Below, piece after piece: positions 1 through 64,000 of a stretch of DNA of 64,000 nt. This DNA is from Pleomorphomonas carboxyditropha. Lineage in GTDB: Bacteria; Pseudomonadota; Alphaproteobacteria; Rhizobiales; Pleomorphomonadaceae. The stretch spans positions 124,001 to 188,000 of the forward strand of contig NZ_NQVN01000006.1 in NCBI RefSeq assembly GCF_002770725.1. The letters run 5' to 3'. The notes under the pieces are model-generated. The model had not been told where the DNA came from, did not search any database, and saw only the letters and a program-made list of their open reading frames with translations. How positions within the stretch are numbered: the stretch's first letter is position 1; each line of letters opens with the position of its first letter. Both the position numbers and the translations under genes were made by a program.

Positions 1-538
1 GCCCGCCATGGTACGGCCCGCTTGCTCCTTGGAAAGGTGCCAGCGGTGTAACGGAAGTTTGCTGGCGGTAGTCCAGACCGAGCGGATGCCCGAAATCGGG
101 CTTCAGGCATCCCGCCCAATGGTCAATATACAATATATTCGACCCATTCGGGATCTGCTCGACGCTGACTCCCAATAAATTTCAATCCGTCCCAACCGTC
201 TTCACAGCAACCCATTGCAAGATATGAATGGGTAACTGGCTGCACCTTTGTGAACAATGTCGGATGCTTTAGAATTTTTCGATTTCGACAGACACAGACT
301 GACGGACGAGCGAAACACAGGAGAGACGGAATTATGGAGAGCAGCGATTCGCATCCCGCTCCGCCCGAGCGATCCAGGCTGAAAATATACGGAACCCGAA
401 GCCCCTTCTTCGCTTTTCGGCATCGTCCTTCGCCGCCGGGGATCGGTTTTCGGCCTGCCGGGAACAGATCCGGCCTCTCTGCGCACCCTCGAAGCGCAAG
501 AGTAAGCGCGGGCCGCTATTGTCCTTTCAACCAACGAG
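1..538. other. Left-edge non-coding stretch
   Basis: No convincing gene was found on either strand. The open frames here are rich in Arg and Pro with no family resemblance, as expected for chance frames in GC-rich DNA. An AT-rich patch at about 121-140 could hold a promoter, but I cannot assign it. The right end holds the terminator of the DAHP synthase gene. Confidence 0.5.
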
Positions 539-564
539 AAAGGCGCCCCTTGCGGAGCGCCTTT
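539..564 (-). terminator. Rho-independent terminator of DAHP synthase gene
   Basis: An 11-bp stem (539-549 with 554-564, one G-U pair in the minus-strand RNA) closes a 4-nt loop 35 bp downstream of the minus-strand stop at 600. The stem ends in AAA/TTT on both sides, so it could act in both directions. The T-run is short. Confidence 0.75.
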
Positions 565-599
565 CGTCTTCTGTCAGTCTCGTGCGAGAGAGTTCCGCC

Positions 600-1982
600 T
601 CACTCGCCGGCGATCGCCCATTCCATCGGCTCGCGGCCCTCGCGCGTCTTCTTGATGCGCTCGGCGACCAGGAAGGCCAGCTCCAGCGCCTGATCGGCGT
701 TGAGGCGCGGATCGCAATGGCTGTGGTAGCGATCCGACAGTTGCTCGCCGGAGATGGCGACGGCGCCGCCGGTGCATTCGGTGACGTCGCGGCCGGTCAT
801 CTCGACGTGGATGCCGCCGGGATGAGTGCCCTCGGCGGCGTGCACGTCGAAGAAGGCGCCGACTTCCTTCAGGATGCGGTCGAACGGCCGCGTCTTGTAG
901 GAGTTGAGCGTGATGGTGTTGCCGTGCATCGGGTCGCAGGACCAGACCACCGACCGTCCCTCGCGCTGAACCGCGCGGATGAGGGCCGGCAGGTAGTCGC
1001 CCACCTTGTCGGCGCCGTAGCGGGTGATCAGCGTCAGCCGGCCCGGCTCGTTGTCGGGATTGAGCGTGTCGATCAGGCGGATCAGCTCGTCCGGCGCCAG
1101 CGACGGGCCGCACTTCAGGCCGATCGGGTTCTTGATGCCGCGGCAGTATTCGATGTGGGCATGGCCGGGCTGGCGGGTGCGGTCGCCGATCCAGATCATG
1201 TGGCCGGAGGTGCCGTACCAGTCGCCGGTGGTCGAATCGACGCGGGTCAGCGCCTGCTCGTAGCCGAGCAGCAGCGCCTCGTGGCTGGTGTAGAAATCGG
1301 TCGTCCGCATCTCCGAGACGCTTTCGGGATGCACGCCGCAGGCGCGCATGAAGGCGAGGCTCTCGGTGATGCGATCGGCATATTCCTGATAGCGCGACGA
1401 CTGGGTACCCTTGACGAAGCCGAGCGTCCACTTGTGGACGTTGTCGAGGTTGGCGTAACCGCCGCCGGCGAAGGCGCGCAGCAGGTTCAGCGTCGCCGCC
1501 GACTGGCGATAGGCCATCTCCTGGCGCTGCGGGTCGGGGATGCGCGATTCCGGCGTGAAATCCATGCCGTTGATGATGTCGCCCCGGTAGGACGGCAGCT
1601 CGACGCCATCGATGGTCTCGGTCGACTTGGAACGCGGCTTGGCGAACTGGCCGGCGATGCGGCCGACCTTCACCACCGGCTGGGCGGCGCCGTAGGTCAG
1701 CACCACCGCCATCTGCAGGAAGACGCGGAAGAAGTCGCGGATATTGTCGGCACCGTGCTCAGCGAAGCTCTCGGCGCAATCGCCGCCCTGCAGCAGGAAG
1801 GCCTCGCCGGCCGCCACCTTGGCCAGCGACTTCTTGAGCTTGCGCGCCTCGCCGGCAAAAACCAGCGGCGGATAGCTCGAAAGATGCGCCTCGACGGCGG
1901 CGAGCGCCGCCTGGTCGGGATAGTCGGGCACCTGCTCGATGGGCAGGGCGCGCCAGGAATCGGGCTTCCAGGTGGTAGGCAT
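600..1982 (-). CDS. aroG: Class II 3-deoxy-7-phosphoheptulonate (DAHP) synthase
   Basis: Condenses phosphoenolpyruvate and erythrose 4-phosphate, the first step of the shikimate pathway. The 460-residue protein starts [10 protein letters not shown] and carries class II (plant/AroA-II type) signatures: [11 protein letters not shown] near residue 63, [14 protein letters not shown] near 107, a [11 protein letters not shown] block and [15 protein letters not shown] near the C-terminus. Length matches the family (about 450-470). The frame is open upstream, but the family-typical MPTTW start at 1982 fits best. A strong hairpin with a U-run and a short aromatic-rich reading frame lie about 200-300 nt upstream on the same strand, so transcription may be attenuated. 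The gene has its own terminator at 539-564. The family is certain; the symbol varies (aroG, aroF, aroA-II). Confidence 0.96.
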
Positions 1983-2176
1983 GACGCGGCTCTTCTTCTC
2001 GATGCACCGCCCCGCGGAAACCGCCGCGGAGCCTTCAGGATTTGGCACCCTATACACGAGGCGCCGGTGACGCACCACCACCGACGCGCATTGCGCGGCA
2101 GGGCGCGGAAGGCGGCGGTTCCGTTTTGACTGATCCGGCACCAGGGCCGGAAGCAGGCGGTCACGGAACCGCAAAT

Positions 2177-2204
2177 GCAAAAAGCCCCGCCTTTCGGCGG
2201 GGCT
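2177..2204 (-). terminator. Intrinsic terminator, possible attenuator of aroG
   Basis: A perfect 9-bp GC stem (2183-2191 with 2196-2204, loop of 4) is followed on the minus strand by five T. It sits 24 nt beyond a short aromatic-rich frame and about 195 nt upstream of the DAHP synthase start, the position expected for a leader attenuator. It could equally end the DUF1489 transcript, with aroG driven by a promoter downstream of the hairpin (a TATAGG-like box lies near 2050). Confidence 0.85.
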
Positions 2205-2227
2205 CGTTCTCGCACTGGGCCTGTCGA

Positions 2228-2284
2228 TTAGACAGCTGCGGAACCGGCCACGCCGAAGCGGCGACGCCACGCATAAAAGCCCAT
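2228..2284 (-). CDS. Candidate aromatic-rich leader peptide upstream of aroG
   Basis: An 18-codon frame reads [18 protein letters not shown] and stops 24 nt before the U-tailed hairpin at 2177-2204. It holds Phe, Tyr, Trp and Phe within ten residues, the end products of the pathway begun by the downstream DAHP synthase, as a ribosome-mediated attenuator would need. A small hairpin (CTGTC/GACAG) spans the stop region. Against it: no clear Shine-Dalgarno precedes this ATG, and the frame is open further upstream (to 2428). In the longer reading the end ([10 protein letters not shown]...RRR) loosely resembles a VPLPA-CTERM sorting tail. Inference only. Confidence 0.4.
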
Positions 2285-2478
2285 AAAGCCAAAGACAGTC
2301 GGAGCCGCGGCCCGCGGAAGCGGGGCGATCAAGGATGTCCGAAGGTGCCGAGAGCACAACATGGATATCGTCCGACGAAAGACGCTTCCGCAGAAACTGC
2401 CGAAGCAAGGTTGGCGGACAGAAACCATCGCCAGCCGACGACGTCAAGCGAAATCGCGCGGAACCCTACGAAGGCAGG

Positions 2479-2913
2479 TCAGATCAGCGCCAGTTCCCGC
2501 AAGGCTCGGCGCATGCCCTCGGGAATGTCGCCGTCGATTTCCGACTGACGGATATCGTCCGGCGCGTCCTTGGCGGGCAGATACCGCCAGCCCTGGAAGG
2601 CGCGGCAGGGCCTGTATTCCGTGCGATGCAGCTCCGGATCGAGGACAAGGCCGCAGCGCTCGATGCCGTCGCCGCCCCGGATCGGACGCAGCTCCAGGAT
2701 GCGCTGGCGCGCCTGCACGATGCCCTTGATCACCCAGTAGAGCGAGCCGCCGTCGAGGATTTCGTCGACCCGCCTCGGAAACATGCGGGTGACGTGGATG
2801 CGCTCGTAGCTCTCGCCGCGGGCGGCATGGACCAGCACCTCCTCGCGATACCACTGGTCGAGTTCCTCGACCGTCTCGACACCGACGCAGAGCTTGATGA
2901 TGTGAAGCGGCAT
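2479..2913 (-). CDS. DUF1489 family protein
   Basis: A 144-residue soluble protein starting MPLHIIKLCVGVETVEEL, matching the DUF1489 family of alphaproteobacteria. No function is established. It is rich in Arg and acidic residues, contains a conserved-looking block (HVTRMFPRRVDEILDGGSLY, about residues 39-58) and has no signal peptide or membrane segment. The frame stays open upstream, but the start at 2913 fits the family N-terminus. It is followed by the leader region of the DAHP synthase gene and preceded by the LysR gene 91 bp away; it may be a single-gene unit. Confidence 0.85.
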   Translation of the reverse strand: MPLHIIKLCVGVETVEELDQWYREEVLVHAARGESYERIHVTRMFPRRVDEILDGGSLYWVIKGIVQARQRILELRPIRGGDGIERCGLVLDPELHRTEYRPCRAFQGWRYLPAKDAPDDIRQSEIDGDIPEGMRRALRELALI

Positions 2914-3004
2914 TACCGATTTCCAAAAGCGCGGACCGTCCCGTCCGGGATTGCGGCTTATCATGGTGCGTCGCCGCAGGCGATACAAGTCGTCGCGAGC
3001 GGCA

Positions 3005-3919
3005 TCAGCCCATGGAGCGTTCCGGCGCCCGGCCGAAAGGTCCCGGCCGCACGAGCTCGACGAAGGCGGCCGCGGCCCGGCCGAAATAGCGCTCGCGATG
3101 GCGAAGGGCGTGAAAACCGCGGCCGGGCAGCGGTGTCTCCACCTGCGCCAGCGTGCCGGCGGCCAGCGCGGCGCCGGCCACCATGCGCGACAGCACGGTG
3201 ACGCCGGCTCCCGCCTCGACGGCGGTGCGAACGGCCTCGTTCGACGGCAGTTCGAGCGCCACGTCGACATCGGTGGCGGACAGACCGTAATGGGCGAGCG
3301 CCTGCTCGAGCGCGACGCGGGTGCCCGATCCCTTCTCGCGCAGAACCCAGCGGGCCGCCCTCAGCCGCTCCGCCATGCCGCCGGCGGCGGCCAGCCAGGG
3401 ATCGGCGGGGGCCGTCACCAGCACCAGCTCGTCGTCGAACAGGCGGTCGATGGCGAGGCTCGGCTCGTCCACCGGCCCCTCGACGAAGCCGACGAGCGCC
3501 GCGCCGTCGCGCAACCGGCCGGCGACGAATTCCGTATTGCCGAGTTCGAGCGTCACGCGGATGCCAGGATAACTCTTCGTGAAAGCCCGGACGACGCGCG
3601 GGATCCAGTAGGCGCCGATGGTCTGGCTGGCGGCGATCGCCAGTTCGCCGCGGCGAAAATCGGCGAGGTCGGACAGCACCGCCTCGCCGTCGGCGGCGCG
3701 GCCGAGGATCGCCCTCGCCTCTTCCAGAAAGGTGCGGCCGGCATCGGTCAGCGCGATGCGGCGGCCGATGCGGTCGAACAGCCTGATCGCGTAGCGGCCT
3801 TCGAGCGCGGTGATCGCCGCGCTGACGGCCGACTGGGTCAGATGCAGCTCGTGCGCCGCCTGGGTGACGTGTTCGCGCTCGGCGACGGCGACGAAGATGC
3901 GGAGCTGTTCGAGGGTCAT
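3005..3919 (-). CDS. LysR-family regulator, probable YeiE type
   Basis: A 304-residue LysR regulator. The N-terminal winged helix-turn-helix is clear (MTLEQLRIFVAVAEREHVTQ, then AAHELHLTQSAVSAAI, residues 1-60), followed by a substrate-binding-like effector domain that begins near residue 90 (GELAIAASQTIGAYWIP). It is the second gene after the YeiH-type transporter, 21 bp downstream on the same strand, so the two are probably co-transcribed. LysR regulators of the CysB/CbbR/YeiE group often sit beside YeiH and control it; the effector here is unknown. A candidate operator lies upstream of the transporter at 4993-5008. Confidence 0.93.
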   Translation of the reverse strand: MTLEQLRIFVAVAEREHVTQAAHELHLTQSAVSAAITALEGRYAIRLFDRIGRRIALTDAGRTFLEEARAILGRAADGEAVLSDLADFRRGELAIAASQTIGAYWIPRVVRAFTKSYPGIRVTLELGNTEFVAGRLRDGAALVGFVEGPVDEPSLAIDRLFDDELVLVTAPADPWLAAAGGMAERLRAARWVLREKGSGTRVALEQALAHYGLSATDVDVALELPSNEAVRTAVEAGAGVTVLSRMVAGAALAAGTLAQVETPLPGRGFHALRHRERYFGRAAAAFVELVRPGPFGRAPERSMG

Positions 3920-3940
3920 GGATGGCGGGAACCCGGGGGA

Positions 3941-4975
3941 TCAGGTCAGACTTATCAAGATCAGGCTGAGGCTGGCAATGAAAAGGCTGGCGAGCGCGCC
4001 GGTCAGCGCCGGCTTCAGGCCCTTTGCCCTGAGCCTCACGAAACTGGTCTCGAGCCCCATGGCGGCGAGCGCCATGGTCAGCAGGAAGGTGCTGACGACG
4101 CCGGTTTCCGCCTTGAGCGCGTCGGGAAGGCCGACGACGCTGTTGACGGCGACCAGCGCGATGAAGCCGAGCACGAACCAGGGCAGCGGCGCCCGCGGCC
4201 GCTCCGACCCCGCCTCGCCGGGCGCCGGCAGGAAAGCGGCCATGGCGAACACCACCGGCGCCAGCGTCATGACGCGCGTCAGCTTGGCGACGGTGCCGAA
4301 GTCGCCCGCCTCGCGGCCGACGGCGAAGGTCGCCGCCACCACCTGGGCGATTTCATGGATCGACGAGCCAGCCCAAAGGCCGTAGTCGCGCGGCGCCAGG
4401 CCGAGGACGCCCTGCAGCAACGGATAGGCGAACATGGCGACGGAGCCGAACACGGTGACGCAGGCGACGGCATAGGCGACGTCCTCGTCATGGGCGTCGA
4501 CCACCGAATTGGCGGCCGCGACCGCCGAGGCGCCGCAGATCGACGTTCCCGCCGCGATGAGGCGGGTGAGGCGCCGATCGGCGCCCATGAGCCGGCCGAC
4601 CGCCAGCGTGAACAGGAAGGTGGCGGCAACGGCAGCGAGGATGACGGCAACGCCGCGCACTCCCGTCTCGGCCACCTGCCCAAAGGTCAGTTGCAGGCCG
4701 AGCAGGATGATCGCAAGCCGCAACAGCCGGCGCATCGAGAAGCCGATGCCGGCCGTCAGCGCCGCAGGGACGCCAATGGTGTTGCGGACCAGCATGCCCA
4801 GAGCGATGGCGATGATCATCGGGCTGAAATCGTGGACGCCGGGCAACGTCCTGAGCCCGTAGGCGACACCGGCGACGGCGGCGCAGGCGGCGATACCGGG
4901 CAGCGCCAGGGCGATGGCGCCCTGCCGGCCGATACCGGCAATGGATTTCGATGTCTCGATCGATTGTTGGAACAT
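3941..4975 (-). CDS. yeiH: YeiH/UPF0324 family putative sulfate exporter
   Basis: A 344-residue polytopic inner-membrane protein with about ten hydrophobic segments. Family marks include GVAYGLRTLPGVHDFSPMII near the N-terminus, GTSICGASAVAAANSVV in the middle and WAGSSIHEIAQVVAA after it. The family (UPF0324/PSE) is annotated as a putative sulfate or organosulfonate exporter; the substrate is not proven. The gene starts the minus-strand pair with the LysR gene. A 16-bp inverted repeat lies 18 bp before its start codon. Family assignment is firm, substrate weak. Confidence 0.92.
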   Translation of the reverse strand: MFQQSIETSKSIAGIGRQGAIALALPGIAACAAVAGVAYGLRTLPGVHDFSPMIIAIALGMLVRNTIGVPAALTAGIGFSMRRLLRLAIILLGLQLTFGQVAETGVRGVAVILAAVAATFLFTLAVGRLMGADRRLTRLIAAGTSICGASAVAAANSVVDAHDEDVAYAVACVTVFGSVAMFAYPLLQGVLGLAPRDYGLWAGSSIHEIAQVVAATFAVGREAGDFGTVAKLTRVMTLAPVVFAMAAFLPAPGEAGSERPRAPLPWFVLGFIALVAVNSVVGLPDALKAETGVVSTFLLTMALAAMGLETSFVRLRAKGLKPALTGALASLFIASLSLILISLT

Positions 4976-4992
4976 TTTGCTCTTGCCTAGGC

Positions 4993-5008
4993 ATCCATCG
5001 TGATGGAT
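4993..5008 (-). promoter_or_regulatory. Inverted repeat, candidate LysR operator of yeiH
   Basis: ATCCAT-CGTG-ATGGAT is a perfect 6-bp inverted repeat with a 4-bp spacer, placed 18 bp upstream of the transporter start; an 8-bp palindrome GCCTAGGC (4985-4992) lies between it and the start. The co-transcribed LysR regulator makes it a plausible binding site. Its closeness to the start codon is unusual for an activator site. Confidence 0.4.
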
Positions 5009-5125
5009 TTCCTATCGCGCAAGCGTTCCACGCAAACCAACGCATTGTGCCGCACGAACCGTTCGCTTCGGCCGAACGATCCGACGCTGTCGCCCGGCGG
5101 GCGATGCCCTTGGGACAGGCGACCG

Positions 5126-7045
5126 TCAGGCCGGCTGGTCGACCGGCCCGTTCTTGCTGCCCGGCCCGAGAACGCCGAGGTCGTCCTCCGCCTTGACCCG
5201 GGCGAGCCGCGCCTCCGCCTCGTCGGCCTCGCGCTGGCGGGCCCACATGGTGGCGTAGAGGCCGCCCTTCTCGATCAGCTCGGCGTGCGCGCCGCGCTCG
5301 GCGATGCGGCCCTTCTCCAGCACGATGATCTCGTCGGCGTTGACCACCGTCGACAGCCGGTGGGCGATCACCATGGTGGTGCGGCCCTCGGCGACGCGGT
5401 CGAGCTCGGCCTGGATCTCGCGCTCGGTGTTGGTGTCGAGCGCCGAGGTCGCCTCGTCGAGGATCAGGATCGGCGGCGACTTCAGGATGGTGCGGGCGAT
5501 GGCGACGCGCTGCTTCTCGCCGCCCGACAGCTTGAGGCCGCGCTCGCCGACCGGCGTGTCGTAGCCGTTCGGCAGGCTCTCGACGAAATGGGCGATGCGC
5601 GCCTGCCGCGCCGCCTCGCGCACCTCGTCAGCGGTGGCGTCCGGCCGGCCGTAGCGGATGTTGTAGAAGATGCTGTCGTTGAACAGCACGGTGTCCTGCG
5701 GCACCATGCCGATGGCCGACCGCAAGCTCTCCTGCGTCACGTCGCGGATATCCTGACCGTCGATGGTGACGCGGCCGGAGGTGACGTCGTAGAAGCGGAA
5801 CAGGAGGCGCGACAGCGTCGACTTGCCGGCGCCCGACGGCCCGACGACGGCCACCGTCTTGCCGGCCGGGATCTCGAAGGTGATGCCCTTCAGGATCTGG
5901 CGGTCGGGGTCGTAGGCGAAGTGCACGTCCTCGAAGCGCACCGAACCGCCCTTGACGTCGAGCAGGCCGGCATTCGGCGCGTCGACGATCTCCGCCGGCT
6001 CGCCCAGGAGGTCGAACATCTGCTCGAGATCGGTGACGCCCTGGCGGATCTCGCGGTACATGAAGCCGATGAAATTGAGCGGGATGCCGAGCTGCATCAG
6101 CAGCGTGTTGAGCAGCACGAAGTCGCCGAGCGTCTGGGTGCCGGCCACCACCTCGTGGGCCGACATCACCATGCACACGGCGACGCCGACGGTGAAGATC
6201 ACCGCCTGTCCCATATTGAGCCAGGACAGCGAGTACCAGGTCTCGTTGGCGGCCGCCTCGTAGCGCTCCATGGCGGCGTCGAAGCGCGCCGCCTCCATCT
6301 TCTCGTTGCCGAAATACTTGACCGTCTCGAAGTTCAACAGGCTGTCGACCGACTTGGTGTTGGCGTCGGTGTCGCTGTCGTTCATGCGGCGGCGGATGGC
6401 GATGCGCTTGTCGGAATAGCTGATCGAGAACCAGACGTAGAGCCAGATGGTGATGCCGATCACCAGGAGATAGCTCAGGCCGAAGTTCACCACGATGACG
6501 ACGGCCGACAGGGCGAATTCCAGCACCGTCGGCATGGCGTTGAGGATGGTGAAGCGGACGATCGATTCGATGCCCTTGACGCCGCGGTCGATGACGCGGG
6601 TCAGGCCGCCGGTGCGCCGCTGCAGGTGAAAGCGCAGCGACAGCCGATGCATGTGGACGAAGGTGAGATTGGCGAGGCGGCGGACGGCGTATTGGCTGAC
6701 GTCGGAGAACAGCGCGTCGCGCAGGTTGTTGAAGCCGTTCAGCAGAATGCGGCCGATGTTGTAGGCCACCACCATGGCCACCGGATAGGTGAGCCACATC
6801 AGCGTCGGTTCGGGCACGTTGGCCTTGGGCGCCAGCGCATCGGTGGCGAATGCGTAGAGATAGGGCACCAGGACGGTGATCACCTTGGCCAGCACCAGCG
6901 CCGCCATCGACAGCACCACGCGCATCCGGAGGTCGGCGCGCCCGGCCGGCCACATGTAGGGCCAGAGCTGGAGAAGCGTCGTCCATAGCGACGTGTCGCC
7001 GCTGATCTTGCCCTTGTCATCGGCGCTGGGATCGACTTCGCTCAT
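5126..7045 (-). CDS. Atm1-type ABC exporter (fused permease and ATPase)
   Basis: A 639-residue half-transporter of the Atm1/HMT1 group, which exports glutathione- or sulfur-linked compounds tied to iron-sulfur and metal homeostasis. About six membrane segments (residues 50-340) precede the ATPase: Walker A GPSGAGKSTL, Q-loop VPQDTVLFN, signature LSGGEKQRVAIAR, Walker B ILILDEATSALD, switch His in MVIAHRLS. The frame is open to an ATG at 7141, which would add 32 residues. However, a strong minus-strand terminator at 7068-7099 lies inside that extension, so the start MSEVDPSADD at 7045, preceded by GGTGG, is preferred. The upstream neighbour is the LysM gene. Confidence 0.94.
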   Translation of the reverse strand: MSEVDPSADDKGKISGDTSLWTTLLQLWPYMWPAGRADLRMRVVLSMAALVLAKVITVLVPYLYAFATDALAPKANVPEPTLMWLTYPVAMVVAYNIGRILLNGFNNLRDALFSDVSQYAVRRLANLTFVHMHRLSLRFHLQRRTGGLTRVIDRGVKGIESIVRFTILNAMPTVLEFALSAVVIVVNFGLSYLLVIGITIWLYVWFSISYSDKRIAIRRRMNDSDTDANTKSVDSLLNFETVKYFGNEKMEAARFDAAMERYEAAANETWYSLSWLNMGQAVIFTVGVAVCMVMSAHEVVAGTQTLGDFVLLNTLLMQLGIPLNFIGFMYREIRQGVTDLEQMFDLLGEPAEIVDAPNAGLLDVKGGSVRFEDVHFAYDPDRQILKGITFEIPAGKTVAVVGPSGAGKSTLSRLLFRFYDVTSGRVTIDGQDIRDVTQESLRSAIGMVPQDTVLFNDSIFYNIRYGRPDATADEVREAARQARIAHFVESLPNGYDTPVGERGLKLSGGEKQRVAIARTILKSPPILILDEATSALDTNTEREIQAELDRVAEGRTTMVIAHRLSTVVNADEIIVLEKGRIAERGAHAELIEKGGLYATMWARQREADEAEARLARVKAEDDLGVLGPGSKNGPVDQPA

Positions 7046-7067
7046 GGTCCACCGGAAAGCGTTGCTC

Positions 7068-7099
7068 AAAAAACCGCCCGACGCGAACGCGCCGGGCGG
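7068..7099 (-). terminator. Rho-independent terminator of the LysM gene
   Basis: A 10-bp stem (7074-7083 with 7090-7099, one G-U pair) is followed on the minus strand by six T (7073-7068). It lies 68 bp after the LysM gene stop and 23 bp before the ABC exporter start, so it ends the LysM transcript and argues against the longer exporter start. Confidence 0.9.
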
Positions 7100-7167
7100 C
7101 TTGCCGTCCCTCAGATAGTCTCTTTTTCCATTGCGTGCCATGGTTGGCGCGCGTGATGGCGGGAATG

Positions 7168-8748
7168 TTACTGGCCGACCGGCCTCCAGGCGGCGTCGCC
7201 CTCGGGAACCACGAACACCTGGCCGGGATAGATCAGGTCCGGATTGCGGATCTGGTCGGTGTTGGCCTGATAGATCGTCGAGTAGCGGATGCCCTTGCCG
7301 TAGAGACGTTTGGCGATCATCCAGAGATTGTCGCCACGGCGAATGATGAGCGTGGCCGGTTCGGCCGGCGTCGCCTCGCCTGCCGATCCGGCACCGGCCT
7401 GGGCGGAACCGACGCCGGACGGCAGCGTCGGGGCCGACAGGCCATCCTCGGCGACCTGGAAGGGCACCTCGGCGCGGGCCAGGACGTTGCCGTTGGCGTC
7501 GATCTGGTCGATGCGGACGAGGTGCTGGCCCGGCGCGAGCTGAACTTCGCCCTGATAGAGCCAGCGCCCCTTGTCGGCCTTGGCGTCGCCGGTCGCCTTG
7601 TCGTCCACATAGAGGCGGATCACGGCGCCGCTCTCGGCGGAGCCGGCGGCAAAGAAGCGCTTGCCGTTCTCGAGCTCGACGGCGTCGATGGTGACGGCCG
7701 GCGCCGGAACGGCGGCCGGTTCGGCCTCGGGAGCGGCGGCGGGCTCGGCAGCCGGCGCGGCCTGGGCCGGCGCCGCGTCGGCGGGCGCCTGGGCCGGCGG
7801 GGTCGCGGCAGCGTCGTCGGCGGCGGCAGGCGTTGCGGGCGACGCGGGCTTTTCGGCGGCAGGCGCCGGCTCGGCCTGCGCCACCGTGACCGCCGGCGCC
7901 GCGGCGTCGGCCTGCGCATCGGCCGGCGGAGCGGGAATTTCGACGTCCGCCGGCGTGGCCGGCTCGGTCGTCATGGCAGCCGGCGCCGGTTCGGCGGTGG
8001 TCGCCGGCGTGGTCGCGTTGCCGGCAATCGCCGTCGCGGTGGCGCTGGCGGAAACCGGCGGCTCGGCTGCCGGCGCGGCAACCTTCGGCAGCTCGGGGAC
8101 GAAGGCCGGCACGGTATCCGCGGCATCGGCGACCTGGGTGGGATCGGCGCCGGCATCGGCCAGCTTGGCCTGCGTCTCTTCGAGACCGGGCACCTGGAGG
8201 ACGGTCGATGGCGCCCCCGGCTGGTTCAGCACCACCAGCACGTCGCCGTTGCCGCCCTCGGGCACCGATACGGCGACCGACTGCTCGGAAGTCGCCACCT
8301 TGCCGTCCTTGCCGACGACGCGCACCGACAGGTCGTGGGCGCCGGGCTTCAGCGGATCGGCGAGAACGATGGCCCAGGAGCCGGTATCGTTGGCCTTGCC
8401 GTCGGCGACGACGTCCTTGCCGGAGAGGATTTCCACCTTGGCGTCGGGATCGCTGCGCCCGGCGATCACCGCGTCGCCGGTCGGCTCGACGCGGACGAGA
8501 TCGAAGATGGGGACCACGGTTTCGCCGGCCGGGGTCGCGGCGGCCGGATCGGCATCGGCCTTGGCGGGCGCCGGCGTCGCAACGACGTCCGTCGAGGCGG
8601 TCGTCGCGGCGGCGGACGCCGGGTGGCCGGCGATCTGGACGTTGAGCTGGCGCAGCACGCCGTCGAGCGCACCGGAGAACAGGCCGGCCAGAAGAACCAC
8701 GATCACGCCGACAGCGCCGATCAGAATTGTGCGAAGTCTCTTGCTCAT
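7168..8748 (-). CDS. Membrane-anchored Ala/Pro-rich protein with C-terminal LysM
   Basis: A 526-residue envelope protein. The N-terminus MSKRLRTILIGAVGVIVVLL looks like a signal anchor. A bacterial Ig-like segment follows (VEPTGDAVIAGRSDPDAKVE, about residues 85-170). A low-complexity Ala/Pro/Glu stretch of roughly 150 residues comes next, then a second Ig-like segment, and a LysM domain at about 465-515 (IIRRGDNLWMIAKRLYGKG...YPGQVFVVP) that binds peptidoglycan. This layout is common in alphaproteobacterial LysM proteins of unknown role. The start at 8748 was chosen because the anchor begins there. It is monocistronic, with a terminator at 7068-7099. Confidence 0.88.
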   Translation of the reverse strand: MSKRLRTILIGAVGVIVVLLAGLFSGALDGVLRQLNVQIAGHPASAAATTASTDVVATPAPAKADADPAAATPAGETVVPIFDLVRVEPTGDAVIAGRSDPDAKVEILSGKDVVADGKANDTGSWAIVLADPLKPGAHDLSVRVVGKDGKVATSEQSVAVSVPEGGNGDVLVVLNQPGAPSTVLQVPGLEETQAKLADAGADPTQVADAADTVPAFVPELPKVAAPAAEPPVSASATATAIAGNATTPATTAEPAPAAMTTEPATPADVEIPAPPADAQADAAAPAVTVAQAEPAPAAEKPASPATPAAADDAAATPPAQAPADAAPAQAAPAAEPAAAPEAEPAAVPAPAVTIDAVELENGKRFFAAGSAESGAVIRLYVDDKATGDAKADKGRWLYQGEVQLAPGQHLVRIDQIDANGNVLARAEVPFQVAEDGLSAPTLPSGVGSAQAGAGSAGEATPAEPATLIIRRGDNLWMIAKRLYGKGIRYSTIYQANTDQIRNPDLIYPGQVFVVPEGDAAWRPVGQ

Positions 8749-9175
8749 CACCCGTCCACGCCCCCGTCGGATTCGCCGACAAAAGAGTCGCATCGACACG
8801 CTCGCCGAATGCTGCCTACCGGTCGATCCGTCCACTATCGACAGTCACACCTGAATGATCCACCGAGTCGTGACTGATCGAACACAATGATTTGAGCCGC
8901 CATTAAGGCGTCTCTTCTGCAACAGTCATGCCGGATCATGCCGAAGCAGTTTTTTTCATGCTGTATACTCATATGGTTAGGCTCACAAGTGCGGCTCTCT
9001 ACCGGTTCCGGAGGGCAAAAGGGCCAAGGCGGATTCCACGAGGACCGATGCAAGAAAGCCGCACTTTCGCACATTTTCGGCCGGTGCGGGCGATCTGTCC
9101 ACCCTATGGCCGCCCTTCATCTTCCGTCACACCGGCCGCTTGACGGCCGAGACGCAGCGGTGCGACAAGGCAAGC
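8749..9175. promoter_or_regulatory. Divergent intergenic region, LysM gene / LOG gene
   Basis: 427 bp without a gene between two divergent starts. It holds an AT-rich patch with a TATACT box at about 8963-8968, following a run of seven T; this could be the -10 box of a plus-strand promoter for the LOG gene, but no good -35 is visible. CAGTCAC (8842-8848) and GTGACTG (8870-8876) form a 7-bp inverted repeat 21 bp apart, which may lie in the LysM promoter. Confidence 0.35.
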
Positions 9176-9775
9176 ATGACCAAAATCAACAGCATCTGTG
9201 TTTTCTGCGGCTCGGCCAGCGGCCGCAATCCCGCCTATGTGGCCGCCGCCGAGCGGCTCGGCGCCGACATGGCCGGCCATGGCATCCGCCTGGTCTACGG
9301 CGGCGGCAACGTCGGGCTGATGGGCACCACCGCCCGCGCCGTGATGGCGGCCGGCGGCAAGGTGACCGGCATCATTCCGGAGTTCCTGATGAACCGGGAA
9401 CGCATGCTCGACGGCGTCGACGACCTGCATATCGTGCCGGACATGCATACGCGCAAGCGCATGATGTTCGAGGCGGCCGATGCCTTCGTGACCCTGCCGG
9501 GCGGCATCGGCACGCTGGAGGAAGTGGTCGAGCAGATGACCTGGGCGCAGCTCGGCCGGCACAAGAAGCCGATCGTGCTGGCCGATATCGAGGGTTTCTG
9601 GCAGCCGCTCGTCGAGGTAATCCACCACATGAATCGCGAATCTTTCATCCGCGACGGCTTCGAGGTGCGCTATCACGTGGCCCGCACGGCGGCCGACATT
9701 CTGCCGACCGTGCTCTCCTCGGCGGGCGACAACGGCGAAATCGCCGGGGATGCCGAAACCATCGCCAAGATGTAA
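9176..9775 (+). CDS. LOG family protein (TIGR00730), cytokinin riboside 5'-monophosphate phosphoribohydrolase-like
   Basis: A 199-residue Rossmann-fold protein. It has the family motif PGGIGTLEEVVEQMTW with the upstream YGGGNVGLMG loop (about residues 40-50). Family members hydrolyse nucleoside 5'-monophosphates to free base and ribose 5-phosphate; many bacterial copies are annotated as lysine decarboxylases in error. The start MTKINSICVFCGSASG at 9176 is preferred to an upstream in-frame ATG at 9140 because the family begins there. It converges on cimA with only 4 bp between stops. Confidence 0.93.
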   Translation: MTKINSICVFCGSASGRNPAYVAAAERLGADMAGHGIRLVYGGGNVGLMGTTARAVMAAGGKVTGIIPEFLMNRERMLDGVDDLHIVPDMHTRKRMMFEAADAFVTLPGGIGTLEEVVEQMTWAQLGRHKKPIVLADIEGFWQPLVEVIHHMNRESFIRDGFEVRYHVARTAADILPTVLSSAGDNGEIAGDAETIAKM

Positions 9776-9779
9776 GGCC

Positions 9780-11384
<1,605 letters not shown>

Positions 11385-11408
11385 GGTTGCGAACTCGATT
11401 TGAAACGT

Positions 11409-11429
11409 GGCGGGCGAAGGGAGCCCGCC
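11409..11429 (-). terminator. Hairpin between pip and cimA
   Basis: A perfect 7-bp GC stem (GGCGGGC/GCCCGCC) with a 7-nt loop lies downstream of the pip stop (11473) and 25 bp before the cimA start. On the minus strand it is followed by ACGTTTC, so the U-tract is poor. It could be a weak terminator or an mRNA-stabilising hairpin. Confidence 0.5.
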
Positions 11430-11472
11430 TCCTAGATGTTTTGCCGTATTCAGTCCTCGATCTATCAGTCCC

Positions 11473-12426
<954 letters not shown>

Positions 12427-12906
12427 TCAGGCTTTCGGCAATGGCCACACGGAGGTGTCGTGGTCGGGATGCTGGTTGGAAATCATGTCGTTCATGAATT
12501 CGTCGCCCTCGAAGCCTTCGTCGGTGCGGACGCGTTTCAGGGACGGCAAACCGGCGGTGAACGGCAATTCGGCCTCGACGCCGTATTGGACGGTCGGCGG
12601 CAGGGCCGAGGGATCGTCGAAGGCACCGGCGGCAATCGACGGTTCGTAACCGTCGGCCTCGTAGGTGAGCGGCGTACCGCAGTCGGCGCAGAAGGCGCGC
12701 GAGACGTGGTTGGACGAGCGGTAGGACTTGCGGCTGCCGCGCGTCCAGTCGACGCCGCCCTTCTCGAAGGCGACGAAGGGCGCAAAATAGTTGCCGACGG
12801 CCTTCTGGCACATGCGGCAATGGCAGATCGATACGGAAGACACCTTGCCGCTGTCGCAGGCAAAGCGGATGGCGCCGCATTGGCAGCCGCCGGTCAGCAT
12901 GGTCAT
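12427..12906 (-). CDS. GFA family zinc-binding protein
   Basis: A 159-residue protein of the glutathione-dependent formaldehyde-activating (GFA/CENP-V) fold. Zinc-binding cysteines are visible in order: GGCQCGAIRF (residues 6-15), CHCRMCQKAVG (about 31-41) and FCADCGTPL (about 77-85). Most such proteins have no proven substrate, and the formaldehyde-activating label should not be taken literally. Start: tandem ATGs at 12906 and 12900 are possible. It sits between cysS (26 bp upstream) and pip (3 bp downstream) on one strand. Confidence 0.92.
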   Translation of the reverse strand: MTMLTGGCQCGAIRFACDSGKVSSVSICHCRMCQKAVGNYFAPFVAFEKGGVDWTRGSRKSYRSSNHVSRAFCADCGTPLTYEADGYEPSIAAGAFDDPSALPPTVQYGVEAELPFTAGLPSLKRVRTDEGFEGDEFMNDMISNQHPDHDTSVWPLPKA

Positions 12907-12932
12907 GGCATGTCCTCCCGCACTTGGCGCGT

Positions 12933-14318
12933 CTAGCGTTTCACGTCCCAGGTGGTCTCGATCTCGCCGGTGTCCTTGTTCTTGCCGTCCTTCAGCTCGA
13001 TGCCCATGGCGGCGAGCTCGTCGCGGATGCGGTCGCTCTCGGCGAAGTTCCTCGCCTTGCGCGCTTCGAGGCGGGCGGCGATCAGCGCCTTCACCCTGGC
13101 CTCGTCGATATCGGCGGCCGGCCGGCGCGCCGCCCAGGCGGCGGCGCTGTCGTGGAAGAAGCCGAGAAGGCGCAGCGATGCCGACAGCGTCGCCGGATCG
13201 TGCTTGACGGCGTGCAGCTCGGCGATCGCCTTGGCCGTGTTGAGGTCGTCGCTGAGCGCCTCGATCAGCCCGTCGGACGGGCGGCCGGGCGCCACGTCGG
13301 CGGCAACCGCGTACCAGTCGTCGAGCGTCTTCCATCCCTCCTCGAGGCCGCGAACCGTGAAGTCGATCGGCTGGCGGTAGTGCGTCTTCAGCATGTTGAA
13401 GCGCAGCACCTCGCCGGGCCAGTCGTCCAGCAGCTCGCGGATGGTGAAGAAGTTGCCGAGCGATTTCGACATCTTCTCGCCTTCGACCTGAAGAAAACCG
13501 TTGTGCATGAAGACGTTGGCCATGACGTCCTTATGGAAGGCGCAGCGCGACTGGGCGACCTCGTTCTCGTGGTGGGGAAAGACGAGATCGACGCCGCCGC
13601 CATGGATGTCGAAGGTCTCGCCGAGGTGCTTCCAGCTCATGGCCGAGCACTCGATGTGCCAGCCGGGCCGCCCCCTGCCCCACGGGCTCCGCCAGCCGGG
13701 CTCGTCGTCGGCGGACGGCTTCCACAGGACGAAGTCCATCGGGTCGCGCTTGTAGGGCGCCACCTCGACGCGGGCACCGGCCATCATGTCGTCGAGCGAC
13801 CGGCGGGCGAGCTTGCCGTAGTCAGGCATGGCCGGCACATGGAACAGGGCGTGCCCCTCGGCGACATAGGCGAAGCCGCCGGCGATCAGCCGCTCGATGA
13901 TGGCGATCATCTCGGCGATATGCTCGGTGGCACGCGGCGTCACCGTCGGCCTGAGGCAGCCGAGCGCGGTGACGTCCTGCTCGAACTGGGCGTAGGTCTT
14001 CTCGGTCAGGCCGCGGATCGCCTCGACCGGCGGCACGCCGGGATAGTCGCGGGCGGCGCGGGCGTTGATCTTGTCGTCGACGTCGGTGATGTTGCGCACG
14101 TAGGTGACGTGGCGCTCGCCGTAGAGATGGCGCAACAGGCGGAACAGCACGTCGAAGACGATGACCGGCCGGGCATTGCCGATATGGGCGAAATCGTAGA
14201 CCGTGGGGCCGCAGACGTACATGCGCACGTTGCCGGCGTCGATCGGAACGAAATCGTCCTTGCCACGCGTCAGCGTGTTGTAGAGCCTGAGTACCAAAAG
14301 CCCGTCTCCCCTCGCCAT
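12933..14318 (-). CDS. cysS: Cysteinyl-tRNA synthetase
   Basis: Charges tRNA-Cys. The 461-residue protein has the class I HIGH-type motif ([19 protein letters not shown], near residue 33), zinc ligands (the motif Cys, [10 protein letters not shown] and [11 protein letters not shown]) and the KMSKS loop ([15 protein letters not shown]). The length equals that of the E. coli enzyme. ATG at 14318 is chosen over a TTG at 14327. It is the first gene of a minus-strand run with the GFA gene and pip. Confidence 0.97.
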
Positions 14319-14604
14319 GGAACGCAAGACACATTACCGCCGGGCCGGTCGGGGGAACCCATCATCCGTTCTGGTCTTCGGAAAGATCGTGACGGGGACG
14401 TCCGCGGCCGGCGTAAAGCTCAGCCACAAATAATGCTGGCGGTAATGGTGATGCGCGCGTCCCGGAACATGGCCGCCGATATGCCGTCAAATGCCCGGCA
14501 CCGTCAAGGGAAGCAATGAAAATTCGAGCGATCCTGCATTGACGCGGGCGGCGGATCAGGTCGAGAGTACCACCTTGGCGTGCCTGTCACGCGTGAAACC
14601 CGCC

Positions 14605-15216
14605 ATGGCCCGCCTCAACAAGAAAATCCTCTGCTTCGTCGACGAATACGGCACCGCTGGCGAACCCGGCTTCGCGCTCGGCTGCGTCATCGTCTGGGCG
14701 CGGGAATGCGGACGACTGGACAAGACGTTCAGCGATCTGCTGCCGGCGAGCGTCAACGAAGTACATGCCGCCGACTGGGAGAAGGAGGTCGTTCAGGGGG
14801 TATTGGGGCGGCTGAAACAGGCTACCCTGTCGCAAAACATGATCCTGCTCAACAAGCCCTACAGCCTGAAGACCGGCAGCCGACCGGAAATCTATGCAAA
14901 TGCCTTGGTCGAAACCGTAAAATTCGCCATCAAGCGCTTCAGGGCCGCCAATCGCGGCGGGCGTTTTATTGGCAATGTCGAGGTCATCGTCGATGCCTGC
15001 GAGCAAAATACGGACCTGCGCTTTTTGCGAACCATCGAAAAAGCCCGACTGGAAGACGGCCTGTTCAAAGCCGTCATTCGCGTCGTGACGTTGGATTCGG
15101 CGGCATCGAGAGTCCTCCAGCTTGCCGATCTAGTCGCTCATGCGCGAAGCTGGATCGTCAACGGAGAGGAAAATGCCAAGGGATTGCGGGATACCTATGG
15201 GATCGAAGTATCCTGA
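14605..15216 (+). CDS. DUF3800 domain-containing protein
   Basis: A 203-residue protein opening with the family hallmark, a short beta strand and acidic motif (KKILCFVDEYGTAGEPGFA, residues 5-23), and closing with a second acidic block (VEVIVDACEQNTD) and LQLADLVAHA. DUF3800 proteins have an RNase H-like appearance and turn up in defence islands and mobile regions, but also alone; no function is proven. It stands alone between cysS and creA, reads against its neighbours and looks slightly lower in GC. The frame is open upstream to 14491; ATG at 14605 fits the family. A terminator follows directly. Confidence 0.82.
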   Translation: MARLNKKILCFVDEYGTAGEPGFALGCVIVWARECGRLDKTFSDLLPASVNEVHAADWEKEVVQGVLGRLKQATLSQNMILLNKPYSLKTGSRPEIYANALVETVKFAIKRFRAANRGGRFIGNVEVIVDACEQNTDLRFLRTIEKARLEDGLFKAVIRVVTLDSAASRVLQLADLVAHARSWIVNGEENAKGLRDTYGIEVS

Positions 15217-15221
15217 AAGAG

Positions 15222-15249
15222 AAAAGCCGCCCCCGGGAGAGCGGCTTTT
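15222..15249 (+). terminator. Rho-independent terminator after the DUF3800 gene
   Basis: AAAAGCCGC (15222-15230) pairs perfectly with GCGGCTTTT (15241-15249) around a 10-nt loop, 5 bp after the stop. It has T on the right and A on the left, so it can work in both directions. It would not serve creA, which ends at 15373 on the other strand, unless that gene has a long 3' tail. Confidence 0.85.
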
Positions 15250-15372
15250 AATGTGGCTGGCAACCGGTCCCTTTTGAGGGGGATCCGGGTCACCACTGCT
15301 CCTGCCCGCCACGCGGACTGACAGGTCACAACGCCAATATAGGGCAAAGTCGCGATTTTCGCAACTTCCGGC

Positions 15373-15894
15373 TCACTCCAGCCAGTCGCTGCACTTCGGC
15401 GCCGGAGCATCGCCCCAGGGCATGATGGGTACGCTCGACGTGGAATTCTTCGGGCTGCCTTCGATCAGCTTGTCGGAATAGACGAGATAGACGAGCACGT
15501 TGCGCTTGGCGTCGCAGCCGCGGACGATCTGCATCTTCTTGAAGAACAGCGATCGGCGCTGCTTGTACATGTCGTCTCCCTGCTCGAACTTCTCCTTGAA
15601 GCTGACCGGGCCGACCTGACGGCAGGCGAGCGAGATGTCGGAGGTCTCCTCGGCGACGCCGAACATGCCCTTGACGCCGCCTTTCTCCGGCAGCGTGAAA
15701 TGGCAGGCAACGCCGTCCACCACGGGATCGTCGAGCGCGTAGACGGCCAGCTTGTGATCGGGCGTCAGGAAGTGCCAGACCGTCGATCGCTTGAAAATCA
15801 GCTCGGGATCGTCGGACGCCGAGGCAAGCGAGGGAACGAGAACGGCGAGACTCAAGGCCACAAGGCCGATAAGCGACTTGGCGACATCACGCAT
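15373..15894 (-). CDS. creA: CreA family periplasmic protein
   Basis: A 173-residue protein with a signal peptide (MRDVAKSLIGLVALSLAVLV, cleavage probably after SLASA) and a CreA domain. The family signatures are KRSTVWHFLTPDHKLAVYAL, DPVVDGVACHFTLPEKGG and the C-terminal end NSTSSVPIMPW. Conserved cysteines suggest a folded periplasmic domain. E. coli CreA has no settled function. An in-frame ATG at 15906 would add four residues. The next gene upstream, an SGNH hydrolase, is 88 bp away on the same strand. Confidence 0.92.
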   Translation of the reverse strand: MRDVAKSLIGLVALSLAVLVPSLASASDDPELIFKRSTVWHFLTPDHKLAVYALDDPVVDGVACHFTLPEKGGVKGMFGVAEETSDISLACRQVGPVSFKEKFEQGDDMYKQRRSLFFKKMQIVRGCDAKRNVLVYLVYSDKLIEGSPKNSTSSVPIMPWGDAPAPKCSDWLE

Positions 15895-15982
15895 TTTGGG
15901 AGGCATCCCGGCTTTCGGCGGGCCGGACCGATCCCGACCGCCATGCCGGACATATAGGCGCCGATCGCGGCCGGCCAAGGCC

Positions 15983-16753
15983 TCACCGGAAGACGCCTTC
16001 ACCGAGCGCGCCGGCCACCGCGCCCTGGAGTATGCGGCCGAGACCGGCATATCCCGCCGTCGAGAAATGAAGATTGTCGTCGGCATAGTTGCCGCAGAAC
16101 GCGCGCGTCGCCGCGGTGCCCTCGGCCGATAGCGGTTTGCGATACTGGCCGCAGGTGAAGGCGTCGTCGTCGATCGCCACGGCATGCACCCGGTCGAAGC
16201 GATGGCCGAGCGCGGCCACGGCTTGGTTCACTTCCAGCCGGCGGTCATCGAGGCTATGGAAGTCGGTGCCGCGCGGCGGAATGGTCAGCACGAGCACCGG
16301 CGTTTCCGGCCAAAGAAGGCGCAGTCGTTCGACGATCGTTTCTATGCCGGTCGCCACGGCGCAAGCCGGCGTGCCGGCGGCGAGATCGTTGGTGCCGATC
16401 AGCAGCACGGCCGCCAGCGGCCGGAGATGCGAGAGATCGGTGTTCTCTAACCGCCAGAGCACATTCGGCACCCGGTCTCCGCCGACGGCGAAGTCGTAGA
16501 TGGCGGTCGAGGGGAAGGTGACCGGCAGATCGGTGCGCCAGCCGGCGAACAGCGAATCGCCGAGCAGCACGACGTCGGCCCGCTCGGGGCGAGCCGCCTG
16601 CACTTTCAGCGTTTCCTTGAGGCTCGCGTAAAGGAGCGTCCGCTGCGGCGTCAGCGTGAGGTCGACGGCGAGCGGATCGCAGGCGGGCGCCGCCCGAGCG
16701 CCAGTCAGCGCCAGAAGGCAGAGAACAACGGCCAGCCCGAACCATTGTCGCAT
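15983..16753 (-). CDS. Secreted SGNH/GDSL-type hydrolase
   Basis: A 256-residue exported esterase-like protein. A signal peptide (MRQWFGLAVVLCLLALTGAR) precedes the SGNH blocks: block I VVLLGDSLFAGW (Ser about 66), block II Gly in GGDRVPNVLWRL, block III LLIGTNDL (Asn) and block V YADDNLHFSTAGY (catalytic Asp and His). Family enzymes cleave acyl or acetyl esters; the substrate here is not evident. The start at 16753 has a strong GGAGGGG Shine-Dalgarno sequence. It lies 34 bp downstream of gltX on the same strand. Confidence 0.9.
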   Translation of the reverse strand: MRQWFGLAVVLCLLALTGARAAPACDPLAVDLTLTPQRTLLYASLKETLKVQAARPERADVVLLGDSLFAGWRTDLPVTFPSTAIYDFAVGGDRVPNVLWRLENTDLSHLRPLAAVLLIGTNDLAAGTPACAVATGIETIVERLRLLWPETPVLVLTIPPRGTDFHSLDDRRLEVNQAVAALGHRFDRVHAVAIDDDAFTCGQYRKPLSAEGTAATRAFCGNYADDNLHFSTAGYAGLGRILQGAVAGALGEGVFR

Positions 16754-16787
16754 CGTCCCCTCCTCGGCGCGGCAGATCACGCGGCGC

Positions 16788-18164
16788 TCAATGGCCGATT
16801 GCGGCAGAAAGGCGCGTCCTCACCGCCTCGGCGCCGATCAGCGGCAGAAGCGGCGCCAGTTCCGGCCCGTGATCGAGGCCAGTCAGCGCCTTGCGCAGCG
16901 GCAGGAACAGATCGCGCCCCTTGCGGCCGGTCTTCGCCTTCAATGCCGAAGTCCATTCGCGGAAGCTGTCGTCGGTCCACGGCTCGGGCGGCAGGGCGTC
17001 GCGCGCCGCCTCCAGGAAGTCGCGGTCGGCTTCCTCGACCAGCGGCGTCACCGGACCGGTGATCAGCTTCCACCAGTCGGCCGCATCGGCAAGGCGCATG
17101 CAGTTGCCCTTCACCGCCTGCCAGAAGGCCGGGTGGGCAGGGATGCCGAGAGCGGTCAGCCGCTTCTGGACGGTGGAAAAATCGAAGCCGTGAACGATGC
17201 GGGCGTTCAACGCCCTGAGCTCGTTCGGGTCGAACTTGGCGGACGAGCGGGAAACGGCGGCGAGGTCGAAGTCGGCGGCAAGCTCGGCCAGCGACCCGAC
17301 CTTTTCGACGGCGTGCGAAGTCCCGACGTTGACGGCGAGCGAAGCCACCGCCTCCGGCTCGTAGCCTTCGGCGCGCAGGCTGCGCAGCGACAGCGACCCC
17401 GTCCGTTTGGAGAAGCCCTCGCCGCTGGCGTCGGTCAGAAGGTTATGGTGGGCGAAAATCGGGATAGCGCCGCCCAGCGCCTCGAACAAGGAGATCTGGA
17501 CGCCGGTGTTGGTGATGTGGTCGCTGCCCCGGATGATATGGGTGACGGCCGTGTCGATGTCGTCGACCACCGACGTCAGCGTGTAGAGACAGGTGCCGTC
17601 GGCCCGGATCAGCACCGGATCGGACAGCGAGGCGAGATCGACCGTCTCCTCGCCGCGGCAGAGATCCTGCCAATGCACGAGGTGGCGGCTCGGCGTCAAC
17701 GGGTCGCCGTCGAAATTGGGCAGCAGGAAGCGCCAGTGCGGCCGACGCCCTTCCGCCTCGAGGCGGGCGCGATCGGCGTCGGTCAGCTTCAGGGCGGCCC
17801 GATCGTAGACCGGCGGCAGGCGGCGGGCCAGCCGGCGCTTGCGGGCGTATTCCAGCTCCTCGGCCGTCTCGTAGCAGGGATAGAGCAGCCCCTTGGCAAC
17901 GAGATCGGCCTTGGCGGCTTCATAGCGGTCGAGGCGATCGGACTGGCGGAAGGAAGCGTGTGGCCGGATGCCCAGCCAGGAGAGATCGGCGACGATGTTG
18001 GCCGCGTATTCCTCGGTCGAGCGGGCACGGTCGGTGTCGTCGAAACGCAGGATGAACCGGCCGCCGGTCTTCAGTGCGAACAGCCAGTTGAACAGGGCCG
18101 GACGGGCGTTGCCGATATGGATATTGCCGGTTGGAGACGGGGCGAAGCGGACGACGGTGTTCAT
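16788..18164 (-). CDS. gltX: Glutamyl-tRNA synthetase
   Basis: Charges tRNA with glutamate. The 458-residue class I enzyme begins [20 protein letters not shown] (HIGH motif) and carries the second motif as [11 protein letters not shown] rather than KMSKR. The glutamate-binding block [11 protein letters not shown] is present. Alphaproteobacteria usually have two GltX copies, one acting mainly on tRNA-Gln in the transamidation route; which one this is cannot be told without comparing both. It is followed on the same strand by the SGNH hydrolase gene. Confidence 0.95.
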
Positions 18165-18248
18165 GATCGTGGTTCTAGCCGAGACCGGACGCGAATGTCA
18201 GAGGGCTTTTCGCGAAGATAACAGATGCGAAGCGCAATCGCTGCCGCT

Positions 18249-18701
18249 TCATGCCTTGCGCACCCACCGTCCTCCTCCCTCCTGCTGCCAGTAGGTGACC
18301 TCGAGGCCGCGCCCCTTCAGCGTCTTCCAGGCGGCGCGGGCCTCGGCGAGCGCCGCCTCGTCGGTGCCGTCGAAGATCAGCACCAGACGCTCGTAGCGTT
18401 CGGCGTCGTCCGGCAGCGGCGCCCGGTCGACGAGAAAACGGACGGTGGCGCGGTTGGGCGCCTCCGGACCGGCCGTGAGATAGACCGGCTGCAAGGCGGC
18501 GTGGCCGTCGGCCGCGGTGCCGTGCGGCAGGAAGGCGGCGTCGTCGAAGGTCCAGAGATGGCCGTCGAGGGCGGCGAGCCGCTCCGGCGTTCCCGCCTCC
18601 ACCACCACGCGCCAGCCGCGCTCGACCGACTTCTGCAGGAGCAGCGGCAGAACCCGTTCGAGCGGCTGGCCGTCGAGGTGATAAAAGAGGGCTTCGGTCA
18701 T
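18249..18701 (-). CDS. holC: DNA polymerase III chi subunit
   Basis: A 150-residue HolC protein. It starts MTEALFYHLDGQPLERVLPL, followed by the family's QKSVERGWRVVVEAG, the LWTFDDAAFLPHG block and RLVLIFDGTDE. In E. coli chi links the clamp loader to SSB. The gene lies between pepA (61 bp upstream) and gltX on the minus strand; the pepA-holC pairing is common in proteobacteria and supports the call. Confidence 0.94.
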   Translation of the reverse strand: MTEALFYHLDGQPLERVLPLLLQKSVERGWRVVVEAGTPERLAALDGHLWTFDDAAFLPHGTAADGHAALQPVYLTAGPEAPNRATVRFLVDRAPLPDDAERYERLVLIFDGTDEAALAEARAAWKTLKGRGLEVTYWQQEGGGRWVRKA

Positions 18702-18762
18702 CGGTCGGTTCGCCCGTCAGCGGTGATGGCCGGCGCCCGCAGGCGCCGACCATATCGCGTCC

Positions 18763-20256
18763 TCAGCTCTCGAAGCGGTTGCGCACCAGGCGGTCGAGCA
18801 GGCGCACGCCGAAGCCCGAGGCCCAGGCCTTGTTGATGTCGGTCTCGGGGCTCGACATGGCCGTGCCGGCGATGTCGAGATGCGCCCACGGCGTCTCGCC
18901 GACAAAGCGCTTCAGGAACTGCGCCGCGGTGATCGAGCCGGCGTTGCGGCCGCCGGAGTTCTTCATGTCGGCGAAGCGGCTGTCGATCAGCTTGTCGTAT
19001 TCCGGGCCCATCGGCATGCGCCACAGGCGTTCGCCGGTGTCCTCGCCCGCCTTGGCGAGATCGCCGGCAAGCTGATCGTCGTTGGAGAACAGGCCGGCCA
19101 TCTGCGCGCCGAGCGACACCACGATGGCGCCGGTCAGCGTGGCGAGGTTGACCATGAAGGCCGGCTTGAAGCGATCGGCCGCGTAGGTCAGCACGTCGGC
19201 GAGAACGAGACGGCCCTCGGCGTCGGTGTTGACCACCTCGATGGTCTGGCCGGACAGCGAGGTCAGGATGTCGCCGGGGCGGTAGGAGCCGCCGTCGGGC
19301 ATGTTCTCGACGATGCCGAGCAGGCCGACGGCGTTGACCTTGGCCTTGCGGCCGGCCAGCGCCCGGAACAGGCCGGTGACGGCGGCGGCGCCGCCCATGT
19401 CGGCCTTCATGTCCTCCATGCCGGCGCCCGGCTTGATGGAGATGCCGCCCGAATCGAAGACGACGCCCTTGCCGATGAACACGGCGGGACGGTCGCCGTC
19501 CTTGCCGCCGTTCCACTTCAGGACGACGACGCGCGGCGGCCGGGCCGACCCCTGGGCCACCGCGAGCAGCGCGCCCATGCCGATCTTGCGGAGGTCCTTC
19601 TCGCCGAGCACCTCCACCTCGACGCCGAGCTTTTTCAGCTTCTCGGCTTCGGCGGCGAATTCCTGCGGCCCGAGCGCGTTGGGCGCCTCGTGGACGAGAT
19701 CGCGGGCAAGCACCACGCCCTCGGCCACCGGCTCGACCTCGGCCCAGGCCTTCCTGAGCTTGCCGGCGTGCTCGGCCACGATGGTGACGGCAACGGAAGC
19801 CGGCGCGTCGTCCTTCTTCACCGTCTTGTACTTGTCGAACTCGTAGGCGCGCAGGCGAAGGCCCAGCAGCACCTCGGCGCCGAGCTCGGGCGTCAGCGGC
19901 CCGCCCGTCGTCTCGAGAATCACGGTCGCCGCCTTGGCCTTGATCTCCTTCAGCTTGCCGTAGACCTGGCCGCCCAGCTTCAGCGCCGCCTTGTCGTCGA
20001 GTTCGGCGGCCGCGCCGACGCCGGCCAGAATCAGCCGGCCGACCGACAGGCCGGCAGGCGCGAGGATATCGAGGAAAGAGCCGGCCTTGCCCGAGAAGCC
20101 GGTGGCCGCCACGGCGCGGTCGAGGCCTTCGCTCAGCCGATCGAGCACGGCGCTCCCCATGGCGCCGGCCTTGTTGTCCGGCCCGACGAGCACAACCAGC
20201 ACCGGGGCGTCGGCCTCGAGCGTCTTGGAAAATGAGAGAGTGGGAGCAGCCGCCAT
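18763..20256 (-). CDS. pepA: Leucyl aminopeptidase (M17)
   Basis: A 497-residue cytosolic aminopeptidase of family M17 with two catalytic metal ions. The C-terminal catalytic domain shows [30 protein letters not shown] and the family signature [12 protein letters not shown]. The N-terminal half (residues 1-170) is the family's regulatory domain. The start MAAAPTLSF at 20256 is preceded by AGGAAG at good spacing; the frame is open upstream but has no better signal. It probably leads a pepA-holC unit. The 239-bp gap to lptF on the other strand should hold both promoters. Confidence 0.96.
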
Positions 20257-20495
20257 GATTTCTTCCTGATTGCCGGGCACCCCTAAGCGGGCGCGATCCG
20301 GATCTGCCGGCCGAATGTGGCGCTTGAAGACGGAGAGAGCAAGACGGGAGTTGCATTCCGACGCCATCGCCGCCGGCGGGCGTCGGGCAGCTTCCGGAAC
20401 GGCCCGAAAATTTACCCTTTTCGGGAAGGAAGGATTCACTATAGGTCTGCTAGCCTCGGCTTTCCTGCCGTCGGCAGGTTTGACACGGGGTCACG

Positions 20496-21647
20496 ATGCG
20501 GCGTTTCGGCACCTACCTCTTCTCGCGAACGCTTTCCGCCTTCCTCGGCGTGATGTTGACGCTCGCCGGCATTGCGTGGGTGACGCAGGCGCTGCGCCGC
20601 TTCGACCTCGTGACGGCCAAGGGACAGGCGATCGCCGTCTATCTCGGCCTGACCATGCTGTCGATGCCGCGCGTCCTCGGCGTGGTGGCCCCCTTCGCGC
20701 TGGTGGTGGCCCTGGTGCTGGTGCTGCAGCGCCTGCAGGCGGAAAGCGGCACCGTGGCGATCACCGCGGCCGGCGTATCGCAGCGGCGCCTCGCGTTGCC
20801 CTTTATCGCCGCGGCGCTGACGGTGTCGGTGTTCATCGCGGCGCTGGCCTTCTGGCTCAACCCGGGCGCTTCGCGCTCGGTCTACGACATGATGCAGACG
20901 GTGCGGGCGGACATCGTCGCCAACGTCATCCAGCCCGGCCGCTTCACCCAGGTCGACACCGGCCTGACCTTCCATATCCGCAACCGCGACGGCGACGGAT
21001 CGCTGCTCGACCTGTTCATCCTGGACGATCGCAACCCGGAATTCTCCTACACCTATTCCGCCAAGCGCGGCCGGGTCGCCGAGGTGGCGGGCCGGTCGAT
21101 GATCGTGATGGAACAGGGAACCATTGAGCGGAAGACCAAGGACAGCGGCGCCAACACCTTCGTCACCTTCGGCTCCTACGCCTTCGATCTCAGCCAGTTC
21201 GCCGCCAAGTCGGGCAATACCAACTACGGGCTGTCGGAGCGGACGCTGGGCGAGCTTTTCAGCCTGCGCAAGACCGACGACGATCCGGAGATCGCCCCGG
21301 AGATCATGAACCGCCTGGCCGAGCCGATCTATCCGCTGGCCCAGACGCTCGCCGTTTTCCTGTTCCTCGGCTTTCCGACCAGCAACCGCCGCGGCCAGAC
21401 GCTGCCGGTGACGATGGCGATCATCGTGGGGTCGCTGGTGCGGGTGCTCGGCTTCGCCGTCATGGGGGTATCAAAGGGGTCGCCGGAAATCTCCTTCATG
21501 GCCGTCGCCGCGCCGACGCTGCTCACCGTCGTCTTTGCGATCATGATCATCGTCGGCGTCCATCCGGTCGTCTCCACCGGCTTCCTGGACAACCTGATCG
21601 ACCGCCTGCGGCGAGCGATCATCGGCAGGCAGGAGGCGGCCCGATGA
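20496..21647 (+). CDS. lptF: LPS export ABC transporter permease LptF
   Basis: One of the two permeases of the LptB2FG complex that extracts lipopolysaccharide from the inner membrane. The 383-residue protein has the YjgP/YjgQ layout: three N-terminal membrane segments (within residues 1-125), a periplasmic beta-jellyroll domain (about 130-280) and three C-terminal membrane segments. It overlaps lptG by 4 bp (ATGA). It leads a plus-strand run lptF-lptG-lptD-surA-pdxA-rsmA. The ATPase gene lptB is not in this window. Confidence 0.95.
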   Translation: MRRFGTYLFSRTLSAFLGVMLTLAGIAWVTQALRRFDLVTAKGQAIAVYLGLTMLSMPRVLGVVAPFALVVALVLVLQRLQAESGTVAITAAGVSQRRLALPFIAAALTVSVFIAALAFWLNPGASRSVYDMMQTVRADIVANVIQPGRFTQVDTGLTFHIRNRDGDGSLLDLFILDDRNPEFSYTYSAKRGRVAEVAGRSMIVMEQGTIERKTKDSGANTFVTFGSYAFDLSQFAAKSGNTNYGLSERTLGELFSLRKTDDDPEIAPEIMNRLAEPIYPLAQTLAVFLFLGFPTSNRRGQTLPVTMAIIVGSLVRVLGFAVMGVSKGSPEISFMAVAAPTLLTVVFAIMIIVGVHPVVSTGFLDNLIDRLRRAIIGRQEAAR

Positions 21648-22738
21648 TCGGCCGGTCGCTTGCCACCTATTTCACGCTGCGCTTTGCCGTGTGGATCCTG
21701 GGAATGTTCACCGGCATCTTCCTGCTGGTCTTCCTGATCGATTCGATCGAGCTGCTGCGCTCGACCGGCGGACGCGACGACATCTCGGTGGCCCTGGTCA
21801 TCGCCGCGTCGGCCCTGCGCGTGCCGGCGCTGATGGAACAGGTGCTGCCCTTCGCCGTGCTGCTCGGCTCGATCGCCGCCTTCGTGACGCTGTCGCGCGG
21901 CTCCGAGCTGATGATCGTGCGGGCCGCCGGCCTTTCCGTCTGGCAGTTCACGCTGCCCGCCCTGGTGTTTGCCCTGGTGCTCGGCGTCGCCACCTCGACG
22001 ATCTACAATCCGTTTGCCACCTGGGCCCGCAACCTGTCGAGCGACATCCTGGTCGGCTCGCGCGCCAGCGTGATGACGGCGCTGCTGTCGGGATCGGCGA
22101 CGCCGAGCTGGACGCGGCAGCGCACCGGCGACGGCAACGCCGTGCTGCACACCGAAGGCGTCTCGGACGGCGGCCGCACGATTCAACAGCCGGTGTTCTG
22201 GGTGTTCGGCGCCGACGGCATGCTGGCCGAGCGCGTCGAGGCCAACGTCGGCCAGCTCGAGCCGGGGCAATGGCATCTCTCCGATGCCACGGTCACCAAG
22301 AGCACCGGCGTTCCCGAGCAGCACGACAGCTACTTCCTGCCGACGGCGCTGACGGCCGAACAGGTCGCCGGAGGCCTCGGTTCGCCCGACAGCATCTCCT
22401 TCTGGCAACTGCCGGCCGCCATCGCCCAGGCCCGCGCCTCGTCGCTGCCGGCAAACAGATTCAGCCTTCAGTATCAATCACTCCTGGTGCGTCCGCTGCT
22501 CCTGGCATCGATGGTTCTCATCGCTGCAACAGTGTCGCTGGGATTTGCACGATACGGCGGTGGCGAGAAGATGATTCTCGGTGGCGTCGTCGCTGGCTTC
22601 GTGCTTTATGTCGTCATCGAGGTTGCCCGTTCGCTGGGCAGCGAGGGGCTGGTGTCGCCGGCCCTCGCCGCGTGGGCGCCCTCGATCGTGGCGATCCTGC
22701 TGGGTTCCACGGTTCTGTTGTTCCGCGAGGATGGGTGA
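21644..22738 (+). CDS. lptG: LPS export ABC transporter permease LptG
   Basis: Partner of LptF in the LptB2FG complex. The 364-residue protein has the same layout as LptF: membrane segments at both ends (start MIGRSLATYFTLRFAVWILG) and a periplasmic jellyroll between about residues 125 and 270. It overlaps lptF by 4 bp at its start, and its stop overlaps a possible GTG start of lptD, so translation of the three genes looks coupled. Confidence 0.95.
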   Translation: MIGRSLATYFTLRFAVWILGMFTGIFLLVFLIDSIELLRSTGGRDDISVALVIAASALRVPALMEQVLPFAVLLGSIAAFVTLSRGSELMIVRAAGLSVWQFTLPALVFALVLGVATSTIYNPFATWARNLSSDILVGSRASVMTALLSGSATPSWTRQRTGDGNAVLHTEGVSDGGRTIQQPVFWVFGADGMLAERVEANVGQLEPGQWHLSDATVTKSTGVPEQHDSYFLPTALTAEQVAGGLGSPDSISFWQLPAAIAQARASSLPANRFSLQYQSLLVRPLLLASMVLIAATVSLGFARYGGGEKMILGGVVAGFVLYVVIEVARSLGSEGLVSPALAAWAPSIVAILLGSTVLLFREDG

Positions 22739-25116
22739 GCGTGCGTAAATCTGTCGTATCGCAGGCATCGGAGCCGGGAACCGCCGCGCGCCTTTTGTGC
22801 GGCGTAGCGGTCACGATTCTGGTCTTCCTGCCGGCTGGCGCCCTTGCCCAGTTCGTCAAGGACACCTCGCTGACCGGCATGATCAGCTCGGCCAAGCAGC
22901 CGACCAGCGACGAAAAGATGATGATCGAGGCCGACACGGTCGCCTACGACATGGACGCCGATTCGGTCACCGCCACCGGGCGCGTCGTCATCTACTATCT
23001 CAACCACGTGGTGGTGGCCGACGAGGTGACCGTCGACCGCAAGTCCAAGCGCGTGACGGCGACCGGCAACGTCGAGATCACCGACCCCTCGGGCAACGTC
23101 GCCCGCGGCGACCGGATCGACCTCGACAACGACCTAGCCAACGGCGTCATGGAAGGCCTCGAACTCATCACCACCGAGCGGGTCGCCTTCACGGCGCGCA
23201 ATGCGACGCGAACCAACGGCGATCTGACCACCTTCAACGACGGCACCTATCTTCCCTGCGTCGACTGCAACGGCGTGAAGGGCAAAAAGCCGATCTGGCA
23301 GATCAAGGCGAATCGCATCCTGCACAAGCAGAAGGACCAGACGATCGTCTTCGAAAACGCCACCTTCGAGTTCCTGGGCGTGCCGCTTGCCTGGGTGCCG
23401 GTGCTGTCCCAGCCCGACCCGTCGGTGAAGAACAAGACCGGCCTGCTGATGCCGAGCATCAAGAGCAGCAAGAAGCTCGGCTACTCGATCAAGGTGCCCT
23501 ATTACGTCTCGCTCGACCCCAGCTACGGCCTGACGCTGACGCCCACCGTCTATTCGCGCCAGGGCCTGCTGTTCTCGGCCGAGTGGCGGCAGCGGCTGGA
23601 GGGCGGCAAATATTCGATTACCTTGTCCGGCATCCACCAGAACGATCCGGAAGCCTATGCGGGCAGGTCCGGCGACGAGCTTTGGCGCGGCTCGGTGGAA
23701 TCATCGGGCAGCTTCAAGATCAACGAGAACTGGTCATGGGGCTGGAACGTCGCGGTGGCGAGCGACACGACCTTCATGAAGAACTACGACCTCAAGTCCG
23801 GCAACTCGGACGTCGCGGTCAACAAGGTCTATCTGACCGGCGTGCGCGATCGCAACCGCTTCGACATGGCCGCCTACGGCTTCTTCGTGCAGCAGGACGA
23901 TTCGCTGACATCGAAGCTGGAGCAGGACCGCGACCTGCAGGAGAAGCAGCCCTACGTCGGGGTGATCGACCACAAGGTTTACGCCAAGGACCCCGTGTGG
24001 GGCGGTGAAGCGTCGCTGACCACCAATTTCACCACGATCACCCGCACCAGGGACGACATCTACCAGATCGACAGCAACGGCAACGGCCTGTTCGACCCGG
24101 GCGAGAAAACCCGCGTTCGGGCGGCGGCCGGCACCTTCGACCGCCTCAGCATAGACGCCATGTGGCGCCGGCGGATGGTCGACCAGACCGGCGGCGTAAT
24201 GACGCCGTTCCTCTATTTCCGCGGCGACGCCATCTTCTCCGACCCCCACAACAGCGCCGTTCTGCCGGAGACGTCGAGCGGCCTCCTGGGACGGGCGATG
24301 CCGGCGGCCGGCCTCGAATACAGCTACCCGGTGGCGATCACCTCGCCGGTCGGCAACCAGATCATCGAGCCGATCGCCCAGTTGATCGTCCGGCCGGACG
24401 AGACGGAAGCCGCCCATATTTCGAACGAGGATTCGCAAAGCCTCGTCTTCGACGCCAACAGCCTGTTCGACTACGACAAATTCTCCGGCTATGACCGCGT
24501 CGAGGGCGGAACGCGCGCCAACGTCGGCCTGCGCTACTCCGGCTCCTTCAGCCACGGCTTCGGCGTCAGCGGCACCTTGGGCCAATCGTTCCAGCTCGCC
24601 GGCGTCAATTCCTTTGCCGAGGCGACCCGATACGACACCGGCGCCTATTCCGGTCTAGAGTCCGATGTCTCGGACTATGTCGCGGGCCTCAGCCTCAGCA
24701 CCAAGACCGGATTCCTCGCCAGCAGCGGCGTGCGGCTCGATCACGACAGTTTCGCCGTCAACCGCTTCGACGGCCAGGTTCTCGGCATCGGCGGGCCGCT
24801 GACGGCGGCGCTGACCTATGCGTATATCCGCTCGCAGCCCGATCTCGGCATCGACGAGGACCGCTCGGAACTGCAGGCGGCCACCAGCCTCAGGCTGACC
24901 GAGAACTGGCGCGCCTTCGCCTCCAGCCGCTATGATCTCATCAACGACCAATTCGTCCGGCATGCGCTGGGGGTCGCCTATGACTCGGAAGAGTTCTCGG
25001 TGTCTTTCTCCTATTCGAAAGACCTGACGACCACGCCCAACGACCAGACCTTCTATCTTCGGGCGGGATTCAAGACGCTCGGCGACCTCGGCACATCGTT
25101 CGGCATAGACAATTAG
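22735..25116 (+). CDS. lptD: LPS-assembly outer-membrane protein LptD
   Basis: Outer-membrane beta-barrel that inserts LPS into the outer leaflet. The protein is about 793 residues: a signal peptide ending near AGALAQ, an LptA/OstA-like domain (IEADTVAYDMDADSVTATGR, about residues 60-160), a Cys pair (LPCVDCNG) and a long C-terminal barrel. No ATG fits; the start is GTG at 22735, overlapping the lptG stop as GTGA, or GTG at 22741. The GAGG at about 22727-22730 is spaced ambiguously between them. It lies in the lptFGD operon ahead of a SurA-like chaperone gene, which fits outer-membrane assembly. Confidence 0.94.
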   Translation: MSVRKSVVSQASEPGTAARLLCGVAVTILVFLPAGALAQFVKDTSLTGMISSAKQPTSDEKMMIEADTVAYDMDADSVTATGRVVIYYLNHVVVADEVTVDRKSKRVTATGNVEITDPSGNVARGDRIDLDNDLANGVMEGLELITTERVAFTARNATRTNGDLTTFNDGTYLPCVDCNGVKGKKPIWQIKANRILHKQKDQTIVFENATFEFLGVPLAWVPVLSQPDPSVKNKTGLLMPSIKSSKKLGYSIKVPYYVSLDPSYGLTLTPTVYSRQGLLFSAEWRQRLEGGKYSITLSGIHQNDPEAYAGRSGDELWRGSVESSGSFKINENWSWGWNVAVASDTTFMKNYDLKSGNSDVAVNKVYLTGVRDRNRFDMAAYGFFVQQDDSLTSKLEQDRDLQEKQPYVGVIDHKVYAKDPVWGGEASLTTNFTTITRTRDDIYQIDSNGNGLFDPGEKTRVRAAAGTFDRLSIDAMWRRRMVDQTGGVMTPFLYFRGDAIFSDPHNSAVLPETSSGLLGRAMPAAGLEYSYPVAITSPVGNQIIEPIAQLIVRPDETEAAHISNEDSQSLVFDANSLFDYDKFSGYDRVEGGTRANVGLRYSGSFSHGFGVSGTLGQSFQLAGVNSFAEATRYDTGAYSGLESDVSDYVAGLSLSTKTGFLASSGVRLDHDSFAVNRFDGQVLGIGGPLTAALTYAYIRSQPDLGIDEDRSELQAATSLRLTENWRAFASSRYDLINDQFVRHALGVAYDSEEFSVSFSYSKDLTTTPNDQTFYLRAGFKTLGDLGTSFGIDN

Positions 25117-25218
25117 CGTTCTCGGTCTTTATGTGCCCCCGATATCGCAGACCATCGACTTGACAAATTCCATTGGTAGATGCTCCGGTTCGGACAGAAA
25201 CGGGCGGAGAAGGTGAAG

Positions 25219-26187
25219 ATGCATCATATCGTGACGATCGCGAGAAACATGCGGTGCGCGCTCTTGGCTGCGACCATTGCCGCGGTGGCCTCGCTGTCGC
25301 CGGCCGGCACCGCCCTCGTCTCCCCCGCCCAGGCGGCCAGCAACATCAAGGTGGTGGTCAACGACCAGGCGATCACCACGCTCGACGTGCAGTCGCGCGC
25401 CCGCCTGCTGCAGCTTGCCATGCATCTTTCGCCCGGCGCAGCCGCCAAGGCGGCGCAGGACGAACTGATCGACGAGCAGGTCCGGCTTCAGGAAGGGGCA
25501 CGGCGGGGCGTCGTCGTCAGCGAGGATGCGGTGGTCGCCGCCCTGACCAGCATCGCCTCCCGCTCCAAGATGACGCTGCCGCAGTTCGAGCGGGCGCTCG
25601 GCCAGGGCGGCGTGCCGATCAAGACCTTCAAGGATCGCATCCGCGCCCAGATGGTCTGGGGGCGCATCATCCGCGCCAAAATCCAGCAGGACCTCAAGGC
25701 GGAATCGGCCGATCTCATCCAGCAGATGCGCAATCGCGAAAAGAACGCCGATGCCGTGACGGCGAGCGACTACATGCTCCAGCGCGTGGTGTTCGCGGTC
25801 CAGCGGAGCGCCTCGCCGGCCGACGTCAACCGCCGCAAGGCCGAGGCCGAAGCGTTGCGCGGCAAGTTCCGCAACTGCAGCGAAGGGCTGGCGCTGGCCA
25901 AGGGATTGCGGGAAGTGGCGATCGTCAACATCGGCCGCAAGCTGGCGAGCGAAGTGCCGCCCGGCCTGAAGGACGAACTGGAGAAGACGATCGAGGGCCA
26001 TCTCACGCCGCCGCAGCGCTCCGAGCTCGGCTTCGAGATGTATGCGGTGTGCAGCAAGATCGAGGTGACCGGCGAGGCGGCCGTCGCCGCCGGCCTCGAC
26101 GCCGAGGCGCTCGACAAGCGCGGCGAGGAGACCTCGAAGAAGCTCACCCAGGAATTGCGGCAGAAAGCCAACATCATCTACCGCTGA
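25219..26187 (+). CDS. SurA N-terminal domain periplasmic chaperone
   Basis: A 322-residue exported protein of the SurA type, which escorts outer-membrane proteins. A signal peptide ends near SPAQA; the SurA_N domain follows (IKVVVNDQAITTLDVQSRAR, about 44-63; then EQVRLQEGARRGVVVSEDAV). The parvulin PPIase region after residue 185 is degenerate by eye, so isomerase activity is doubtful. An in-frame ATG at 25180 exists, but ATG at 25219 has a strong GGAGAAGGTG and begins just before the hydrophobic segment. Placed between lptD and pdxA, as in many alphaproteobacteria. Confidence 0.88.
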   Translation: MHHIVTIARNMRCALLAATIAAVASLSPAGTALVSPAQAASNIKVVVNDQAITTLDVQSRARLLQLAMHLSPGAAAKAAQDELIDEQVRLQEGARRGVVVSEDAVVAALTSIASRSKMTLPQFERALGQGGVPIKTFKDRIRAQMVWGRIIRAKIQQDLKAESADLIQQMRNREKNADAVTASDYMLQRVVFAVQRSASPADVNRRKAEAEALRGKFRNCSEGLALAKGLREVAIVNIGRKLASEVPPGLKDELEKTIEGHLTPPQRSELGFEMYAVCSKIEVTGEAAVAAGLDAEALDKRGEETSKKLTQELRQKANIIYR

Positions 26188-26189
26188 CC

Positions 26190-27227
26190 ATGCCGGACAC
26201 AACAGCCGCCAAGCCGGGACTGCCCCTTGCCGTGTCGATCGGCGAGCCGGCCGGCATTGGCGCCGAGATCATCGCCAAGGCCTGGCTTCTGCGGCGGGAG
26301 AAGGCGCTGCCGCCGTTCTATGTCGTCGCCGATCCCGCCTTCCTTGAAAGCCGCCTCGCCCGCCTCGGCCTCGCGGCGCCCGTCGCGGCGCTGACGCCGG
26401 AATCGGCGGCCGAGGCGTTCGCCGACGCGCTGCCCGTGTTCGATCCCGGCCAGCCGGTGGAGGACCGGCCGGGGGAGTTGTCCGGGGCGACGGCGGCGGC
26501 CACCATCGCCGCCATCGAGACGGCGGTCCGGCATATCCGCGACGGCCGCGCCGGCGGCCTCGTCACCGCGCCGATCCAGAAATCCAATCTCTACGCCGCC
26601 GGCTTCAAGTTCCCCGGCCATACCGAGTTCCTTGGCGAGCTCGCCCGGCAGCTCTGGCCCGGCGCGCCGCACGAGCCGGTGATGATGCTGGCCGGCCCGG
26701 AGCTGGCAACCGTGCCGGTCACCGTGCATATCGCGCTCGCCGAGGTACCCGGGGCGCTCACCGGCGAGCTGATCGTGGCGACCGGCCGCATCGTCGACCG
26801 CGAGATGAAGGCGAAGTTCGGCCTCGCCCGGCCGCGCCTCGCCGTCGCCGGCCTCAATCCGCATGCCGGCGAACAGGGGGCCATGGGGCGCGAGGATCTG
26901 GAGATCGTCGCGCCGGCCGTCGACCGGCTGCGGGCGCAGGGCATCGAGGCGCGCGGGCCGCTGCCGTCCGATACGCTGTTCCATGCCGCCGCCCGCAAGA
27001 CCTACGACGTGGTGCTGGCCATGTACCACGATCAGGCGCTGATCCCGGTGAAGACCATCGCCTTCGACGAGACGGTCAACGTGACGCTCGGCCTGCCCTT
27101 CGTCCGGACCTCGCCGGACCACGGCACCGCCCTCGACATCGCCACCCGGGGCGTCGCCGATCCGTCCAGCCTGATCGCCGCCCTCGCCATGGCCGGCCGC
27201 ATGGCGGCCATCGGGGCCCGGGCATGA
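26190..27227 (+). CDS. pdxA: 4-hydroxythreonine-4-phosphate dehydrogenase
   Basis: NAD-dependent step of the DXP-dependent pyridoxal phosphate pathway. The 345-residue protein shows the PdxA marks: [12 protein letters not shown] (about 15-26), metal and substrate ligands in [24 protein letters not shown] and [15 protein letters not shown], and the end [13 protein letters not shown]. It starts 2 bp after the SurA-like gene and overlaps rsmA by 4 bp (ATGA). The pdxA-rsmA pairing is widely conserved in proteobacteria. Confidence 0.96.
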
Positions 27228-28066
27228 GCCAGATCGACGACCTGCCGCCGCTGCGCGAGGTGATCGACCGGCACGGCCTGTCGGCGCTGAAGAGCCTCGG
27301 GCAGAACTTCCTGCTCGATCTCAACCTCACCGCCCGGATCGCCCGCGCCGCCGGCCCCCTCGCCGGCCGGACCGTGGTCGAGATCGGCCCCGGCCCCGGC
27401 GGCCTGACGCGCGCCATCCTCGCCGCCGGCGCCGCCAAGGTGCATGTGATCGAACGGGACCGACGGGCGATTGCCGCGCTGGAGGAGATCGCCGCCCATT
27501 ATCCCGGCCGGCTGCGGATCATCGAAGGCGATGCGCTCGAAGTGGACAGCGCCGCCCTCGGCGACGAGCCGCCGGTGATCATGGCCAACCTGCCCTACAA
27601 CATCGCGACGCCGCTCCTCACCGGCTGGCTTTCGCCGCAAAGCTGGCCGCCGCGCTGGACGGCGATGGTGCTGATGTTCCAGAAGGAAGTGGCCGACCGC
27701 ATCACGGCGCAGGCCGGCGACGACGCCTACGGCCGCCTCGGCGTGCTCTGCGGCTGGCGCAGCTACGCCACGCAGATGTTCGACATTTCGCCCAAGGCCT
27801 TCGTGCCGCCGCCCAAGGTGACATCGACGGTGGTTCACTTCGCGCCGCGGCCCGCGCCCTCGCCCTGCGACCAGGCCGATCTCGAAGCCGTCACCGCCGC
27901 CGCCTTCGGCCAGCGCCGCAAGATGCTGCGGCAGAGCCTGAAGGCGCTCGGCGTCGATCCGATCGCGCTGTGCGCCGCCGCCGGCATCGAGCCGACGGCC
28001 CGCGCCGAGACGATCCCGGTGAAGGGCTTCGTCGATCTCGCCAATGCCTGGAAGGCGATGCGATAG
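27224..28066 (+). CDS. rsmA: 16S rRNA (adenine(1518)-N6/adenine(1519)-N6)-dimethyltransferase
   Basis: KsgA/RsmA dimethylates two adjacent adenosines in helix 45 of 16S rRNA. The 280-residue protein has [20 protein letters not shown] (about 25-44), SAM motif [15 protein letters not shown], motif [10 protein letters not shown] and the catalytic [11 protein letters not shown] (motif IV). It is the last gene of the plus-strand lpt run and ends 1 bp before the convergent gmk stop. Confidence 0.97.
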
Positions 28067-28067
28067 A

Positions 28068-28718
28068 TTATGCCAAGAGCGTGCCGACGAACCCCTCGAT
28101 GCCCTCGGCCGCCCGCGACCGCCGGCTGCGCTCGGCCCGCAGGATGGCGGTCAGATCGGCGAAGGCGGCATCGAGGTCGTCGTTGACGACGACATAGTCG
28201 AAGTTCGTCCACTCGGCGATCTCGCGGCGGGCGTTGACCAGGCGCTTCTCGATTACCTCCAGCGCATCCTCGGCCCGGCGGGTGAGACGCGAGCGCAGCT
28301 CGTTCATCGACGGCGGCAGGATGAACACCGAGACGACGTCGGCCGACATCTTGTCGCGCAACTGGGCGGCGCCCTGCCAGTCGATGTCGAACAGCACGTC
28401 GCGGCCGGAGGCCAGCGCCGCCTCCACGGGGGCCAGGGGCGTGCCGTAGTAATTGCCGTGCACCTCGGCCCATTCCAGCAGTTCGCCGCCGTCGCGCATC
28501 GACAGGAAGCGCTGCGGCGAGATGAAGTGGTAGTGCACGCCCTCGATCTCGCTCGGCCGGCGGTCGCGCGTAGTCACCGAGATCGACAGCGTCATGTCGC
28601 GGTCGGTGTCGAGGATGCTGCGCGACAGCGTGCCCTTGCCGGCACCCGAGGGCGAGGAAATGACGAACATCAGCCCGCGGCGGGGAAAGCGGACGTGTCT
28701 CGGCTCGTGGGTCACCAT
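28068..28718 (-). CDS. gmk: Guanylate kinase
   Basis: Phosphorylates GMP to GDP. The 216-residue protein has the P-loop [14 protein letters not shown] (about 22-35), the GMP-binding [19 protein letters not shown] and the block [16 protein letters not shown] at 28727 overlapping the yicC stop as GTGA would add three residues; the ATG at 28718 is listed. It follows yicC on the minus strand in the common yicC-gmk order. Confidence 0.96.
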
Positions 28719-28723
28719 GGCGA

Positions 28724-29608
28724 TCACTCGACGTTCTGGACCTGCTCCTTGAACTGATCGACCACCGCCTTGAGGGCGAGGCCGATCCGCGTCAGGGCCG
28801 TGTCGTTGGATTTGGAGCAGAGGGTATTGGATTCCCGGTTGAATTCCTGGGCCAGGAAATCCAGCCGGCGGCCGACGGCGGCGGCGCCCGCCATGAGCTC
28901 GCGCGCCTGGGCGATGTGCGCCTTGAGGCGATCGATTTCCTCGCGCACGTCGGCGCGGGTGGCGATGAGCGCCGCCTCGACGTGCAGCCGCTGCGGGTCG
29001 ATGTCCTCGCGGGCGAGCAGCACGGCGAGCTGTTCCTCGAGGCGGTCGCGGATCGCCTCGGGCGTACGGGCCGGCAGCGCCTCGGCCTCGGCGACGAGGC
29101 GGGCGATCTCGTCGACCTGCTCGCCGAGGATGCGGCCGAGCGCCACGCCCTCGGCGGCGCGCGAGGCCTGGAAATCGGAGAGCACCTTGCCGAAAGCGGC
29201 GATCAGCTCGGCCTCGAAGGCCTTGGCGGTCTCCTCGTCCGGCCCCGCCTCGACCACTTCGACGACGCCGCGGATGGCGAGCAGGCCGTCGAGGGAGGCG
29301 TCGCGAATGCCCGGCGTGCCGGAATGGCGGCGCGCCGTGTCGATGAGGGCGGCGAGCAGAGTCTCGTCGATGCGGAAGGTCTGGGCGGAGGTTTCGCGCG
29401 TCACCGTCAGATTGACCGACACGTTGCCGCGCGACAGCGTTTCCGATGCCTTGCGGCGTATCGCCACCTCCACGGCGTCGAAGCCGGGCGGCAGGCGCAG
29501 CCGAAGATCGAGCCCGCGTCCGTTGACCGAGCGCAGCTCCCAGGCAAACCGGTTGCCGGCCGCGGAGCCGTCGAGGCGGGCAAATCCCGTCATGCTGTTG
29601 AGCGGCAT
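28724..29608 (-). CDS. yicC: YicC/YloC family endoribonuclease
   Basis: A 294-residue protein starting [20 protein letters not shown], the YicC hallmark, and ending with the conserved block [20 protein letters not shown]. Members of the family have been characterised as endoribonucleases that form a cage-like hexamer; the exact target in this group is unknown. It leads the yicC-gmk unit, with stop and start overlapping or nearly so. Confidence 0.94.
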
Positions 29609-29760
29609 AGTTTCACCTCCAGTTCAAGCGGGCTTTTACACCAGCGGGCCGAAGCGCAAAAAGAAAAATGCAGCTCCTCGGCGGAAACGACTCTTGCGGC
29701 ACGGCTTCACAGCTCTCCGGCCGTGGCATAGACTCCCCGCCACAACCAAGGGAGAAAGCC

Positions 29761-30813
<1,053 letters not shown>

Positions 30814-30874
30814 CCGGGCAAAACGATGCCGCCGGCGGGGGATACTTTGCCCTGGGCACGCTGGCGCAGTTCCT

Positions 30875-31151
30875 GTCACGCCGTCATCGCCGAGCGCATC
30901 GCCTCCCATGGATCGTCATCCTCGCGAAGGTGGGGACCTCGGGACGAGAAGGCGATGAGGGATGTATCAGGCGCCCCAGCGTTGCCGGAGCGCGATATCT
31001 GTGTTGTGCCTTGTTCTGCCTGAGGTCCTCGCCTGCGCGAGGATGACAGCTTTATATATGGGGAACAAAGGGATAGGCCGGCACACTGGTACCCGAGGCA
31101 AATTCCCGCGCGTGCTGTTTCTCAAGCTTGCCCGGGAATTTGCCCGGGTAC
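30875..31151. repeat. Tandem intergenic repeat, copy 1
   Basis: First of two diverged copies of a unit of about 290 bp (offset 289-290). Inside it are 26-bp inverted arms 30915-30940 and 31022-31047 (GTCATCCTCGCG... and its complement, a few mismatches), about 80 bp apart. A second hairpin follows (31089-31108 with 31133-31151, GTACCCG...CGGGTAC). No convincing reading frame is present. The shape resembles a palindromic dispersed element or MITE. Confidence 0.8.
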
Positions 31152-31163
31152 GCGAACGTTCCC

Positions 31164-31441
31164 GTCACGCCGTCACCGCCCAGCGCATCGCCTCCCATAG
31201 ATTGTCATCCTCGCGAAGGCGAGGACCTCAGGACGAGAAGGCGAGGAGGGGCGTATCAGGCGCCTTGCGTTGCTGGAGCGCTATATCCGCGTCGAGCTTT
31301 GTTCTGCCCGAGGTCCTCGCCTGCGCGAGGATGACAGAATTATATATGGGGAACAAAGGGATAGCTCGGCACACTGGTGCCAGGGGCAAATTCCCGAGCA
31401 TGCTGTTTCTCAAGCTTGCCCGGAAGTTTGCTCCGGGTACG
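31164..31441. repeat. Tandem intergenic repeat, copy 2
   Basis: Second copy of the unit. The inverted arms 31204-31229 and 31310-31335 match over 26 bp with one mismatch. The GGGGAACAAAGGGATAG block and the terminal hairpin region recur. By eye the two copies differ at roughly one position in six, so the duplication is not recent. The unit ends about 20 bp before the stop of the LacI gene. Confidence 0.8.
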
Positions 31442-31463
31442 CCAGCGGCACGAAAAGGAATTC

Positions 31464-32555
31464 TCAGGCGGCCTGGCCCTTTCGCGGCGGCGCCGTCGAT
31501 TCTCCGACCACCAGTTCGATCGGCAGTTCCACCACCCGGCCTCCGGCGCCGTCCGGCTTGTCGCCGAGGATGAGTTCCACCGCCGCCTCGCCCTTGCCGA
31601 TGCCCGGCTGGCGAATGGTGGTGAGAGAGGGAGAGAAGCTCGCCGCCTCCTCGATGCCGTCGAAGCCGACCACCGAGAAGTCGTCGGGAACCTTGCGGCC
31701 GAGCGACCGCAGGTAGGTCATGACGTGCAGAGCCACGCGGTCGGAGGTGCAGACGAAGGCCGTGGTGTCCGGATTGGCGGCCAGCACGGCATCGACGCCG
31801 GTACAGACGCCATCATACTCCGAGCCGGTCTCGAACACCGGCTGCGGCGGCAGGCCGGCGGCGCGGAACGCGTCGCGATAACCGGAAAGACGCCGCCGCA
31901 CCACCTCGAAGGAGGAGCGCACGGCCCGGACATCGTCGACGAAGCCGACGCGCACTTCCTTCTCGGTCTCGAAGGTGAACACGGCGAAATGCCGGTGGCC
32001 GAGGTCGACGAGGTGCTGCGCCGCCTGGCGAGCGCCGCGGTAGTCGTCGATCCGGACGACGTCGAAGCCGGGGCCGACGGGGAAGTCCACCGCCACGAAC
32101 GGCAGGCCGCGCTTCTTGGCCAGCTCGACCAGCGTGTTGCCCTCGTTGAGGCAGTTGAGGATGAAGCCGTCGACCAGCGCCGTCCGGATGTTCCAGGCAG
32201 CGATCTCGTCGTCGGTCGCCGACACCAGCGAGATGCCGGCGCCGCGCGCCTCGCAGGCCCGCGCCACGCCGGACAGGAACAGGCGGGTGTACTGGTCGTC
32301 GAAGAAGCCGTTGAGCGGCCCGATGGTGACGACGCCGATGGCGTTGACGCGTCCGGCCCTGAGCAGGCGGCCGCGCGGATCGGGGCCCCGATAGCCCAGC
32401 GACCGGGCCGCTTCCTCCACCCGCTCGCGGAGCTGTTCGGAGACGAGGCCGGGCCGGTTGAAGACGTTGGAAACCGTTCCCTGGCTGACGCCGGCGGCCC
32501 GCGCCACGTCGGCGAGCTTCACGGTCTTGTTGTGCGGAGTTGAACTTTCACCCAT
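31464..32555 (-). CDS. LacI-family transcriptional regulator
   Basis: A 363-residue LacI/GalR regulator. The DNA-binding domain is clear (VKLADVARAAGVSQGTVSNV, about 12-31, with the hinge RLLRAGRVNAIGVV near 60-75), followed by a periplasmic-binding-like sensor with FVCTSDRVALHVMTYL and VVGFDGIEEAASF near the C-terminus. No transport or catabolic operon is adjacent, so its target is not evident; the aldo/keto reductase gene beyond the repeats is the nearest metabolic gene. The start at 32555 was chosen by domain position. Two palindromes in its upstream region are candidate operators. Confidence 0.93.
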   Translation of the reverse strand: MGESSTPHNKTVKLADVARAAGVSQGTVSNVFNRPGLVSEQLRERVEEAARSLGYRGPDPRGRLLRAGRVNAIGVVTIGPLNGFFDDQYTRLFLSGVARACEARGAGISLVSATDDEIAAWNIRTALVDGFILNCLNEGNTLVELAKKRGLPFVAVDFPVGPGFDVVRIDDYRGARQAAQHLVDLGHRHFAVFTFETEKEVRVGFVDDVRAVRSSFEVVRRRLSGYRDAFRAAGLPPQPVFETGSEYDGVCTGVDAVLAANPDTTAFVCTSDRVALHVMTYLRSLGRKVPDDFSVVGFDGIEEAASFSPSLTTIRQPGIGKGEAAVELILGDKPDGAGGRVVELPIELVVGESTAPPRKGQAA

Positions 32556-32741
32556 CTGTCCGTCCGATGCACCGGAAATCCGGCTGTAACTGACGAGGGA
32601 CAACGGCGTCTCTCTTCCCGAGATCGCAATCGAAATCCGCGCAGCACTCGCCGGTGCAAACCGGCAAGTATCGCCCGGAACGTCCGCCACCCATGCCCCC
32701 CGGCGAACAGCCGACCGATCAGTTCGACGATGCGACCGATC

Positions 32742-32753
32742 TCGTTGAAACGA
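32742..32753. promoter_or_regulatory. Candidate LacI-type operator
   Basis: TCGTTGAAACGA has 5-bp inverted arms around GA. The TGAAACG half resembles LacI/GalR operator halves. It lies 187 bp upstream of the LacI gene start. Weak evidence by itself. Confidence 0.3.
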
Positions 32754-32837
32754 TATACGCAAAACCCTTGAGAACAACAAGAAACTTGCGCTTCGCTACC
32801 ATTTCGGCCGGTCAAAACTTCATGAACAGGCCGTCGA

Positions 32838-32853
32838 TTGAACTTAAGTTCAA
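32838..32853. promoter_or_regulatory. 16-bp perfect palindrome
   Basis: TTGAACTTAAGTTCAA is a perfect palindrome in the gap between hslU and the LacI gene, 283 bp upstream of the latter. Such length by chance in GC-rich DNA is unlikely. It is probably a protein-binding site; which protein binds is unknown. Confidence 0.5.
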
Positions 32854-32904
32854 CGACGCCGGAGGTGTCATCGGAGAAGGTATTGCTGATCTTGCGGGCC
32901 GGTT

Positions 32905-32933
32905 CCTCCGGGGAGCCCGAAAGTCCCCGGAGG
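32905..32933 (-). terminator. Hairpin downstream of hslU
   Basis: CCTCCGGGGA (32905-32914) pairs perfectly with TCCCCGGAGG (32924-32933), with a 9-nt loop, 6 bp after the hslU stop. There is no T-run on either side, so it is either a Rho-dependent or poor terminator, or a 3'-end stabiliser. Confidence 0.6.
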
Positions 32934-32939
32934 AGGCCG

Positions 32940-34238
32940 TCACAGGATGAAGCGGCTGAGGTCGGTATTGCGGGCGAGATCGCCGAGCGCCGCCCTCACC
33001 GCCGCCCCGTCGACGGTCAGCGTCTCGCCGGAGCGGTCGGGGGCCGAGAAGGAGATATCGTCGAGGATGCGCTCCAGCACCGTCTGCAACCGCCGGGCGC
33101 CGATGTTCTCGACGGTGGCGTTGACGTGGACGGCGATCTCGGCAATCGCGTCGACGGCGTCGTCGGTGAAGGCCAGCGTCACGCCTTCGGTCTGCATCAG
33201 CGCCACATACTGCTTGATGAGGCTCGCCTGCGGCTCGGTCAGGATGCGGCGGAAATCGTCCTTGTCGAGCGGCTTCAGCTCGACCCGGATCGGCAGGCGC
33301 CCCTGGAGCTCGGGCAACAGGTCCGAGGGCTTGGCGACGTGGAAGGCGCCGGAGGCGATGAACAGGATGTGGTCGGTCTTCACCGGCCCGTGCTTGGTGG
33401 ACACCGTCGTGCCCTCGATGAGCGGCAACAGGTCGCGCTGCACGCCCTCGCGCGACACCGAGCCGTCGCGTCCGTCCTTGGCGCAGATCTTGTCGATCTC
33501 GTCGAGGAAGACGATGCCGTTGTTTTCCACCGCCCCGATCGCCTCGGCGACGATCTTGTCCTGGTCGATCAGCTTGTCGGCCTCCTCGGCGGTGAGCAGG
33601 TCGTGGCTGTCCTTGACGCTGACGCGGCGGGTCTTCTTCACGCCGCCCATCATCTTCTGCATCATCTCCGAGAGATTGATGACCTGCCCGCCCGGCATGC
33701 CGGGGATCTCCATGCCGCCGGCACCGGCGGCGGTGGCGGTCAGCTCGACCTCGATCTCCTTGTCGTCGAGCTCGCCGGTCCGCAGCTTCTTGCGGAAGGC
33801 ATCGCGCGTCGACGGGCTGGCCGAGGTGCCGACCAGCGCGTCGAGCACCCGCTCCTCGGCGGCGAGATGGGCCTTGGCCTCGACGTCCTTGCGCCGCTGC
33901 GTCCGGACGAGCGAGATGCCGACCTCGAGAAGATCGCGGACGATCTGCTCGACGTCGCGGCCGACGTAGCCGATTTCCGTGAACTTGGTGGCCTCGACCT
34001 TGACGAAGGGCGCGTTGGCGAGCCGGGCGAGGCGGCGGGAGATTTCCGTCTTGCCGACGCCGGTGGGGCCGATCATCAGGATGTTCTTGGGCAAGACCTC
34101 CTCGCGCAGCGAGGGGTCGAGCTGCAGGCGGCGCCAGCGGTTGCGCAGCGCGATGGCGACGGCGCGCTTGGCGTCCTTCTGGCCGACGATGTGGCGGTCG
34201 AGTTCGGAGACGATTTCGCGGGGCGAGAAATCGGGCAT
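32940..34238 (-). CDS. hslU: ATP-dependent protease ATPase subunit HslU
   Basis: AAA+ unfoldase of the HslUV protease. The 432-residue protein starts [20 protein letters not shown] and shows Walker [15 protein letters not shown] (about 58-71), the intermediate I-domain (about 100-230) and Walker [13 protein letters not shown], with sensor arginines near the C-terminus. The frame is open 17 codons further upstream, but the family start at 34238 is clear. It lies 67 bp downstream of hslV on the same strand. Confidence 0.97.
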
Positions 34239-34305
34239 GACTTTGGTCCTTGGATGGAGCGATGCGGCGCGGCGCGCGAGGGCCGGCAATCCGGGCCGAT
34301 GGAAC

Positions 34306-34863
34306 TCAGGCCTTGGGCAGGCTTTCGACGACGACGTTCTCGTTGGTGTAGACGCAGATGTCGGCGGCGATCTTCATCGCCTTGCGGGCGATGGCCTCGG
34401 CGTCGAGACCGCTGTCGGCCAACGCCCGGGCGGCGGCCAGCGCATAGGTGCCGCCCGAGCCGATGCCGGCGATGCCGCCCTCCGGCTCCAGCACGTCGCC
34501 CGTACCGGTCAGCACCAGCGTCACGCTGGCGTCGGCGACGATCATCATCGCCTCGAGCCTGCGGAGATAGCGGTCGGTACGCCAGTCCTTGGCGAGCTCG
34601 ACGCAGGCGCGCATCAACTGGCCGGGATACTGCTCCAGCTTGGCCTCCAGCCGCTCGAACAGCGTGAAGGCGTCGGCGGTGGCGCCGGCAAAGCCGGCGA
34701 TCACGTCGCCGCGCCCCAGCGGCCGCACCTTGCGCGCCGTATGCTTGATCACCGTGGCGCCGAGCGTCACCTGCCCGTCGCCGGCGATCACCACCTTGCC
34801 GTCCTTGCGGACCGATACGATGGTGGTGCCGTACCAGGCGGACGGGTTCGTGTGTTCCATCAT
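34306..34863 (-). CDS. hslV: ATP-dependent protease peptidase subunit HslV
   Basis: Threonine peptidase of the HslUV complex. In the 185-residue protein the catalytic Thr is in [20 protein letters not shown], at residue 13 rather than at position 2 as in E. coli. N-terminal extensions of this size are usual in Hyphomicrobiales HslV as I recall, so a processing step is implied. Later marks are [17 protein letters not shown] and [14 protein letters not shown]. Two ATGs (34863 and 34860) are possible. It leads the hslVU pair. Confidence 0.96.
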
Positions 34864-35018
34864 GAGATGCTCCTTGCGGCAACGGCCGCCCGCCCGTAGC
34901 GCGGAGACCGTCCCTGAATGACGCCTTTATGTAGGACGGAAATGCCTCTATGCAACTTGCCTCTGGCAAAGCCCCGCATCACGGTTCCGACACCGTTCCA
35001 ACGTCAGGAGATCCCTTG

Positions 35019-35891
35019 ATGAAGCTCATGGCCTTCGGCCTCGGCTATAGCGCCACGGCGGCCTTGCGCCGCCTTGCTCCAAAGGAAGCCATCGGCACCA
35101 CGCGGTCGGCGGCAAAGGCCGCCGCCCTCGCCCCGCTGGCCGAAATGCACCTGTTCGACGGCTCAGGCGGGACGGCGGACGCGCTGAGGCCGGCGCTATC
35201 CGGCGTCACCCATATCATCGTCTCCATTGCGCCCTCGGAGGGATCGGATGGCGGCGATCGCGTGTTGCCGGTGCTGGCCGAGGCGCTGGCCGACCGGAAG
35301 TCGCTCGCCTCCATCGCCTACCTCTCGACGGTCGGCGTCTACGGCGACCATGGCGGCGCCTGGGTGGACGAGACTTCCGACTGCCGGCCGAAAAGCGCCC
35401 GGTCGGTCGCCCGCCTCAAAGCGGAAAGCCAGTGGCTGGCGTTCGGGGCGCGGGTCGGCGTGCCGGTGGCCGTGCTGCGCCTTTCCGGCATCTACGGTCC
35501 GGGTCGCAACGCCTTCGTCAATCTTATGGAAGGCAGCGCCCGCCGCCTCGTCAAGCCGGGGCAGGTGTTCAACCGCATCCATGTCGAGGATATCGCGGCG
35601 GCGGTGGAGCGCGCCTTCGCGACGAAGGCCGGCGGCCTTTTCAACATAACCGACGACGAGCCGGCGCCGCCGCAGGACGTCGTCGCCTACGCGGCCGAGC
35701 TGATGGGCGCGCCGCCGCCGCCCGAACAGGACTTCGAGACGGCCGATCTGTCGCCCATGGCCCGCAGTTTCTACGGCGAGAACAAGCGGGTCGCCAATGG
35801 CCTCGGCAAGTCGGCCCTCGGGCTCGCCTACGCCTATCCCAATTACCGGTCCGCCTTCGACCGGATGTGGGCGGAGGGAAGCTGGCGCTGA
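35019..35891 (+). CDS. NAD-dependent epimerase/dehydratase-like SDR (YeeZ-like)
   Basis: A 290-residue extended short-chain dehydrogenase-like protein. The dinucleotide site is atypical and compact (MKLMAFGLGYSATAALRR). The region YLSTVGVYGDHGGAWVDE and the late LRLSGIYGPGRNAFVNLM resemble the YeeZ/YbjT-type sugar-nucleotide epimerase group. The usual YxxxK pair is not obvious (SARSVARLKAE instead), so classical catalysis is uncertain. The start at 35019 has AGGAG eight bases upstream. It is divergent from hslV and followed by the convergent chemoreceptor gene. Confidence 0.8.
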   Translation: MKLMAFGLGYSATAALRRLAPKEAIGTTRSAAKAAALAPLAEMHLFDGSGGTADALRPALSGVTHIIVSIAPSEGSDGGDRVLPVLAEALADRKSLASIAYLSTVGVYGDHGGAWVDETSDCRPKSARSVARLKAESQWLAFGARVGVPVAVLRLSGIYGPGRNAFVNLMEGSARRLVKPGQVFNRIHVEDIAAAVERAFATKAGGLFNITDDEPAPPQDVVAYAAELMGAPPPPEQDFETADLSPMARSFYGENKRVANGLGKSALGLAYAYPNYRSAFDRMWAEGSWR

Positions 35892-35936
35892 ACGGCAAAA
35901 CGCCTCGCCGCCGGCAACGTCCCGGACCCTATATCG

Positions 35937-37412
35937 TCAGGAGAAGGTCGCCGCCGCCTTCTGCAGCTTGTCGGCCGCTTCGTCGATCGACTGCGTCGAG
36001 CTGCTGATGTCGGCCAGCGCCTTGGCGATCTCCTCGACGCCATTGGCGGCCGTGTGCATGCTGCCGGACATGTTCTGCGTCACGGCCGCCTGTTCCTCCA
36101 CGGCGGCGGCGATCGACGAGGATATGTCGTTGATGCGGGTGATGATGGCCGTGATGCCGTCGATGGACTGCACCGCCTTGGAAGAGATGGTCTGCACCGC
36201 CGCGATTTCGCTGGCGATCTCGTCGGTCGCCCGCGAGGTCTGGGCGGCGAGCTGCTTCACTTCCTGCGCGACCACCGCGAAGCCCTTGCCCATCTCGCCG
36301 GCCCGCGCCGCCTCGATGGTGGCGTTGAGGGCGAGAAGATTGGTCTGGCCGGCGATGGTGTTGATCAGCTCGACCACCTGGTCGATTTTCTGCGCCGCCG
36401 CCGCCAGCCCCGACACCACCTTGGTCGCGGTATCGGCCTGCGTCACGGCCTCCTGGGATACCGACAGGGCGACGCTGACCTGGCGGCTGATCTCGGCGAC
36501 CGACGACACCAGTTCCTCGGCGCCGGCGGCCACCGCCTGCACGTTGGAGGCGGTGATGCCGGCGGTCGAGTTGGCGCCCGCCGCCTCGGCGTTCGAGCGG
36601 GCGATCATGCTGGCGACCTCGCCCAGTTCGCGGTTGATGTCGGCCTGGGCGGCATGCCGCCTGCGCCGCCGCTCCATGACGGCGGTGATGTCGGTGGCGA
36701 ACTTGGTGACCCGGACAAGCTGGCCGGCCGCGTCGAAGATCGGATTGTAGATCGCCTGCAGAAAGACGTCGCGGTTGCCTTTGCCGATGCGGTGGAACTC
36801 GTCCGACTTGAACTGGCCGGCCCGAAGATCCTCCCAGAACGTCCTGTAGGCCGGGCTGTTGCGCTCCTCGGCGGTGACGAACATCGAATGGTGCTTGCCG
36901 ACGATTTCCTCCGGCCGGTAGCCCATCACCTTCTGGAAGTTCTCGTTGGCCTCGACGATGGTGCCGTCCGGCTCGAAGGAGATGACGGCCTGGGCGCGGT
37001 TGATGGCGTCGATCTCGCCCTGAACCTTGACGTCTTCCAGCTTGCGCTCGGTAACGTCGGTGGCGAACTTGACGACGCGATAGACCTTGCCGGACCTGTC
37101 GAACAGCGGATTGTAGGTCCCCTGGATCCAGACGGAACGCCCTCCCTTGGCAATGCGACGGAACTCGGAGGACAGAAACTTGCCGGCCAGGAGATCGCGC
37201 CAGAAGGCGGCGTAGGCCGGGCTCTTCACCTCCGCGGGATCCACGAACATCGAGTGATGCTTGCCGAGGACATCGGCAAGCTCATAGCCCATCACCTTCA
37301 GGAAATTGGCGTTCGCAGCGATGATCTTGCCGGTCGGGTCGAATTCGATGATCGCCAGAGAACGGTCGAGAGCCGCGAGCACCGCAGCCTCATGACTTGA
37401 AAAGGGCCACAT
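35937..37412 (-). CDS. Cytoplasmic PAS-PAS methyl-accepting chemotaxis protein
   Basis: A 491-residue chemoreceptor without membrane segments. Two near-duplicate PAS domains (each with the pattern ANFLKVMGY...GKHHSMFV; about residues 15-125 and 137-247) are followed by a signalling domain (about 260-491) with the conserved tip [20 protein letters not shown] and [21 protein letters not shown] proteins of this BdlA/Aer2 kind sense redox or small ligands in the cytoplasm; no heme or FAD site can be assigned by eye. The gene is monocistronic with an AT-rich upstream region holding a 17-bp palindrome. Confidence 0.93.
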
Positions 37413-37825
37413 GGATCCTAGCTCCTACCTTCTCCCACCGGCCAGCGGCGCCGAATAACCGTCGGGGAACCGGCCGACTCATATGCAATTTGCATATATT
37501 GAAGGCCGACTGGAAAATTCACCCGTGACCGGCGCCACTTTGCCTATCAATGTCACTTAATTGATTATTTATTTACGGAGGGTTTATGCCACCGGAAATG
37601 CGATTATTTCATAGTATCTACTTTTAGCTGCGTAGTTTTGGCTGGTCTCTTCCAAGATTGTAATGAGGACCGTCGACAGAAAACCTGCGCGGCGCGGCGC
37701 CGGCGAACCGCACGCAGGACATTCTCCGCTTCCCGCCCATCGCAGGCCTGTCCGGCGCCATGGGACTGGCGTCCATTCGTCGAGCCGTATAAGAAATGGG
37801 CGCCTTTTCAATCGCGGTGACCCCA
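37413..37825. promoter_or_regulatory. AT-rich divergent intergenic region, chemoreceptor / hisF
   Basis: 413 bp without a convincing gene. The part at about 37480-37650 is distinctly AT-rich (37547-37585 is mostly A/T) and is the likely promoter area for one or both divergent genes. A palindrome at 37481-37497 lies 69-85 bp upstream of the chemoreceptor start. Small open frames here have no support. Confidence 0.45.
37481..37497. promoter_or_regulatory. 17-bp palindrome upstream of the chemoreceptor
   Basis: ATATGCAATTTGCATAT has perfect 8-bp arms around a single central T. It sits in the AT-rich gap, at a distance from the chemoreceptor start suitable for an operator or activator site. The binding protein is unknown. 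Confidence 0.5.
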
Positions 37826-38602
37826 ATGCTGAAAGCGCGCGTCATCCCCTGTCTCGACGTCAAGGACGGCCGGGTGGTCAAGGGGGTCAACTTCGTCGAC
37901 CTCGTCGACGCCGGCGACCCGGTCGAGGCCGCCGCCGCCTATGATGCGGCCGGCGCCGACGAGCTGTGCTTTCTCGACATCACCGCCAGCCACGAGAATC
38001 GCGGCACCATCCTCGACGTGGTGCGCCGGACGGCCGAGCGCTGCTTCATGCCGGTGACGGTGGGCGGCGGCGTCCGGTCGGTCGAGGACATCCGGGAACT
38101 GCTGCTGGCCGGCGCCGACAAGGCGTCGATCATGTCGGCCGCCGTCCGCGACCGCGACCTGGTGCGCCGCGCCTCGGAGAAGTTCGGCGACCAGTGCATC
38201 GTCGTCGCCATCGACGCCAAGCGCGTCTCTTCGGACGAGGACAAGCCGCGCTGGGAGGTGTTCACCCACGGCGGCCGGCAGGCGACCGGCATCGACGCCG
38301 TCGAATATGCCGAGGAAGTGGTGTCGCTCGGCGCCGGCGAGATCCTGCTGACCTCGATGGACCGCGACGGCACCAAGATCGGCTTCGACCTCGAGCTGAC
38401 CCGTACCATCGCCGACGCCGTGTCGGTGCCGGTGATCGCCTCGGGCGGCGTCGGCACGCTGGACCACCTGGTCGAAGGCATCCGCGATGGCCACGCCGCG
38501 GCCGTGCTCGCCGCGTCGATCTTTCACTTCGGCACCTTCACCATCGGCGAGGCCAAGGCACATCTTGCCGCGGCCGGCGTCCCGGTCCGCCTTCAGGGAT
38601 GA
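37826..38602 (+). CDS. hisF: Imidazole glycerol phosphate synthase subunit HisF
   Basis: Cyclase subunit of the histidine pathway, a 258-residue (beta-alpha)8 barrel. It starts [20 protein letters not shown]; the catalytic Asp residues are in CLDVKDGR (Asp11) and in [15 protein letters not shown]; phosphate-binding loops are [10 protein letters not shown] and [11 protein letters not shown]. An ATG ten codons earlier (37796) is less likely. It is followed 5 bp later by hisE, then coaA, the usual Hyphomicrobiales order; hisB, hisH and hisA, which normally precede it, are not here. Confidence 0.97.
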
Positions 38603-38607
38603 ACGGC

Positions 38608-38937
38608 ATGGCTGACAGCACCTTCACGCTTTCCGATCTCGAAGCGATCGTCGCCGATCGCCTGAGGAACGGCGACGCCACCTCCTATACCCGCAAGCTG
38701 GCCGACAAGGGCCTTGCCAAGGCCGCCCAGAAGCTCGGCGAGGAAGCCGTGGAGACGGTCATCGCGGCGATCGGCGGCGACGCGGACGCGGTGACCTACG
38801 AAAGCGCCGACCTTCTCTATCATCTGCTCGTGGTGCTGGCGCTCAAGGGGGTGCCGCTTGAGGATGTTCTCTCCGAGCTGAAACGCCGCACCGCTCAGTC
38901 CGGCCTCCAGGAAAAGGCCGCCCGCCCGGCCGACTGA
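38608..38937 (+). CDS. hisE: Phosphoribosyl-ATP pyrophosphatase HisE
   Basis: Second step of histidine synthesis, cleaving PR-ATP to PR-AMP. The 109-residue all-alpha MazG-like protein has [20 protein letters not shown] and the metal-binding EEAVE...[10 protein letters not shown]. An ATG at 38599 overlaps the hisF stop and would add three residues, but AGGGA at 38595-38599 is spaced properly for 38608. Co-transcribed with hisF. Confidence 0.94.
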
Positions 38938-39036
38938 GCTCAACAGGTGGCGCGCCGGCCGCGGCCGGCGGCCGGTTTCCCGCGATGAAAACAGGAATCA
39001 GCGGATCGCCGGAAGGCGATCCGGAGACGGTGATGA

Positions 39037-39990
39037 ATGGAACAGTTCGTGCGGAAAGCGCTGTCGCCCTATGAAGTCTACACCCGCGCCGACTGGGCCG
39101 AACTCAGGGCCGGCATGCCGCTGACCTTGACGCTCGACGACGTCATCCGCCTGCGCGCCCTCAACGACCCGGTGCAGCTCGACGAGGTGTCCGACATCTT
39201 CCTGCCGCTGTCGCGGCTGTTGTCGCTCTACGTCGAATCGGCGCAGTCGCTGCACTCCTCGACGCGCCGCTTCTTCGGCCGGTCCGACGCCAAGAAGCCG
39301 TTCATCATCGGCATCGCCGGCTCGGTGGCCGTCGGCAAGTCGACCACGGCGCGTATCCTGAGGGCGATGATGTCGCGCTGGCCGTCTTCGCCCAAGGTCG
39401 ACCTCGTCACCACCGACGGCTTCCTGTTTCCGAACGCCGTGCTGCGCGAGGAAGGCCTGATGGAAAAGAAGGGCTTCCCGGAAAGCTACGACCGGGCCGC
39501 CCTGCTCTCCTTCCTGACCGACATCAAGGCCGGCAAGCCCAACGTCTGGGCGCCGGTCTATTCCCATCTCGTCTACGACATCGTGCCGGGCGAGCGCACC
39601 GTCGTCGACCAGCCGGACATCCTGATCCTCGAGGGGCTCAACGTCCTGCAGACCGGCAAGCTGCCGCGCGACGGCCGCGGCATTCCCTTCGTTTCCGATT
39701 TCTTCGACTTCTCGATCTTCATCGACGCCGACGAGGCCGATTTGCAGCGCTGGTATGTCGAGCGCTTCATGCGCCTCCGGCAGACCGCCTTCCGCGATCC
39801 GCAGTCGTATTTCCGCCGCTACGCCGAGATCTCCGAGGAGGAGGCGCTGGAAATCGCCCTCGGCCTCTGGACGCGCATCAACCTCGCCAATCTTCGCGAG
39901 AATATCCAGCCGACCCGCCTGCGGGCCGACCTGGTGCTGCGCAAGAGCGCCAGCCACGCCATCGAGCAGGTGATGCTGAGGAAGTTGTGA
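39037..39990 (+). CDS. coaA: Type I pantothenate kinase
   Basis: First committed step of CoA synthesis. The 317-residue PRK-like P-loop kinase shows [20 protein letters not shown] (about 12-31), Walker [26 protein letters not shown] and [12 protein letters not shown], then the pantothenate and CoA-binding region [13 protein letters not shown] and [12 protein letters not shown]. It lies 99 bp downstream of hisE in the conserved hisE-coaA order and converges on nagA. Confidence 0.96.
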
Positions 39991-40003
39991 CGGCGCCCTT
40001 CCC

Positions 40004-41149
40004 TCAGGCCGAATGCACCTTCTCGCCGCCGATCCACGTCGACCTGAGGTCGAAGCCGGGCGTCAACAGCAGGAAGTCGGCGTCGAAGCCCGGCGCGATC
40101 CTGCCCTTGCGGTTGCCGATGCGCATCGCCTCGGCCGGATAGACGGTGGCCATGCGGATCGCCTCGTCGAGCCCGATCTCGAAATGCTCGGCGGCGTAGC
40201 GCACCGAGGAGAGCATATCGATGTCGGCGCCGGCCAGCGTGCCGTCGGCCAGCGCCAGGCGGCCGTCGCGGCGGAAGATGGTGCGGCCGTTGAGCTCGAA
40301 ATCGGGCAGATCGGTGCCGATGGTCAGCATGGCGTCGGTGACGAGGAACAGCCGGCCCGGTCCGCGCTTGGCCCGGAGCGCCACCCGCGCCGCCGCCGGA
40401 TGCACGTGGACGCCGTCGGCGATCAGGCCGGCGGAGATGCCGCTGTCGAGGATCGCGCCGACCATGCCGGGCGCCCGGTGGCCGAGCGGGCTCATGGCAT
40501 TGAACAGGTGCGTCGCCGTGGTGGCGCCGGCGGCGATATAGGCGAGCGCCGTGTCGTAGTCGCAGTCGGTGTGGCCGAGACTGACGACGCCGCCGGCCGC
40601 GGCCAGACGCCGGACCGCCTCGACCGGCGTCGATTCGGGAGCGACGGTCAGCATCGTCGGGTCGCCGCCGGCGAGCGCGCCGAGGAGTTCTCGGACGTCC
40701 GGCTCCTCCATCGGCCGCACGTAGGCGGCCGCGTGCACGCCCCGCTTGGCGGCGGAGAGGTGCGGCCCTTCGAGATGCAGGCCGAGGAAGCCGGGCACGC
40801 CGGCCGTCCGGGCCGCCTTGCCGGCGGCGATCGCCTCGGTGCGGATCTCGCGACGGTCGGTGATCAGCGTCGGCAGCAGCGCCGTGGTGCCGAAGCGGGC
40901 GTGCGCGGCGCAGATGCGCTCGATGGTGGCGACGCTCGGGTCGTCGTTGAAGTTGATGCCGCCGCCGCCGTTGACCTGCAGGTCGATGAAGCCAGGCACG
41001 AGCAGAAGGCCGTGGGCGTCGACCGCCTCGGCGCCGGCCGGCGCATCGGCGGCGGCAACGAAACGGCCCCCTTCCACGGCGATCTCGGCGTCGTCGTGCC
41101 AGGCATCGCCGTCGAACAGGCGGGCACCGCGGATGATAAGGGCGGACAT
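40004..41149 (-). CDS. nagA: N-acetylglucosamine-6-phosphate deacetylase
   Basis: Releases acetate from GlcNAc-6-phosphate. The 381-residue amidohydrolase has the N-terminal beta segment (MSALIIRGARLFDGDAWHDD), PGFIDLQVNGGGGINFND near 55, HLEGPHLSAAKRG with the metal-binding Glu, SLGHTDCDYDTALAYIAAGA, THLFNAMSPLGHR and the catalytic Asp in LVTDAM. It is the last gene of the minus-strand set kinase-gntR-nagA, 26 bp after gntR. No glucosamine-6-phosphate deaminase (nagB) is present in the window. Confidence 0.95.
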   Translation of the reverse strand: MSALIIRGARLFDGDAWHDDAEIAVEGGRFVAAADAPAGAEAVDAHGLLLVPGFIDLQVNGGGGINFNDDPSVATIERICAAHARFGTTALLPTLITDRREIRTEAIAAGKAARTAGVPGFLGLHLEGPHLSAAKRGVHAAAYVRPMEEPDVRELLGALAGGDPTMLTVAPESTPVEAVRRLAAAGGVVSLGHTDCDYDTALAYIAAGATTATHLFNAMSPLGHRAPGMVGAILDSGISAGLIADGVHVHPAAARVALRAKRGPGRLFLVTDAMLTIGTDLPDFELNGRTIFRRDGRLALADGTLAGADIDMLSSVRYAAEHFEIGLDEAIRMATVYPAEAMRIGNRKGRIAPGFDADFLLLTPGFDLRSTWIGGEKVHSA

Positions 41150-41175
41150 CGCAACGTCTCCTTGATGGTGACGGG

Positions 41176-41940
41176 TCAGGACTGGGGGAGCGTCAGCTCG
41201 GCGACGAAGTCGTAGGCGTCGGCTCGATACAGCGACCGGGTGAATTCCACCACCCGGCCGGAAGCGAGATAGGAAATGCGCTCGATGGAAAGACCGGCGT
41301 CGCCGGCCTGCACGCCGAGCAGCGCCGCGTCCTGGCCGCGAATATTGCAGGCGGAGATGCGCTGGACGGCGCGCACCGGCCGGTGGCCGCTTCGCGCCAG
41401 CGCCTCGTAGAGCGAGCCGGCGACGGCACCGGGATCGGGCAGCACGTCGGCCGACAGCGAGGCGCGTTCGAGGGCGAGCGGCAGGTCGTTGGCGATGCGC
41501 AGGCGCTCCAGCCGGGCGACGCGGCCGCCGCCGGCCAGTCCCAGCATCATCGCCTCCTCCGGCGACGGCAGGTGCAGCCCGCGATCGAGCCAGCGCGAGC
41601 TGGCCTTGAGGCCGCGCCGCGCCATGTCCTCGGTGAACGAGGTGAGCAGGGAGAGCGACTGCTCCACCCGCTGCACCGGCTTCACCACGAAGGTGCCGGA
41701 GCCGTGGCGGCGCACCAGAAGGCCGGCCTCGACGAGATCGTCCACCGCCTTGCGGACGGTGACGCGGCTGATGCCGGCGAAATCGGCGATCTCCCGCTCC
41801 GGCGGCAGCGCGTCGCCGTGCTTGAGCTGGCCGCCGGCGATGGCCGCCTCGATCGCCTGCCGGAGCTTCAGGTAGAGCGGCCCGGTGCCGGCGGCCTGCA
41901 ACCGCTCGGGCGACAGGATGGTGGACATATCGCCGCTCAT
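41176..41940 (-). CDS. GntR/HutC-family regulator of amino-sugar genes (NagQ/DasR-like)
   Basis: A 254-residue regulator. The winged helix-turn-helix has GTGPLYLKLRQAIEAAIAGG, then LPPEREIADFAGISRVTVRK (about 45-64) and RRHGSGTFV; a C-terminal UTRA effector domain follows (from about 110). UTRA regulators of this type bind phosphorylated amino sugars such as GlcN-6-P or GlcNAc-6-P. The start overlaps the kinase stop by 4 bp (ATGA). It is the obvious regulator of both halves of the divergent locus; a candidate operator is at 42863-42880. Confidence 0.93.
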   Translation of the reverse strand: MSGDMSTILSPERLQAAGTGPLYLKLRQAIEAAIAGGQLKHGDALPPEREIADFAGISRVTVRKAVDDLVEAGLLVRRHGSGTFVVKPVQRVEQSLSLLTSFTEDMARRGLKASSRWLDRGLHLPSPEEAMMLGLAGGGRVARLERLRIANDLPLALERASLSADVLPDPGAVAGSLYEALARSGHRPVRAVQRISACNIRGQDAALLGVQAGDAGLSIERISYLASGRVVEFTRSLYRADAYDFVAELTLPQS

Positions 41941-42821
41941 GCCGTCCCTCCCCCGTCGCCCATGAAGCGGCGGACGGCGAGCGCCACGGCCCCGGCCAGC
42001 GCGTTGCCCATGGGCGCCACGAGGCGCGCCTGGTGACGCGCGGCGAGGTAGGCGGGATAGAGCGGCGCCAGACCGCCGAGCAGCGCGAAGCGATCCACGC
42101 CGTCACCGGCGATGCGGTCGAGCGCCCTATCGACCGAGGCGGCCGCCTTGCCGACGATGTCGAGCCCGACGGGATCGCCGCTGTCGGCCGCGGCGAAGAC
42201 GGTCGGCGCGAAGCGGCCGAAATCGCCCGGCGTCGCCGTCCGGGCGAACTCGACCATCGGGCCCGGCGCGCCGCCGAACCCGGCGATCAGCCGCTCGGTG
42301 AGCGGCGAGGCGGCAATAAAGCGGTCGTGGGCGAGCAGCGTCGCGGCGAGCGCCGTCCGGCCGAGGCTGGCGCCGGAGCCGAAGTCGCCGATGACGAAGC
42401 CCCAGCCGCCATAGGAGCGGACCGCGTCGCCCTGCCGGGCGAAAAAGATCGAGCCCGTCCCGAGGATGGCCACCGCGCCGTCACCGCCGCCGATGGCGCC
42501 TTCGAGGGCGATGAGACCATCCGAGACGACCTCCACCCGGCCGGCCGGCAACGAGGCGGTGACGAAGGCGCCGGTGTCGCCGACATTGCTGCCGGCCAGG
42601 CCCAGCAATACGCCCGAGCGCTGGAGCGCGCTCCGGTCGAGGCCGGCGGCGGCGATCGCCGCGCCGATGGCGATATCGATATTGCGAAGCGATCCGGTCC
42701 GGTCACTCAGGACATTGGCGGCCCCGCCGGCGCCGGTGGCGATAATGCGCCCGTCGCGGCCGGCCACCGCCGCCCGGCAGCCCGTTCCGCCCCCATCGAC
42801 GCCGATCACGAAATCCACCAT
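41937..42821 (-). CDS. BadF/BcrA-type ATPase, N-acetylglucosamine kinase-like
   Basis: A 294-residue ASKHA-fold kinase. Phosphate 1 motif FVIGVDGGGTGCRAAVA (about 4-20), phosphate 2 region AILGTGSIFFARQ and the adenosine-region LLGGLAPLYP are visible. Eukaryotic and bacterial GlcNAc kinases fall in this family (BadF/BadG/BcrA/BcrD). Given nagA and murQ next to it, GlcNAc, MurNAc or glucosamine is the probable substrate. It leads the minus-strand set and is divergent from murQ. ATG at 42821 is taken because the family N-terminus begins there. Confidence 0.88.
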   Translation of the reverse strand: MVDFVIGVDGGGTGCRAAVAGRDGRIIATGAGGAANVLSDRTGSLRNIDIAIGAAIAAAGLDRSALQRSGVLLGLAGSNVGDTGAFVTASLPAGRVEVVSDGLIALEGAIGGGDGAVAILGTGSIFFARQGDAVRSYGGWGFVIGDFGSGASLGRTALAATLLAHDRFIAASPLTERLIAGFGGAPGPMVEFARTATPGDFGRFAPTVFAAADSGDPVGLDIVGKAAASVDRALDRIAGDGVDRFALLGGLAPLYPAYLAARHQARLVAPMGNALAGAVALAVRRFMGDGGGTA

Positions 42822-42862
42822 GGATGCCCTCCTGTCTCGAAAGTACCAAAAAAATACCATTT

Positions 42863-42880
42863 GCCAATCGGCATATTGGC
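42863..42880. promoter_or_regulatory. Inverted repeat, candidate GntR operator
   Basis: GCCAAT-N6-ATTGGC lies 42 bp upstream of the kinase start, within the 231-bp divergent promoter region of the amino-sugar locus. A direct repeat TACCA (42844-42848 and 42855-42859) is adjacent. Position and symmetry suit the GntR regulator, but no consensus was available to compare. Confidence 0.4.
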
Positions 42881-43052
42881 TCCGCCCTCCGCTTTTTTAA
42901 GGGTCATTTATCAAGTCATTGAATTATCGACGCTAATTATCCAACGCCGGTTGTCGCTTGAGATTGATCGCGGCAAAAGTGAATGAATCATGATTGCCCC
43001 TCTGGACAAGTGGTAGCTTTTTGGCATTATTGGCGAAGTGGGGAGTGACGCA

Positions 43053-43955
43053 ATGACGGCGAAGCTGGGCACCGAGGATCGCGACAGCCATGCGAAGGGG
43101 TTCGACACCCTGCCGCCGACGCGCATTCTCGAGGTGCTCGCCGCCGCCCAGATCGCCGCCGCCCGCAGCGTCGAGGCGGCCATTCCGGCCATCGCCGAGG
43201 CGGCCGGCCGCGCCGCCGCGGCGCTGGCATCCGGCCACCGCCTCGCCTATGTCGGCGCCGGCAGCTCCGGCCTGATGGCGCTCGCCGACTGCCTGGAACT
43301 GCCCGGCACCTATGGCATCGGCGTCGACGAGGCCATCGTCGTCCTGGCCGGCGGCCGCGACAGTCTCGTCGACATGGTCGGGGCCGGCGAGGACGATGTC
43401 GCCGCCGGGTCCGACGACCTCGCGGCGGCCGGCATCGGCGCCGGCGACTGCGTGATCGCCGTCTCCGCCTCCGGTTCGACGCCCTACACGCTCGCCGCCG
43501 CGCGCGCCGCCAAGGAGCGCGGCGCCACGGTGATCGGCATCGCCAACAACGAAGGGGCGCCGCTCCTTGCCGCCGCCGACGTGGCGGTGCTGCTGGCGAC
43601 GCCGCCCGAAGTGGTGTCCGGCTCGACGCGCATGGGCGCCGGCACGGCGCAGAAGATCGCCTTCAACATGCTGTCGACGCTGATGGCCGTCCATCTCGGC
43701 CACGTCCACGACGGCCACATGGTCAACGTCAGGGCCGACAACGACAAGCTGCGGGCGCGCGCCGCCCGCATCGTGACCGACATCGCTGGAATTCCGGCCG
43801 ACGCGGCGACAGGGCTCCTCCGGGAGAGCCGCGGCTCGGTCAAGCACGCCATTCTGCTCGCCGCCGGCGCGGGAGATATCGAGGCGGCGGATGCCGCTCT
43901 CGTCGAGGCCGGCCAAAACCTGCGTCGGGCGATGTCGCTCGTCGCAAAATCATAA
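43053..43955 (+). CDS. murQ: N-acetylmuramic acid 6-phosphate etherase
   Basis: Cleaves the lactyl ether of MurNAc-6-P to give GlcNAc-6-P, feeding NagA. The 300-residue SIS-domain protein shows YVGAGSSGLMALADCLELPG, with a Glu at the position of the MurQ catalytic residue, then GAGEDD with the second acidic site. The phosphosugar block AVSASGSTPYTLAAARAAKE and STRMGAGTAQKIAFNMLSTL follow. Start at 43053 has GGGAG at good spacing. It leads the plus-strand set murQ-ABC importer-oxidoreductase-ATPase. Confidence 0.92.
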   Translation: MTAKLGTEDRDSHAKGFDTLPPTRILEVLAAAQIAAARSVEAAIPAIAEAAGRAAAALASGHRLAYVGAGSSGLMALADCLELPGTYGIGVDEAIVVLAGGRDSLVDMVGAGEDDVAAGSDDLAAAGIGAGDCVIAVSASGSTPYTLAAARAAKERGATVIGIANNEGAPLLAAADVAVLLATPPEVVSGSTRMGAGTAQKIAFNMLSTLMAVHLGHVHDGHMVNVRADNDKLRARAARIVTDIAGIPADAATGLLRESRGSVKHAILLAAGAGDIEAADAALVEAGQNLRRAMSLVAKS

Positions 43956-44005
43956 TCGGGGTTCTCAACGCGCGTCCTCGGGACGCGAGCAAAGGGAGAC
44001 GGACG

Positions 44006-45262
44006 ATGTATCGCACTACGTTGCAGGGTATCCTGCTGGCATCGAGCATCCTCGCCGGCGTCGGCACGGCCATGGCGGCCGACGTGACGCTCAACATCGA
44101 GAGCTGGCGCAACGACGACCTGCAGATCTGGCAGGAAAAGATCATTCCGGCCTTCGAGGCCAAGCATCCGGGCATCAAGGTCACCTTCTCGCCGAGCGCG
44201 CCGACCGAATACAACGCCGCGCTCAACGCCAAGCTCGACGCGGGCTCGGCCGGCGATCTCGTCGCCTGCCGGCCGTTCGACACCTCGCTGCAACTGTTCG
44301 AGAAGGGCAAGCTCGAGGACCTCACCGGCCTCGAAGGCATGAAGAACTTCTCCGACGTCGCCAAGGCCGCCTGGAGCACCGACGACGGCGCCAAGACCTT
44401 CTGCGTGCCGATGGCCTCGGTCATCCACGGCTTCATCTACAACAAGGAAGCCTTCGAGAAGGTCGGCGTCGAAGTGCCGAAGACCGTCGACCAGTTCTTC
44501 GCGGTGCTCGACAAGATCAAGGCCGACGGCACCTACATTCCGCTCGCCATGGGCACCAAGGACATGTGGGAAGCGGCCACCATGGCCTACCAGAACATTG
44601 GCCCGACCTACTGGAAGGGCGAGGAAGGCCGCAAGGCGCTGATCGCCGGCACGGAGAAGCTGACCGACGAAGGTTGGGTCGAGCCCTTCCGCGTGCTCGC
44701 CAAGTGGAAGCCCTATCTCGGCGACGGCTTCGAGGCGCAGACCTACCCGGACAGCCAGAACCTGTTCACGCTCGGCCGCGCCGCCATCTATCCGGCCGGC
44801 TCCTGGGAGATCTCGCCGTTCAGCAGCGCCGGCCTCCAGCTCGGCGCCTTCCCGCCGCCGGTCGTCAAGGAAGGGGATACCTGCTACATCTCCGACCACA
44901 ACGACATCGCCATGGGCCTCAACGCGGCCAGCGCCCACAAGGAGGAGGCCAAGGTGTTCCTCGAGTGGGTGGCCTCGCCCGAGTTCGCCTCGATCTACTC
45001 CAACGCGCTGCCGGGCTTCTTCAGCCTGAACTCGACGCCGGTCGAGATCACCGACCCGCTGGCCAAGGAGTTCGTCTCCTGGCGCGAGACCTGCAAGCCG
45101 ACCATCCGCTCGACCTACCAGATCCTGTCGCGCGGCACGCCCAACCTCGAGAACGAGACCTGGACGGAATCGGCCAACGTCATCAACGGCACCGACACGC
45201 CGGAAGTGGCCGCCAAGAAGCTGCAGGACGGCCTCGACAGCTGGTACAAGCCGGCCAAGTGA
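44006..45262 (+). CDS. ABC transporter substrate-binding protein (CUT1 sugar family)
   Basis: A 418-residue periplasmic solute-binding protein. The signal peptide (MYRTTLQGILLASSILAGVG, cleavage near AMAAD) precedes a family 1 extracellular binding fold: LNIESWRNDDLQIWQEKIIP, IPLAMGTKDMWEA, GRAAIYPAGSWE. The context (murQ, nagA, kinase) points to GlcNAc, chitobiose, MurNAc or a related amino sugar. It is 50 bp after murQ. A strong stem-loop between this gene and the permease genes would favour more binding protein than permease. Confidence 0.92.
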   Translation: MYRTTLQGILLASSILAGVGTAMAADVTLNIESWRNDDLQIWQEKIIPAFEAKHPGIKVTFSPSAPTEYNAALNAKLDAGSAGDLVACRPFDTSLQLFEKGKLEDLTGLEGMKNFSDVAKAAWSTDDGAKTFCVPMASVIHGFIYNKEAFEKVGVEVPKTVDQFFAVLDKIKADGTYIPLAMGTKDMWEAATMAYQNIGPTYWKGEEGRKALIAGTEKLTDEGWVEPFRVLAKWKPYLGDGFEAQTYPDSQNLFTLGRAAIYPAGSWEISPFSSAGLQLGAFPPPVVKEGDTCYISDHNDIAMGLNAASAHKEEAKVFLEWVASPEFASIYSNALPGFFSLNSTPVEITDPLAKEFVSWRETCKPTIRSTYQILSRGTPNLENETWTESANVINGTDTPEVAAKKLQDGLDSWYKPAK

Positions 45263-45274
45263 GGTGAAACGCGG

Positions 45275-45300
45275 CGACGGCGCGGCCTTTCGCGCCGTCG
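45275..45300 (+). other. Intercistronic stem-loop after the binding-protein gene
   Basis: A perfect 10-bp stem CGACGGCGCG/CGCGCCGTCG with a 6-nt loop lies 12 bp after the stop. No T-run follows, so full termination is unlikely. Such hairpins between binding-protein and permease genes often protect the upstream mRNA from decay. Confidence 0.65.
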
Positions 45301-45358
45301 TCTCCTCCGCCCGCCGGCCGTTCGCCGGCCGGCCCGCCGCCACGCCACCGGGACCGAC

Positions 45359-46309
45359 ATGACCGACCTTGCATCCGAACAGGGCACGGAAGCCGCGCGG
45401 CGGCGACCGCGGCGCTGGCACATCCTCGTCTTCCTCGCCCCCGCCGTGATCATCTACACGGCGGTGATGATCCTGCCGCTGATCGAGACGCTGCGGCAGT
45501 CGTTCTTCAATGTCGTGGGTGGCGAGCACGTGTTCGTCGGCTTCGCCAATTTCGCGACGCTGTTCGGCGATCCGCGCTGGGCCGCCGACTTCTGGAACGC
45601 GCTGCGCAACAACTTCGTCTTCTTCCTGATCCACATGGCGGTGCAGAACCCGATCGGCATCGCGCTGGCCGCGCTCCTGTCGCTGCCGGGCCTCAGGTTC
45701 GCCGCCTTCTACCGCACCGCCTTCTTCCTGCCGACGCTGCTGTCCTTCGTCATCGTCGGCTTCATCTGGAAGCTGATCCTGTCGCCGATCTGGGGCGTCG
45801 CGCCCTGGCTGATGGACCTCGTCGGCATGAAGGCGCTGTTCGCGCCCTGGCTCGGCAAGCCCGGCTCGGCGCTGGTCGCCGTGTCGCTGGTCTCGGTCTG
45901 GCAGTTCATCGGCATTCCGATGATGCTGATCTACGCCGCGCTGCTCAACATTCCCGAGGAGGTGATCGAGGCGGCCGAAATCGACGGCATCACCGGCTGG
46001 GGCCAGTTCTTCAAGATCAAGCTGCCGCTGGTGCTGCCGGCCATCGGCATCATCTCGATCCTGACCTTCGTCGGCAACTTCAACGCCTTCGATCTCGTCT
46101 ACACCATGCAGGGCGCGCTGGCCGGACCGGACAAGGCGACCGATATCCTCGGCACCTTCCTCTACCGCACCTTCTTCGGCTTCCAGCTCCAGCTTGGCGA
46201 CCAGCCGATGGGCGCCACCATCGCCACCATCATGTTCCTGATCATCCTGACCGGCGTCTGCATCTACCTGTTCGGCGTCCAGCGGCGCATCCGCCGCTAC
46301 CAGTTCTGA
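45359..46309 (+). CDS. ABC sugar transporter permease, first subunit (MalF-like)
   Basis: A 316-residue inner-membrane permease with six or so membrane segments (first WHILVFLAPAVIIYTAVMIL, about 20-39) and the EAA loop EVIEAAEIDGITGWGQFFKI that contacts the ATPase. It pairs with the next gene. It lies between the binding-protein stem-loop and permease 2 (11 bp gap). Confidence 0.94.
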   Translation: MTDLASEQGTEAARRRPRRWHILVFLAPAVIIYTAVMILPLIETLRQSFFNVVGGEHVFVGFANFATLFGDPRWAADFWNALRNNFVFFLIHMAVQNPIGIALAALLSLPGLRFAAFYRTAFFLPTLLSFVIVGFIWKLILSPIWGVAPWLMDLVGMKALFAPWLGKPGSALVAVSLVSVWQFIGIPMMLIYAALLNIPEEVIEAAEIDGITGWGQFFKIKLPLVLPAIGIISILTFVGNFNAFDLVYTMQGALAGPDKATDILGTFLYRTFFGFQLQLGDQPMGATIATIMFLIILTGVCIYLFGVQRRIRRYQF

Positions 46310-46320
46310 CGGAGGGGCGG

Positions 46321-47160
46321 ATGTCCAAGGCAAGACACTCGACGCTGCGCAGCGGCCTCGTCCATCTGGCGCTGATCGCCTACACGCTGGTGGCGCTGTT
46401 CCCGGTGTTCCTGACGCTGGTCAACTCGTTCAAGAGCAAGCAGGCGATCTTCAGCCAGCCGCTCCGCCTGCCCACGCCGTCCACCTTCAGCCTGATCGGC
46501 TACGAGACGGTGATGAAGCAGGGCGACTTCGTCACCTACTTCCAGAACAGCACCATCGTCACCGTGGTGTCGATCTTCCTGGTGCTGCTGTTCGGCGCCA
46601 TGGCCGCCTTCGCGCTGGCCGAATACCGCTTCCGCGGCAACACGCTGATGGGGCTCTATCTCGCCATCGGCATCATGATCCCCATCCGCCTCGGCACGGT
46701 GGCGCTGCTCCAGGGCATGGTGGCGACCGGCCTCGTCAACACGCTGACGGCGCTCGTCCTCGTCTACACCGCGCAGGGCCTGCCGCTCGCCATCTTCATC
46801 CTGTCGGAATTCATGCGCACGGTGTCGGACGATCTCAAGAACGCCGGCCGCATCGACGGCCTCAGTGAATACGCCATTTTCTTCCGCCTGGTGCTGCCGC
46901 TGGTGCGGCCGGCCATGGCAACGGTGGCGGTGTTCACCATGATACCCATCTGGAACGACCTGTGGTTCCCGCTGATCCTGGCGCCCGGCGAGAGCACCAA
47001 GACGGTGACGCTCGGCGCCCAGCTGTTCATCGGCCAGTTCGTCATCAACTGGAACGCCGTGCTGTCGGCGCTGTCGCTGGCCATCTTCCCGGTGCTCATC
47101 CTCTACGTCATCTTCTCGCGGCAACTCATTCGCGGCATTACCTCGGGAGCGGTCAAATGA
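46321..47160 (+). CDS. ABC sugar transporter permease, second subunit (MalG-like)
   Basis: A 279-residue inner-membrane permease with about six membrane segments (first SGLVHLALIAYTLVALFPVF) and the EAA loop DLKNAGRIDGLSEYAIFFRL. MalG-type proteins end in a short C-terminal tail, as here. GGAGGGGCGG precedes the start. It overlaps the oxidoreductase gene by 4 bp (ATGA). Confidence 0.94.
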   Translation: MSKARHSTLRSGLVHLALIAYTLVALFPVFLTLVNSFKSKQAIFSQPLRLPTPSTFSLIGYETVMKQGDFVTYFQNSTIVTVVSIFLVLLFGAMAAFALAEYRFRGNTLMGLYLAIGIMIPIRLGTVALLQGMVATGLVNTLTALVLVYTAQGLPLAIFILSEFMRTVSDDLKNAGRIDGLSEYAIFFRLVLPLVRPAMATVAVFTMIPIWNDLWFPLILAPGESTKTVTLGAQLFIGQFVINWNAVLSALSLAIFPVLILYVIFSRQLIRGITSGAVK

Positions 47161-48215
47161 CGTCTCCGGTTCGCGTGCTCTCCGCCGGCCTCGGCAACAT
47201 GGGCCGAAGCCACGCCCTCGCCTATCACCGCAACCCCGGCTACGAGATCGTCGGCCTCGTCAACCGCAGCAAGGTGGCGGTGCCGGACGAACTTCGGGGC
47301 TACGAGATCGCCCCCTCCTTCCCGGAGGCGCTCAGGGCGCTGAAGCCCGACCTGGCGTCGATCAGCACCTATTCGGAGAGCCACGCCGACTACGCGGTGA
47401 TGGCGATGGAACAGGGCTGCCACGTGTTCGTGGAAAAGCCGCTGGCCACCACCGTGGCCGACGCCCGGCGGATCGTCGACTGCGCCGTCGCCAACAAGCG
47501 CAAGCTCGTCGTCGGCTATATCCTGCGCCACCATCCCTCCTGGCAGCGCTTCATCGCCGAGGCGCGGGCGCTCGGCGGGCCCTACGTGTTCCGCATGAAC
47601 CTCAACCAGCAGTCCTCCGGCAAGACCTGGGAGACGCACAAGGCCTTGATGAACACCACGGCGCCGATCGTCGACTGCGGCGTCCACTATATCGACGTCA
47701 TGTGCCAGGTGACCGACGCCGAGCCCACCGAAGTGCGCGGCATGGGCCTGAGATTGTCCGACGAAATCGCGCCCGACATGTACAACTACGGCCACCTGCA
47801 GGTGCTGTTTTCCGACGGCTCGGTGGGCTGGTACGAGGCCGGCTGGGGGCCGATGATGTCGGAGCAGGCCTTCTTCGTGAAGGATATCATCTCGCCCAAC
47901 GGCTCGGCCTCCATCGTCATGAAGGAAGGCAAGTCGGACGACGTCGACGCCCACACCCGCACGTCGACCATCCGCGTCCACAAGGCGGCGACCGGTCCCG
48001 ACGGCGCGTTTCTCGCGCCCGATACCGACCACACCATGGCCGGCGAGCCGGGCCACCAGGAGCTCTGCGAGCTGGAGCAGGCCTACATGCTGAAGGCGAT
48101 CGTCGAGGACATCGACCTCGGCCAACACATGAACGACGCGTTGAAATCGCTGGCCGTCTGCCTCGCCGCCGACGAGAGCGTCCGCACCGGCAAGCCGGTC
48201 AAGCTGCAAGGATAA
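47157..48215 (+). CDS. Gfo/Idh/MocA family oxidoreductase
   Basis: A 352-residue NAD(P)-dependent enzyme. The Rossmann motif is SAGLGNMGRSHALAYH (about 9-24), the family EKP motif is in HVFVEKPLATT (about 93-103), and the substrate domain carries a His pair in DCGVHYIDVM. Its place inside the ABC operon means it acts on the imported sugar or a derivative, for instance by oxidising or epimerising it, or by NAD-dependent glycoside cleavage as in related GH109 enzymes. The exact reaction is unknown and unusual beside murQ. Translationally coupled to permease 2 and followed 6 bp later by the ATPase gene. Confidence 0.88.
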   Translation: MTSPVRVLSAGLGNMGRSHALAYHRNPGYEIVGLVNRSKVAVPDELRGYEIAPSFPEALRALKPDLASISTYSESHADYAVMAMEQGCHVFVEKPLATTVADARRIVDCAVANKRKLVVGYILRHHPSWQRFIAEARALGGPYVFRMNLNQQSSGKTWETHKALMNTTAPIVDCGVHYIDVMCQVTDAEPTEVRGMGLRLSDEIAPDMYNYGHLQVLFSDGSVGWYEAGWGPMMSEQAFFVKDIISPNGSASIVMKEGKSDDVDAHTRTSTIRVHKAATGPDGAFLAPDTDHTMAGEPGHQELCELEQAYMLKAIVEDIDLGQHMNDALKSLAVCLAADESVRTGKPVKLQG

Positions 48216-48221
48216 TATCCC

Positions 48222-49223
<1,002 letters not shown>

Positions 49224-49239
49224 CGAGCGATAATACCGC

Positions 49240-50607
49240 CTACCTGTGCCGCGCCGACGGCGTCCGCAGCGTCACCAGTTCCTCGGCGGCGGTGGGATGG
49301 ACGGCCATGGTGCGATCGAAGTCGCGCTTCGTGGCGCCCATGGTCATCGCGATGCCGATGGTCTGGATCATCTCGCCGGCTTCCGGACCCATGACGTGGA
49401 CGCCGAGCACCCGGTCGGTAATGGCGTCGACCACCACCTTCATGAAGGTGCGCTCGTCGCGGCCGGCGAGGATGTTGCGCATCGGCCGGAACTCGGCCTT
49501 GTAGATGTCCACCGCCTTGTAGGCGGCGCAGGCCGCTTCCTCCGACAGGCCGACGGTGCCGACCTCCGGCGTGGTGAAAATCGCCGTCGGGATGGTCGAG
49601 TGGTCGGCGAAGCTCTCCTTGCCGCCGAACACCGTGTCGGCGAAGGCGTGCCCCTCGCGGATCGCCACCGGCGTCAACTGGGCCCGGTTGGTGACGTCGC
49701 CCACCGCATAGATGGAGGGCACCGATGTCTCCGACAGCGCGTTGACGACGATGGCGCCGTCCTGGTCGAGCGCCACGCCCAGGTCCTCGAGGCCCAGCCC
49801 GGTGGTGTTGGGCCGGCGGCCGGTGGCGGCGAGGACGAGGTCGGTGTCGAGGTCGGCGCCGTCGACGAGTTGCACGGCGAGACCGGCGGCCGTCCTGTCG
49901 ATCCGTTGCACCTGCACGCCGGTCCGCACGTCGATGCCGCGCGCCCTCAGCGCGTCGGCGAGCTTGTCCCGGACCTCGCGATCGAAGCCGCGCAGCACCT
50001 GCTCACCGCGGTAGAGCACGGTGGCGGTGACGCCGAGACCGTTGAGGATGGAGGCGAATTCGAGGGCGATGTAGCCGCCGCCCACCACCACCGCCTTTTC
50101 CGGCAGGGTCGGCAGGTCGAACATGTCGGTCGAGGTGACGGCGTGTTCCATGCCGGGAGTTTCCGGCAGCACCGGACGGTTGCCGGTGGCGATCAGAATG
50201 CGGCCGGCCGTCACTTTCCGTCCCCCTGCCACGAGGCGGATCTCGTTGGGACCGGTGATGACGGCGCGGTCGCGGATCAGCTCGGCGCCGGACCGCTGGA
50301 GATTGCCGGCGTAGATGCCTTCGAGCCGGGTGATCTCCCGCTCCTTGGCCTCCCGCAGCGCCGTCCAGTCGAAGCTCCGGTCGCCGACCGTCCAGCCGAA
50401 ACCGCCGGCGTCGTCGAATTCGCCGGCAAAGCGGGAGGCATAGACCAGGAGCTTCTTCGGCACGCAGCCGCGGATGACGCAGGTGCCGCCGATGCGCGAT
50501 TCCTCGGCGATGGCGACGCGGGCGCCATAGCCGGCGGAAATGCGAGCGGCGCGGACCCCGCCGGAGCCCGCGCCGATGACGAAGAGATCATAGTCGAAGG
50601 ATGCCAT
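49240..50607 (-). CDS. gor: Glutathione-disulfide reductase
   Basis: NADPH-dependent flavoenzyme that reduces glutathione disulfide. The 455-residue protein has the FAD site VIGAGSGGVRAARISAGYGA (about 8-27), the redox-active disulfide GGTCVIRGCVPKK (about 40-52), NAD(P)-binding VVVGGGYIALEFASIL and the C-terminal catalytic MAVHPTAAEELVT. The Cys loop reads VIRG where most GORs have VNVG. Start ATG at 50607. The DUF2059 gene lies 70 bp upstream on the same strand. Confidence 0.95.
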   Translation of the reverse strand: MASFDYDLFVIGAGSGGVRAARISAGYGARVAIAEESRIGGTCVIRGCVPKKLLVYASRFAGEFDDAGGFGWTVGDRSFDWTALREAKEREITRLEGIYAGNLQRSGAELIRDRAVITGPNEIRLVAGGRKVTAGRILIATGNRPVLPETPGMEHAVTSTDMFDLPTLPEKAVVVGGGYIALEFASILNGLGVTATVLYRGEQVLRGFDREVRDKLADALRARGIDVRTGVQVQRIDRTAAGLAVQLVDGADLDTDLVLAATGRRPNTTGLGLEDLGVALDQDGAIVVNALSETSVPSIYAVGDVTNRAQLTPVAIREGHAFADTVFGGKESFADHSTIPTAIFTTPEVGTVGLSEEAACAAYKAVDIYKAEFRPMRNILAGRDERTFMKVVVDAITDRVLGVHVMGPEAGEMIQTIGIAMTMGATKRDFDRTMAVHPTAAEELVTLRTPSARHR

Positions 50608-50677
50608 CACCAACCGCCGTATCGAGGAACCAACGTCCTCATATCACGACATCGGCCGGTGGTGGCAATCGCATCGC

Positions 50678-51184
50678 CTAGAAGTTATAGCCGCGCTTGT
50701 TGAGCTCGTCCCGCGACCGGGTGACGATCTCGGTGGAGATGGCGTCGCGCCAGATGCCGGCCGAGCGCATCGAATCCTGGATGATCACCGGCGCCAGCTG
50801 GCCGTATTTCTCGCCGATGGGCGACTTGAAGAAGGCGGTGATCTGCTTGAGCTCGTCCTCGCTGAACCGGCCGGCCCAGACGCGCTCGAGTTCGCGATCG
50901 AGCTCGGGGCGACGCTTGGCAAGGTCGAGAGCGACGGCGCTCACCACTTCCTCGATGTCCTTGGCGGCGCCGGGGTTGGAGCGCTGGAACAGCGCCTTGG
51001 TCTGCTCGGCGAGCGCCAGAAGAATTTCGTTGAACTGCTCGGAGGCGTGGGCCGCGGCGATGGTCTCGCGGGCCGCAGCGATGTGGGACTCGGTGAAGTC
51101 CTCAGAAAGTGCCGGAGACGCCAGCGCGGCGATCACCATGGCCGCCGCCAGCGGGCGGCGGAGAAGGTTCAGGGTCCGGTGCAT
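50678..51184 (-). CDS. DUF2059 domain-containing exported protein
   Basis: A 168-residue protein with a signal peptide (MHRTLNLLRRPLAAAMVIAA, cleavage near ASPALS) and a helical DUF2059 domain (KDIEEVVSAVALDLAKRRPE; FSEDELKQITAFFKSPIGEK, about 107-126; KYGQLAPVIIQDSM). Function unknown; probably periplasmic. Placing DUF2059 upstream of gor and near gph is typical of Hyphomicrobiales, where rpiA usually sits with them; rpiA is missing here. Confidence 0.88.
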   Translation of the reverse strand: MHRTLNLLRRPLAAAMVIAALASPALSEDFTESHIAAARETIAAAHASEQFNEILLALAEQTKALFQRSNPGAAKDIEEVVSAVALDLAKRRPELDRELERVWAGRFSEDELKQITAFFKSPIGEKYGQLAPVIIQDSMRSAGIWRDAISTEIVTRSRDELNKRGYNF

Positions 51185-51496
51185 AAACAAATCTCCGATA
51201 TCGACTTCGTCGTTGGCTTCGTTGGTGGTTTCATTGGTCCCGGGGGCAAGCCTTCACGACAATCCGCCACGGCGCCAACGCAACTCCATCATGGAATCGT
51301 TGGCGGTGCCGATCGCCCCGAAAGCGCCGTCGCCCCAGCCTGTGAAACCGAATTCTGGCAAAATGATGCGCCCGCCGCGATCGAGCCCCATTTCCCCGAA
51401 ACGGTCCCCGCTGGTTTGCCGCAATATGGGTCCTGCCGCAAGCCCGTCGGCATGCTAAATCCTTTGCCGCGGTGCGTATGAAAAGCGGGGTGGGCG
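51185..51496. promoter_or_regulatory. Divergent intergenic region, DUF2059 gene / gph
   Basis: 312 bp without a recognised gene. It should hold two promoters. A TGCTAAAT sequence at about 51453-51460, some 40 bp upstream of gph, could be a plus-strand -10 element. No tRNA gene was seen, though many relatives carry tRNA or rpiA near here. Confidence 0.35.
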
Positions 51497-52165
51497 ATGC
51501 GTCCGGTGGTGGTTTTCGATCTCGATGGCACGCTTCTCGACACGGCGCCCGATCTTCTGCGGGCGCTCAACCGCATCCTCGGCGACGAAGGCCTTGCCGC
51601 CGTCGAGCGCGCCGACGTGACGGACCTGTTCGGCCATGGCGCGCGGGCGCTGATCGGCGAGGGGTTCCGCCTGGCCAATCGGCCGCTCGACGCCGTCCGG
51701 CTGCCCGAACTGGTCGAGCGATTCGTCGCTGTCTACGCCGCGGAGATCGCGTCGGAGACGCGCCCCTACCCCGGCCTCGTCGACGCCCTCGCCCGCCTGT
51801 CCCGTCGCGGTTTCGGCTTCGCCGTCTGCACCAACAAGCGGGAGGTTCTGAGCCACGCGGTGCTCGAAGGCACAGGTCTTTCTTCGCTGTTCGCCGCGGT
51901 GGTCGGCGGCGATAGCCTGCCCGAGCACAAGCCGCATCCGCGCCCGCTCCTCGAAGCGATCGCCCGTGCCGGCGGAACGCCGGAGGCGGCGGTGATGGTC
52001 GGCGACAGCGAAACCGACATCGCCACCGCCCGGGCGGCCGGCGTGCCGGCCATCGCCGTCGATTTCGGCTATGGCGGACGGCCGGCAACCGAGTTCGGCG
52101 CCGATCTGGTCATCGGCCACTATGACGAACTGGACCAGGCGATAGAGGCGCTGCTGCCGAGCTGA
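51497..52165 (+). CDS. gph: Phosphoglycolate phosphatase
   Basis: A 222-residue HAD-superfamily hydrolase (subfamily IA). Motif I VVFDLDGTLLDTAPDLLRAL (about 4-23), motif II FAVCTNKRE, motif III Lys in LPEHKPHPRPLLEA and motif IV MVGDSETDIATARAAG are all present, with the helical cap between I and II. These match Gph rather than other HAD phosphatases. It converges on the DUF6766 gene. Confidence 0.93.
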   Translation: MRPVVVFDLDGTLLDTAPDLLRALNRILGDEGLAAVERADVTDLFGHGARALIGEGFRLANRPLDAVRLPELVERFVAVYAAEIASETRPYPGLVDALARLSRRGFGFAVCTNKREVLSHAVLEGTGLSSLFAAVVGGDSLPEHKPHPRPLLEAIARAGGTPEAAVMVGDSETDIATARAAGVPAIAVDFGYGGRPATEFGADLVIGHYDELDQAIEALLPS

Positions 52166-52182
52166 ACACCTGCCCGAGCGGG

Positions 52183-52821
52183 CTATTCGCCGGTTTCGGC
52201 GTTTGTCGCGCCGACCGGCTTCGATTCCGGCGAGCCCTTCTGGCGGAGGAAGATCGACAGGACGACCAGCACGGCGGTCGACAGAAACTCCGACTGCCAG
52301 TTCTGGAAGGATTCGAACCACAACTGGGCATCGAGGAAATAGGCGCCCATCGACCGGGGCGCCGCGCCATGCCGCAGCGCCTCCTCGTTGGCCGCGGCAA
52401 AGCTCGCCGACCAGTGCAGGATGAACGACAGCACGAACAGCGCGGCAAGCGCCAGGCCCAGCCCGTTGGTGTACAGCCACGACAGGATGGGATGGCGCTG
52501 CCTGAGATCGGCCGGCAGTTCGTCGTTCGGCCGGTCGGGATCGTCGGGATCCCGCGATTCCGACGAGCCGCGCTGGAACAGCATCGCCGTCAGGATGACG
52601 TAGGCCGACATCTGCAGGAACTCGCTTTCCCAGTTCTCGAACAGCGCCGACAGGAAAGCGCCGCTGCCGAGATAGGCGAGAAGGCCGATGGCCGGCGCGC
52701 CGTGCTCGGTAAGTTCCTGGTTGTGGTGCGCATGACCGGTCCAGATCATGCCGGCAACGCTGACCAGGAACATCGCCATCAGCGCGACCGTCAGTCCGTT
52801 GTCGCGGAAAAAGATTCTCAC
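52183..52821 (-). CDS. DUF6766 family membrane protein
   Basis: A 212-residue inner-membrane protein with about four hydrophobic segments in two similar halves: each half has a LTVALMAMFLVS-like helix and a WESEFLQ / WQSEFLS motif (about residues 63-70 and 178-185), suggesting an internal duplication. Matches DUF6766; function unknown. The start is GTG at 52821 with GAGAAGGGGAGC upstream. It lies 134 bp downstream of the mgtC-like gene on the same strand. Confidence 0.85.
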   Translation of the reverse strand: MRIFFRDNGLTVALMAMFLVSVAGMIWTGHAHHNQELTEHGAPAIGLLAYLGSGAFLSALFENWESEFLQMSAYVILTAMLFQRGSSESRDPDDPDRPNDELPADLRQRHPILSWLYTNGLGLALAALFVLSFILHWSASFAAANEEALRHGAAPRSMGAYFLDAQLWFESFQNWQSEFLSTAVLVVLSIFLRQKGSPESKPVGATNAETGE

Positions 52822-52955
52822 GATGCTCCCCTTCTCCAGCGCTCAATGGTCGGCGGATCGACTTGGCGGCCGGCGTCCGTTCCCACGCCCGGAAGAAACG
52901 CCGGCCCGTCCGTTGCGTTCCGATCGGGCCCCGCATTGCCGGTGCCCGCAGCCGC

Positions 52956-53441
52956 TCATTCGTCCTTGAGGCCGGTGGCATATTGCAGGTGGCGCAGCAG
53001 CCAGAGGATGACGACGCCGGCGAAACTGGCCAACAGCGCGACGGACCATACTCCGAGGCCGCAGGCCAGCCCGATGGCTCCGGAGAGCCACATGCTGGCG
53101 CCGGTCGTCAGCCCTTTCACATCGCCCTTGGTGAAGACGATGACGCCGGCCGCCAGAAAGGTGATTCCCGCCGTGACGGCTTCCACCAGCCGGATCGGAT
53201 CGAACCGCATGACGGCAGTGTCGTCCGCCAGCGTCTCCATCATGTAGATCGTGATCATGCAGAAGGTGGCGACGGCCAGCCCGACCAGCATGTTGGTCCT
53301 GAGGCCGGCCGGATTTTTTTGCGCTCCCCTTTCGAGCCCGATCAGGCCGCACAACAGGGCGGCGCCGATCGTTCTGATCAACAGGATTTCCATCGGCAGC
53401 GGGAACTCGAAGTCGAATTCCTCGATAAGGCTTTGCGGCAT
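52956..53441 (-). CDS. MgtC/SapB family membrane protein
   Basis: A 161-residue inner-membrane protein with four to five membrane segments. The family signature GLIGLERGAQKNPAGLRTNM (about 32-51) and VGLAVATFCMITIYM are clear. It is shorter than Salmonella MgtC (about 230), lacking the C-terminal cytosolic domain, as do SapB/YhiD-type members. Role (magnesium limitation, ATPase modulation) is inferred from the family only. GGAGAAGG gives a good ribosome site. Confidence 0.9.
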   Translation of the reverse strand: MPQSLIEEFDFEFPLPMEILLIRTIGAALLCGLIGLERGAQKNPAGLRTNMLVGLAVATFCMITIYMMETLADDTAVMRFDPIRLVEAVTAGITFLAAGVIVFTKGDVKGLTTGASMWLSGAIGLACGLGVWSVALLASFAGVVILWLLRHLQYATGLKDE

Positions 53442-53645
53442 CGTCCTTCTCCAGGTTCTCCGACAAACAAGTTCCCGAACGGGGAAAGGTTCCAGACCCG
53501 TGGCCTTCGCCCCTCAAGACGCTGGAAACCGCTGCGCCGATACGCGATGATCCCCTCGCCGACCGGCCGCCAATTCGGCAATCGGAGCGATCGCTTCGAT
53601 CCGGCCGCCACCGCGGACCGAGAGGTCCCATCGAGGACGCCGCCC

Positions 53646-54443
53646 ATGACCTCGCCTCTGAGCCAGGACGAAATCCGCCGCTACTCGCGCCATCTGCTGC
53701 TGCGGGACGTCGGCGGGCCCGGTCAGCAAAAGCTCAAGGCGGCCCGGGTGCTGTGCATCGGGGCCGGCGGGCTCGGCTCCCCCGTCATCGAATATCTGGC
53801 CGCCGCCGGCGTCGGCACGCTCGGCCTCGTCGACGACGACGTGGTGTCGCTGTCCAATTTGCAGCGGCAGGTGGTCCATTCCACCGCCAGCCTCGGCCGG
53901 CCCAAGGTCGAGAGCGCCGCCGAGCGCGTCGCGGCCCTGAACCCCAACGTGGCGACGGAGCTGTTTCCGGTTCGTCTCGATGGCGGCAACATCGCCGAGA
54001 TCGTCGGGCGCTTCGATATCGTCGTCGACGGCACCGACAATTTTCCGACGCGCTTCCTGGTGGCGGACACCGCCTACGCGCTGCAAAAGCCGCTCGTTTC
54101 GGCGGCGGTGCAGGAGTTCTACGGCTCGGTGACGACGCTTCGGCCCTATCTGCCGGACGACGACGGCCAGCCCGCACCGAGCTGGCGCTGCCTGATGCCG
54201 CGCGAGCCGGAGGGCGACGTGCCGACCTGCGAGCAGGTCGGAATTCTCGGCGCGGTGGTCGGCGTGCTCGGCACCCTCGCGGCCTGCGAGGTGCTGAAGC
54301 TGATCACCGGCGTCGGCAAGCCGCTGATCGGCCGCCTGCTGATGGTCGACATCCGCGACATGCGGATCGACACCATCGGCTATCGGCGCCGGCCGGACAC
54401 GGTGACGCCCGCACTGCCAGGCCGGCGGGCGGAAGCGGGATAG
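53646..54443 (+). CDS. moeB: MoeB/ThiF-family E1-like adenylyltransferase
   Basis: Activates the C-terminal Gly-Gly of a ubiquitin-like sulfur carrier (MoaD or ThiS) by adenylation. The 265-residue protein has RYSRHLLLRDVGGPGQQKLK (about 12-31), the nucleotide loop CIGAGGLGSPVIEYLAAAG, the VSLSNLQRQVVH block and the Cys region PTCEQVGILGAVVGVLG. E. coli MoeB has two CxxC zinc pairs; here the first is reduced to SWRC and the second is absent, so it may not bind zinc. MoeB is favoured because moaA is close, but ThiF-like use is possible. Confidence 0.85.
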   Translation: MTSPLSQDEIRRYSRHLLLRDVGGPGQQKLKAARVLCIGAGGLGSPVIEYLAAAGVGTLGLVDDDVVSLSNLQRQVVHSTASLGRPKVESAAERVAALNPNVATELFPVRLDGGNIAEIVGRFDIVVDGTDNFPTRFLVADTAYALQKPLVSAAVQEFYGSVTTLRPYLPDDDGQPAPSWRCLMPREPEGDVPTCEQVGILGAVVGVLGTLAACEVLKLITGVGKPLIGRLLMVDIRDMRIDTIGYRRRPDTVTPALPGRRAEAG

Positions 54444-54629
54444 CCCGCCGACCGGAAATCGGTCTCCGGCGCGGCCGGGCGACGCCTTTTTCTCCGACAT
54501 CGACCATATGGGCAGCGCGCCTGTCGCCCAGGTGACTGAGACCGTCCCTCACGATGTGGTTTTCTCCGACAGGGAGCCGGCCCGGGCAGTCGTCCGTGCC
54601 CGCCCGAGGAGGCACCGAGGGCCCTTGGG

Positions 54630-55352
54630 ATGTCCGTCACATCGAATATGCCGTCCCTGAGATCCGGTGCGCAATCGCTGGCCGGCCTCAGGGCCCTGGC
54701 CGCCGACTACGACGGCACCCTTGCCGAACACGGCCGGATGAGCGCCGATACCGAGGCGGCGCTGCGGTCGCTGCGCGGCGTCGGCTTCCGGCTGATCCTG
54801 GTGTCCGGCCGCCGGCTCGAGAACATCAGGAAGCTCTGCGACGCGCTCGATCTGTTCGACGCGGTTATCCTGGAAAACGGCGCCGTCTCCTTCTGCCCGG
54901 CGACCGGGATCGAGCGGTTGATCGCGCCGCCGGTCGACGAGCGGTTCCTCGCCGACGCGGCGCAGGCGCTTCCGGGCCAACCGCTGTTCGTCGGACGGTC
55001 GATGGCGGCCACCGGCGCCGAGAACGCGGCCCGCGTCGAGCTGGTCATCGCGCGCGGCGGCTATGACCTCCACGTCGTCGGCTGCGGCGGCCGGGTGCTG
55101 GTCCTGCCGGCGGGGATCGACAAGGACAGCGGCCTTTCCCACGCCCTCGCCGGCCTCGGGCTGCGGCGGGATCAGGTGGTGGCGGTCGGCGACGAGGAAA
55201 ACGACGTCGAGCTGTTCAGAGGCTGCGGCCTGACGGCCGCCGTCGGCAACGCCGCGCCGAGACTGAAGGCGACCGCCGACCTGGTGCTGCCGGGGGAGTG
55301 CGGGCAAAGCGTCCGCCATCTCGTCGACATGCTGCTCGCGCGCGCCGCCTGA
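54630..55352 (+). CDS. HAD-IIB family hydrolase
   Basis: A 240-residue HAD phosphatase of the Cof/SPP type. Motif I LRALAADYDGTLAEHGRMSA (about 20-39), motif II ILVSGRRLENIRKLC, the type IIB cap (about 85-165), motif III Lys in GIDKDSGLSHAL and motif IV AVGDEENDVELFRGCG. The substrate is not known; sugar phosphates such as trehalose or sucrose phosphate are typical. It is 186 bp downstream of the MoeB-like gene and separated from moaA by a Rhizobiales-type repeat. Confidence 0.88.
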   Translation: MSVTSNMPSLRSGAQSLAGLRALAADYDGTLAEHGRMSADTEAALRSLRGVGFRLILVSGRRLENIRKLCDALDLFDAVILENGAVSFCPATGIERLIAPPVDERFLADAAQALPGQPLFVGRSMAATGAENAARVELVIARGGYDLHVVGCGGRVLVLPAGIDKDSGLSHALAGLGLRRDQVVAVGDEENDVELFRGCGLTAAVGNAAPRLKATADLVLPGECGQSVRHLVDMLLARAA

Positions 55353-55357
55353 AGCAC

Positions 55358-55460
55358 TAGAGCGTTTCCGTGTTTCATGGAAACGCAGAAACGCTCTATC
55401 TTCTTGAATTGGCGCATTTTCTTCACGCGAACCGGTTTCCACTTCGCTCGAAAATGCTCT
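55358..55460. repeat. Rhizobiales-type dispersed intergenic repeat
   Basis: A palindromic element of about 103 bp between the convergent HAD and moaA genes. AGAGCGTTTC (55359-55368) pairs with GAAACGCTCT (55388-55397) through a long stem with two mismatches. The segment to 55460 carries the words ACCGGTTTCCACTTCGCTCG and AAAATGCTCT. I recall very similar sequences scattered between genes of many Rhizobiales genomes. It may also terminate both convergent transcripts. Confidence 0.75.
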
Positions 55461-55465
55461 CGACC

Positions 55466-56464
55466 TCAGCCGCCCAGAACCGACATCGGCCGTTCGAGGG
55501 CCGGCTCGCCGTGGCGCCGGATTGCGAAATCATGCCCCTTCGGCTTGCGCAGGATGGCGCGATCGATCGCCGCATTCAGAGTGTCGTCGCTTTCCGAGCC
55601 GCGAAGCGCCGCGCGGAGATCGGCGCCGCCACGCTCGCCGAGGCAGGTGTAGAGCCGGCCGGTGGCGCTGACGCGGATGCGGTTGCAGCTTTCGCAGAAA
55701 TTGTGGCTCATCGGCGTGATGAAGCCGATCAGGCCGCCCGTTTCGCGGACGCGCGCATAGCGAGCCGGTCCGCCGGTGCGGTCGTCGACATCGATGAGCG
55801 TCCAGCGCTTTGCCATGCGGCGGCGCAGGTCGCCAAGCGGCAGGTACTGGTCGGCCCTGTCGACGTCGAGATGACCGAGCGGCATGGTCTCGATCAGCGT
55901 CAGATCCATGCCCCGCCCATGGGCGAAGGCGATCAGGCCGTCGATCTCGCGTTCGGTGACGCCGCGGAGAGCCACGGCGTTGAGCTTGACCTTGAGGCCG
56001 GCCGCCTGGGCGGCCGCGATGCCGGCAAGGGTTCCGGCGAGATCGCCGTGCCGGGTGATGGCCGCGTAGCGGGCCGGGTCGAGCGTATCGAGCGACACGT
56101 TGACCCGCCGCACGCCCGCGGCGGCCAAATCCGGGGCGAAGCGGGCGAGCCGCGTGCCGTTGGTGGTCAGCGTCAGCTCGCGCAGGGCGCCGCTGGCGAG
56201 GTGGCGCGACAGGCCCTGGAAGAGCTGCAGGATGTCCTTGCGCAGCAGCGGCTCGCCGCCGGTGATGCGGATCTTGTCGACGCCGCGTCCGATCAACGCC
56301 GACGCCAGCCGGTCGAGCTCCTCGAAGCTGAGCAGCTCGTGCCGGGGCAGGAAGACGACGTCGTCGGTCATGCAGTAGACGCAGCGAAGGTCGCAGCGAT
56401 CGGTCACCGACAGGCGGAGATAGCGGATGGCTCGGCCGTAGCCGTCGGTCAGGAAAGCACTCAT
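55466..56464 (-). CDS. moaA: GTP 3',8-cyclase MoaA
   Basis: Radical SAM enzyme starting molybdenum cofactor synthesis. The 332-residue protein has the SAM cluster motif [12 protein letters not shown] (CX3CX2C, about 20-31), [16 protein letters not shown], the second cluster region [20 protein letters not shown], and the essential C-terminal Gly-Gly (MSVLGG). It follows the GAF/Crp regulator gene by 66 bp on the same strand. The partner moaC gene is not in the window. Confidence 0.96.
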
Positions 56465-56530
56465 GATCGTTGCTGGTACGCCTCGAACCTGATGTTCGGA
56501 CCGGCCTGTTGCCGCCGGGCGGGATATGCC

Positions 56531-58273
56531 TCAGCGCAGAACGCGCAGTTCCTCCTTGAGATTTTCGATATCCGGGATGACGAAGGTGCGCGGCGACGGC
56601 CGCTGGACATCGCCCGTCCGGATCAGCTCGGCCAACACCGTCGACACCGACTGGCGCGCCGCGCCGATGGCCATGGCGAGGTCGTCGCCATGCGGCGCGG
56701 CGTCGATGACGACTCCGGTCGAGGTTTGGCGACCGTCGTGCTCGGCCATCTCGCAGAGATAGCGGATCAATCGATAGCGCACGCTGCGGAAGGCCATCTC
56801 GCCGACCATGGTGAGCGACCGGTTCAGCATCTTCTCGACCGCCGGCAGAATGCACATGCCGAACTCGGGATGGTCGCGGGTTAGCCGCCGGAACGCCGCG
56901 CGCGGGATCACGGCCGCCTCGCCTTCCTTGCGCACCTCGACCACCATCTCCGGCTGAAGCGGCACGGCGTCGCCGGGCCCGAGGGTGAACAGCGTCAGCT
57001 CCTTGCCCTCGTGCGAAGCGAAGCAGCGGTAGCGGCCCGACGCGACCACGAGGATGGCCTCGCCGGTGTCGTCCATCAGGTTGGCGCCGTAAACGAGATG
57101 GCCGACTTTCATCTTGCGCAGCTTCGGGCCGCCCTCGATTTGCAGGGTCTCGAGCACGACATGCGGCAGCGCGTCGCCGCCGGCCGGCTCGGCGAGCACC
57201 GGCCGCGCCGGTTGCCGCTCGATCGCCCGCCCCGGCTCCGTGCCGCCTTGCACCTTGCGGGGCATCTGCAGGCGGGCGAAGAAGGTCGAGCCGTGGGCGG
57301 ACTGCACCACGCATTCGTCGGCCGACGCCTGCCGCGTGACGCTGGCGTGCTGCACCGAGAACAACTGCCGGAAATGCATGACGCCGATTGCCGACCAGCT
57401 GAGGCCGATCAGCTCCACGGCCATGCGGTTGGCACCGACCAGACGGTCGTTGTCGAAGGCCAGCAAGCCCTCGTTGGGGCCGCCGAGCAGGCGGGGATTG
57501 GAATGCAGGTGCATCTGCTCGAAGCGTCCATACCGCCGCTCGAACAGGCGTCGTTCGATTTCGTTGGCCGCCCGCTTCAACAGCGGCAGCGAATAGTCGT
57601 GGGCGACCGTCACCGACGTCGAAAGATCGATGATGCCGGCCAGCGCGCCGCACGGATCGATGATCGGCACCGCCGAGCAACTGATGTCGGTGTTGCCGTT
57701 GCAGAAATGCTCGGCTCCGATCACCGACAGGGCGAAGCGTTCGGACAGGGCCGTGCCGATGGCATTGGTGCCCATCGCCTGTTCCGACCAGTCGCCGCCG
57801 GCGCACAGGCCGAGCCGCTCCGCTTCGTCGCTGAAGGTGTTGTCGCCGAGGCGAACCAGCACCACGCCGTTGGGGTCGGTCAGCACCACGACGCCGCCTA
57901 GCGGCTGCGTTTCGCGGCAGAGCGTGACGATCTCGCCCCAGGCGGAAACCAGCAGCTCCTCGTTGCGCTCCCGCAACTCCTTGAGGGCGGTTTCCGTCAG
58001 CCGCGTCTCGCGCCGTCGCGACGCACCGTTGGCAAGGCCATGCAGGCTGCTGCGCTCCCAGGAGCGCAGGATCGGCAGCGGCACGCCCTCGGGCAGGATG
58101 CCGTCGGCCATGAACTTCGAACGCACGGCCAGCAACCGTCCCTGATCGGGAAGGGGGCCGGGGCGCGCGCTGCGCTCATGTCGTCCGGACATGCTTCGGC
58201 AAGTGCCGCAGGCGGCCGGCCCGCCCGTCGGAATGGCGCATGTATCGGCTTCAAGCCGTTGAGGCAGGACCAT
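56531..58273 (-). CDS. Hybrid regulator: AcoR-like GAF sensor with Crp/Fnr output domain
   Basis: A 580-residue regulator with an unusual domain order. Residues 58-220 resemble the N-terminus of AcoR-type activators (LPILRSWERSSLHG, about 66-79; GAF with GDWSEQAMGTNAIGTALSER and ISCSAVPIIDPCG). A PAS-like segment follows at about 245-340. Where AcoR has a sigma-54 AAA+ domain, this protein has a cyclic-nucleotide-binding-like jellyroll (about 395-480) and a Crp-type helix-turn-helix (GAARQSVSTVLAELIRTGDV, near 540). The N-terminus holds Cys12, Cys22 and Cys25. The start at 58273 is fixed by GGAGG eight bases upstream. It sits between the radical SAM cassette and moaA and is the likely local regulator. 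Confidence 0.85.
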   Translation of the reverse strand: MVLPQRLEADTCAIPTGGPAACGTCRSMSGRHERSARPGPLPDQGRLLAVRSKFMADGILPEGVPLPILRSWERSSLHGLANGASRRRETRLTETALKELRERNEELLVSAWGEIVTLCRETQPLGGVVVLTDPNGVVLVRLGDNTFSDEAERLGLCAGGDWSEQAMGTNAIGTALSERFALSVIGAEHFCNGNTDISCSAVPIIDPCGALAGIIDLSTSVTVAHDYSLPLLKRAANEIERRLFERRYGRFEQMHLHSNPRLLGGPNEGLLAFDNDRLVGANRMAVELIGLSWSAIGVMHFRQLFSVQHASVTRQASADECVVQSAHGSTFFARLQMPRKVQGGTEPGRAIERQPARPVLAEPAGGDALPHVVLETLQIEGGPKLRKMKVGHLVYGANLMDDTGEAILVVASGRYRCFASHEGKELTLFTLGPGDAVPLQPEMVVEVRKEGEAAVIPRAAFRRLTRDHPEFGMCILPAVEKMLNRSLTMVGEMAFRSVRYRLIRYLCEMAEHDGRQTSTGVVIDAAPHGDDLAMAIGAARQSVSTVLAELIRTGDVQRPSPRTFVIPDIENLKEELRVLR

Positions 58274-58434
58274 TTCAGCACCCTCCAGGTGCATCCACCG
58301 CTGAAGTTTCAAAGACATGCTTCGCGGTTTTACGGGCGAAGCCATCCCGGACAAGCCACCCGGCGGCGAGGCCGAACTTCAGCTAAAGGTGGGCTTTCCT
58401 GTCATGGATTCGATCATATGCCCTGCCGAACTAA

Positions 58435-58480
58435 ATCGTTATGATCTTTCAGTCGATATAACCGTAAACTATATAACGAT
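58435..58480. promoter_or_regulatory. AT-rich region with inverted repeat upstream of the hybrid regulator
   Basis: ATCGTTAT (58435-58442) and ATAACGAT (58473-58480) are perfect inverse copies 30 bp apart in a notably AT-rich patch (about 58430-58510), 160-210 bp upstream of the regulator start and just after the end of the cassette. It is the likely promoter or operator of the regulator gene; the binding protein is unknown and could be the regulator itself. Confidence 0.4.
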
Positions 58481-58506
58481 CTTGATTGTTGTTTTATTTC
58501 AGACAT

Positions 58507-59817
58507 TTAATCCTCCCCGCAGACCACCGTCACCCTGCGCTTGCGGCAGAGGGAAAACGGCGGGCCGGAAACCCGTTCGACGGCCAGGTCAATTCCCGCC
58601 GCTTGCAGCCACGGACCGACAATCGGGTGGCGAAGCAGCGCCGCCCGAACATCGACGATCGTGCGTGGGGCGGCCGCCATGACGCCGACGGCAAGGCGGG
58701 CGCCTCGGCCGGTTCTCAGCTCGACCGAGAAGTCGATCACGCCATCGACCGCGAAGATCGCGTCGTCGATGATCGCCGCCGGCAGGCGCCCTCCCCCTCC
58801 GGCGACGATCGGCTCGCCGATCCGCCCGCCGAGGCGCAACCGGCGGAGTACCGAGCCGCAGCGGCACCGATCGTCGATGACGCAGCCGCGGTCGCCGGTG
58901 CGATAGCGGATGAGAGGCAGGCCGCGGCGGCGCAAGGTGGTGACGACGATCTCGCCCTCCTGGCCGGCCGGCAGCGCCCGCCCGCTGCTCCCGTCGACGA
59001 CTTCGAGATACAGATCGGTTTCCCGGACATGCAGGCCGTCGTGCGCCTCGCAGGCGAGCGCGCCGCCATAGCCGGTCTCGGTCATGCCCCAGTGTTCGAA
59101 CGCTTCGGCGCCCCAGACGACGGCGAGCGCCGCCTTGAAGCTTGGCGAGACGCTGTCGGCGCTGACCAGCGCCGTCTCGATCCTGAGCGGCGGTCCGCCA
59201 TCGGCCTCCATGCGCCGGGCGGCGGCGCCAAGCGTCACCGGCATGCCGGCGATCGCCGCCGGCCGCAGTTCGCGCAAGGCGTCGACCATCCTATCCAGCG
59301 AGCCGGCGACGGGCAGCGCCACCGGAAAGGCGCCGAGACGGGTCAATCCGCGCATCAGGAGATCGCCGACACTGTCCGGCCGCTGGGCGGGAAAGGCCAC
59401 CGCCACCGAGCTGCCCGGACGCACGATGGTCGCCATGCCGTGCTCGAAATAGGCGACGGTCGCCTCGATGTCGGCTTCGGTGAAGAACAGGCGCTTCTGC
59501 CGGCCCAAGGTGCCCGACGTCGGGATGGTCACCAGTCGCACCGCGTCGCGCATCGGCAAGGCGATGAGCGACGGATCGCCGCGCACGAGGTCGTCGGCCG
59601 TCGTCAGCGGCAGTCGCGCGAGGTCGCGGAGATCGACAAGTTCGCAGGGTTCCGGCCAGCCGGTTCGCAGCCGATAGAAAGGGCTTTGGGAGCGCGCATA
59701 GGCGATCGTCTCGTTCAGGCAGCGAAGCTGATAGGCGTCGATGTCGTCGCGGGTCGGCAGGCGTGCGACGCCGATCGTCCGCCCCACCCAGGCATCGAGC
59801 GTTCCGGACCCGTTCAT
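58507..59817 (-). CDS. PaaK-like AMP-dependent ligase (DVU_1553-type)
   Basis: A 436-residue member of the adenylate-forming superfamily, nearest to phenylacetate-CoA ligases. Visible are RLPLTTADDLVR, the P-loop TIPTSGTLGRQKRLFFTEAD (about 95-114), EHWGMTETGYGGALAC, the hinge LPLIRYRTGDRG and a Cys pair after it (RCRCGS, about 345). It should activate a carboxylate as acyl-AMP, perhaps passing it to CoA. The substrate is unknown. The start overlaps the radical SAM stop by 4 bp. I recall this family as a fixed member of the TrsS cassette. Confidence 0.85.
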   Translation of the reverse strand: MNGSGTLDAWVGRTIGVARLPTRDDIDAYQLRCLNETIAYARSQSPFYRLRTGWPEPCELVDLRDLARLPLTTADDLVRGDPSLIALPMRDAVRLVTIPTSGTLGRQKRLFFTEADIEATVAYFEHGMATIVRPGSSVAVAFPAQRPDSVGDLLMRGLTRLGAFPVALPVAGSLDRMVDALRELRPAAIAGMPVTLGAAARRMEADGGPPLRIETALVSADSVSPSFKAALAVVWGAEAFEHWGMTETGYGGALACEAHDGLHVRETDLYLEVVDGSSGRALPAGQEGEIVVTTLRRRGLPLIRYRTGDRGCVIDDRCRCGSVLRRLRLGGRIGEPIVAGGGGRLPAAIIDDAIFAVDGVIDFSVELRTGRGARLAVGVMAAAPRTIVDVRAALLRHPIVGPWLQAAGIDLAVERVSGPPFSLCRKRRVTVVCGED

Positions 59818-61208
59818 GCCGACGGCTCGCGGTAAAGCGACCGTCCCCCGAGGTCGGTCAGGTTGTAGGCGCAGAACGGAATGACGCGACCGTCCGGCTT
59901 CGCCACGTGGATATGGCATTGGCGCAGGCGATCGAGGTCGAGCGTCCAGGCATCCTGGAAGGCCATGCCGGACAGCGACAGGCGCCGGCTCTGCCGCTCC
60001 AGAAAAGCGTCGAAGGCTTCGAGACCGGCGGCCGGGGTTTCCGCCTGCGGCATCGTCGTCCACTGTCCAGCAACATAGCGCTGGGCGCGCACCACCTCCG
60101 GCGAACGCCACGCCACGGCGCCGCAGCATTCCGTTCCGCTCGGCCCCTCTTCGCTGCCGGAACCGCAACAGCCGGCCGCCGGCTCCGGATCGGAGCGCAA
60201 ACCACCGGAGCGATCGACGGCGAAGCGGCCACTGAACGAGCAGAAGGGATTTTCCGCCGAACCGGGGCGGAAGTCCTCGAGCCCGATGGCGCCGCCGCCA
60301 TATTCGATCAGCGCCTGCATCACCTCCGGCAGGGTTATGCGGTCCTCGTCCCGCGGAGCGCCGGGATGCCGCCCGAAATAGGACACCGGCTGGAAATGCA
60401 CCGCCCGCACCGTCGGCATCTCGTCCCTGGCGAAATCGACGATGGCGCCGATCTCGCCCGTATTGACGCCGGGAACCAGCGTCGGCACCAGCACGACGCC
60501 GACACCGGCGGCCCGCGCGCCGGCGATGGCGAGGCGCTTCTCCGCAAGAAGGTTCCGGCCGCGCAGCTTTCGATAGACGGCATCGCTGACGCCATCGAAC
60601 TGCAGGAAGACGCAGTCGAGCCCGGCGTCGACGAGCGCGGCGAGATAGTCGGGCTCGCGGCCGATCCTGAGGCCGTTGGTGTTGATCTGGACGAAATCGA
60701 AGCCCTTGGCCCGCACCAGCGCGACGATCTCCGGCAAATCGTCGCGGACGGTCGGCTCGCCGCCCGACAACTGGATATGCACCTGGCCGCTGCCCGCCCT
60801 CAGCCTGTCGAGGGCGACAGCGATTTCGTCGATCGGCATGTCCGTGCCATGCCGGCCGGCCGAGGCGAAGCAAACCGGGCAGACGAGGTCGCAACGCGAC
60901 GTCACCTCGACCAGCACGCAGCAGCCTTGCTGGCGATGGTCGGCGCAGAGCCCGCAATCCCTCGGGCAGCCCTCGGCGATATCGGTGGCGACGCTGAACG
61001 GCCGCGACGTGGCGCGACGGCTGCGGGACCACATCTCGTAGCTGCGAAGGCCGCGCCAGATCGGCGTCACGACGCGGCCGTGCGCCGGGCAGGTCTTGTC
61101 GAGATAAACCGTGTCGCCGACCGCGAAGCGCTCGGCCGGAATGGTCCCGAGGCATTCGGGGCAGACGCTGCGGGTGCGTCCGAGGGACAGGCGGACGGGG
61201 CCGGTCAT
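59814..61208 (-). CDS. Multi-cysteine radical SAM protein, TrsS-like
   Basis: A 464-residue radical SAM enzyme. The SAM cluster motif is CX3CX2C at Cys106, Cys110, Cys113 (TSRCDLVCPVCFASAG), with the SAM-binding QLSGGEPTVRDDLPE at 146-160. Extra cysteines: Cys16, Cys19, Cys40 with His43 (zinc-ribbon-like N-terminus), Cys81, Cys85, Cys88, Cys96, Cys97 just before the cluster, and a C-terminal group Cys323, Cys347-348, Cys361-362. The N-terminal half resembles MJ0619/tetraether-synthase-type enzymes. Auxiliary Fe-S clusters are likely. In some bacteria the counterpart is, as I recall, a selenoprotein; here the frame uses Cys and has no in-frame TGA. The substrate is unknown. It ends in a 4-bp overlap with the ligase gene. 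Confidence 0.87.
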   Translation of the reverse strand: MTGPVRLSLGRTRSVCPECLGTIPAERFAVGDTVYLDKTCPAHGRVVTPIWRGLRSYEMWSRSRRATSRPFSVATDIAEGCPRDCGLCADHRQQGCCVLVEVTSRCDLVCPVCFASAGRHGTDMPIDEIAVALDRLRAGSGQVHIQLSGGEPTVRDDLPEIVALVRAKGFDFVQINTNGLRIGREPDYLAALVDAGLDCVFLQFDGVSDAVYRKLRGRNLLAEKRLAIAGARAAGVGVVLVPTLVPGVNTGEIGAIVDFARDEMPTVRAVHFQPVSYFGRHPGAPRDEDRITLPEVMQALIEYGGGAIGLEDFRPGSAENPFCSFSGRFAVDRSGGLRSDPEPAAGCCGSGSEEGPSGTECCGAVAWRSPEVVRAQRYVAGQWTTMPQAETPAAGLEAFDAFLERQSRRLSLSGMAFQDAWTLDLDRLRQCHIHVAKPDGRVIPFCAYNLTDLGGRSLYREPSA

Positions 61209-61210
61209 CG

Positions 61211-62371
61211 TCAGTCCCCCACCGGTGCTACGGGACTGCCGGCGGCCGGCATGTGGCCGAGCGGTCCGATCACCGCCTCGACGGCGGCGAGCACGGCGGC
61301 GACGGCGGCCCGGCGGCGCAACGCCCCGGCCAGGGCGGCGGGATTGCCGGCAAATGCCGTCAAGGCCGGCGCGAAGCGCTCTTCAAGGCCGACGCGCCGT
61401 TCGCCCCTGATCAGCTTGTCGGCAAGAAACACCAGGTGGCGTTCGTCGATCGGCTGTCCCGGCTCGAACGCCATCTCCATGTGGGCGGCGACGATTTCGG
61501 CAGCATCGGCAAAGCCGAACCCGGCGACATGCCGGGCGCCCGCCGCCGCGTGGTCGGGCTCGCCCTTGGCGATGTCGTGAAGCAGCGCGCCGGCCCTGAT
61601 GGCATCGACATCGATCGGCACCCCGTTGGCGACCAGCCGGCCGGCGATCTCGACGGCCAGCCGCGCCACGGCGGCGCAATGGCGGCGGGTCGGCTCCGGC
61701 GTGCCGGCGGCCTCCAGCATCGCCTCGCATTCCGCCAGGTCGGGGTGGCGGCGGTGCGGCAGCGATGCGGCAAGGCGGCGGTAGTCCTCGGAATAGTCCA
61801 TGTCGCGCAACACGCCGCTGTCGATGACCGGGACGGATCGAGCGTCCTGCCGGTGCTGTCCGATAATGTCGCGCAGCGTCGCCTCGGGCGGCGCGGCGAG
61901 GATTTCGGCAAACAGGCGCCGGTGAATGAATGGCGGATGTCCGCACCGACCGCGAAAGGTCGGGCGGAGAACGGCCGCTTCCCCGTCCCCGGCGCTTGCG
62001 GCGATCCGGGCCAGGGTGGCGGCCCTGACGAGCGGCACGTCAACCGGCAGGATCATCGCTCCGCCGACCCTGTCGGGCAACGCGGCGATGCCGGCCTTGA
62101 CGCTCGACATCATGCCGTCGGCGAAGGCGGCATTGACCACCGCCACCGCGCCGCGGGCCTCGACGGCCGGCACCATGCGCGCCGCCTCGTTGCCGACGAC
62201 GACGTAGGTCTCCCCGATGGCGGCCTCGGCGATGGTCGACATCACGTGCCCGAGCACGGTGTCGTCGCCAAACGGCAGCAGCGGCTTGAACGCGCCCATG
62301 CGCGACGACCAGCCGGCCGCCAGCACCACGACGGCCATGTTCGGCGGCAGGGACTCGATCGGGTCGTTCAC
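61211..62371 (-). CDS. MobA/MocA-like nucleotidyltransferase fused to an HD domain (DVU_1551-type)
   Basis: A 386-residue two-domain protein. Residues 12-200 are an NTP transferase of the MobA/MocA type (VVLAAGWSSRMGAFKPLLPF with the LAAGxSxRMG signature; ILPVDVPLVR; CGHPPFIHRRLF), the fold that attaches CMP or GMP to molybdopterin. Residues 225-340 are an HD phosphohydrolase-like domain (THE HD pair in GALLHDIAKGEPDHAAAG, then IVAAHMEMAF). The start is GTG at 62371 with GGAGGAGAAG upstream, overlapping the C-GCAxxG-C-C stop (GTGA). The pairing suggests both making and removing a nucleotide-linked cofactor form; unproven. Confidence 0.86.
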   Translation of the reverse strand: MNDPIESLPPNMAVVVLAAGWSSRMGAFKPLLPFGDDTVLGHVMSTIAEAAIGETYVVVGNEAARMVPAVEARGAVAVVNAAFADGMMSSVKAGIAALPDRVGGAMILPVDVPLVRAATLARIAASAGDGEAAVLRPTFRGRCGHPPFIHRRLFAEILAAPPEATLRDIIGQHRQDARSVPVIDSGVLRDMDYSEDYRRLAASLPHRRHPDLAECEAMLEAAGTPEPTRRHCAAVARLAVEIAGRLVANGVPIDVDAIRAGALLHDIAKGEPDHAAAGARHVAGFGFADAAEIVAAHMEMAFEPGQPIDERHLVFLADKLIRGERRVGLEERFAPALTAFAGNPAALAGALRRRAAVAAVLAAVEAVIGPLGHMPAAGSPVAPVGD

Positions 62372-62823
62372 GGCTTCTCCTCCGGCGGCACCGCCGCAAT
62401 ATCGACGCCGTGATCGGCGAGCGTTTCCCTGATCTTGTCCCAGGCGGCGATGATCAGCGCCGGACAGCGTTGCCGTTTCAGCGTCTCGTCGAACTTCATG
62501 ATCTCCGCGCAGTCGATGCCGCCATATTGGCCGGTGGCGGCGGCGTTGAACCAGCCGGCGAAATCGTCGAGCATGGCCCCCAGTTCGGGATGCTCGCGCT
62601 CGCCGTCGCCGCCCCGTCCGGCGTAATAGCCGATGACGCAACAGCCGGCCGACAGCGCGCCGCAATTGAAGCCCTGCCCCATGCCCAGGGCCAGGCCCGA
62701 CATGGCCCGGACCAGGCCGGGATCGTCGCGCCCCTGCGCCTCGAGGGCAAGCCGCATCAGGATGTGGCTGCACTTGAAGTCGTCGAGCAGCAATTCGGCG
62801 ACGCGGAAGGACTCCTCGCTCAT
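62368..62823 (-). CDS. C-GCAxxG-C-C family protein (DVU_1555-type)
   Basis: A 151-residue protein with the family's spaced cysteines: Cys18, Cys54, Cys61, Cys62, Cys105 and Cys120, including GFNCGALSAGCCVIGYYAGR (51-70), a variant of the GCAxxG motif. The family (C_GCAxxG_C_C) is thought to bind metal or undergo redox chemistry and often sits beside redox or membrane proteins. No signal peptide. It overlaps both neighbours by 4 bp, so stoichiometric expression in the cassette is likely. Confidence 0.87.
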   Translation of the reverse strand: MSEESFRVAELLLDDFKCSHILMRLALEAQGRDDPGLVRAMSGLALGMGQGFNCGALSAGCCVIGYYAGRGGDGEREHPELGAMLDDFAGWFNAAATGQYGGIDCAEIMKFDETLKRQRCPALIIAAWDKIRETLADHGVDIAAVPPEEKP

Positions 62824-63494
62824 GGGTTCGCCCTCCCTGTCGGTGGCGCCGGTTCGGCGGATCGCGACGCAACGAACAGCCGATAGCGCGGCCGGCCGGC
62901 CACTTGTGCGGCGCGGTCGCCCCACAACGCGTCGAGCGAACCGTAACGGAAGATGAAGCGCGCGACAAAGCCGGCGAACACGTCCGACCTGTCTTCGTCG
63001 TGGAGAATGACGAAACCGGCGGCCACGATGTCCTCGCGGAGATCGTCCCGCCCGTCGCGGCCCGGCCAGTCGACGTCGGCGAGCAGCAAGCGTCCATCCG
63101 GCCTCAGCACCCGGGCCCACTCGGCGAGCGCCGCGCGGCGATCCGGCATCAGCGACAGGCTGCATTCGGAGAGCACGGCGTCGAAGCCGGCATCGGCGAA
63201 CGGCAGGCGGACGCCGTCGCCATGGAACAGCGCCGAGACGGCGCGCGAAGCGGCGATCGCCAACGCTCTCTCGTCGAGATCGATGCCGATGCCGACAAAG
63301 CCGTGCCTTTCAAGCCAGACGAGGCTGTCGCCGGCGCCGCAGCCGACATCGAGCACCGAGGCGCCGAGGGGCAGGCCCGACCGCGCGAACAGCTCCCTGA
63401 CGATCGCCCCGTCGCCGGGCCGCAGCCACTTACCGTCGGCGCCCTCGACGCAACCGCAGCCGAACAGACCCGGGAGGACGGAGGATTTCGCCAT
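62820..63494 (-). CDS. SAM-dependent methyltransferase (DVU_1556-type)
   Basis: A 224-residue class I methyltransferase. A Cys pair near the N-terminus (PGLFGCGCVEGADGKWLRPG, about 8-27) precedes motif I VLDVGCGAGDSLVWLERHG, the acidic loop IGIDLDERALA and motif IV/post-IV (VLSECSLSLMPDRRAALAEW, RPDGRLLLADVDWPG). Fold typical of UbiE/Methyltransf_11 enzymes. The start ATG overlaps the preceding stop (TGATG). The substrate is unknown; being in the cassette, it probably acts on the same product as the radical SAM enzyme. Confidence 0.87.
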   Translation of the reverse strand: MAKSSVLPGLFGCGCVEGADGKWLRPGDGAIVRELFARSGLPLGASVLDVGCGAGDSLVWLERHGFVGIGIDLDERALAIAASRAVSALFHGDGVRLPFADAGFDAVLSECSLSLMPDRRAALAEWARVLRPDGRLLLADVDWPGRDGRDDLREDIVAAGFVILHDEDRSDVFAGFVARFIFRYGSLDALWGDRAAQVAGRPRYRLFVASRSAEPAPPTGRANP

Positions 63495-63706
63495 CACTTG
63501 TCCTCCAGCGCCTGCTCGACCTTGAGCATGCGGCCGTAGGCGAGATCCTCGGAGACATAGACGAAGCCGCAAGACGGACAGCAAGGCAGCTCGACCGGGA
63601 AGGTCTGGCCGAGGTAGCTCGCCTCGACCTTGCGCATTTCCAGCGGCTTGTCGCAGCGGGCACAGATCAAATCGGGGACCGGGATGCCACCGGAAACGCC
63701 GGTCAT
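63494..63706 (-). CDS. Small zinc-ribbon-like Cys-rich protein (DVU_1557-type)
   Basis: A 70-residue protein with two cysteine pairs, LICARCDKPLEMRKVEASYL (Cys15, Cys18) and ELPCCPSCGFVYVSEDLA (Cys42, Cys43, Cys46), typical of a rubredoxin/zinc-ribbon knuckle. A redox or metal-relay role is plausible. The stop overlaps the methyltransferase start by one base, and the start overlaps the upstream gene's stop (ATGA). Confidence 0.85.
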   Translation of the reverse strand: MTGVSGGIPVPDLICARCDKPLEMRKVEASYLGQTFPVELPCCPSCGFVYVSEDLAYGRMLKVEQALEDK

Positions 63707-63972
63707 GGCTTCACCTCGACCTGCATGCGGTGGCCGTAGGCGCGATGAACGACAAAGCCGGCGTCGGTCGGCTGGTATTCGACCCAGGTGGTAACCGTGC
63801 CGATGCGGCCGGAGGCGGTGAGATGGCCGCTCGCCCGGTCCTTCAGCGCGCGTCCGGTGCGCTCAGCCTCGGCGATCACCTCGGCGATATCGTCGATGAG
63901 CAGCAGCTTGCGCTCGATGTCGGCCCGGACGGCGTCGGTCATGACGAGTGGGATGGGAACGGGATCGCTCAT
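63703..63972 (-). CDS. Small conserved cassette protein of unknown function
   Basis: An 89-residue protein without cysteine, signal peptide or membrane segment. It begins MSDPVPIPLVMTDAVRADIE, continues with a helical, acidic segment (LLLIDDIAEVIAEAERTGRA, 24-43) and ends in beta-like TVTTWVEYQPTDAGFVVHRA. No family was recognised. Overlaps at both ends (ATGA with the gene cut by the window edge and with the Cys-rich gene) place it firmly in the operon. Confidence 0.78.
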   Translation of the reverse strand: MSDPVPIPLVMTDAVRADIERKLLLIDDIAEVIAEAERTGRALKDRASGHLTASGRIGTVTTWVEYQPTDAGFVVHRAYGHRMQVEVKP

Positions 63973-64000
63973 GCTTTCTCCCCAGAGGTCGCGCAGCAGG
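63969..64000 (-). CDS. 3' end of a further upstream cassette gene (partial)
   Basis: On the minus strand the last visible codons read CCATSGEKA then TGA, with the stop overlapping the ATG of the 89-residue protein gene (ATGA). This matches the overlap pattern of the whole cassette, so another gene almost certainly continues beyond the window. Nothing can be said of its product from nine residues, except that it ends with a Cys-Cys pair close to the C-terminus. Confidence 0.4.
   Translation of the reverse strand, partial: CCATSGEKA

Follow-up and report, generated by a model that had tools for sequence, protein, structure and literature searches.

What does an overlapping run of genes for a ligase, a radical SAM enzyme and a methyltransferase make, and which enzyme does the product serve? 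The question is raised by the last part of the window, a stretch of 64,000 nucleotides from Pleomorphomonas carboxyditropha. By profile searches and reading of open frames, the minus-strand run at 58507–63706 is divided into six complete genes and the tail of a seventh. These features, the adjoining regulator and two genes found beyond the window on the contig are:

56531–58354, minus strand: GAF plus Crp-type HTH protein adjoining the cassette, presumably a regulator
58507–59817, minus strand: PaaK-like AMP-dependent ligase, DVU_1553 family, 436 aa (NF045666, 383 bits, cut-off 300); 4-bp overlap with TrsS
59814–61208, minus strand: TrsS, a radical SAM relative of tetraether lipid synthase (Tes), 464 aa (NF045646, 582 bits, cut-off 490)
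61211–62371, minus strand: MocA-like nucleotidyltransferase–HD fusion, DVU_1551 family (NF045665, 405 bits, cut-off 315; NTP_transf_3 and HD); possible GTG start at 62371
62368–62823, minus strand: C-GCAxxG-C-C protein, DVU_1555 family, 151 aa from ATG 62823 (NF045669, 152 bits, cut-off 103; PF09719)
62820–63497, minus strand: SAM-dependent methyltransferase, DVU_1556 family (NF045667, 169 bits, cut-off 155); start GTG 63497 or ATG 63494
63494–63706, minus strand: zinc-ribbon/redox protein, DVU_1557 family (DUF7479), here 1557, 70 aa (NF045645, 99.5 bits, cut-off 60; PF24292)
63703–64000, minus strand, frame running on to 66099: C-terminal part of a DVU_1558-type flavin/4Fe-4S/CCG protein, here 1558 (NF045663, 968 bits, cut-off 530)
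66140–68905, beyond the window: aldehyde oxidoreductase, AOR (NF045668, 1540 bits, cut-off 1100)
68947–69795, beyond the window, after AOR: XdhC-like gene (PF13478 and PF02625)

Families of the cassette genes

All six full genes score above curated NCBIfam cut-offs, so that on sequence grounds chance membership of their families is not an issue, and 1558 likewise lies above its cut-off. By these profiles, the cassette is a member of the DVU_1551–1557/TrsS set (NF045645, NF045646, NF045663–NF045669; Desulfovibrio vulgaris DVU1551–1559), a kind already named yet uncharacterised, with which it also has an AOR neighbour in common. A preliminary description of this DNA had recognised the relation, as well as the minus-strand PaaK-like ligase, MocA-like/HD fusion, C-GCAxxG-C-C protein and methyltransferase, and the curated profiles agree. 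It had also reported a radical SAM enzyme with at least 16 cysteines and a zinc-ribbon-like protein with five; 19 are counted in TrsS and five in 1557. The nucleotidyltransferase is named MocA-like only, because it falls below the cut-off for the Mo-cofactor cytidylyltransferase MocA (TIGR03310, 132 versus 186 bits) while exceeding that of its own family. Overlaps of 1–4 bp had been described at almost every junction; five of the six do overlap, by 4 bp (4 or 1 bp for methyltransferase/1557, depending on the start codon), whereas TrsS and the MocA-like/HD gene are separated by a 2-bp gap.

The earlier count of seven complete genes and a cut eighth is thereby reduced to six and the tail of a seventh. 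The supposed seventh, a separate gene for an 89-residue protein, is rejected, as its reading frame is unbroken to 66099 and forms with the "eighth gene" one continuous open frame (63703–66099, 798 aa). A ribosome-site-like GGGGAG stands just ahead of an in-frame ATG at 63972, and the small C-terminal domain is an independent frame in the TrsS-only loci of other genomes described below, so that internal translation from ATG 63972 is possible. For the 89-aa domain, AlphaFold gives a confident model, with which nothing in the PDB matched at an E value of 0.001 or below; a RelE/DUF4258-like match is weak and not significant. Both CCG motifs of 1558 are invariant in all 64 full-length forms and all 5 short forms. 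In sequence, these tandem, intact motifs resemble those of TfrB of thiol:fumarate reductase, which ranks next among curated families when the short form is searched, and presumably also HdrB of heterodisulfide reductase. Unlike proteins of the HdrB/TfrB type, the CCG part of 1558 is fused to a flavin/4Fe-4S part and to the small C-terminal domain, and for the full-length protein, pyridine-nucleotide oxidoreductases outrank TfrB in curated-family matches.

The aldehyde oxidoreductase and the separable TrsS core

Extension of the sequence to the right, a check put forward in the preliminary description, revealed an aldehyde oxidoreductase-type Mo hydroxylase gene adjoining 1558, and then the XdhC-like gene. 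AOR is a single chain with Fer2, Fer2_2, Ald_Xan_dh_C, MoCoBD_1 and MoCoBD_2 domains, as in the Mop type, and shares 60% identity with the Desulfovibrio gigas enzyme of known crystal structure. Glu869, which we take to be the catalytic residue, is invariant among this AOR and those of D. gigas and D. desulfuricans. The XdhC-like gene is so called because it has both Pfam matches and stays below the cut-off for the XdhC AOR maturation factor (NF045664, 269 versus 350 bits); it lies upstream of AOR here, whereas 18 of the 20 G479-family loci retrieved have it beyond the ligase. By family, the MocA-like/HD and XdhC-like proteins are consistent with maturation of a cytidine-dinucleotide Mo cofactor.

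The genome with an AOR identical to that of D. gigas (Mop, PDB 1SIJ/1VLB) has the order AOR-1558-1557-1556-1555-TrsS-1553-XdhC. Unlike here, a nitroreductase-family gene lies between AOR and 1558, and a MocA-HD match is absent from the 19.9 kb fetched. The available passages of PMC3877041 and PMC10223205 describe an ordinary Mo-MCD site in the D. gigas AOR structures. Those of PMC10223205 add that AOR lacks FAD, that flavodoxin, called a putative partner, takes part in electron transfer from it in vitro, and that until 2000 the enzyme was the structural model for xanthine oxidase. DVU1559 is listed as an aldehyde oxidoreductase in a table within the available part of PMC11784015; a whole-word literature search for six locus names between DVU1551 and DVU1559 returned DVU1558 or DVU1559 only, and no priority is claimed.

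Eighty AOR loci were picked by AOR alone, and 56 of these include at least 9 kb downstream. Here, 1558 and 1557 are each found in 55, TrsS in 51, the methyltransferase in 48, the ligase in 47 and all five in 42. In whole-genome searches, TrsS exceeds its cut-off in 16/16 AOR genomes, 12 of which have no copy in the fetched AOR locus. Tabulating co-occurrence of the cassette proteins, as had been proposed, gave a tight pairing of TrsS with the DVU_1553 ligase: among 247 genomes both occur in 24, each singly in 1 and neither in 221, so that 24 of the 26 genomes with either have both. The association of MocA-HD with AOR and TrsS is looser. Since TrsS exceeds its cut-off in the source genome only, of 299 in the Pseudomonadota sample, two other phyla were used to measure co-occurrence; there, 19 of 20 and 12 of 15 AOR genomes carry TrsS (association p 3e-22 and 3e-16). 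AOR matches without a TrsS match at 1e-30 occur in G767 (three copies), G633 and G555, and G311 and G402 each have a pair of AOR genes with a single TrsS.

No relative was present among 10 pattern matches for TrsS on viral contigs, and all 234 matched plasmid records are below 60% identity. A TGA read as selenocysteine was looked for as well: none of 85 TrsS matches has an internal TGA (one has it at an end), and none was taken for selenocysteine in the other cassette families.

Seven genomes have TrsS, ligase, methyltransferase, 1557 and the 1558 C-terminal domain without an AOR match. The methyltransferase and the 1558 C-terminal domain are present in all seven of these TrsS-only cassettes, 1557 in four by profile and in three more by eye, the ligase in six of the loci and the CCG half of 1558 in five (in L141, on the opposite strand). 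The CCG half was not found in L144, which has a different CCG/4Fe-4S protein, or in L148, where the CCG profile gave no match within 12 kb. A profile search of the TrsS-only loci gave no AOR, MocA-HD or XdhC match, and five of the seven genomes, whose completeness is not stated, have no match to PF02738 (Mo hydroxylase). Two of the cassettes (L141 and L143) adjoin 2-hydroxyacyl-CoA dehydratase/double-cubane-type proteins and an activase. Judged by gene content, the run is composed of two separable modules: a Mo module (AOR, XdhC-like and MocA-like/HD) and a TrsS core, comprising TrsS, the DVU_1553 ligase, the DVU_1556 methyltransferase, 1557 and 1558 or at least its C-terminal domain.

TrsS and tetraether lipid synthase

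After its own family, Tes is the family closest to TrsS in profile ranking, and the Tes structures 7TOL/7TOM are its best solved relative (Tes/GDGT-MAS, MJ0619; 30% identity in the Foldseek alignment). TrsS is below the Tes cut-off (NF045702, 343 versus 450 bits). Alignment columns and motif spacing were set against the description of Tes in the available text of PMC9433317. Common to both proteins are the rubredoxin motif C-X2-C-X20-C-X2-H, the N-terminal-cluster C-X3-C-X2-C plus His, and the radical SAM CX3CX2C. TrsS Met415 aligns with the labile Met439 of Tes but says little on chemistry, as the Tes variant M439A retains activity. Counted in the alignment, Val435 takes the place of Tes Tyr459, which is completely conserved in archaeal Tes. 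Unlike Tes, TrsS has an extra invariant Cys96, and the stretch between two matched parts, before the C-terminal cluster, has 59 residues versus 88 in Tes and is partly unordered in the predicted model. In TrsS, our guess is that C323, C431 and C446 bind the C-terminal cluster.

Pterin methylation by TrsS (the Pfam zinc ribbon is named HMPTM) was dropped, because the Tes authors, in the available text of PMC9433317, state that they were unable to corroborate the pterin-methylase findings and consider such annotation of MJ0619 incorrect, and because the D. gigas AOR has an ordinary MCD. On TrsS itself, the available part of PMC13188914 cites Haft and Tolstoy 2025 (mSystems).

What the TrsS core may supply

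The explanation we favour, tentatively and at somewhat less than even likelihood, is that the TrsS core makes a small cofactor for a 1558/1557 electron relay that serves AOR here and other donors elsewhere. By sequence, the cassette forms the downstream portion of an AOR gene run of the D. gigas (Mop) type. Here, AOR would oxidise an aldehyde at the Mo-MCD site, and electrons would pass from its 2Fe-2S centres to 1558, which would be the flavin partner missing from AOR itself. Less securely, a carboxylic acid might be adenylated by the DVU_1553 ligase and methylated by the DVU_1556 methyltransferase, and TrsS, equipped with Tes-type metal centres, might form a bond at an unactivated carbon via a cluster sulfide. 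The product would be a small cofactor or prosthetic group for the relay, not the Mo cofactor, and in AOR-free genomes the same core would serve other electron donors. This cofactor reading is deduced from gene company. Counting against it are the linkage of TrsS with AOR, which a direct action on AOR would also explain, the part played by flavodoxin in electron transfer in vitro, the AOR matches without TrsS, the two TrsS-only loci in which the CCG half of 1558 was not found, and Val435 in place of Tyr459. A more specific version, which we consider very unlikely, has the core making a new bacterial thiol/disulfide redox coenzyme, analogous to CoM/CoB of methanogens, which the CCG centres of 1558 would cycle as acceptor for AOR and others. 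The acid substrate would be activated by the ligase and decorated by the methyltransferase, and TrsS would add auxiliary [4Fe-4S]-cluster sulfur, or a cluster-mediated carbon bond, to an unactivated carbon.

A direct role in AOR would make the TrsS core a maturation system for the Mo enzyme, one that places an organic group on the Mo cofactor or AOR protein or meets a transient need in assembly or insertion. The strong association of TrsS and AOR in both phyla sampled, the MocA-HD and XdhC-like genes in the same run and the presence of one TrsS alongside two AOR genes speak for this role, which is nonetheless rather doubtful given a TrsS core in five genomes without a PF02738 match and an ordinary MCD in the AOR of cassette-bearing D. 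gigas (PMC3877041, in its available part). On these same two grounds, modification of the Mo cofactor by the core is unlikely. The preliminary description had favoured maturation of a Mo enzyme or its cofactor, and this suits the MocA-like/HD and XdhC-like proteins but not the ligase, the methyltransferase or TrsS. Its further proposal was that the ligase and methyltransferase activate and methylate an organic group on the way. That these two and TrsS supply such a group to the Mo enzyme or cofactor is not supported, given the seven genomes that have the core without AOR, the ordinary Mo-MCD site of D. gigas AOR and the looser association of MocA-HD.

Alternatively, the acid product of AOR may enter a metabolic pathway, being activated by the ligase, with TrsS and the methyltransferase making or remodelling the same metabolite. 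The ligase is of the acyl-adenylate type (CoA transfer putative), and the neighbours in L141 and L143 are of an acyl-CoA-handling kind. AOR is separable from the core, however, and the clusters of neighbours assigned among the 80 AOR loci comprise regulators, class V aminotransferases, molybdopterin-binding proteins, histidine phosphatases and hydrogenase-type subunits (of the remaining clusters, including ABC ATPases, at most one member was checked); this pathway is unlikely. Protein modification, in which 1557 or the small 1558 domain is the TrsS substrate and becomes a protein-derived cofactor, would explain why both small units accompany TrsS in either kind of cassette, with AOR or TrsS-only. 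Its other support comes from near-invariant Cys, Tyr, Glu and a C-terminal Lys in 1557 and from second 1557 copies in G300, G301 and G304, one beside AOR-1558 and one beside the methyltransferase-TrsS part. Yet the 1557 residues common to both classes are limited to four Cys, two Glu and one Lys, TrsS is nearer to a lipid enzyme than to peptide maturases, and a PaaK-type ligase would be unusual in a protein-modifying system, making this distinctly unlikely. The closeness of Tes, finally, could mean that TrsS couples or crosslinks membrane lipids, the AOR link then being fatty-aldehyde metabolism; with TrsS under the Tes cut-off, its shorter, partly unordered stretch and redox genes as neighbours in the loci, this is highly improbable.

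The data give AOR a concrete flavin/Fe-S partner candidate, encoded alongside it in 55 of 56 well-covered loci, and D. vulgaris makes the redox-cofactor idea testable. AOR genomes usually carry a Tes-like radical SAM enzyme, and the separation of TrsS core and AOR moves the product search from molybdopterin to a redox cofactor. If the product were a new coenzyme, it would be relevant for sulfate reducers and many Bacillota.

Among other neighbours, regulator frames form a cluster present in 30 of the 80 AOR loci (the two members checked are sigma-54 activators), and a class V aminotransferase cluster is present in 15. According to the available text of PMC2432076, selenium-dependent Mo hydroxylase sets (EF2563–EF2571) contain MobA-related, XdhC, aldehyde-oxidoreductase-like and class V aminotransferase genes. 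The first three kinds recur here and the fourth in some AOR loci, but unlike in the selenium-dependent sets, AOR is below the cut-off for selenium-dependent xanthine dehydrogenase (TIGR03311, 431 versus 830 bits). Against the EF2568-family cut-off of 377, the one cluster aminotransferase tested (L080) scores 285, and a similar gene in L147 scores 459.

The cassette and the genes to its right

The cassette is carried by a genome of 5.88 Mb and consists of six complete genes, all of which exceed their curated NCBIfam cut-offs in profile searches. This agrees with the preliminary description, which had related them to the DVU_1551-1557/TrsS set, a set already known by name. Overlaps are found at five of the six gene junctions and a 2-bp gap at the remaining one. 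The count of eight genes holds for these six only, as the presumed seventh and eighth are both parts of one 798-residue frame. A molybdenum hydroxylase had been predicted to the right of the cassette, and the presence of an aldehyde oxidoreductase gene on the same strand beyond the window edge bears this out. The features are as follows (positions above 64000 lie on the same contig):

58507-63706, minus strand: six genes, for the DVU_1553 ligase, TrsS, the DVU_1551 nucleotidyltransferase-HD fusion (MocA-HD, NF045665), the DVU_1555 C-GCAxxG-C-C protein, the DVU_1556 methyltransferase and the zinc-ribbon DVU_1557 (hereafter 1553, 1551, etc.)
63703-66099, minus strand: DVU_1558-type protein (1558), a single 798-aa frame
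66140-68905, minus strand: Mop-type molybdenum aldehyde oxidoreductase (AOR), 921 aa; NF045668 1540 bits against a cut-off of 1100
68947-69795, minus strand: XdhC-like protein, 269 bits, under its own cut-off of 350
70135-72467, minus strand: genes for a flavodiiron-like protein and an ArsM-like methyltransferase, on the upstream side of XdhC and AOR

The AOR shares 60% identity with each of the two Desulfovibrio enzymes of known structure (1SIJ, 1DGJ), and its closest relatives among the matches listed are from Pleomorphomonas (90-94% identity). DVU1559 is named as an aldehyde oxidoreductase in a table of PMC11784015. A regulator with GAF and Crp-type HTH domains (56531-58354) adjoins the cassette; in two other loci checked, GAF-PAS-sigma-54 activators occupy this position.

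Gene order and co-occurrence with AOR

An AOR alignment was used to scan genome contigs and the best 80 of at least 550 confirmed relatives were kept, so that TrsS played no part in the choice of loci. Using locally built profiles, the common order in these 80 is AOR-1558-1557-1556-1555-(XdhC)-1551-TrsS-1553, with losses and moves. Contig ends cut many loci, and 1558 is present in 73 of the 80, 1557 in 67, TrsS in 58 and the ligase in 53. The 56 loci with at least 9 kb downstream contain 1558 and 1557 in 55 each, TrsS and the C-GCAxxG protein in 51 each, the methyltransferase in 48, the ligase in 47, MocA-HD in 44 and XdhC in 37; the five-gene core (TrsS, 1553, 1556, 1557 and 1558) is complete in 42. 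TrsS is missing from 22 of the 80 loci, and whole-genome searches of 12 of these found it over cut-off elsewhere in all 12, as in four of four control genomes. One further locus without TrsS (L069) bears the name Sporomusa silvacetica, as does L074, which has TrsS. AOR occurs in 134 of 199 genomes in the family of genome G479, and 19 of 20 AOR loci from this family have a TrsS match with cassette genes, split into pieces in L175 and L176; L179 has AOR only, with no cassette match within 19.5 kb.

Two phylum samples were also searched. In the phylum of the Desulfobacteraceae genome carrying L106 (G311; 247 genomes), TrsS is over cut-off in 25, AOR matches in 20 (one under cut-off) and both in 19 (Fisher p 3e-22). 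AOR without TrsS is confined to G555, whose AOR copies are cut, and six genomes have TrsS without AOR. Ligase scores exceed the cut-off in 25 genomes, 24 of them shared with TrsS, and both mismatches have a sub-cut-off partner (G533 ligase, 289 vs 300; G353 TrsS, 433 vs 490, in two pieces). MocA-HD is found in 18 genomes, 13 with AOR and five over cut-off with no AOR or TrsS match (G319, G354, G403, G448, G475), which indicates a wider use of this protein. In the phylum of Fusibacter ferrireducens (G312, carrying L062; 219 genomes), TrsS is over cut-off in 13, AOR in 15 and both in 12 (p 3e-16). The exceptions include TrsS under cut-off in G632 (469 bits) and G643 (332 bits) and a cut, sub-cut-off AOR in G636. 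TrsS searches at 1e-30 found none in G633, which has a cut AOR under cut-off, or in G767, whose three AORs (1135-1174 bits) are possibly a TrsS-independent branch; weaker AOR-like matches far under cut-off (672-758 bits) occur in G607, G617 and G681, with no TrsS at 1e-100.

A flavodiiron gene lies near AOR in five of the best 80 loci (L038-L041, L044), all Pleomorphomonas. In nine, a Complex1_49kDa plus NiFeSe_Hases large subunit of membrane hydrogenase/Complex I type is nearby (L042:7523-8740 and L068:7449-8588, two members checked; similar in L043, L045, L046, L049, L051, L052, L117), which suggests that H2 may be an end point of AOR electrons.

The target of the TrsS core

Seven TrsS regions were examined, from the six TrsS-only genomes and G353, and a compact cassette is common to all. 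The methyltransferase, TrsS and the 1558 C-terminal domain are present in 7/7 (six domains as separate profile matches, that of L142 inside a read-through match), the ligase in 6/7 (the G389 copy sits on a different contig), 1557 in 4/7 by profile match and in the other three by visual inspection, the 4Fe-4S/CCG part of 1558 in 5/7 (opposite strand in L141) and the C-GCAxxG protein in 2/7. AOR, MocA-HD and XdhC gave no match within these regions. 2-Hydroxyacyl-CoA dehydratase/double-cubane-type proteins with an activase adjoin two cassettes (L141:6847-10666, L143:100-3887), possibly as another partner of the core. A DUF5714/MbdU-like protein adjoins TrsS at L147:7462-8292, a locus with no C-GCAxxG-C-C match; its weak PF09719 match suggests that it could stand in for that protein.

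The preliminary description proposed that the cassette matures a molybdenum enzyme or its cofactor, with an organic group activated by the ligase and methylated on the way. The core genes also form cassettes without AOR, and the molybdenum-hydroxylase domain PF02738 has no match in five of the seven genomes (assemblies of unstated completeness; G439 and G466 have PF02738 and no AOR match), which speaks against such a target for ligase, methyltransferase and TrsS. The strongest argument comes from D. gigas. Genome G793 is taken as this organism because its AOR and the solved chain agree at all 901 residues given (100% identity), and its locus reads molybdopterin-binding protein-AOR-nitroreductase-1558-1557-1556-1555-TrsS-1553-XdhC. 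The D. gigas AOR has a cytidine-dinucleotide pterin, an oxo ligand replacing the sulfido and no FAD, with flavodoxin as putative partner (PMC3877041, PMC10223205). A retained cassette-made group should be visible in these structures, and so the ordinary cofactor argues against its modification; a transient role of the cassette there is possible.

Cassettes with AOR and TrsS-only cassettes both contain TrsS, the ligase, the methyltransferase, 1557 and the 1558 C-terminal domain, and in most cases a protein with CCG motifs; a molybdenum enzyme is not part of this shared set. On this shared gene company, the putative product of the TrsS core is assigned to the 1558/1557 relay, which it would serve. 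1558 combines Fer4_20 and a dicluster domain with a single GxGxxG nucleotide-binding motif and a pair of CCG motifs. Both CCG motifs are invariant in 64/64 full-length and 5/5 short forms; the flavin of 1558 is assumed from homology. The division into two modules, the argument from D. gigas and the proposal of 1558 as partner are products of the present analysis, for which priority is not claimed. D. vulgaris fitness data are reported in PMC10102598, whose main text has no words beginning DVU155.

The C-terminal domain of 1558 (63703-63972) is modelled as helix-helix-three strands (pLDDT 93). Among PDB entries it comes closest to RelE/HigB2/ParE toxins, at a level short of significance (best E 0.023), and DUF4258 is weakly matched by 11 of 64 such domains, the window's not being among the 11 (best E 0.0012). 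Together with the neighbouring 1557, it recalls a domesticated toxin-antitoxin-like pair.

TrsS and tetraether lipid synthase

TrsS is listed as a selenoprotein family, with Haft & Tolstoy 2025 as source, in a table of PMC13188914. After its own family, its best NCBIfam score is to tetraether lipid synthase (Tes; 343 bits, under the Tes cut-off), and its model (mean pLDDT 86.5) matches 7TOM/7TOL first (E 5e-41) and MoaA next (1e-10). Tes has C9-X2-C12-X20-C33-X2-H36, C73/C77/C80 plus His, CX3CX2C and, at its C-terminal cluster, the labile Met439; a carbon-sulfur intermediate arises via the sulfide of that cluster (PMC9433317). The like residues of TrsS are C16-X2-C19-X20-C40-X2-H43, C81-X3-C85-X2-C88-X2-H91 and C106-X3-C110-X2-C113, and Met415 aligns with Met439 (position counted by hand). 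The residues of these motifs, Met415, C323, C431 and C446 show no variation among 46 TrsS rows except for Cys81, which is nearly invariant, and Cys96 is an additional invariant residue. In a set of 86 rows, seven of them TrsS-only, C323, C431 and C446 are kept in 83/83, 76/76 and 75/75 rows reaching the column and Met415 in 74/77. In a tree of TrsS, the six TrsS-only rows that could be used group together (99/95), separately from 68 other TrsS rows (97/95); Tes-like rows, to which a long-branch warning applies, fall outside TrsS.

The Tes variant M439A is still active, and Tyr459, conserved across archaeal Tes (Tes paper), corresponds by alignment to Val435 in TrsS; both argue against a simple transfer of the Tes mechanism. 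The two matched parts are separated by 59 residues in TrsS vs 88 in Tes, and a two-lipid pocket in TrsS is therefore doubted. Tes-like radical SAM genes of Pseudomonadota genomes (L009-L016) are ~30-33% identical to TrsS.
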